Program-made: the position numbers and the translations under genes
Notes under the pieces: generated by a model
Told to the model about the DNA's origin: nothing
What the model saw: the letters and a program-made list of their open reading frames with translations, nothing else
Database searches by the model: none
Shown here: piece after piece, positions 1 to 26,414 of the stretch
Layout of the letters: every line of letters starts with the position of its first letter
How positions within the stretch are numbered: the first letter of the stretch is position 1
IMG/VR virus record: IMGVR_UViG_3300032282_001926
Span: 1 to 26,414 of that record
DNA from: a virus
DNA length: 26,414 nt
Reading direction: 5' to 3' (one strand)

Positions 1-81
1 CGTGCGGAGGCGGTCATGTTAGCGTTTGCGGCCAGTCGTGCGCTACAATCGGCAACGGTACGGTCGCAGATCGCGATTTGA
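1..81 (+). CDS. C-terminal end of upstream gene, possibly terminase large subunit (partial)
   Basis: Reading from base 1, this frame is open for 26 codons and stops at TGA 79-81. The visible residues begin RAEAVMLAFAASRA. The pattern R-A-[DE]-A-hydrophobic-x-x-A is common at the very end of phage terminase large subunits, and the terminase gene usually lies directly before the portal gene. The stop overlaps the TTG at 78 (TTGA), the same type of junction seen at 15,645. Only 26 residues are visible, so the family call is an inference. Another frame is also open from the left edge into the portal ORF. Confidence 0.35.
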   Translation, partial: RAEAVMLAFAASRALQSATVRSQIAI

Positions 82-99
82 GCAACGTCCACGGTCCAC
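44..99 (+). promoter_or_regulatory. Candidate -10 box and GTCCAC repeat element 1 (portal)
   Basis: TACAAT at 44-49 resembles a sigma70 -10 box, although no good -35 is visible. GTCCAC occurs at 87-92 and again at 94-99, a 7-base spacing. The same paired hexamers recur in front of other genes in this window. Here, unusually, they fall just inside the assumed portal reading frame instead of upstream of it. Promoter activity is inferred. Confidence 0.4.
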
Positions 100-2960
100 C
101 AGCAGGCGATGCCATACCTGGACTCCTACAGCGTGCTCGGGCGAGGATAGCAGGCGCACTCGGTGGCGCCGCCAGCGCTCCGACGGCACAGCCTGCGCCC
201 TCAGCAGACCAGAAGCGTGCGACGCCGCTGAACCTGGCGACGTCGCTCATACGGTCGCTCGACTACGGAGCGGACGGCCGGCTGCGCAACGCGTACTTGC
301 AGTCGGTGAGCGTGTACCGCTGCGTGAACCTGCGCGCGGACGCGATCTCGCAGGCTCCGTTCGCGCTCTACCGCGGGCAGGACAAGGTCGAGTCGCACCC
401 GCTGCTCGAGATCCTGCGCAACCCGAACCCGCTCCAGACCGAAGCGGACTTCAAGCAGACGCTCGTCACGCACCTGCTGCTCGCCGGCAACGCGTACCCG
501 TACATCGACCAGGTCGACTCGCGCGGCATGCCTCGACAGATCGTGCCGCTCGTGCCGCACTCGATGGAGCCCGACCGACCGACGACGAACCTCTACGACC
601 TGCGCGGATGGGTGTACACGCCTCCGGGTGGCGGCGGGCGCGTGCAGCTCGGCCTAGACGAGGTGATCCACATCCGGCACTCGGTCGCTCCTGACGACCC
701 GGTCGTCGGCGTCGGCCCGCTGCACGCGGCTCGCGTGGTGATCGAGACGGACTTCCTCGCATCAGTCTACAACCGAGCCGTGCTCCGGAACTCCGGCGCT
801 CCTGCCGGAATCCTGAAGTGGAAGGGCCAGGGCCGCGCGGACGAGGAGGAGCTGAAGGCGATCCGCCGGGACTGGGTCGCGCGCTTCGGCGGGCCGCTCA
901 ACGCGGAGTCGATCGCGGCTCTCGGATCGGACTTCGAGTACCAGGCGATCGGGCAGACCGGGAAGGACATGCGCTTTCAGGAGCTGCACGACGTCTACCT
1001 GCGCGACATCGCGCGTGCGTTCGACGTGCCGCTGATCATGCTCGGCGAGTACAGCGGCGGCGGCTTCGACGGCGGAGGATTCCGTCAGCAACGCCGGCTG
1101 TTCTGGCAGGGACCCGTCAAGGCCGATGGCGACCGGATCGTCCAGGCACTCCAGCGCCGGGTGGTCGATCAGATCGACCCGAGCCTGACGCTCGTCCTCG
1201 ACTGGGACGCGGTCGATGGCATGCGCGAGGACCTAGCCGATGCGCTCGGGATCGCCGAGAAGCTGAAGAACCTCGGCTGGAGCCGCAACCAGATCAACGA
1301 CTGGCTCGACCTGGGCGGACCAGTGGACGAGCGCGGCGACGTCGTGCTGGTGCCGATGGGCATGACGACCTTCGAGTCTGCCGTCGAAATGTCCGGCCTG
1401 CCTCCGCTCGATGTCACGCCGCCTCCCGAGACGAAGCCTCTCCCGCCTCCAATCGAGGCCATCGTCGAGGACACGGCCGTGCCTGCACCTACGACCGCCG
1501 GCCTGTCCGAGGCGCAGATGCAGGTCGCGCTGTCGATCGTGACGTCCGTCGCGTCGCTGTCGATCCCGCGCGACACGGGCCTCGGCATGCTCGCTGCCCT
1601 CTGCGGGCTCGAGGCAGACGCGGCCGAGCGCATGCTCGGGAGTGCCGGCGTCCAGCGCGCGACGGACTTCCCGACGAAGGGCGACGACCTGGCTGTCGGG
1701 CTCCGGAACTCCGCCTACCCGCAGTTCGACTATGACTACGCGGTCGCGCTGAAGGACGAGTACCCGGCCATCTGGGACGCGGGCGGGAACATCCGAGGCG
1801 ACGACGCGTTCTTGCTCTGGACGAAGGTCCGAGAGAACGGCGGCGTGCCTGAGACTCCTGCGCAGGAGGACTGGGTCCGCGAGCGCGAGGCGTGGATGGC
1901 ACGCCACGAGGGCGACGGCTCGCAGTTCTCGGACGCCGGCCTCTCGGCGAACGTGTCGAACGTGGCCGGGATCGTTGCGGTCGTGAAGTGGGGAGGCATC
2001 TGCACGATCGGCGAGTCGCGCATGAAGGCCGTCCTGAACGACCTCAAGCGCAAGCTCGACGGCGGCGAGCGCTCGATGCCGAACGAGCCGACGCACGGCG
2101 AGGTGCCGGCCATGCAGCCGTCGGTCCGCCCTGCCCGGCTCGCGGCCATCTCAGATGCCTACGTCCGCGCGCTGAACCCGCTGGAGCGGAAGGCGCTCGC
2201 TCGCATCCGTCGCTACCTGATCGAGCAGCGCGCGGCCGTGCTGGCTGCCCTCGACGGTCGCAGCACGCGCTCTCTCGAGCGCGCACCCAAGAAGCCGAAG
2301 ACGCCGACCGATGGCTCGACTCGCCCGCCGCGCGAGACGGTCGACGATGCGATGGGAGCCATCTCTCGGGCGGACGAGTTCCTGCGCCGTATCAAGCCGG
2401 TGCTCGACGAGGCTGCACGCCTCGGGATCAAGATGTCGGTCGACGACCTCGTGCGCTTCGGCGTAATCGACAAGGCAGCGGCCGAGTTCCAACTCTCGCG
2501 GCCCGAGGTGAACCGCATCGTCTCGCTGTACTACGACCGGCGGATCGACACGCTCGTGAGCGTGAACGACACCATCCGCGAGCAGGTGAACACGACGCTG
2601 ATGGAAGGCTGGGCGAACGGCGAGAACCTGTCCGACCTGAAGGACCGCGTGCGCGAGGTGTTCAACGCGAGCGCGTCTCGCGCACGCACGATCGCTCGCA
2701 CCGAGATGAGCAACGCCGTGAACGGCGGGCGGTTCGAGACGCTGTCAGGCAACGGCGTCAAGACGATCGAGTGGATCGCCACGCTCGACGGGCACGCGCG
2801 CGAGACGCACGAGGCCCGCGACGGCGAGATCATTGACACGGGCTCGACGTTCTCGGGACCCGGCGGCCTGCGCTATCCGGGCGACACGAACGGTCCGGCC
2901 GAAGAGGTCATCAACTGCCGATGCACGTTCGCGTCCGCATACAAGCGCGACGGCAACTAG
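78..2960 (+). CDS. Portal protein fused to a MuF-type minor head protein
   Basis: This 960-residue protein probably forms the dodecameric portal at the capsid vertex through which DNA is packaged. Residues about 60-430 match the HK97-type portal family, for example YRCVNLRADAISQAPFALYR near 90 and the FDGGGFRQQRRLFWQGP loop near 330. Residues about 530-663 form a separate segment that starts FPTKGDDLAVGLRNS and ends near RMKAVLNDLKRKL; I do not recognise it with certainty. Residues about 838-957 are a MuF domain with RARTIARTE, ETHEARDGE, YPGDTNG and INCRC. Portal proteins usually have 400-550 residues and MuF is usually separate, so this is a large fusion. The TTG start at 78 is uncertain: the frame is open to the left edge, no Shine-Dalgarno is seen, and a typical portal N-terminus (PGLLQRARARIAGALGG) only begins at codon 14. 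The family assignments are strong; the start is not. Confidence 0.9.
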   Translation: MSNVHGPPAGDAIPGLLQRARARIAGALGGAASAPTAQPAPSADQKRATPLNLATSLIRSLDYGADGRLRNAYLQSVSVYRCVNLRADAISQAPFALYRGQDKVESHPLLEILRNPNPLQTEADFKQTLVTHLLLAGNAYPYIDQVDSRGMPRQIVPLVPHSMEPDRPTTNLYDLRGWVYTPPGGGGRVQLGLDEVIHIRHSVAPDDPVVGVGPLHAARVVIETDFLASVYNRAVLRNSGAPAGILKWKGQGRADEEELKAIRRDWVARFGGPLNAESIAALGSDFEYQAIGQTGKDMRFQELHDVYLRDIARAFDVPLIMLGEYSGGGFDGGGFRQQRRLFWQGPVKADGDRIVQALQRRVVDQIDPSLTLVLDWDAVDGMREDLADALGIAEKLKNLGWSRNQINDWLDLGGPVDERGDVVLVPMGMTTFESAVEMSGLPPLDVTPPPETKPLPPPIEAIVEDTAVPAPTTAGLSEAQMQVALSIVTSVASLSIPRDTGLGMLAALCGLEADAAERMLGSAGVQRATDFPTKGDDLAVGLRNSAYPQFDYDYAVALKDEYPAIWDAGGNIRGDDAFLLWTKVRENGGVPETPAQEDWVREREAWMARHEGDGSQFSDAGLSANVSNVAGIVAVVKWGGICTIGESRMKAVLNDLKRKLDGGERSMPNEPTHGEVPAMQPSVRPARLAAISDAYVRALNPLERKALARIRRYLIEQRAAVLAALDGRSTRSLERAPKKPKTPTDGSTRPPRETVDDAMGAISRADEFLRRIKPVLDEAARLGIKMSVDDLVRFGVIDKAAAEFQLSRPEVNRIVSLYYDRRIDTLVSVNDTIREQVNTTLMEGWANGENLSDLKDRVREVFNASASRARTIARTEMSNAVNGGRFETLSGNGVKTIEWIATLDGHARETHEARDGEIIDTGSTFSGPGGLRYPGDTNGPAEEVINCRCTFASAYKRDGN

Positions 2961-2965
2961 ACAGA

Positions 2966-2971
2966 GTCCAC
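2966..2971 (+). promoter_or_regulatory. Single GTCCAC element before protease gene
   Basis: A single GTCCAC lies in the 25-base gap between the portal stop and the protease ATG at 2986, just after a TAGACA sequence. AAGG at 2974-2977 is the likely ribosome binding site. A lone hexamer is weak evidence; it is listed because doubled copies occur in equivalent gaps elsewhere. Confidence 0.25.
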
Positions 2972-2985
2972 GCAAGGTTCCCTCT

Positions 2986-4668
2986 ATGAGTGACGACATC
3001 AAGGCCGGGTCCCGCTGGGACGTGCTCTCGCGCACGTTCGGTCTCGTCCGCGCATCCGGTGACCTGACGCGCGACCTCGACGAGCACAAGCGCGTCGGGC
3101 TCCAGCGCGGCTTCGCCGTGCAGTCCGTGAAGCGTGTCGCGTCCGACTCGGAAGGCAGCGAGGTGTTCGAGTTCATCGCGTCGTCCGGCGGAGACGTGAA
3201 GCGCGATGGCAACGCCGTGCTGAACGGCCCGCAGAACTGGACACTCGAGAACTTCCGAATGAACCCGCGGTTCACCTGGAATCACTCCTACGACACGCTG
3301 CCGCTCGGCACGGTAGTGGACGTCCGGCCGGAGGGCTCGGGCCAGTCCGCGATCCTGCGGTCGTTCCACCGCTTCTCCAAGCGCTGGGACTTCGCCGAGA
3401 TCGTGAAGGGCATGTACCTCGACGGCGACCTAGACTGTGTGTCGATCGGCTGGACGCCGCTCGAGTACGAGCGCATCCTCGGTCAGGACGGCAAGCCCGA
3501 GGGCTGGCGGTTCACGCTGAACGAACTGCTTGAGATCGCGGCCGTCGTCATCCCGGCAGATCCGAAGGCCCGGCTCGTCGGCATTCAGCGGAAACTCCAG
3601 CGCGGGCTGATCCCGGAGTCGTTCGTCGAGTACCTGTCACTCGACAAGTACCTGCGCGAGATCTCGCATGGCGACATCTATGTGCTCGACCACCGGAGCC
3701 CATTGTCCACCAACAAGGACCGAACGATGAATACCGACGACAACGCTCCGATGGCGATCGAGACGCCCGCAGAGATCACGGCCGAGACGCCCGCCGCTCC
3801 GGCTCCGGCCGAGACTGTCGCGACGGATGCGACTGTATCGCAGCGCCAGGTCGAGACGGCTGCCGTGCCCGCCGGCGAGGTCGTCCGCTCGGAGGTCTCC
3901 GACGCGGTCGACATCGAACTCGCGAAGGTCTCCGGCCTGCACGAGTCGCTGGAGTACGAGGTCGAGTGCCTGGTCAACTGCGGCAAGATGCTGCCTTACG
4001 CGACCGATGGCGATGCCGGCATGGGTCGCCATCTGAACGTGGCTCGGGCTCTGGTGACCGAGATCGACGGCTGCCTCGCGGCGATTGCTGACGTCATGTC
4101 GGCGTCTCCGGAGTCGACCGACCCGTACCCGCGGCCGGTGGTCGTCGTCGAGGCGCCCGAGGGCGAGGACGGCGGTGGCGAGATGGAGATGTCCGGTCCG
4201 GCCGGCGAGGTCAGGGTCGGCAAGAAGATCTCGGCGACCCGCATGGCGAAGTTGAAGGACGCCATGCAGTACGCGGCCGACGCCTACCGCTGCGTGCGCG
4301 CGGTCGTGGCCGACGCGGCCGATGGCGAGCTCGACGGCAAGATCGCCGAGGGCGAGGACCCGCCGATGAAGGTCGAGCCGATGGCTGATCCGACCAAGGA
4401 GCAGGCGATCGACGTCGAGGCCGTTGCGGTCCGGTCGGCCGACCCGGACGAGACTCCGGCGGACGCGCCGGCCGACGCTCCCTCGGACGATGACGCTGCG
4501 AAGTTCCGCGCCGTGTTCGCGAGCCTCGTCGAGACGGCCGGCATCAAGCGTCCCGAGCCGGCGTCGTCAGACGACATGGCTGCTCTCGCTGCGAAGGCCG
4601 CCGACGCGGCTCGCTCGGCGAAGGCGTATGCGGATGCGTTCGTCGGCGATTTGCGCCGCAAGCGCTAA
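2986..4668 (+). CDS. HK97-family prohead protease with C-terminal scaffold region
   Basis: This 560-residue protein probably matures the prohead by cleaving capsid and scaffold precursors. Residues about 30-200 match the U35/HK97 prohead protease family. The catalytic histidine is H100 in TWNHSYDTLPLGTV and the catalytic serine is S153 in DCVSIGWTP. Residues about 250-560 are rich in Ala, Glu, Asp and Pro, are probably largely helical or disordered, and look like a fused scaffold (delta) region. Families of this type usually have about 200-250 residues, so the extra 300 residues are notable. I start at ATG 2986, 25 bases after the portal stop with AAGG upstream. The frame also extends back to a start at 2833, but that would overlap the MuF domain and encode Arg-rich shadow sequence. 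The capsid gene follows. Confidence 0.88.
   Translation: MSDDIKAGSRWDVLSRTFGLVRASGDLTRDLDEHKRVGLQRGFAVQSVKRVASDSEGSEVFEFIASSGGDVKRDGNAVLNGPQNWTLENFRMNPRFTWNHSYDTLPLGTVVDVRPEGSGQSAILRSFHRFSKRWDFAEIVKGMYLDGDLDCVSIGWTPLEYERILGQDGKPEGWRFTLNELLEIAAVVIPADPKARLVGIQRKLQRGLIPESFVEYLSLDKYLREISHGDIYVLDHRSPLSTNKDRTMNTDDNAPMAIETPAEITAETPAAPAPAETVATDATVSQRQVETAAVPAGEVVRSEVSDAVDIELAKVSGLHESLEYEVECLVNCGKMLPYATDGDAGMGRHLNVARALVTEIDGCLAAIADVMSASPESTDPYPRPVVVVEAPEGEDGGGEMEMSGPAGEVRVGKKISATRMAKLKDAMQYAADAYRCVRAVVADAADGELDGKIAEGEDPPMKVEPMADPTKEQAIDVEAVAVRSADPDETPADAPADAPSDDDAAKFRAVFASLVETAGIKRPEPASSDDMAALAAKAADAARSAKAYADAFVGDLRRKR
3727..4668 (+). CDS. Probable nested in-frame scaffold protein (internal start)
   Basis: An in-frame ATG at 3727 (codon 248 of the protease gene) has AAGGA at 3715-3719 with a 7-base spacer, one of the best ribosome binding sites in the window. 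A GTCCAC hexamer at 3705-3710 matches the element found before other genes. Starting here would make a 313-residue acidic, Ala-rich protein beginning MNTDDNAPMAIETPAE, exactly the scaffold-like half without the protease domain. This arrangement parallels phage lambda C/Nu3, where the scaffold is translated from an in-frame start inside the protease gene. The site is seen in the sequence; its use is inferred. Confidence 0.6.
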   Translation: MNTDDNAPMAIETPAEITAETPAAPAPAETVATDATVSQRQVETAAVPAGEVVRSEVSDAVDIELAKVSGLHESLEYEVECLVNCGKMLPYATDGDAGMGRHLNVARALVTEIDGCLAAIADVMSASPESTDPYPRPVVVVEAPEGEDGGGEMEMSGPAGEVRVGKKISATRMAKLKDAMQYAADAYRCVRAVVADAADGELDGKIAEGEDPPMKVEPMADPTKEQAIDVEAVAVRSADPDETPADAPADAPSDDDAAKFRAVFASLVETAGIKRPEPASSDDMAALAAKAADAARSAKAYADAFVGDLRRKR

Positions 4669-4689
4669 CACTGCGCACTCGAATGATGG

Positions 4690-4787
4690 TAAACTGCGAA
4701 CTGACTTCGGCGGTCCGGCGTCCTGCGGACGCAGACGGGCACGCATCGAGTCGTGATCCGCAGACGTCGCACTGTCCACTTGTCCAC
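4690..4787 (+). promoter_or_regulatory. Candidate promoter and structured leader with paired GTCCAC (capsid)
   Basis: The 134-base gap before the capsid gene holds TAAACT at 4690-4695 (possible -10 in the context GGTAAACTG), a perfect 6-bp hairpin GCGTCC-TGC-GGACGC at 4718-4732, and GTCCAC at 4774-4779 and 4782-4787. AGTCACGA follows just before the ATG and is also found before the tail tube ATG. No clear -35 and no strong Shine-Dalgarno are seen. This is the longest leader in the window and precedes what should be the most highly expressed gene. Confidence 0.5.
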
Positions 4788-4802
4788 TAGTGAGTCACGA
4801 CC

Positions 4803-6032
4803 ATGAGTGACAGTAACAACGAGGCGCCCAAGGCGCCGACCGTGTGGGTTCCCTCGAAGGAGGAAGTCCACACGATGATGAACGCGATGGAGGAGATCCG
4901 CTCGCAGGTCTCTCCCGAGTCGCCGATCGCCCGCAAGGTGGCCGAGTTGGACGAGCGCCTGAACACGCTCGACCGCACGCTGCCGAAGGGCCAGAAGATC
5001 TACACGACCGGCAACCCGTCGCTCGACGAGGCGCATCGCGCGCTCGGCGACACCGTCGCGGAGGCCTGGCGCCGTCGCTTCCTCGGGAAGTCCGACGACC
5101 GCTTCCAGCGCGCGCAGACCTCGGGCACGGACTCGACCGGCGGCGTGCTGGTCCCGGACCTGGTCAGCCAGACCATCAGCCGGATCCCTGGAGAGGCGTC
5201 GCTGCCCGAGTTGATCTCGGCGCGCTTCCCGATGGACAGCGACGTGCTGAAGCTGCCGGTCACGACCGCTGGTCCGACCATCAGCTACGCGGGCGGCAAC
5301 TACGTCGCGGAGAACACCGACGGTCCCGAGACCGGCGCGACGATGGACAACCCGACGCTGACGGCGAAGACCGTGCTCGCGATCGACACCGTGTCGATCC
5401 AGCTGACGCAGAACACGATCGTCCCGGTCGCTCCGCTCCTTGGCCTGCTCTACAAGGAAGCGATCGACCAGGAGATGAACGTCCAGATGTTCAGCTCCTC
5501 GAATCCCTTCACCGGCGTCCTCCAGGAGGGCTCGGTGCAGGTCTACACGATGCCGACCGGCTCGACCGCGTTCTCGGTCGTGTCGTTCGACGACCTGCTC
5601 GGGACCTTGAACAAGGTCGCGACGAAGGTGCGCTGGCGCGGCGACTGGGTGATGCACCCGGACACCCTGCGCTACGTCGTCGGCCTGAAGGACACGCAGG
5701 GCCGCCCGATCTTCCAGCCGGACTGGCCGGGTGGGTTCGTGGGTCCGGACTCCGCGCAGATCCCTGACCAGACCGCCGGCCGTCCCGGCCGCCTGTTCGG
5801 ACGCCCGCTGTACGTCACCGACGCCATGCCGTCGACGTCGGGCAGCGGCAAGCCGTTCATCGTCTACGGCTGGTTCAAGTTCGGTCACGCGTTCGGCGAT
5901 CACACGCCGCTCGCGATCGACTGGAGCGAGCACGCGGGCTTCAAGTCGTACTCGATCGTGATGCGTGCGTCGCGCACCTACGCGGTCAAGACGATCCTCC
6001 CGACGGCGTTCGCGGTCTGCAAGACCGCCTGA
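4803..6032 (+). CDS. Major capsid protein, HK97 fold
   Basis: This 409-residue protein is the main shell subunit. Residues 1-100 are helical and charged (VHTMMNAMEEIRSQ, KVAELDERLNTLDRTL) and look like the delta domain that the protease removes. The HK97-fold body begins near residue 105 with TSGTDSTGGVLVPDLVSQTI, followed by ISYAGGNYVAENTDGPETG, where the capsid E-loop is usually found, and TAKTVLAIDTVSIQLTQNTI. The C-terminal part contains GRPLYVTDAMP and PFIVYGWFKFGHAF, which fit the A-domain strands of the Phage_capsid family. Start ATG 4803 follows a structured leader. A terminator directly after the stop suggests a mainly monocistronic, abundant transcript. Family assignment is strong. 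Confidence 0.95.
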   Translation: MSDSNNEAPKAPTVWVPSKEEVHTMMNAMEEIRSQVSPESPIARKVAELDERLNTLDRTLPKGQKIYTTGNPSLDEAHRALGDTVAEAWRRRFLGKSDDRFQRAQTSGTDSTGGVLVPDLVSQTISRIPGEASLPELISARFPMDSDVLKLPVTTAGPTISYAGGNYVAENTDGPETGATMDNPTLTAKTVLAIDTVSIQLTQNTIVPVAPLLGLLYKEAIDQEMNVQMFSSSNPFTGVLQEGSVQVYTMPTGSTAFSVVSFDDLLGTLNKVATKVRWRGDWVMHPDTLRYVVGLKDTQGRPIFQPDWPGGFVGPDSAQIPDQTAGRPGRLFGRPLYVTDAMPSTSGSGKPFIVYGWFKFGHAFGDHTPLAIDWSEHAGFKSYSIVMRASRTYAVKTILPTAFAVCKTA

Positions 6033-6044
6033 CGCTGACTGACT

Positions 6045-6093
6045 GGCGGGTGGCCGTTGCGTCAACGACGCGCGGTCACCCGCCTCTCTCTTT
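6045..6093 (+). terminator. Rho-independent-type terminator after the capsid gene
   Basis: GGCGGGTGGCCG (6045-6056) pairs with CGGTCACCCGCC (6073-6084) with one mismatch. The inner loop adds GCGTC-AAC-GACGC (6058-6070), giving a long, GC-rich hairpin. It is followed by the pyrimidine tract TCTCTCTTT. The hairpin starts 12 bases after the capsid stop. The U-tract is imperfect, so termination may be partial and allow downstream genes to be read at lower level. Confidence 0.75.
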
Positions 6094-6109
6094 CGCACAC
6101 GGGCCACAC

Positions 6110-6751
6110 ATGGGAGCGGACCTCCTTCTCACCGGGCACAGCGGCGACCAGTTCGCCGCACTCGCCGAGGTCACGTTCCCTCGCCTGCGCAGGTATGCCG
6201 CGCGGCACGGGCTCGACGTCTGGTGCGTGAACCTCGACGGTCCGCGCCCTCCGAGCTGGCAGAAGGTCCTGCATATGATCGAGGCGCTCGACTCGGGCTA
6301 CGAGCGAGTGCTGTGGGTCGATGCCGACGTCGTCGTCGGCGACCTCGAGCGGAACCTCTTCGACGAGCATCGGCCCGACGCCTGGCAAGCGCTGGTCGTC
6401 CACGAGACGAACTGCGGGTCGGTTCCGAACTGCGGCGTCTGGCTCGTCACGCGTTGCATGCGCTCGCACTTGGTCGAGGCATGGGAGCGCGAATACTTCA
6501 CGACGCACCCGTGGTGGGAGCAGGCCGCGATCTTGGAGCTCATGGGCTACCGCGTCACGCAGGACCCGACGGCGCACTTGCACCAGCCGACGGAACTGTT
6601 CGCGCGGACGCAGGTGCTCGGGCCGGAGTGGAATCACCACCCGCACGATAGGAATCAGGTCGCGGAACCGAGGTTCTGGCACGCGACCCAGTACGCAGAC
6701 AGGCTCGCGACCGTCCGAGCGATGGTCGAGCGAGCGGAGGCACGCGAATGA
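6110..6751 (+). CDS. GT-A fold glycosyltransferase
   Basis: This 213-residue protein probably transfers a sugar from a nucleotide-sugar donor in the cytoplasm. RVLWVDADVVV contains the metal-binding DxD motif (D71-A-D73). PNCGVWLVTR (near 106-115), WWEQAA (135-140) and a late FWHAT with H191 are arranged as in small GT-A enzymes of the GT8/GT34 type. I chose ATG 6110 because a GTG at 6050 would place the first 20 codons inside the terminator hairpin. It directly follows the capsid gene and overlaps the next gene by ATGA, so capsid protein is a plausible acceptor, but donor and acceptor cannot be read from sequence. No membrane segment is seen. Confidence 0.8.
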   Translation: MGADLLLTGHSGDQFAALAEVTFPRLRRYAARHGLDVWCVNLDGPRPPSWQKVLHMIEALDSGYERVLWVDADVVVGDLERNLFDEHRPDAWQALVVHETNCGSVPNCGVWLVTRCMRSHLVEAWEREYFTTHPWWEQAAILELMGYRVTQDPTAHLHQPTELFARTQVLGPEWNHHPHDRNQVAEPRFWHATQYADRLATVRAMVERAEARE

Positions 6752-6981
6752 AAGTCCGAATCTTGGAAGACTGCGACACGATCAAGGGCCGCATCGTCGT
6801 CTATGCCGCACCTCGGGTGCTCGACTTCCCGACCGAGGAGGCGTCCCGACTGGTCGCGCTCGGCGTGGCCGAGTACGTCGACGCGCCTGCGGTCGAGGAT
6901 CCCGACAAGCCGGACGAGCGCATGGGTGGGCGCGGCCTGCGTCGGATGACGGCGACGATCAAGTCCTCGATGATCCGGTGA
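6748..6981 (+). CDS. Small phage head-type protein of unknown function
   Basis: This 77-residue protein starts at an ATGA overlap with the preceding glycosyltransferase. The first 45 residues (MKVRILEDCDTIKGRIV, FPTEEASRLVALGVAEYV) look like a small beta-barrel followed by an amphipathic helix, a pattern common in short phage proteins encoded near capsid genes. The rest is charged and ends GLRRMTATIKSSMIR. It lies between two glycosyltransferases, so it could be a head protein or a helper or acceptor for them. No catalytic motif is visible. Confidence 0.7.
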   Translation: MKVRILEDCDTIKGRIVVYAAPRVLDFPTEEASRLVALGVAEYVDAPAVEDPDKPDERMGGRGLRRMTATIKSSMIR

Positions 6982-7973
6982 AACTCCGCTGGGCCTTCAA
7001 CAACTCGATCGTCTCCGGCAACGGCTACGGCTACACGTCGGCGTCGGTCAGGCTGCGTGACGCGGTCGCGCGGCTAGGCGTCGAGATCACGGACGACGCG
7101 GATACGGCGGTCCACTTCTGCCACCCGAACAACTTCTATCCGGTCGAAGGCAAGCGCAACGTCCTGTTCACCATGTACGAGGGCGAGCCGGTGCCGCGCG
7201 AGTTCGAGCGCGCGTTCGCTCTCGCGGACCAGGTGATCGTGCCGTCCCGGTTCTGCGCGAGCCTGTTCGGCCCGGCTCTTCGGAGAGTCGGCAAGCGCGC
7301 GTCGGTCGTGCCGCTCGGCTTCGACCCGGAGCGCTTCCGGTACGAGCCGCGCGACTGGACGCCTGAGTCAGGCAAGCCGTTCGTGTTCCTGCACCTCGGA
7401 GCCGTCAACGGACGCAAGGGCACGGGATCGCTGATCGAAGCGTGGTCGGTCGCATTCCAGTCGACGCCGTGGCTCCATCTGTATCTGAAGCACTCCGTTC
7501 CCGAGGGTGCCGTCTCTCGCTTCGAGCGAGTGCGGAACGTAACGTTCGACACGCGGGCGGTGCCCGATGACGAGCTGCTCGCGATCTACCGGGCCGCGCA
7601 CTGCCTCGTCATGCCGAGCCAGGGCGAGGGCTGGGGACTGCCCATGCTCGAGGCGCAGGCGATCGGCTTGCCGGTCATCACGACCAAGTGGTCGGGCCAG
7701 CTCGACTTCCTCGACGAGTCCTGCGCCTGGTTCGTCCGGCACTCATTCGAGACGGTGATCAACTCCCGGCAGGATCCGTTCCGGGCAGCCGTGGCGGACT
7801 CAGTCGACCTCGCAAGCGTCATGTCCCGAGTCATCGAGCGCTACCCACTGGCGCTCAGGAAGGCCCACAGAGGCGCGATCCGGGCGCAGGCCACCCTGAC
7901 GTGGGCCGACTGCGCTCGGGCCCTCCTGACGGCTCTAGAGCGCGATACGGCGGCCTCTGAGAGGGCGGCATGA
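6978..7973 (+). CDS. GT-B fold glycosyltransferase, GT4-like (copy 1)
   Basis: This 331-residue enzyme probably uses a nucleotide-activated sugar and retains anomeric configuration, as GT4 enzymes do. The C-terminal domain holds GAVNGRKGTG (about 141-150), typical of donor-phosphate binding, and EGWGLPMLE with E217 and E225, the E-X7-E signature. The N-terminal acceptor domain carries AVHFCHPNNFYPVEGKRN and LFTMYE, also present in the second copy at 15,645, so the two are paralogues. I chose GTG 6978, which overlaps the preceding stop as GTGA; the frame is open further upstream but that region encodes another gene. No transmembrane segment is seen. Confidence 0.88.
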   Translation: MKLRWAFNNSIVSGNGYGYTSASVRLRDAVARLGVEITDDADTAVHFCHPNNFYPVEGKRNVLFTMYEGEPVPREFERAFALADQVIVPSRFCASLFGPALRRVGKRASVVPLGFDPERFRYEPRDWTPESGKPFVFLHLGAVNGRKGTGSLIEAWSVAFQSTPWLHLYLKHSVPEGAVSRFERVRNVTFDTRAVPDDELLAIYRAAHCLVMPSQGEGWGLPMLEAQAIGLPVITTKWSGQLDFLDESCAWFVRHSFETVINSRQDPFRAAVADSVDLASVMSRVIERYPLALRKAHRGAIRAQATLTWADCARALLTALERDTAASERAA

Positions 7974-8152
7974 CGGGCCGTCGGAAGCCCGAGCCGATGC
8001 CTCTGTCGCTGCGCGAGACGGTGCTCGCCATGCGGAGGTCGGCCCGGAAGGCGATCGCCGGGCTCGACCTGTCGACCAAGCGGCACCGGGATCGGCGGGA
8101 CCGGCCTCGGTCGGAGTCCCGGCGGCGAGCCGTAGAGGACGAGGAGCCGTAG
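7970..8152 (+). CDS. Small basic protein, unknown function
   Basis: This 60-residue protein starts at an ATGA overlap with the glycosyltransferase, which supports its translation. It is very basic, with clusters such as TKRHRDRRDRPRSESRRR, and probably mostly disordered, so it could bind nucleic acid or an acidic partner. I recognise no family. Such Arg-rich sequence can also be a chance product of GC-rich DNA, so confidence is moderate. Confidence 0.5.
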   Translation: MTGRRKPEPMPLSLRETVLAMRRSARKAIAGLDLSTKRHRDRRDRPRSESRRRAVEDEEP

Positions 8153-8154
8153 CC

Positions 8155-8397
8155 GTGCGCGACACCGAGGACTCGGCCTGCGCGGGCAAGCAGCGGTTCG
8201 ACAGCCGAGGCATGGCCGTCTCGACGCTCGCCAAGATGCACAGCGGGTCGCGCAGTGCGGCTCTCGCGTATCGATGCCGGTGGTGCTCGGGCTATCACCT
8301 GGGCCACGAGCAGTCGGTCGGAGACCGCGGGTCGCGCCGCTGGAAGCGCGGGCAGATCAGGTCAGGTCGCAACAAGCGTCGCATCTCGCTATACTGA
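8155..8397 (+). CDS. Small Cys/His protein, probable zinc binder
   Basis: This 80-residue protein starts at GTG 8155, two bases after the preceding stop. C9, then YRCRWCSGYHLGH with C41, C44, H48 and H51, resembles the short zinc-ribbon-like proteins (CxxK...YxCxxCxxxHxxH) often found in phage genomes. The C-terminal third is basic. The function is unknown; nucleic-acid or protein binding is possible. The last codons overlap the next candidate promoter (TATACT at 8390). Confidence 0.6.
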   Translation: MRDTEDSACAGKQRFDSRGMAVSTLAKMHSGSRSAALAYRCRWCSGYHLGHEQSVGDRGSRRWKRGQIRSGRNKRRISLY

Positions 8398-8421
8398 CGC
8401 TGTCCATCGTCCACGGTCCAC
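8390..8421 (+). promoter_or_regulatory. Candidate promoter with triple GTCCAY repeat
   Basis: TATACT at 8390-8395, a good -10 match, is followed six bases later by GTCCAT (8402-8407), GTCCAC (8409-8414) and GTCCAC (8416-8421), each 7 bases apart. The order matches the element before the tape measure gene (18,846-18,878), where TAGACT is followed seven bases later by three GTCCAC copies. No convincing -35 is seen. This would start transcription of the exported-protein block. Confidence 0.55.
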
Positions 8422-8436
8422 GCGAGCGCGAGACGT

Positions 8437-9057
8437 GTGCCGAATGCATCGCCGTCCGTCGACGGGATCGACCTGCGACGGCCGACTCCAGTCGTCTCCG
8501 GAACTGTCGCATCTGCTGCGACGGTCGGCTCCGTGGACAGCAGGCGCACTGCGCCGACGCTGGCTGGCGGTGCGTCGAGCGTGGCGGCACCTACGGTCGA
8601 CGTTCGCTCGGTACGACTCACGCAGACCGGCCCGAGTTTCGTCGCGCGCCTGGACTTCGTCAGCACGCCTAACCTCGCCGTCTCTGGTGTCCTCGACGTG
8701 ATCGCCGGAGCTACGCAGTTCCCGGTCAGCAGCGGACGCACGCTCTATCTCGGACTGCTCGAGGACGCGTCGATCGCCGAGGTCGAGATTCCGATGCCCG
8801 CGGGTCAGGTGCTCGAGCTCGTCGTCGAGGCCGACTCGGCTCCGGGCACGGGCAAGTCGTTCGCCTACGAGATCATGAAGAACGGAGCGACGTCCGGACT
8901 CGGCGTCAGCACGACGGACTCTGCGACCGGCGGATATGTGACCGGCACGCTGTCATTCTCGCGTCGCGACCGCTTCGCGCTGCGCATCGTCACGAGTGCC
9001 GGTGCGGCGTCGGCGAAGCACAAGTTCTCGCTGCGGTATCTCGTGGCAGGAGGTTGA
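8437..9057 (+). CDS. Beta-rich virion surface-type protein (decoration or fibre)
   Basis: This 206-residue protein has an Ala/Ser/Thr-rich N-terminal third. Residues about 95-206 read as a beta-sandwich: LYLGLLEDASIAEVEIPMPA, a Gly-flanked FAYEIMKNGATSGLGV, then RRDRFALRIVTSAGAASAKH. This FxYxIxKNG...GDRxxLxI pattern is common in C-terminal domains of phage fibre and decoration proteins. It has no signal peptide, unlike the seven genes that follow. I start at GTG 8437, 15 bases after the GTCCAC repeats, without a clear Shine-Dalgarno. Role and location on the virion are inferred. Confidence 0.65.
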   Translation: MPNASPSVDGIDLRRPTPVVSGTVASAATVGSVDSRRTAPTLAGGASSVAAPTVDVRSVRLTQTGPSFVARLDFVSTPNLAVSGVLDVIAGATQFPVSSGRTLYLGLLEDASIAEVEIPMPAGQVLELVVEADSAPGTGKSFAYEIMKNGATSGLGVSTTDSATGGYVTGTLSFSRRDRFALRIVTSAGAASAKHKFSLRYLVAGG

Positions 9058-9061
9058 ACAC

Positions 9062-9190
9062 ATGAGACTCGCCATCCTGATCGCGGCCACGGCCGCACTC
9101 CTGTCCGCCTGCATCGAGCCGAGCCCGACGCCGTGTCCAACGGCTACGCCGGACGGCCGCTACCACGTCATCAAGAGTTCCCAGCAGTAA
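9062..9190 (+). CDS. Tiny predicted lipoprotein (42 residues)
   Basis: ATG 9062 has a perfect AGGAGG at 9048-9053 with an 8-base spacer, the strongest ribosome binding site in the window. The product begins with two basic-side residues, a hydrophobic stretch ending ALLSAC, and lipobox cysteine C17. The mature part is only 26 residues, proline-rich at first (IEPSPTPCPTATP). It would be lipidated and anchored to a membrane. Phage lipoproteins of this size include Rz1-type outer spanins and superinfection-exclusion proteins. No inner spanin is adjacent, so exclusion or a role with the exported fibre block is more likely. Function is unproven. Confidence 0.7.
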   Translation: MRLAILIAATAALLSACIEPSPTPCPTATPDGRYHVIKSSQQ

Positions 9191-9202
9191 CTGCCGGCCA
9201 GG

Positions 9203-9208
9203 GTCCAC
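9203..9208 (+). promoter_or_regulatory. Single GTCCAC element before exported fibre-like gene
   Basis: One GTCCAC lies in the 34-base gap between the lipoprotein stop and ATG 9225. No -10-like sequence is obvious close by. It is recorded because the gap is one of the few not bridged by overlapping genes. Confidence 0.25.
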
Positions 9209-9224
9209 GCTCAGGTCACACACG

Positions 9225-10211
9225 ATGAAGCTCTCACGCACGCTCTGGTCCGCGTTCCTCGGGATCGTCAACGGACTGGTGATCGTCTCTCTCACGGCTC
9301 TGCCCGCGCACGCGATCGACGCGTCCCCTCCGATCACCGGAGAGGACGGCGTGATCGCGTGCCCGACCTGTACGAAGTCCGCGTCGGCCATCTCGCAGTA
9401 CGGCATCCCGTATGGCACCGACGGCACGCAGGCCCTCTCGACGCTGGCCGCGAACTCGACGGCCACGCCGCAGTATCTCAAGTCGGTCAGCTCCGGAGCG
9501 CCGACCTTCGCGCAGGTCGCGATCGGAGACCTCGCGACGTTCTCGTCGTCTGACCTGGCCGGACGCCTGACGGACGAGAGCGGCACGGGTGCGGTCGTGC
9601 TCGGCAGTTCGCCGACCATCACCTCGCCGACGATCTCGACCTCGATCGACCTTCCGGCCGGCGCGGTCAACGCGATGACGGAGATCGACTCGTCGATCAA
9701 GCAATCGTCGACCGGGACGAACAAGGTTGCAACCTTCGAGGGCACGGCGACGGCGGGTCGCTGCGTGCGAGTCAACTCGAACAACAATCTCGAGGTCGCG
9801 ACCGGCGACTGTGCCTCTGGCTCTGGCGTGAACTCTCTGATCGCGCCGAAGAGCCAGACGAAGGTGTCGAACGGCAGCACGACTGTCTACATGGACGCGG
9901 TCGGAGCGGTCGGAACGACGGACGACCTCGGAACGCAGACCGTCGTCCCGGCTGGCACCTGGGGGAACCTGCGCTGCTCGGCATCCTCGAACGGCACAGG
10001 AGCCAGCGTGACGGTCGCGAAGGGCACCTGCGGGTCGGGCCTCTCCACGACCTCGATGCCGACCGTGTCTCTTTCGACTGCGAACGCAGTTACGTCTGAC
10101 ACGTCGACGACGTTCACGACTACGGCAGGCCAGTGCGTGAACTTCCGGATCGCGAAGACCTCGTTTGCGGCGGTCGCGTGGGTGACCTGCGTGCTCGAGC
10201 GCACCGCCTGA
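9225..10211 (+). CDS. Fibre-like protein with a predicted signal peptide
   Basis: This 328-residue protein begins MKLSRTLWSAFLGIVNG and continues to ALPAHA, a good Sec signal peptide with cleavage predicted after residue 30. The mature part reads like a phage tail-fibre or spike segment: KSVSSGAPTFAQVAIGDL near 88, then GTGAVVLGSSPTITSPTIST, a motif common in fibre and virion-associated proteins. The C-terminal half contains Ser/Thr/Val-rich beta strands and six of its cysteines (mature total eight: CPTC, then three C...C pairs), which would suit disulphides in an oxidising compartment. Fibre proteins normally lack signal peptides, so export is odd. I infer a surface-displayed or periplasmic protein. 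Confidence 0.75.
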   Translation: MKLSRTLWSAFLGIVNGLVIVSLTALPAHAIDASPPITGEDGVIACPTCTKSASAISQYGIPYGTDGTQALSTLAANSTATPQYLKSVSSGAPTFAQVAIGDLATFSSSDLAGRLTDESGTGAVVLGSSPTITSPTISTSIDLPAGAVNAMTEIDSSIKQSSTGTNKVATFEGTATAGRCVRVNSNNNLEVATGDCASGSGVNSLIAPKSQTKVSNGSTTVYMDAVGAVGTTDDLGTQTVVPAGTWGNLRCSASSNGTGASVTVAKGTCGSGLSTTSMPTVSLSTANAVTSDTSTTFTTTAGQCVNFRIAKTSFAAVAWVTCVLERTA

Positions 10212-10220
10212 TCTGACGCC

Positions 10221-11147
10221 ATGCGCGACTTCGTCCTGCGAGTGATCCTCATCGTCTTGGCGAGTACGCGCTGCGCTTACTCGTTTGACGGAGGTGGAGG
10301 CTTCAAGGTCGAGGACGGCTTGGTCTCGGGTAAGGCTCAGGTCGACGTGGTCAGTTACAGCGGTAGTTCGTCGACGTATACGACGACTTGGACGAAGCCA
10401 TCCTGGGCGACCATCGTTCATATCTGGTGCGTCGGTGGCGGCGCTGGAGGACAAGGCGGATCAAAAGGAACGTCGTCCCTGACGAATGGTGGCACCGGAG
10501 GAGCATCTGCGTCTCCGCATGAAGGATGGTTCAGGGCATCTGAACTTCCAAGCTCACTGACTGTCGTCGTCGCGAAGGGCGCCACGGGAGGCAACGGAGC
10601 CACGACGAACACTTCCACGGGATCGGTGAGCGGCGCGCGAGCAGATAGTCGCGTGGGCTCCTCCGGCTGCGTTCCAATCGCCTCAAGCAGCGCTCAGACA
10701 GAGTGCCTCGTGTACTCCTACGGATCGAACGCTGCGGCCCTGTACTGGACGGGCAACGCAGGAGGGAACCCGTCAGTCACCATGACCTGCACCGGACTCG
10801 CCTCGTATTCTCCGGGCGGAGGTGCCGGCGGTGGTGGAATCATCACCGGAGTAGCAACGTCTGGATATACGGGCGCGGACGGATGCCAGAGTCCCGGAAG
10901 CGGCGGATCTGGCGCATCGACTCCTGGTGGGAACGGCTCAGCCGGCGCAAGTTACTCGCGCAGGGTCGGCGGAGGCGGAGGTTCTGGTGGAGCATCGATC
11001 ACTTTAGGCACGAACGGAGGGATCGGAGGAGCGGGTGGCACGCCTGGTGGTGGTGGTGGTGGTGGTGGAGCTGGACTGAACGACACGACGAACGGAGGTC
11101 GTGGAGGCGACGGAGGAAACGGCGCATGCGTGTTCGTATCCTTCTGA
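10221..11147 (+). CDS. Exported glycine-rich fibre-type protein 1
   Basis: This 308-residue protein has a hydrophobic N-terminus ending AYS, with probable signal-peptidase cleavage near residue 21. The mature N-terminus contains TWTKPSWATIVHIWCVGGG, the entry motif of the glycine-rich domain found in phage receptor-binding fibres. EGWFRASELPSSLTVVVAKG and long GG-rich loops follow, ending GGDGGNGACVFVSF. The glycine runs probably form polyglycine-II-like or loop-rich structure. It is paralogous to the next two genes. It has no visible tail-attachment domain. Start ATG 10,221 lies nine bases after the preceding stop. It could be an adhesin, decoy or fibre tip. Confidence 0.75.
   Translation: MRDFVLRVILIVLASTRCAYSFDGGGGFKVEDGLVSGKAQVDVVSYSGSSSTYTTTWTKPSWATIVHIWCVGGGAGGQGGSKGTSSLTNGGTGGASASPHEGWFRASELPSSLTVVVAKGATGGNGATTNTSTGSVSGARADSRVGSSGCVPIASSSAQTECLVYSYGSNAAALYWTGNAGGNPSVTMTCTGLASYSPGGGAGGGGIITGVATSGYTGADGCQSPGSGGSGASTPGGNGSAGASYSRRVGGGGGSGGASITLGTNGGIGGAGGTPGGGGGGGGAGLNDTTNGGRGGDGGNGACVFVSF
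11046..11068 (+). repeat. GGT trinucleotide run
   Basis: Seven uninterrupted GGT units at 11,046-11,066 encode glycine within the first glycine-rich gene. Unit gain or loss would change loop length without shifting the frame. Similar but shorter GGN runs occur at the matching positions in the two paralogues and could support recombination between them. Confidence 0.85.
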
Positions 11148-12100
11148 TCTGGCTCATGCTCCCGACTCCAGCGATCGCAATAACTGCGTCCGACACGAGC
11201 GTCGATATGGCCGATGGCGTACTGACGGCAATCGACGTGCGCGTCTACACGTCTGGAACAGCGACATGGCAGAAGCCGTCATATGCCACGCGAGTTCATG
11301 TTTGGTGTGTCGGAGGAGGAGGAGGAGGCGGTTCTGGAGCTCGAAACACGAGCACGTTTTCTGGTGGTGGCGGCGGCGGAGGCTCAGGCGTACTTTCTGA
11401 GGGCTGGTTTCGTGCTTCTGACCTACTAGGCTCGAGCTTGTCGATCGTGATCGGAGCAGGTGGTACAGGAGGATCGTCAGTCTCAAGCGCTGGGAGTTCC
11501 GGGAACAACGGCATCGATGGAGGCCGATCCTACGTCGGAGACTCCGCGTGCATCGCTGCTCCGACTATCTTGACATGCATCGTCTATGCCGACAGCGGTG
11601 CCAAGGGTAACGGTGGAAGCATATCCGGAGCGGCCGCAGGAGGTACCTATCGACCCGGCAGTCCGAACGGCCGTGGCGGTGGCTCTGGATCGCTGGCTGG
11701 CGCTGGTGGCGCAGGCGGCAGTTCGTGCTCTGGTTCGTTCTATGGTCCTGCTGGCGGAGGTGGTGGAAGCGGAGGACATTCGACTACCTCGTTCGTTTCG
11801 TCCACTTCGCAACTAGTCGGCTGCCAGAACGGATTACCCGCGCCTACTGCGACTCCGGCCTCCGGATCGACGGCTCCCTCGGGTGCAAGCGGTACGAACC
11901 TGACGGGCGGCAGGCTGCTCGGTAATGGCGGCATGGGTGGTGGCGGCGGATATGGCGCTACATTCGTCAATGGTGGACCTGGCGGAAACGGCGGTCAGCC
12001 GGGCGGTGGCGGTGGCGGCGGAGGTGGATCAGTTTCTGGAACGTCCGGAGCTGGCGGAAACGGCGGAGACGGAATCTGCTGGATCACGAGTTATCGATGA
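11126..12100 (+). CDS. Exported glycine-rich fibre-type protein 2
   Basis: This 324-residue protein starts at ATG 11,126 with GGAGG at 11,112-11,116, overlapping the end of the preceding gene by 22 bases. The frame is open upstream to about 10,703, but that is an Arg/Trp-rich shadow of the first paralogue. MRVRILLIWLMLPTPAIA is a signal peptide with a classic A-x-A cleavage site after residue 18. The mature part holds DGVLTAIDVRVYTSG, TWQKPSYATRVHVWCVGGGG and EGWFRASDL, and ends GGNGGDGICWITSYR. It aligns by eye with the genes on both sides along its length. Loop lengths and spacer residues differ, as expected for diversified binding loops. Confidence 0.78.
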   Translation: MRVRILLIWLMLPTPAIAITASDTSVDMADGVLTAIDVRVYTSGTATWQKPSYATRVHVWCVGGGGGGGSGARNTSTFSGGGGGGGSGVLSEGWFRASDLLGSSLSIVIGAGGTGGSSVSSAGSSGNNGIDGGRSYVGDSACIAAPTILTCIVYADSGAKGNGGSISGAAAGGTYRPGSPNGRGGGSGSLAGAGGAGGSSCSGSFYGPAGGGGGSGGHSTTSFVSSTSQLVGCQNGLPAPTATPASGSTAPSGASGTNLTGGRLLGNGGMGGGGGYGATFVNGGPGGNGGQPGGGGGGGGGSVSGTSGAGGNGGDGICWITSYR

Positions 12101-13065
12101 GATCGGTCATCCTTGCCCTGCTTATCATCTCCGACGCTCTCGCGATCGAGGAGTTGGGATCGTCGAAGGTCGCAATCGTCGACGGAGCAATCTCGAAGAC
12201 AGCTATCGACGAGAAGGTCTATCTCGCGGGTACGAGCACATGGACTAAGCCAACCTGGGCAAGTGTCGTCTGGGTCTGGTGCGTGGGTGGTGGTGGAGGA
12301 GGAGGCTCCGGTAGGCGCGGAAGCAGCGGCACCAGTGCTGGCGGAGGTGCGGGAGGAGCCGGAGCCATCGCCTCGGGGTGGTTTCTCGCTTCGGAACTCG
12401 ACAGCGAGGAAACCGTGACAGTCGGAACGGGAGGCGACTACGGCGCTGCTCAGACGGGCACCTTAGACGGAAATCCAGGGAGCGCCGGAAACGCCTCGCT
12501 ATTCGGACCGCTCGCTGCATCACGACTTTCCGCTCCAGGCGGCAAGGCCGGCCTCGGAGGCTCAAGCACTCAAGGAGTTCAGGGTAGTGCTACGGCGGGC
12601 AAGCCATTCGGCGGAGTCGCTGGCGGAAACGGCGCTACGGCTGCCGGTGCGTCGTCTACGAACACCTGTCTCTTCAGCGACGCGACGAACCTGTTCGGGC
12701 ATTCTCCAGGCGGTGGTGGTGGTGGAAGCGGCGGAATTACTGGAGACGGTCGTGCTGGTGGGAACGGTTCTGCCGGATGCAACTACGGTGGATCGCGTGG
12801 CGATGGCGGAGCTGCCGTAACGAGTGGAAACGGAAATCCGGGCGGTTCCGGAGGTTCTTTCACCACAGGTAGGAGAGTAGGAGGTGGTGGAGGTGGTGGA
12901 ACCGGAACGCCTGCTGCAAATCGCGTTGCTGGTGATGGCGGATCTGGCGGGACGCCTGGTGGTGGAGGAGGTGGAGGTGGCGGAGGACTCGCGGGCGGCT
13001 CTAGTGGATACAGCGGTAATGGCGGACGTGGCGGAGACGGCATCTGTTATGTCGCGTCGTACTGA
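12097..13065 (+). CDS. Exported glycine-rich fibre-type protein 3
   Basis: This 322-residue protein starts at an ATGA overlap with the preceding paralogue. MRSVILALLIISDALA is a short signal peptide with A-L-A before the cut after residue 16. The mature part has DGAISKTAIDEKVYLAG, TWTKPTWASVVWVWCVGGGG and SGWFLASEL, then glycine-rich loops and the ending GGDGICYVASY. Cysteines number four. Together with the two preceding genes it forms a tandem triplicate whose ends are conserved and whose middle loops vary. The protein lacks enzymatic motifs. Confidence 0.78.
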   Translation: MRSVILALLIISDALAIEELGSSKVAIVDGAISKTAIDEKVYLAGTSTWTKPTWASVVWVWCVGGGGGGGSGRRGSSGTSAGGGAGGAGAIASGWFLASELDSEETVTVGTGGDYGAAQTGTLDGNPGSAGNASLFGPLAASRLSAPGGKAGLGGSSTQGVQGSATAGKPFGGVAGGNGATAAGASSTNTCLFSDATNLFGHSPGGGGGGSGGITGDGRAGGNGSAGCNYGGSRGDGGAAVTSGNGNPGGSGGSFTTGRRVGGGGGGGTGTPAANRVAGDGGSGGTPGGGGGGGGGGLAGGSSGYSGNGGRGGDGICYVASY

Positions 13066-13083
13066 TAGTATTCGGAGCACGAC

Positions 13084-13488
13084 ATGAGGATCGCTCTCAT
13101 ACTCGCTTTGCTGCTGATTGCAGCACCGTCATACGCAGAGCGCTACGCTATCGTGGGCCTCGATGACATCGTCGTTACCGTCATAGAATACGACGGCTAT
13201 CCGACCGATGCCGTTACTCCGTCCGGAGGATACATCGTGCTAGCGCCTCAGGGGTCGGGTGCCGAGTCTGGCGGATCATACAAGAACGGAGTGTTTTCTC
13301 CTAGGCCTAAAGGTCCGCAAGAGATCCTCGTCGAGCGAATGAACGGAGCAATCGATGCGAACCGACTGTTTATTGCCATACTAGCGCCGACTCAGGAGCA
13401 GACGGCAGAACAGGTAAAGCGGCTCACGCAGCAGGTTACCGCGATCCTCCAGTACCAACTTCAGCGCTTTGAGGGAGTCGTCCAGTGA
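13084..13488 (+). CDS. Small exported fibre-associated protein
   Basis: This 134-residue protein begins MRIALILALLLIAAPSYA, an excellent signal peptide with cleavage after residue 18. The mature part has VVTVIEYDGYPTDAV and GGSYKNGVFSPRPKGP, resembling short phage proteins encoded beside tail fibres (the 'wxYdnGxFxxP' type). The C-terminal helix, TAEQVKRLTQQVTAILQYQL, is amphipathic and could oligomerise. In other phages such proteins are cytoplasmic fibre partners; here export is predicted, in line with the genes upstream. It overlaps the next small gene by GTGA. Function is inferred from context only. Confidence 0.7.
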   Translation: MRIALILALLLIAAPSYAERYAIVGLDDIVVTVIEYDGYPTDAVTPSGGYIVLAPQGSGAESGGSYKNGVFSPRPKGPQEILVERMNGAIDANRLFIAILAPTQEQTAEQVKRLTQQVTAILQYQLQRFEGVVQ

Positions 13489-13595
13489 GGCTCGCTGCCG
13501 CAGTAATGCTCTTGGTCGCCTGCACGCGCGGCGACATGTGCTGCTCGTACCTGACCTTGCCGGCGTCTGCGTCGGTTTTGCACGGAGTCGACTGA
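13485..13595 (+). CDS. Tiny predicted lipoprotein (36 residues)
   Basis: A GTG at 13,485 overlaps the previous stop as GTGA. The product starts MRLAAAVMLLVACTRGD, where VMLLVAC is a lipobox with C13 as the predicted lipidated cysteine. Two more cysteines (C19, C20) follow in a mature region of 24 residues. It is too short for most gene finders. Its start resembles that of the lipoprotein at 9062 (both MRLA), so the exported block has a lipoprotein at each end. The gene stops three bases before the adaptor gene. Confidence 0.55.
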   Translation: MRLAAAVMLLVACTRGDMCCSYLTLPASASVLHGVD

Positions 13596-13598
13596 TCG

Positions 13599-14549
13599 AT
13601 GGCAACGACGACTCGAATGGATCCTGGCGTATCCGGTCTGTTCACGGGCACGCTACGCGACGCAGCCGGGACGGTTATCCCGCTCGCGAACATCAACTCG
13701 GCGACCCTCACTCTGCGCGACGGCGCGACGGGCGCGATCGTGAACTCCCGAAATGGGCAGAACGTGCTCAACCTGAACAACGTCACGATCCATGCGACGT
13801 CCGGTGCGATCTCGTGGTCGATCATGCCAGCCGACACGGCCCTCATCGGGACGACCGGCGAGACCGAGGAGCATGTCGCGACGTTCACGATCACGTTCGA
13901 GACGGCGAAGACGCTGATCTTCGAGCATCGGATCGTCTGCCGAGGATATCTGCTGCTCTGCACGGTCGAGGACGTGGCACTGCGCAGGCCTCGAGTGGCG
14001 GACTCCGAGCGGCAGTTCATCGAGTTCCTGATCGACTCCGTGTCGTCTCGGGCCGAGGGCGAGACGACCCGGAAGTTCCGACGCGCGACCCGCACGGAGA
14101 CGTTCTCGATCGACGCATGGCAGCGCCAGGTGCGCGTGAAGGCATTCCCGATCGAGTCCGTGACGTCGATCAAGGAGAGCGTCACCGGGCAGTTCGCGAA
14201 CACGACCGCACTTCAGGCGACCGAGTACGACTGGTCGGTGCTCGGGCACAAGGGCGTGATCGAGCGCCGGAGCGGGAACCGATACGACGGCCTTACAAAC
14301 TTCGGCTTTCTCGAGGGCGTCGGGACCGTGCAGGTGGTCTACGTCGGAGGCTACCGTGACGTCTCTGCCGTGCCGTGGGACCTGCGCGACGCGGTGGCGA
14401 CGCAGGTGGCCTACATGCACCAGCGCAAGGACTCTCTCGGGATCTCCGGAGAGTCGGTCGACGGCAAGTCGATCTCGTATGCGATGGCGATGGACCTCCT
14501 GCCGAGCGTGGCTGCGGTGTTTGCGCAGCACTCTCCGATGCGGCTCTGA
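13599..14549 (+). CDS. Head-tail adaptor with an N-terminal Ig-like domain
   Basis: This 316-residue protein appears to be two domains. Residues 1-115 form a beta-sandwich with TGTLRDAAGTVIPLANINSA, LTLRDGATGAIVNSRNG and GAISWSIMPADTALIG, like small stand-alone phage Ig-like proteins. Residues about 118-316 start LLCTVEDVALRRPRV and include TRTETFSIDAWQRQVRVKAF and DLRDAVATQVAYMHQRKDSL; they match the gp6-like head-tail connector family that docks below the portal. Usual connectors have about 100-200 residues, so the N-terminal domain is extra and may project from the neck. Start ATG 13,599; the stop overlaps the next ATG (TGATG). Confidence 0.75.
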   Translation: MATTTRMDPGVSGLFTGTLRDAAGTVIPLANINSATLTLRDGATGAIVNSRNGQNVLNLNNVTIHATSGAISWSIMPADTALIGTTGETEEHVATFTITFETAKTLIFEHRIVCRGYLLLCTVEDVALRRPRVADSERQFIEFLIDSVSSRAEGETTRKFRRATRTETFSIDAWQRQVRVKAFPIESVTSIKESVTGQFANTTALQATEYDWSVLGHKGVIERRSGNRYDGLTNFGFLEGVGTVQVVYVGGYRDVSAVPWDLRDAVATQVAYMHQRKDSLGISGESVDGKSISYAMAMDLLPSVAAVFAQHSPMRL

Positions 14550-15145
14550 TGCGGGTCTCGGTCGACGTAGACACGGCGAAGTTCACGGCCGCCATTGGCT
14601 CTCTCGGCATGGCGCTCAAGGTCGGCGTGCCGAAGGGTCTAGACAACGCAGGCCAGCGGATCGAGGGCGACCTGAAGCGGGCAGCTCCGGTCAAGTCCGG
14701 CAGACTGCGTGCGTCGCTCGGGTACAAAGTGACCGGCGGACGCGAACTCGAGGTCGGGTCGCTCACGGGCGCCGAGGCGCTCGTCTACGCGCGACAGGTC
14801 GAGTTCGGCGGTCAGATCAACGGACGACCGTTTCTCGCGATCCCGCTGCCGAAGAGCGGTCTCTACACGAAGGCCGGAGTCGGCGGGATTCGTGCGCGCG
14901 ACGTGCGCTCGTCGCCTGGTCAGTTCGGCTACGGCTCGACGTTCATCCAGCGCTCGCGTGCCGGGAACCTGCTGATCTTCGGCAAGCGTCCAGGCAGCGA
15001 CGAACTGACGCCGCTGTTCGTCCTGAAGGAGTCCGTCACGCAGAAGGGCAAGCCCTACCTCTACCCGACCATCGAGAAGGACCTGCCGATGGTGGCCGAG
15101 GAGATTCAGGACGCGGTCGAGGCCGCGCTCGGAGGTAGCAAGTGA
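14549..15145 (+). CDS. Neck protein, HK97 gp10-like
   Basis: This 198-residue protein has the signature of the HK97 gp10-type family: NAGQRIEGDLKRAAPVKSGRLRASLGYKV near 32-60 and VYARQVEFGGQ near 79. It ends with PYLYPTIEKDLPMVAEEIQD, typical of the C-terminal helix. Family members act at the head-tail junction or proximal tail. ATG 14,549 overlaps the previous stop; the frame extends upstream but only as a shadow of the adaptor gene. About 60 residues in the middle (GLYTKAG...RAGNLLIF) are longer than in typical members and may be an inserted loop. Confidence 0.82.
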   Translation: MRVSVDVDTAKFTAAIGSLGMALKVGVPKGLDNAGQRIEGDLKRAAPVKSGRLRASLGYKVTGGRELEVGSLTGAEALVYARQVEFGGQINGRPFLAIPLPKSGLYTKAGVGGIRARDVRSSPGQFGYGSTFIQRSRAGNLLIFGKRPGSDELTPLFVLKESVTQKGKPYLYPTIEKDLPMVAEEIQDAVEAALGGSK

Positions 15146-15648
15146 CCTCGAACACGATCAGGCAGAAGCTCTTCGAGGCCGTCATCACGCGCCTCCAGCG
15201 GATCACCTACGACAACGGCTTCGACCGGGACATCGGCACGCGAGGCGTGTTCAACGCACGCAAACTGCCGCAGTCGATCCCGACGCCTGCCGTGGTCGTC
15301 ATGCGAGGGATCGAGGAGGTCGACATCACGGCGAACGGCCGGTTCACCTGCACGCTCCCGGTCGTCTGCGACTTCGTGGACGTCTACAACGGCGGCGACC
15401 CGGACGACGAGGCCGACGACTTCCTAGCAGAGGTCGAGGAGGCCGTGATGTCGGACGCGACGACCGGCGTGATCGAGTTCGAGCTGACCGTGCCGAGTCC
15501 GAACGGAGGCACGACGGCGATCATCGCGCGTATCAAGGAGGTCTCGAACGCCGTGAACTTCGGCGACCCGCTCGAGGGCAAGGTCTACGGCCGCTGCGAG
15601 TTCGAGGTGTCCTACGAGCGCAGCATGAAGGACCCGGCCAAGCATTGA
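15142..15648 (+). CDS. Tail terminator (tail completion) protein, probable
   Basis: This 168-residue protein starts at GTG 15,142 (GTGA overlap) between the neck protein and the tail tube genes, where siphoviruses encode the tail terminator. An N-terminal helix (NTIRQKLFEAVITRLQRI), a central beta-sheet (TPAVVVMRGIEEVDI, FTCTLPVVCDFVDVY) and a second helix (EADDFLAEVEEAVMSD) fit the alpha/beta fold of lambda gpU-like terminators. The C-terminal strands read GRCEFEVSYER. Assignment is based mainly on order and predicted fold. Confidence 0.65.
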   Translation: MTSNTIRQKLFEAVITRLQRITYDNGFDRDIGTRGVFNARKLPQSIPTPAVVVMRGIEEVDITANGRFTCTLPVVCDFVDVYNGGDPDDEADDFLAEVEEAVMSDATTGVIEFELTVPSPNGGTTAIIARIKEVSNAVNFGDPLEGKVYGRCEFEVSYERSMKDPAKH

Positions 15649-16766
15649 GCCGGCCGTCGCTGCACTGGGCTATCGAGGCAGACGGCACCGAGCGAGGCAA
15701 CGCGCTCGGGTACGCAACGGCCAACCGCCAGATGAAGGCCGCACTCTCGGAGATCGCCGACCTGACTCCGACCGCGGACGTGGCAGTTCACTTCTGCGTG
15801 CCGTCGCTGTTCCGGCCGATCGAGGGCAAGCGGAACCTGCTCTTCACGATGTACGAGTCCGCGCGCTTGCCGGACGAGTGGCCAGACGGCTTCGCGCGAG
15901 CTGATGCGGTGGTCGTACCGTCGATGTTCTGCCGGGACATCTTCCGGCCGCACACGGACCGGCCGATCTACGTCTGCCCGCTCGGCGTCGACCTCGGGAC
16001 CTACACCTACAAGAAGCGCCATTGGCCGAAGCCTGGCGAGAAGTTCCGCTGGCTCTACGTTGGCGCGCCGAACCAGCGGAAGTGGAGCCTGCTCGAGGAC
16101 CTCTACCGGCACCTGCTGCGCCGGATGGAGCGGACCGAGCTCTACATCAAGACGACCAACGCTCGCCTCCAGTCGATCGATATGCTGTCCAAGAGCGGCA
16201 CGCTCGACTCGTTCGACGGCGAGGTGGTCCGAGGCGACGGAGGCCGGTTCACGGTCGACAACCGCTTCCTCTCGGCCACGGAGATGCGCGACCTCTACTG
16301 GTCGGCGCACGGCTTCATCTTTCCGACTGTCGGCGAGGGCTGGGGACTGACGCCGCTCGAGGCCCAGGCGACCGGGCTGGCTCCGATCGTAACCGGCTAC
16401 TCCGGGCACATGGACTTCTGCACAGTCGAGAACTCGTACCCGATCCACTACCGGCTCGAGGAGCACGTCTGGCGGTCGTCGACCGGAGAGCCGGACCGGC
16501 AGTTCCTCTGGGCCATGCCAGACATCACCGACGCCATGCGAGCCGTGGCGGACGTCGTGATGGACTGGCACCGGGCACAGCAGAAGGGCAAGGCCGCGGC
16601 ACGCAGCGCCATGCGCTTCTCCTGGCCTTCGGCGGCTCGTCGGCTTTTACAGGTCGTTGCCGATTGTGGTAAGACTGAAGTGTCCGAGCGAGTTTCCGTC
16701 AAGGGTGGCGGCTCGCCTGCGCAGGCTACCGGCCACTGTCCATCGTCCACGTCACCGCTGCGATAG
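15645..16766 (+). CDS. GT-B fold glycosyltransferase, GT4-like (copy 2)
   Basis: This 373-residue enzyme is a paralogue of the gene at 6978. Shared features are AVHFCVPSLFRPIEGKRN, LFTMYE and the donor-site signature EGWGLTPLE (E231 and E239, E-X7-E). GAPNQRKW near 140 is the likely phosphate-binding loop. It starts at TTG 15,645 (TTGA overlap with the terminator gene). The last 30 or so residues, from about DCGKTEV onward, are encoded by DNA that also holds the tube gene's candidate promoter and leader, and have no counterpart in copy 1. Its place between connector and tube genes suggests that tail proteins could be acceptors, but this is inference. Confidence 0.85.
   Translation: MSRPSLHWAIEADGTERGNALGYATANRQMKAALSEIADLTPTADVAVHFCVPSLFRPIEGKRNLLFTMYESARLPDEWPDGFARADAVVVPSMFCRDIFRPHTDRPIYVCPLGVDLGTYTYKKRHWPKPGEKFRWLYVGAPNQRKWSLLEDLYRHLLRRMERTELYIKTTNARLQSIDMLSKSGTLDSFDGEVVRGDGGRFTVDNRFLSATEMRDLYWSAHGFIFPTVGEGWGLTPLEAQATGLAPIVTGYSGHMDFCTVENSYPIHYRLEEHVWRSSTGEPDRQFLWAMPDITDAMRAVADVVMDWHRAQQKGKAAARSAMRFSWPSAARRLLQVVADCGKTEVSERVSVKGGGSPAQATGHCPSSTSPLR
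16646..16750 (+). promoter_or_regulatory. Candidate promoter and structured leader with paired GTCCAY (tail tube)
   Basis: TTTACA at 16,646-16,651 and TAAGAC at 16,670-16,675, separated by 18 bases, form the best -35/-10 pair in the window. The leader then contains GCCTGCGCAGGC, a perfect 12-base palindrome at 16,716-16,727, followed by GTCCAT (16,738-16,743) and GTCCAC (16,745-16,750). GAGAGG at 16,774-16,779 is the probable ribosome binding site. The layout parallels the capsid leader. Confidence 0.55.
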
Positions 16767-16787
16767 CGCGGTGGAGAGGTAGTCACG

Positions 16788-17771
16788 ATGGCTCTCGCTC
16801 TGGATAGGAAGACACTCGTCCTCGTGAAGTCGGAGACGACTTACGGCACGGACCCGACTCCCTCGGAGTCGACCGACGCGATGCTGATCTACGGCGACGG
16901 CGCCGGCGTGTGGTCCGTCGACAACACGATGATCGACAAGGCCGCGCTGCGCGCGAGCCTGACGCCGACCAAGCAGCTCGTCGGCCGCGCCAAGGGCATG
17001 TTCAAGCCCGCGACCGTGGCCATGTCGAAGGGCAGCGCCGGCAAGCCGTTCTTCGCGCCGCTGCTGAAGGCGTGCGGTCACAAGGAGACCTCGGGCACCG
17101 TCTCGTCGTCGTCGTCGTGGACCTACGCACCCTCGGACACGGGTCCGTCTTCGTCGAGCGCGGACTTCCAGTCCTGCACGGCCTACGTCTACTCGGACGG
17201 CGTGCTGATGAAGGTGAACGGCATCCTCGGCACCGGCTCGCTGTCGATGCAGGCCGGGCAGGCGCCTGACCTGACCTTCGACATGCAGGGCACCTACAAC
17301 GCTCCGACGTCGGTCGCCCTGCCCTCCTCGCCGGTCTACCCGAGCGACACGAAGGTCCTGGTCGAGAGCGAGTCGCTGACGATCGGCGCGTACAACCCGA
17401 TCGTCCGGTCGATCAAGTTCGACTTCGGCGTCGGTGTCGTGGAGCGTGCGGACGCGAACTCGGCCTACGGGTTCAAGGGCGTCCACATCTCGAGCCGCGC
17501 GGCGAAGCTCGAGGTCGTCGTCGAGGCCGAGAACACGCTCTCCTCGAAAGACTTCTTCGCTGACCTTCGTGCGGCGACGGTGTCGAATGCGATCACCTGG
17601 ACGCACGCGACCGGGTCGACCTCGAAGATCATCTTCAACGTGCCGACGCCTCAGGTCACGAACGTCGCGGTCTCGCAGCAGGACGGCATCAAGCTCTACA
17701 CCGTGAGCTACATGTGCCAGTCCACGACCGACGGCGGCGACTACACGATCGAGTTCCGCGAGAAGCCGTAA
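16788..17771 (+). CDS. Major tail tube protein
   Basis: This 327-residue protein probably polymerises into the hollow tail tube. It begins MALALDRKTLVLVKSETTYG and continues with TPTKQLVGRAKGMFKP and KGSAGKPFFAPLLKACGHKE, characteristic of the Phage_tube family of long-tailed phages. VYSDGVLMKVNGILGTGSLS and QAGQAPDLTFDMQGTYNAP are also typical. The C-terminal strands end GGDYTIEFREKP. A serine run (about 105-109) is encoded by a TCG/GTC repeat. Start ATG 16,788 has GAGAGG upstream. A strong terminator follows 11 bases after the stop, so this is likely an abundant single-gene transcript. Confidence 0.9.
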   Translation: MALALDRKTLVLVKSETTYGTDPTPSESTDAMLIYGDGAGVWSVDNTMIDKAALRASLTPTKQLVGRAKGMFKPATVAMSKGSAGKPFFAPLLKACGHKETSGTVSSSSSWTYAPSDTGPSSSSADFQSCTAYVYSDGVLMKVNGILGTGSLSMQAGQAPDLTFDMQGTYNAPTSVALPSSPVYPSDTKVLVESESLTIGAYNPIVRSIKFDFGVGVVERADANSAYGFKGVHISSRAAKLEVVVEAENTLSSKDFFADLRAATVSNAITWTHATGSTSKIIFNVPTPQVTNVAVSQQDGIKLYTVSYMCQSTTDGGDYTIEFREKP

Positions 17772-17782
17772 CGGCATCGCGA

Positions 17783-17841
17783 GCGGCGGGTCGGTGACCT
17801 CGGATCCACGGATCGGTCACCGGCCCGCCGCACTGGTTTTT
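17783..17841 (+). terminator. Strong rho-independent terminator after the tail tube gene
   Basis: A 17-bp stem pairs 17,783-17,799 with 17,815-17,831, with only one U-G wobble. The loop is 15 bases and contains a small GATCC/GGATC inverted repeat. ACTGG and then TTTTT (17,837-17,841) follow. It starts 11 bases after the tube stop codon and directly precedes the next GTCCAC element. This is the clearest terminator in the window. Confidence 0.92.
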
Positions 17842-17846
17842 GCATA

Positions 17847-17860
17847 GTCCAGACGTCCAC
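17847..17860 (+). promoter_or_regulatory. GTCCAG/GTCCAC element before the tail assembly chaperone
   Basis: GTCCAG (17,847-17,852) and GTCCAC (17,855-17,860) are 8 bases apart, immediately after the terminator T-run. CATAGT at 17,843-17,848 is a weak -10 candidate that overlaps the first hexamer. CGAGG at 17,867-17,871 is a reasonable ribosome binding site for ATG 17,876. A promoter here would restart transcription after the terminator. Confidence 0.4.
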
Positions 17861-17875
17861 CTGACCCGAGGCACG

Positions 17876-18346
17876 ATGCCCACTGACCAGACCCTCCCTG
17901 CCGGACTCCGGCTCGTCGCGACCAAGAAGGAACCGATCAAGGTCCGCATCACGAAGGCCGACCCGAACGTCGCCTTCACCTGCTTCATCGCACGCATGAG
18001 TGCGGAGCAGATCACGAAGCTCGGAGAGCGCGCGACGCTGCCTCCAGGCGTGCGGCCCGGATCTCCGGCCGCGAAGAAGCACCAGCAGGAGTACCAGGAG
18101 TACTACTGCAAGAAGGTCATCGTCGGCTGGGAAGGCCTGACGATCGACAACCTCCGAGACATCTGGCGCGGTGACCAGGAGATCGAGGCCGACAAGTCAG
18201 TCACCGAGATCCCGTACACGCCCGAGTTCGCGTCGTTCCTGATGACGAACACGCTCGGCTCACGCTTCGGCGCTCTGATCTCGAACGCGCTCATCAATGG
18301 CGCGGATGAGGACGAGGAGGAGCGCGAGGAAAAAAAGGACGCCTAA
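17876..18346 (+). CDS. Tail assembly chaperone, short form (gpG-like)
   Basis: This 156-residue protein is the zero-frame product. It lies between the tube and tape measure genes, where siphoviruses encode the chaperones that load tape measure protein for tube assembly. The sequence VIVGWEGLTIDNLRDIWRGD and IPYTPEFASFLMTNTLGSRF resembles gpG-type chaperones, and the end is acidic (ADEDEEEREEKKDA). I use ATG 17,876; an earlier TTG at 17,840 lies in the terminator T-run. A slip site just before the stop allows a longer product. Confidence 0.8.
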   Translation: MPTDQTLPAGLRLVATKKEPIKVRITKADPNVAFTCFIARMSAEQITKLGERATLPPGVRPGSPAAKKHQQEYQEYYCKKVIVGWEGLTIDNLRDIWRGDQEIEADKSVTEIPYTPEFASFLMTNTLGSRFGALISNALINGADEDEEEREEKKDA

Positions 18347-18840
18347 GGCAGTTCGTCCTCGAGACGAGCCGCCCTGGCGCGCCTCGGTCCTGCGCGGAGT
18401 GCAAGGCCGCACAGGCCGGGCGGGACGACCCGGACGAGTGCTGGTACGGCCGGGACTCGTGCCCGTTCGAGGCGTTCGGCCGGGACTCGGAGATGGTCCG
18501 GGTCTACGAGTTCGCCATGCGCTCGGTCGAGACCTGGGAGGCTACGGGTCCCGGCAAGACCAAGCGCACGCAGGCCGGGATCAGTCCCGAGCGATTCGCC
18601 CTGGCGCTCCGGCTCTACCGGGTGCCGGACGTCGAGGGCGAACTGGACCCGCGCGTCCCGTTCCGGGACTCACTCGACGCCTACGAGTGGGTCTCGGTCG
18701 TGACGCGCGCTATCTGTGACGCGCCGAACGAGGTGACGCGGTCCGTGCGCGAGAGGCGCGAGGCCGAGGCTGCGCGCGAGCTCGACGACCTGCGCAAGAT
18801 GATGGCCCAGCACGAGGCGCGTTCCGAAAAGCCCGCGTGA
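17876..18840 (+). CDS. Tail assembly chaperone, -1 frameshifted long form (gpGT-like)
   Basis: A -1 shift on A AAA AAG at 18,331-18,337 joins 154 residues of the short form to 167 residues encoded to the stop at 18,838-18,840, giving 321 residues. The -1 frame is closed by TGA at 18,307-18,309, so it opens just before the slip site. The extension has a Cys cluster, SCAECK then ECWYGRDSC, which could bind zinc. It then has helical sequence ending in a coiled-coil-like RREAEAARELDDLRKMMAQH. An ATG at 18,493 could also start a shorter independent protein, but it has no clear ribosome binding site. The frameshift model matches the G/GT arrangement conserved in siphoviruses. Confidence 0.8.
18315..18367 (+). 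promoter_or_regulatory. Programmed -1 frameshift signal
   Basis: Three parts are visible. AGGAGG (18,315-18,320) is a Shine-Dalgarno-like stimulator 10 bases upstream of the slip site. The slippery heptamer A AAA AAG lies at 18,331-18,337. A small downstream stem, TCGTC with GACGA, lies at 18,353-18,367. The Shine-Dalgarno-like site and heptamer repeat the layout of the E. coli dnaX signal. The stem is short, so the upstream element may matter most. Confidence 0.82.
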
Positions 18841-18845
18841 TCTGG

Positions 18846-18878
18846 TAGACTCGGCAGTGTCCACCGTCCACGGTCCAC
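18846..18878 (+). promoter_or_regulatory. Candidate promoter with triple GTCCAC repeat (tape measure)
   Basis: TAGACT (18,846-18,851) is followed seven bases later by GTCCAC at 18,859-18,864, 18,866-18,871 and 18,873-18,878, an exact 7-base period. TTCCGA at 18,822-18,827 with an 18-base spacer is a poor -35. The start codon follows 15 bases after the last hexamer, with no purine-rich ribosome binding site between them. This is the most regular copy of the element. Confidence 0.55.
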
Positions 18879-18893
18879 CCGGCTTGCGACCTG

Positions 18894-21800
18894 ATGGCTG
18901 AGACGACCTTCACAGTCAAGATCGCAGTCCAGGAGGACGGGTCGATCTCGCTGATCGACCAGGCCGGTGAGAAGATTGCCTCGCTCGGGCAGGCTGCGTC
19001 TGGTGCGAAGGCCGGGCTCTCGACGCTCGAGGCTGGGACGAAGGCCGCTGGATCCGCCGCGCAGGCATCCGGTGGTCAGGTCGGCGAGTTCGGCAACAAG
19101 GCCGGCGAACTAGGGTCGAAGGCGCAGTCTGCGACGGGCGGGCTGTCGTCGATGGCGTCGTCGCTGCTCTCGCTCAACGCGGCCGTTGAACTGTCGAAGA
19201 CGGCTTTCGAGATCGGCAGTCGCGCCGTCGACGCGTTCTTCTCCGGCGTCGACCGCGCCGACAACCTGAACGACCTATCGCAGAAGATCGGCGTCAGCGT
19301 GTCGACGCTGTCAGCCTTCGAGCTTGCGGCGAACACCGCAGGCACGTCGATCGAGGGCGTCGGCAACGGCTTCAAGGTCCTCTCAAAGAACCTGTCCGAG
19401 GCATCTGCCGGGAACACGGCGATGGCCGACTCGTTCAAGCAGGTCCTCGGCGCATCATTCGACGTAAACGAAGGACTCTCCGACACGAACAGCACGATGC
19501 TCGCGCTCGCAGATGCGTTCGCTGGCATGGAAGACGGCGGACGCAAGACAGCGCTGGCGATGGAGGTCCTTGGCAAGTCCGGCGCCGACCTGATCCCGTT
19601 CCTGAATCAGGGCTCGGAAGAGATCACTCGCCTGACGACCCTATCGGAGCGCCTGGGCGCCGTGATCTCCGAGGACACAGCTGCAGCGGCCGATGCCTTC
19701 AACGACAACCTCGCGATCCTCGGGACGGCGGTCACCGGAGTCGGTACGCAGATCGCGGCATCGATGTTGCCTGCGCTGAAGGACCTGACGGACACGATCG
19801 TCGACTTTGTCGCGAACGACTCGACCGTCGCGGCATTCTCCGCAACATTCTCGAGCGCCATGAAGGCCATGTCGGCCGGTGTCCAGAAGATCGCCGACGA
19901 CTTGAAGAACCTCGGCGAGGGCGCGACGCTGAGTCAGCGCCTCGAGGTGATCTTTCGCGACGTGACTCCAACGGTGATCTCCGTCGGAGGACAACTTGCG
20001 AAGGCTCTCTGGAGCGGGTTCGTCTCGGTCGCTGTCTCCATCTGGAACTCGATGGACTGGGTCGACATCATCTCGACCGGGATCTTTATCGCCATAGGAG
20101 GTCCTGCCGGCGGAGCGCTGGCGTTTATCGGTCACGCGATCCTCGAAGGCATCACGGGCGGCGCGGTCGCCAAGGCACCGGAGTCCGCTGCTCAGATCGT
20201 AGACTCGCTTGCGACGGAGTTGAAGGACAACGCGGGCCAGGCCGCTCCGATGATATCGGACGGCGTGTTTGTGGCGATGCTCGGAGGCGGCGCCGCATTG
20301 GCGGCCAACCTGCTCACCGGGCCGATGCAGGCGCTCGGTGCATCGATCGTGGCTTCGCTTGGCGTTGCGATCGGCACTGGCGGCGTTGCAGTTGTTAGTG
20401 CTGCCCTTGCAGCCGTCGTCGTTGGAGGCATCGGCCTCGCCTTCGGCAGTGACGCTCAAGGCGCTTGGAACTCGCAACTGGCGCAGCTGGTCAACTCTGG
20501 CGCGGATACCGTGCGCTCGGAGGTCGAGGCAAAGCGAGACCTGCTCGAAGTAAAGCTCAAGGCGTCGATCGAGTTCGACGCGACCGACATGAGCGGCGAG
20601 ACGGCTCGCCTGAAGCTGGAACTCGACAAGGCGAACGCTGCCCTCGAGAAGACCGCGACGGTCTCTGCCATCGCCGAGGCCAACGGCATCTCCTATGCCG
20701 AGGCCCTGAAGCAGGTGAACTCCGGAACGACGGCAGTATCCGCTGCGGTCGACAAGGAGGCGGAGGCTCTCAAGCGCAAGGAGGAAGCGCAGAAGCAAGC
20801 GCAGGCCGTCATGGACGGCTACGTCTCGAAGCTGAACGAGATCAAGACGGCGACGGAGGCGACGACTTCCTTCTACACGCAACTGAATGCCACTCCGGTG
20901 AACTCGGACCGGTACGTGGCGATCAGCCAAGAGAAGGAGATCTACGACCAGCTCGTGACGACCCTCGGCACGGTCGAGGCGGCGCAGGCATCGATGGCGG
21001 CGCAGGACGCTGCCTATCAGGCAGCGTCAGAGGCGGTCGCGTCGAAGCGCTCGCAGTCAAGCGCTGTCTACGTCAACGACCTCCGGACTCAGGCGCAGGC
21101 AGAGGCAGATCACGTCGCCGCGATGAAGATCGCAGCTGACCAGTACGGAGTCACCGGGCAGACTCAATCTGCTGTTGCGGCGATCATCGAGGAGTCGAGC
21201 CTCCGCATTCTAGGAGCTACCGAGCAGGAGGCTGCGGCTATCCGGACGGCAGCCGAAGGTAAGATTCAGGCAGTCATCTCCGGTCAGACCTACGCCGACC
21301 AACTCACGCAACAGACCGAGGCCGAAAAGGCCCAGATGGACGCTGTCAACAAGAACAGCGAGGCCATCACGGCGCACGCCACGGCGATCCAGGGACTCTC
21401 GACTGTCGGACAGATCTGGCAGTACGCCGCCGACGGAGCGATCAGTTACGGCGACGCGGAGCGTGCGGCCACGGCTGCGGCTAGCGCGTCGACGGACGTA
21501 TTCGACCAAGCGGCGGCGGTGCGCATGCGACTGGTCGAGGTGACGGTCCAGCAGACGAACGAGAACCTGAAGGCTGCAGCCGCATCGCAACAGAACCAAG
21601 TCAACCTTCAGGCCGAGATCGCAGCGATCGATGCCGCCGAATCGTCTGGCGTTAGTTATGCGAACTCGACTCTGGAGATCGAGAGGGCGAAGATCCTCGC
21701 CGCCGCTGCCACCCAGAAAGCAGCCGACTCGACCATCGCAGAGACTGCTGCGCTGAACGAGTCGATCGACAAACTCGCGCAGAGCAAGATCAACGAGCTC

Positions 21801-24800
21801 GAACTCGCTGCCGCTGCCAAGCAGCGCATGGCTGTCTATCAGGCCCGATCGCAGATCACCGCTCTCAAGGAAGAGACCGCGATCTGGGCCCAGGTAAAGT
21901 CCGGCGTCATGTCGGTCTCCGCCGCCGAGCACGAACTCGCCGTTCGGCAGAAAGAGGTCGAACTCGGCTCGCGAACTCTCGCAGAGGAGTTCGTCACCGC
22001 GCAGGAGACGATGCAGAAGACTGCTGAGAGCGCGAAGAACGCATATATCGACCTCGGCCAGGTGCTTGAGGGTGCGTTCACCCAGGCTTTCGATGCCGTC
22101 ATCTCGGGAACTAGAGACCTAGGTGACGTGCTCGAAGGCATGGGCCTCTCGATCGGCAAGCAGATTTTCTCGGCCATGCTCAAGTCGAAGTTCTCGGACT
22201 TCGACCCGACCATGAAGGCGAACTTCCTCGACCTCGGCCAGTTCGGCGAGAGCACGTTCGGGAAGATGTTCTCGTCCGTGATCGAGGGAGGAAAGAGTCT
22301 TCTCGGTCTCGGTAGTTCTGGCTCAAGCGGCGGCTCCACTGCTGGTTCCGGAGAGCCGATCGGACAGAATGCGGACGGCTCCTACATCTTCAGCAATCCA
22401 GAAGCAGCGAAGCAGGCCGGCAGCAGCTTCCTGGCGGACTTCATGGTCGGCATGGGCGTCGGCTCGTTCACGAAGCAGGCCACGGACTCTCTACGAGGCG
22501 GCCCAAGTTCAACCGGCAGCAATGGCTGGGATCAGGTTCTTCAGTTTCAGAACATGGCTTCGACAGGGCTGGCTCAGGCACTCGGCGGCCCGCTCGCGGC
22601 TGCGATCGTCGGCGTCTTCAACTCGTTCTTGCCTGACATCGTCAAGATGTTCCGCGACGCCTTCGATACGACGACCAAGGGCACGAAGGAGCGAGTCAAG
22701 GGAGAGTCTGACCTCGATAAGTCGCCAACCTTCTCGAAGCTTCAGGACAAGTCGAACCTCGGCGACTTCACACGCGGCGACAACAAAGACCTCGGGCTGT
22801 TCGACAACTACCGGACCGGCGTCGCCACCGCGATCGAGCGCGGCATGAAGGAAGGCGAGGCCAACGCGATCAAGGGCGCTGGCGAGGGCATCTTCTCGGT
22901 CATCTTCAAGGGTGACGGCGACAAGATGGTCAACGGCGCGATGGACATGGGACGCGGCATGGCGGAGTTCCTGTCGCGCGGCCTCGCTGACGGTATGACC
23001 TATGACGAGATGCTCGCGTCACTGCGGTCGTTCGCCGACGAGAACGACGTGACCCTGAAGGACGCGCTGATCGGCGTCAACACCTTCGGAAAGGCTGCCA
23101 TCGAGCAGTTCGGAAAGATCGGTCAGGCGGACTGGGGAGCTCAGGAGTTCGCGGATAGCATTTATGGCATCACGGAGATCTTTCAGGAGGACGTGCCACA
23201 CGGCGTGAGCCTCGCGTCCATAGCTCTCCAGTCGATGTCGAAGGACGGAGCGTCAGCATTCGGCAACCTTGATGCAGCCGGGAAGCAGTGGCTTGTGTCG
23301 CTTGGCAACGATGCCGAGGCATTCAAGACAGTTATGGCAGACTTGGCCAGCCAGGGTTTCACGATCGACACGACGGCTTTCGAGAACAAGATGGCCGACA
23401 TGACAGCCTCCGCCATGAAGCTCGGCGAGGTCATCCCTGACTTCATCAACTCTGATAATCTCGTCTCCGCGTTCGACAACCTCGGCTCGAAACTAGCGAC
23501 CAGCGTTAGCGCTGCACTTGCTAGCTCCATGCTCAAGGACATGAACGAGAACTCGGACTTCATGGGTTCTCTCGAGGGCGTGTTCGGCAAGATTCGAGAA
23601 CTCCAGTCCGGAGACCTGAGCCAGTCGGACTTCATGGCGCAACTTCCGGCCGCCTTGGCTGAGGGTCGCGCGAATCTCGACGAGTACATCCCGAGGCTCA
23701 AGGCGATCCGAGCCGCCGTGAAGGAGGTTCAGGACGCCGTCGTTGAGGCGTTCAAGCCGGACGCCGCAGAGCGGCTTGCGGCATCCATCCAGGCTGCCGC
23801 AGACGGACTCAAGGGATCGTTCTACAATGCGATCAACGCGGGCATGGATGCTGCTCTTGGCGACGGAGGATCAACCGCTGCTGGCATGAACGCTTTCGCT
23901 GAGTCGATGCGCGGGTCGATCAAGGACTCCGTGAAGCAGTCGATCATGCAGGGCATCGCCGAAGCGGCCATGATGAAGGGTCCGCTGGCCGAGTTGATGG
24001 GCTCGTTCGGTGAGGCATTCCAGGGCGCGCTTGCCGGCGGAATCTCGAGCGATGAGCAGGCTTATCTCGACGCGCTCCTTGGTCAGATCGGCACGGTTGC
24101 AGACCAGACGATCGCCTACCTGTCGCCGTCTGTCGAGGCGGTCCTCAAACTCGGAGAGGCAGCCGACACGACCATCGGCAAGATGAACACGCGAACCGTT
24201 GGAGTCCCGACCGACCCGGTGGTCGCGCAGTTCAAGAAGGACGTGGCCGAGGCTCAGGCGACCCTTCAGAGCGGATTCTCGTCGGCCGTCTCGGCTGCGT
24301 TCTCGGCCATCGGCGAGGGCAAGAGCGTATCGGAAGCGACGGCTGCGTTCTCCGAGTCCTTCAAGACCTCGATCTCGCAGTCCGTAGCCGCCGGTCTTCA
24401 GGAGGCTCTCGTCCAGAGCGCCGTGATGGAGGGCGCGCTCGGCGGCTTGATGGCAACTTTCAAGCAGGCGACTGCCGCCGCGATGGCCGACGGCGTCATC
24501 ACCGGAGCCGAGCAGGCGCAACTGGCCGGCTTGGCGCAGCAGATCAAGACGACCGGCGAGGCTGCGGCGAACGCTCTCGCTCCGGTGGTCGCATCCGTCG
24601 CGACGATTGCGACCGGAGTCACCTCGGGCGCTGGTGACGTTCAGTTCGCCGTCAATACGCAGGCGCAGATGACCGCAACGCAGGCCGATGCAGCGATGGC
24701 GACCAGCGCGACGGCAGCGACCACGACCGTCGCAGCCGCCACGGAGACCGCCGCGACGACGCTTGCCGATGCTGCGACGACCATGGCAGCGAACCTGTCC

Positions 24801-26414
24801 GACGCACTCGGTACGACTGGAGCGTCGTCGTCGGAGAGTCTTGCGTCCGAGGCGCAGGCGCAAGAACTCGTTATGCGCGACGCCATGGCACAGGCCGGAA
24901 CCGCCATCTCTAACGGCGCAACGATCTCTGGTGCCGAGTACCAGCAACTGATGACGACGGCCAGTCAGGTGATCGGCGCAGCGGTCACGCAGGGCAGCGC
25001 GGATTCGTCAGCGACTCTCACGACTGCGTATCAGGAAGCCGCTGCCGCAGCGCAGGAGGCTCTCGGCACCGCAGGCGAGGCGCTCTCTGGGGATGTCACG
25101 GACGCCGCAAACAGCCTCCGCGACTCCGTCTCCGAGATCCTCGGGACGAGCGACAGCATCTCGCAGATCGCGCCCGAGGCCGCATATGGCATCGGTCAGT
25201 CGCTCGCGGACGTTCGCGAAAAGGTCGCGCCGGAGATGCAGTCGCAGATCGACTCGATGATCGCGGCGCTCTCGGATGCGAGCCTGACTCCGGAGGAGTC
25301 CGCTGCCCTGTCGAGCACCTTCGATGCCTTGAGCGAGTCCGTCTCGCCTGACGCAGCGTCGACGATCGCAGGCGGGATCGATGCACTCAAAGCGCAACTC
25401 GACGCCGGCCGTCTCTCCTCGATCACCGACCCGTTGAGCGACGCGCTCGGATCGCTCACCTCTCCCTCTGACAGCGTGCGGTCCGCCCTTGACCGCATGG
25501 TGAACCCGACCGAGACCGCGACGAACCGGATGCAGGACCTCGGCTATGCCGTCGAGAAGGCGGTCGCGGCCATCAACGGCGCGGCCGGGAGCATCAGGTC
25601 CGGCGGGACGCCTGCCGCTGCCTCCGGCGGGACGTTCGCGAGAGGCAGCGCGGTCGTCGGTGAGGCTGGGTCTCCGGAGCTGGTGACGGCGAACCGTGGC
25701 GGTGGCTTCTCCGTGCATCCTCTGACCTGGCCTGAGGCGAAGCACCTGATGCGAGGCGGCACGCCTGGCATGGCGGTCGGCGGAGTCGTCGGTGGTGGAA
25801 CTCTTGGCGGCGATGGCGGGAACACCGTACCTCCTGCGCCAGTGCCGACCGGCGGCGGCTACTCGCCGGGAGCCGAGGGAGCGGAGTTCGCGGACTTTAC
25901 GGGCGCGATCACGGACGCCTTCCGCGCCGGGTTCGAGGGGTCGAAGGGATTCATCGAGGACTTCTCGGACTCCATCAACGAGGCCGTCCGCACGCGACTC
26001 GTGGACGCCATCATGCAGGGCTTCGCGGAGAGTCCCGCGATTCAGCAGTACGCGGAAAATATCGACACGCTCATCACGAAGGCGCAGGAACTCGCCGGGA
26101 ACAACAAGTTGTCGGCCGAGGAACTCGCGAACATTCAGGCGCAGATCAAGCAGAACACGGACGCCATCGGGGCGCAGGCAGACCAGATCGACGAACTCCT
26201 CGAACCGATGCGCCAGGCCGAGGCGATCTCGACGGCTATCTCGGACGGACTCGACTTCTCCGGTGCTCTGAAGTCTCTTGCGCTGAATCCTGACGACATA
26301 GAGGGCTTCAGCAAGTCCATCGACGAAACCGTGAACGACGCGGTCCTGAACGGAGCGATCCAGGGACTGCTCGCCTCTGGTCCGATCCAGGACGCCGTGA
26401 AGAAGTTCGGCGAC
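18894..26414 (+). CDS. Tape measure protein (3' end outside the window)
   Basis: The frame is open from ATG 18,894 to the right edge, giving at least 2,507 residues. The protein sets tail length and is probably ejected with the DNA. The N-terminus (TFTVKIAVQEDGSISLIDQA) is followed by Ala/Gly/Ser-rich helices. Two hydrophobic zones lie at about 390-415 and 454-520 (VAIGTGGVAVVSAALAAVVV), as expected for membrane-active tape measures. Residues about 540-1060 are Ala/Gln/Glu-rich coiled coil. Repeated helical units of roughly 75-100 residues recur near 1668, 1817, 2355 and 2470, starting F-x-x-S-[IFM]. VGEAGSPELVTANRGG at 2253-2268 is a motif common near tape measure C-termini. No lysozyme or peptidase motif is visible. 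The length predicts a long tail. Confidence 0.93.
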   Translation, partial: MAETTFTVKIAVQEDGSISLIDQAGEKIASLGQAASGAKAGLSTLEAGTKAAGSAAQASGGQVGEFGNKAGELGSKAQSATGGLSSMASSLLSLNAAVELSKTAFEIGSRAVDAFFSGVDRADNLNDLSQKIGVSVSTLSAFELAANTAGTSIEGVGNGFKVLSKNLSEASAGNTAMADSFKQVLGASFDVNEGLSDTNSTMLALADAFAGMEDGGRKTALAMEVLGKSGADLIPFLNQGSEEITRLTTLSERLGAVISEDTAAAADAFNDNLAILGTAVTGVGTQIAASMLPALKDLTDTIVDFVANDSTVAAFSATFSSAMKAMSAGVQKIADDLKNLGEGATLSQRLEVIFRDVTPTVISVGGQLAKALWSGFVSVAVSIWNSMDWVDIISTGIFIAIGGPAGGALAFIGHAILEGITGGAVAKAPESAAQIVDSLATELKDNAGQAAPMISDGVFVAMLGGGAALAANLLTGPMQALGASIVASLGVAIGTGGVAVVSAALAAVVVGGIGLAFGSDAQGAWNSQLAQLVNSGADTVRSEVEAKRDLLEVKLKASIEFDATDMSGETARLKLELDKANAALEKTATVSAIAEANGISYAEALKQVNSGTTAVSAAVDKEAEALKRKEEAQKQAQAVMDGYVSKLNEIKTATEATTSFYTQLNATPVNSDRYVAISQEKEIYDQLVTTLGTVEAAQASMAAQDAAYQAASEAVASKRSQSSAVYVNDLRTQAQAEADHVAAMKIAADQYGVTGQTQSAVAAIIEESSLRILGATEQEAAAIRTAAEGKIQAVISGQTYADQLTQQTEAEKAQMDAVNKNSEAITAHATAIQGLSTVGQIWQYAADGAISYGDAERAATAAASASTDVFDQAAAVRMRLVEVTVQQTNENLKAAAASQQNQVNLQAEIAAIDAAESSGVSYANSTLEIERAKILAAAATQKAADSTIAETAALNESIDKLAQSKINELELAAAAKQRMAVYQARSQITALKEETAIWAQVKSGVMSVSAAEHELAVRQKEVELGSRTLAEEFVTAQETMQKTAESAKNAYIDLGQVLEGAFTQAFDAVISGTRDLGDVLEGMGLSIGKQIFSAMLKSKFSDFDPTMKANFLDLGQFGESTFGKMFSSVIEGGKSLLGLGSSGSSGGSTAGSGEPIGQNADGSYIFSNPEAAKQAGSSFLADFMVGMGVGSFTKQATDSLRGGPSSTGSNGWDQVLQFQNMASTGLAQALGGPLAAAIVGVFNSFLPDIVKMFRDAFDTTTKGTKERVKGESDLDKSPTFSKLQDKSNLGDFTRGDNKDLGLFDNYRTGVATAIERGMKEGEANAIKGAGEGIFSVIFKGDGDKMVNGAMDMGRGMAEFLSRGLADGMTYDEMLASLRSFADENDVTLKDALIGVNTFGKAAIEQFGKIGQADWGAQEFADSIYGITEIFQEDVPHGVSLASIALQSMSKDGASAFGNLDAAGKQWLVSLGNDAEAFKTVMADLASQGFTIDTTAFENKMADMTASAMKLGEVIPDFINSDNLVSAFDNLGSKLATSVSAALASSMLKDMNENSDFMGSLEGVFGKIRELQSGDLSQSDFMAQLPAALAEGRANLDEYIPRLKAIRAAVKEVQDAVVEAFKPDAAERLAASIQAAADGLKGSFYNAINAGMDAALGDGGSTAAGMNAFAESMRGSIKDSVKQSIMQGIAEAAMMKGPLAELMGSFGEAFQGALAGGISSDEQAYLDALLGQIGTVADQTIAYLSPSVEAVLKLGEAADTTIGKMNTRTVGVPTDPVVAQFKKDVAEAQATLQSGFSSAVSAAFSAIGEGKSVSEATAAFSESFKTSISQSVAAGLQEALVQSAVMEGALGGLMATFKQATAAAMADGVITGAEQAQLAGLAQQIKTTGEAAANALAPVVASVATIATGVTSGAGDVQFAVNTQAQMTATQADAAMATSATAATTTVAAATETAATTLADAATTMAANLSDALGTTGASSSESLASEAQAQELVMRDAMAQAGTAISNGATISGAEYQQLMTTASQVIGAAVTQGSADSSATLTTAYQEAAAAAQEALGTAGEALSGDVTDAANSLRDSVSEILGTSDSISQIAPEAAYGIGQSLADVREKVAPEMQSQIDSMIAALSDASLTPEESAALSSTFDALSESVSPDAASTIAGGIDALKAQLDAGRLSSITDPLSDALGSLTSPSDSVRSALDRMVNPTETATNRMQDLGYAVEKAVAAINGAAGSIRSGGTPAAASGGTFARGSAVVGEAGSPELVTANRGGGFSVHPLTWPEAKHLMRGGTPGMAVGGVVGGGTLGGDGGNTVPPAPVPTGGGYSPGAEGAEFADFTGAITDAFRAGFEGSKGFIEDFSDSINEAVRTRLVDAIMQGFAESPAIQQYAENIDTLITKAQELAGNNKLSAEELANIQAQIKQNTDAIGAQADQIDELLEPMRQAEAISTAISDGLDFSGALKSLALNPDDIEGFSKSIDETVNDAVLNGAIQGLLASGPIQDAVKKFGD

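Follow-up and report, generated by a model that had tools for sequence, protein, structure and literature searches.

Seven consecutive genes lying among the virion genes of a phage appear to send fibre-like proteins out of the cytoplasm. This cassette occupies positions 9062 to 13,595 of IMG/VR virus record IMGVR_UViG_3300032282_001926, whose 26,414 nucleotides form the window analysed here. The seven open reading frames exist at the coordinates given by a sequence-only reading of this DNA, in one orientation and tightly packed, with 4–22 base overlaps or short gaps between them. That reading also proposed that fibre-like proteins are exported. The proposal is strengthened by signals that outlast sequence change and that run through the same locus in two further phages. 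Together with the cysteine patterns of the products, these observations make export of the cassette proteins from the cytoplasm a well-supported prediction.

Export signals across a seven-gene cassette

Signals were called with a home-made rule requiring a positive n-region, an h-region that spans 8 or more residues and averages 1.8 or higher on the Kyte-Doolittle scale, and either an AxA-type cut or a lipobox; it recognised 14/14 known E. coli signals. The rule accepts 7/7 cassette products, five with Sec signal peptides and two with lipoprotein signals, just as the sequence-only reading had counted them, and 0/17 products of the other window genes (Fisher p = 2.9e-6). Protein 12097 (products are named by the start of their genes) passes only with Asp allowed immediately before the cut; otherwise the count is 6/7 and p = 5e-5. 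The best N-terminal 8-residue hydrophobicity reaches 2.66–3.86 in the cassette and at most 1.78 elsewhere in the window, so that the two ranges are disjoint. Off-frame open reading frames pass in 6/183 cases and structural-region coding sequences of seven cultured phages in 2/154, neither of the two being a fibre. On these three background rates we reject chance as the source of the signals.

The cassette, like all window genes named here, lies on the + strand. It opens with the 42-aa lipoprotein A (9062..9190), which is preceded by AGGAGG and combines a lipobox, LSA-C (MRLAILIAATAALLSA, then C), with a proline-rich mature part. A fibre-like protein follows (9225..10211), whose 30-aa Sec signal ends in ALPAHA with a predicted cut before IDAS, and then come three glycine-rich adhesin-like proteins, at 10221..11147 (signal ending STRCAYS, cut before FDGG), 11126..12100 (LPTPAIA, before ITAS) and 12097..13065 (SDALA, before IEEL). 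The next product, a small Sec-signal protein (13084..13488; APSYA, cut before ERYA) with a beta N-terminus and a helical C-terminus, is possibly a fibre accessory or assembly-like protein. The 36-aa lipoprotein B (13485..13595) has a GTG start and the lipobox LVA-C (MRLAAAVMLLVA, then CTRGDMCC). A head-tail adaptor gene (13599..14549; phrog_442, E 4e-20) forms the right border.

Directly upstream of the exported set, a gene at 8437..9057 encodes a tip-like protein in which the rule finds no signal. Its positional counterpart in the related phage G001 (42273-42842) is similar in length, likewise signal-less, and weakly matches a tail-fibre PHROG (E 0.07). The 8437 product is probably a cytoplasmic virion protein marking the left border, and we exclude it from the set for its lack of a signal, although the earlier reading began its interval at this gene.

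Conservation of the locus in two further phages

The cassette locus also occurs in G001 and in a second phage, L007, between capsid and head-tail-connector genes. Under the same rule, tripartite signals with an AxA-type cut or lipobox are found in 7/7 products in the window, 2/2 in L007 and 4/5 in G001, where the exception is a LamG-like gene without n-region charge. The fibre modules of G001 differ from those of the window, including the LamG-like one and none that is glycine-rich, and nearly all still bear signals, which indicates that export is a property of the locus and not of one protein family. The 13084 homologue in L007 is 42% identical, with only 5/20 identical residues in the signal against 51/116 in the mature part; the L007 signal has been rewritten but is intact. 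Protein 9225 has a 62% identical homologue in G001, and their C-terminal codons comprise 73 that are the same, 44 synonymous and 15 non-synonymous. An L007 gene in the position of 12097 shares with it the C-terminal signature GGSGICYVATF. The mature start of lipoprotein B, CTRGDMCC-[SA]-Y-[WL]-[ST]-LP, is strongly conserved, and in L007 and G001 the protein has equal length, the same motif and synonymous changes. It is thus kept between phages whose capsid proteins, in the case of G001 and the window phage, are only about 30% identical. Two further CTRGDMC matches, L015 and L016, were rejected as relatives; they are chance matches in interrupted frames.

Two features of the mature proteins recur across the cassettes. 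A DG box (DG, two hydrophobic residues and a small one) lies at mature residues 11–13 in six proteins from three unrelated families, against a background of 7 occurrences in 74,429 residues; within the window it is placed at residue 11 in 9225 and 10221, 12 in 11126 and 13 in 12097. Mature cysteines are even in number, with 8 in 9225, 6 each in 10221 and 11126 and 4 in 12097, and 8, 4 and 14 in the G001 proteins. Cysteine content is 2.0% in the cassette versus 0.9% elsewhere, and some cysteine positions of the glycine-rich tips are missing from their signal-less relative in phage RcSimone-Hastad. Even counts and these added positions agree with the earlier suggestion, made for 9225, that paired cysteines suit an oxidising compartment.

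Relationship to known fibres and lipoproteins

The earlier claim that at least four products are of fibre type holds, with evidence that varies by protein. Against Pfam PF21722 (Gly_rich_2; curated cut-off 24.3 bits), 11126 scores 45.7 bits and 12097 scores 37.7, whereas 10221 falls under the cut-off at 20.0 bits (E 7e-4); all three match tail PHROGs, among them phrog_863 for 11126 (E 1e-15) and 12097 (E 9e-10). Behind its variable middle, 9225 has a conserved C-terminus modelled at low confidence as a beta sandwich resembling virion cement, spike and TNF-like tips; the AlphaFold models come from two-sequence alignments and are poor (mean pLDDT 42–43), so that fold matches serve as a lead. For 13084 there is one weak match, to phrog_4123 (E 2e-4). 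The sole match in a PDB sequence search is to gp33, a tail wing brush protein of a phage (9d93, E 2e-4). An ordinary cytoplasmic tail fibre lacks a Sec signal and has an N-terminal virion-docking region; every cassette protein carries a signal, and in the glycine-rich proteins only about 25–35 residues separate it from the tip. Among cultured phages, tblastn with 13084, 12097, 9225 and the LamG-like protein of G001 returned no matches, and prophage scans of genome contigs found no relative. A viral-contig scan with 12097 yielded no confirmed relative, low-complexity filtering probably masking glycine-rich matches.

Among the glycine-rich phage tail proteins (PF21722; PHROGs 863/356/416/754), the best cultured match is gp6 of the Rhodobacter phage RcSimone-Hastad, which shares the glycine-rich domain of the cassette tips. 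MAFFT identity among the cassette domains and the gp6 C-terminus is 40–43%, with a weak BLAST match (E 6). In gp6 the domain is C-terminal in a protein of 753 aa that lacks a signal and whose gene follows those for the tail tape measure and the hub; in the cassette, by contrast, it lies near a Sec signal and carries extra cysteine positions. In the cultured Synechococcus siphophages S-CBS1, S-CBS3 and S-LBS1, Mtd/tail-fibre genes occupy the cassette's position, flanked by genes for the major capsid protein and the connector; their gene order is the same and their tail-tube proteins are 25–30% identical to that of the window phage. Unlike the cassette, however, this locus has neither signal peptides nor lipoproteins. 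The glycine-run tips and variable loops of T-even gp38-type polyglycine tail-fibre-tip adhesins presumably resemble the cassette tips; the cassette proteins gave no PDB sequence match to gp38, for which we know of no Sec signal. To our knowledge, tailed phages produce and assemble their fibres in the cytoplasm, and a literature search returned neither a set of exported fibres from a tailed phage nor a description of such a cassette.

Lipoproteins A and B invite comparison with T5 Llp, Cor and Rtp45, small phage lipoproteins targeted to the outer membrane (PMC9586334, PMC12685063). Both have the lipobox and lack Asp at +2, as expected of small lipoproteins with an outer-membrane signal. A PHROG search gave no homology to this type, the best match of A being phrog_1119 Cor at E 0.28 and B having none. 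The cassette thus differs from these systems in having no sequence match beyond the signal, in its fibre-like co-exports and in its location among virion genes.

Possible roles of the exported set

Our leading but tentative reading is that the cassette encodes an adhesin set at the infected cell's envelope, partly linked to outer-membrane lipoproteins and occupying surface receptors. Starting from the fibre locus of related siphophages, whose products are signal-less, the signal-bearing products would be rerouted via Sec and would fold with disulfide bonds in the envelope, as the even, position-conserved cysteines suggest. The DG box of the mature tips probably docks a common partner, possibly lipoprotein B. 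Towards the end of infection, and then in the lysate, the tips would occupy receptors or glycans used by the phage, which would reduce superinfection and keep new virions off debris. T5 Llp and Rtp45 serve this same purpose through one small lipoprotein each, where the cassette would use adhesins. The unbroken run of signals, their retention despite swapped modules, the conservation of lipoprotein B across distant phages, the DG box, the cysteine pattern and the signal-less siphophage fibres all favour this reading, as does the fact that G001 encodes, apart from the cassette, a tail hub that has collar-like repeats and no signal. Exported phage proteins that block receptors also have precedents (PMC9586334, PMC12685063). 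Set against it, export is itself predicted, the periplasm of a diderm host would give tips that bind outer loops no access to them until lysis, and known exclusion lipoproteins are not adhesins and work from the periplasmic side. Exclusion proteins are also expressed early in many phages (PMC9586334), whereas the cassette sits among virion genes, and the exported tips of G001 are not copied from the domains of its hub. The sequence-only reading listed receptor blocking, altered host adhesion, a decoy that mimics the fibre target and fibre assembly outside the cytoplasm as possible roles; of these ideas, mimicry of the fibre target is unsupported, since the proteins resemble adhesins and not receptors.

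Tip swapping and a shared docking box also suit true virion fibres, exported to the periplasm for disulfide formation and trimerisation and attached to virions through the DG box only at lysis. We consider this somewhat unlikely. The syntenic fibre locus of cultured relatives, the virion-type tip folds and glycine-rich domains, module swapping like that of receptor-binding fibres, the common mature N-terminal box and the co-exported accessory-like protein all speak for it; the two lipoproteins would have no obvious role, and G001 already owns a hub. No case of fibre assembly after lysis is known to us among tailed phages, and none came up in the literature search. The full claim, that receptor-binding fibres leave through Sec, become oxidised in the periplasm and are fitted to virions outside the cytoplasm at lysis, amounting to extracytoplasmic completion of a tailed virion, we regard as doubtful.

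Adhesins displayed on lysogens of a temperate phage, altering attachment, aggregation or biofilm, are a distinctly unlikely alternative: G001 encodes a tyrosine integrase and the products are adhesin-like, cysteine-bonded and lipoprotein-associated, but the cassette is embedded co-directionally in virion genes. A scan for sigma-70 sites found no such promoter in 7900-13700, where 0.8 were expected, and so offers no hint that lysogens express the cassette separately. There is only a small chance that these are ordinary cytoplasmic fibres whose hydrophobic N-termini serve as membrane or virion anchors. The signal segment of 9225 is conserved in sequence between phages, as an anchor should be, yet the signals of 13084 and lipoprotein B have been rewritten without loss of their charge, their hydrophobic core or their cut or lipobox; cysteine parity, the two lipoboxes and the lack of such N-termini in related fibres at this locus also argue against anchors. 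Least probable is a lysis-related envelope module, in which lipoprotein A would act as an outer-membrane spanin of the Rz1 kind while the other products weaken the envelope. Lipoprotein A is small, proline-rich and lipobox-bearing and has a weak Rz-like PHROG match (E 0.19), but it lies between 8437 and 9225 with no inner-membrane spanin, holin or endolysin recognised nearby, no counterpart of it was found in the G001 cassette, and the cassette has fibre-tip folds.

An exported fibre-like set inside virion genes points to an undescribed envelope use of phage fibres. The post-signal DG box and the CTRGDMCC lipoprotein offer specific handles for locating further examples. A conserved, modular locus of signal-bearing tips would mean either that phages employ adhesins as envelope tools or that the last assembly steps of some tailed virions take place outside the cytoplasm.

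Export signals and cysteines in the cassette

The 26.4-kb window is a virus record in itself, with every gene on the plus strand. Its left part encodes a portal with a Mu-F domain, a protease-like protein, the major capsid protein (MCP) and glycosyltransferases, then the cassette (9062-13595); a head-tail adaptor, neck protein, tail terminator, glycosyltransferase, tail-tube-like protein and tape measure (>2,500 aa, continuing past the window end) follow. Three glycosyltransferase-like genes lie in this virion operon (6050-6751, 6981-7973 and 15645-16766). Two are phrog_2170/GT4-type, and gene 6050 has a sugar-transferase-like DADVVVG motif without a family match. Their products could modify virion or exported proteins with sugars.

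The sequence-only reading had proposed seven consecutive genes with export signals from 9062 to 13,595, and this holds. A Sec signal or lipobox begins all seven (9062, 9225, 10221, 11126, 12097, 13084 and 13485) but none of the 17 other window genes (Fisher p 2.9e-6; 5e-5 when 12097, with an Asp close to its cut, is left out). Our home-made, approximate signal rule also passes 6/183 off-frame ORFs and 2/154 structural-region genes from seven cultured phages. We strongly infer that the cassette products are exported to the cell envelope; the short signals and lipoboxes lead us to assume a diderm host. The seven ORFs are real and closely packed: three junctions are gaps (34, 9 and 18 bases) and three are overlaps (22, 4 and 4 bases).

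Cassette proteins contain 30 cysteines in 1,494 residues, versus 41 in 4,571 residues of other compared genes, excluding the tape measure (none in 2,506 residues). The earlier suggestion that paired cysteines of the 9225 product suit an oxidising compartment extends to every fibre-like protein that has four or more in its mature part, seven proteins in all, each with an even count (window 8, 6, 6, 4; 8, 4 and 14 in G001, another phage contig with a cassette). The glycine-rich proteins (10221, 11126 and 12097) share WCVGGG near the start, an internal GC[QN] and a closing G-[IA]-C; the signal-less RcSimone-Hastad gp6 (753 aa) has none of these.

Module exchange at a fibre locus

Four near relatives, with capsid proteins 93-100% identical, are short contigs ending ahead of the cassette. 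L007, whose adaptor is 88% identical, carries part of it: a glycine-rich gene end (GGSGICYVATF), a 13084 homologue and lipoprotein B (13485-13595 in the window). A pattern search for VACTRGDMCC retrieved G001 (66.7 kb; capsid protein ~30% identical). At the cassette position it has a signal-less 8437-like gene, a 9225 homologue and a fibre-like protein unlike the window's (module 1), both with signals, a LamG-like protein (14 cysteines; PHROG virion structural protein match, E 3e-7) with a hydrophobic, uncharged N-terminus, a small protein with a signal, and lipoprotein B. Judged by sequence inspection rather than by family match, module 1 resembles a typical fibre and the G001 tail hub appears collar-like.

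Thus, across the three cassettes compared, one of them partial, fibre modules are exchanged while signals are retained. G+C is 60-63% over 10001-14000 versus about 66-69% ahead of that region, as expected for an exchanged module. The 13084 product resembles its G001 counterpart more in position and signal than in sequence. Against the L007 homologue, identity is 5/20 in the signal and 51/116 in the mature part, with signal charge, hydrophobic core and cut site all retained. All three phages have a 36-aa lipoprotein B; its hydrophobic core varies, its lipobox is conserved, and CTRGDMCC[SA]Y[WL][ST]LP is kept through synonymous changes. C-terminal codons of 9225 and its G001 homologue comprise 73 identical, 44 synonymous and 15 non-synonymous.

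Elsewhere in G001, a radical SAM/SPASM protein (51502-52611, minus strand) is encoded upstream of the portal gene, adjoining glycosyltransferase-like genes. Another small signal-peptide protein (MARRLVAAVLLVMLVAGSRAQA; 18798-19148, minus strand), probably lysis-related, adjoins an SLT transglycosylase downstream of the tail genes.

When cultured phages are compared by tail-tube-like protein, cyanophages S-CBS1, S-LBS1 and S-CBS3 are among the closest (25-30% identity). Between their capsid and connector genes sit an Mtd or tail fibre and small proteins, none of which, unlike the cassette products, has a signal. By this comparison the cassette occupies a fibre locus. Export appears to be derived in the group of the window, L007 and G001, a direction we infer. 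Cultured Alteromonas phage P24, with a related tail-tube protein, encodes a predicted lipoprotein (11454-11822) amid head-tail connector genes.

A shared DG box and possible function

The motif DG[AVLI][IVL][SATG] occurs once each in 9225, 10221, 11126, 12097, the G001 9225 homologue and module 1 (in G001 within 39442-42236, minus strand). In all six it lies right behind the signal, at mature positions 11-13, which supports the predicted cuts, and was not found in the LamG-like protein or 13084. Its background is 7 in 74,429 residues, a low rate that is not a formal p-value since the box was spotted by inspecting sequences beforehand. It spans three families without other evident similarity and so probably serves for docking or as part of a stalk.

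The structure models were poor. The main alternative to action at the host surface is that virion fibres are finished outside the cytoplasm; the locus, modular tips and docking box are all consistent with this. Possibly the cassette instead alters the surface of lysogens; G001 encodes an integrase, although the cassette shows no sign of a promoter of its own. We favour a role at the host surface for two reasons: phages export envelope proteins to that end, as with T5 Llp (PMC9586334) and Rtp45 (PMC12685063), and the set has a predicted outer-membrane lipoprotein at each end (9062-9190 and 13485-13595). The exported products would act there late in infection, occupying receptors or glycans and so protecting progeny.
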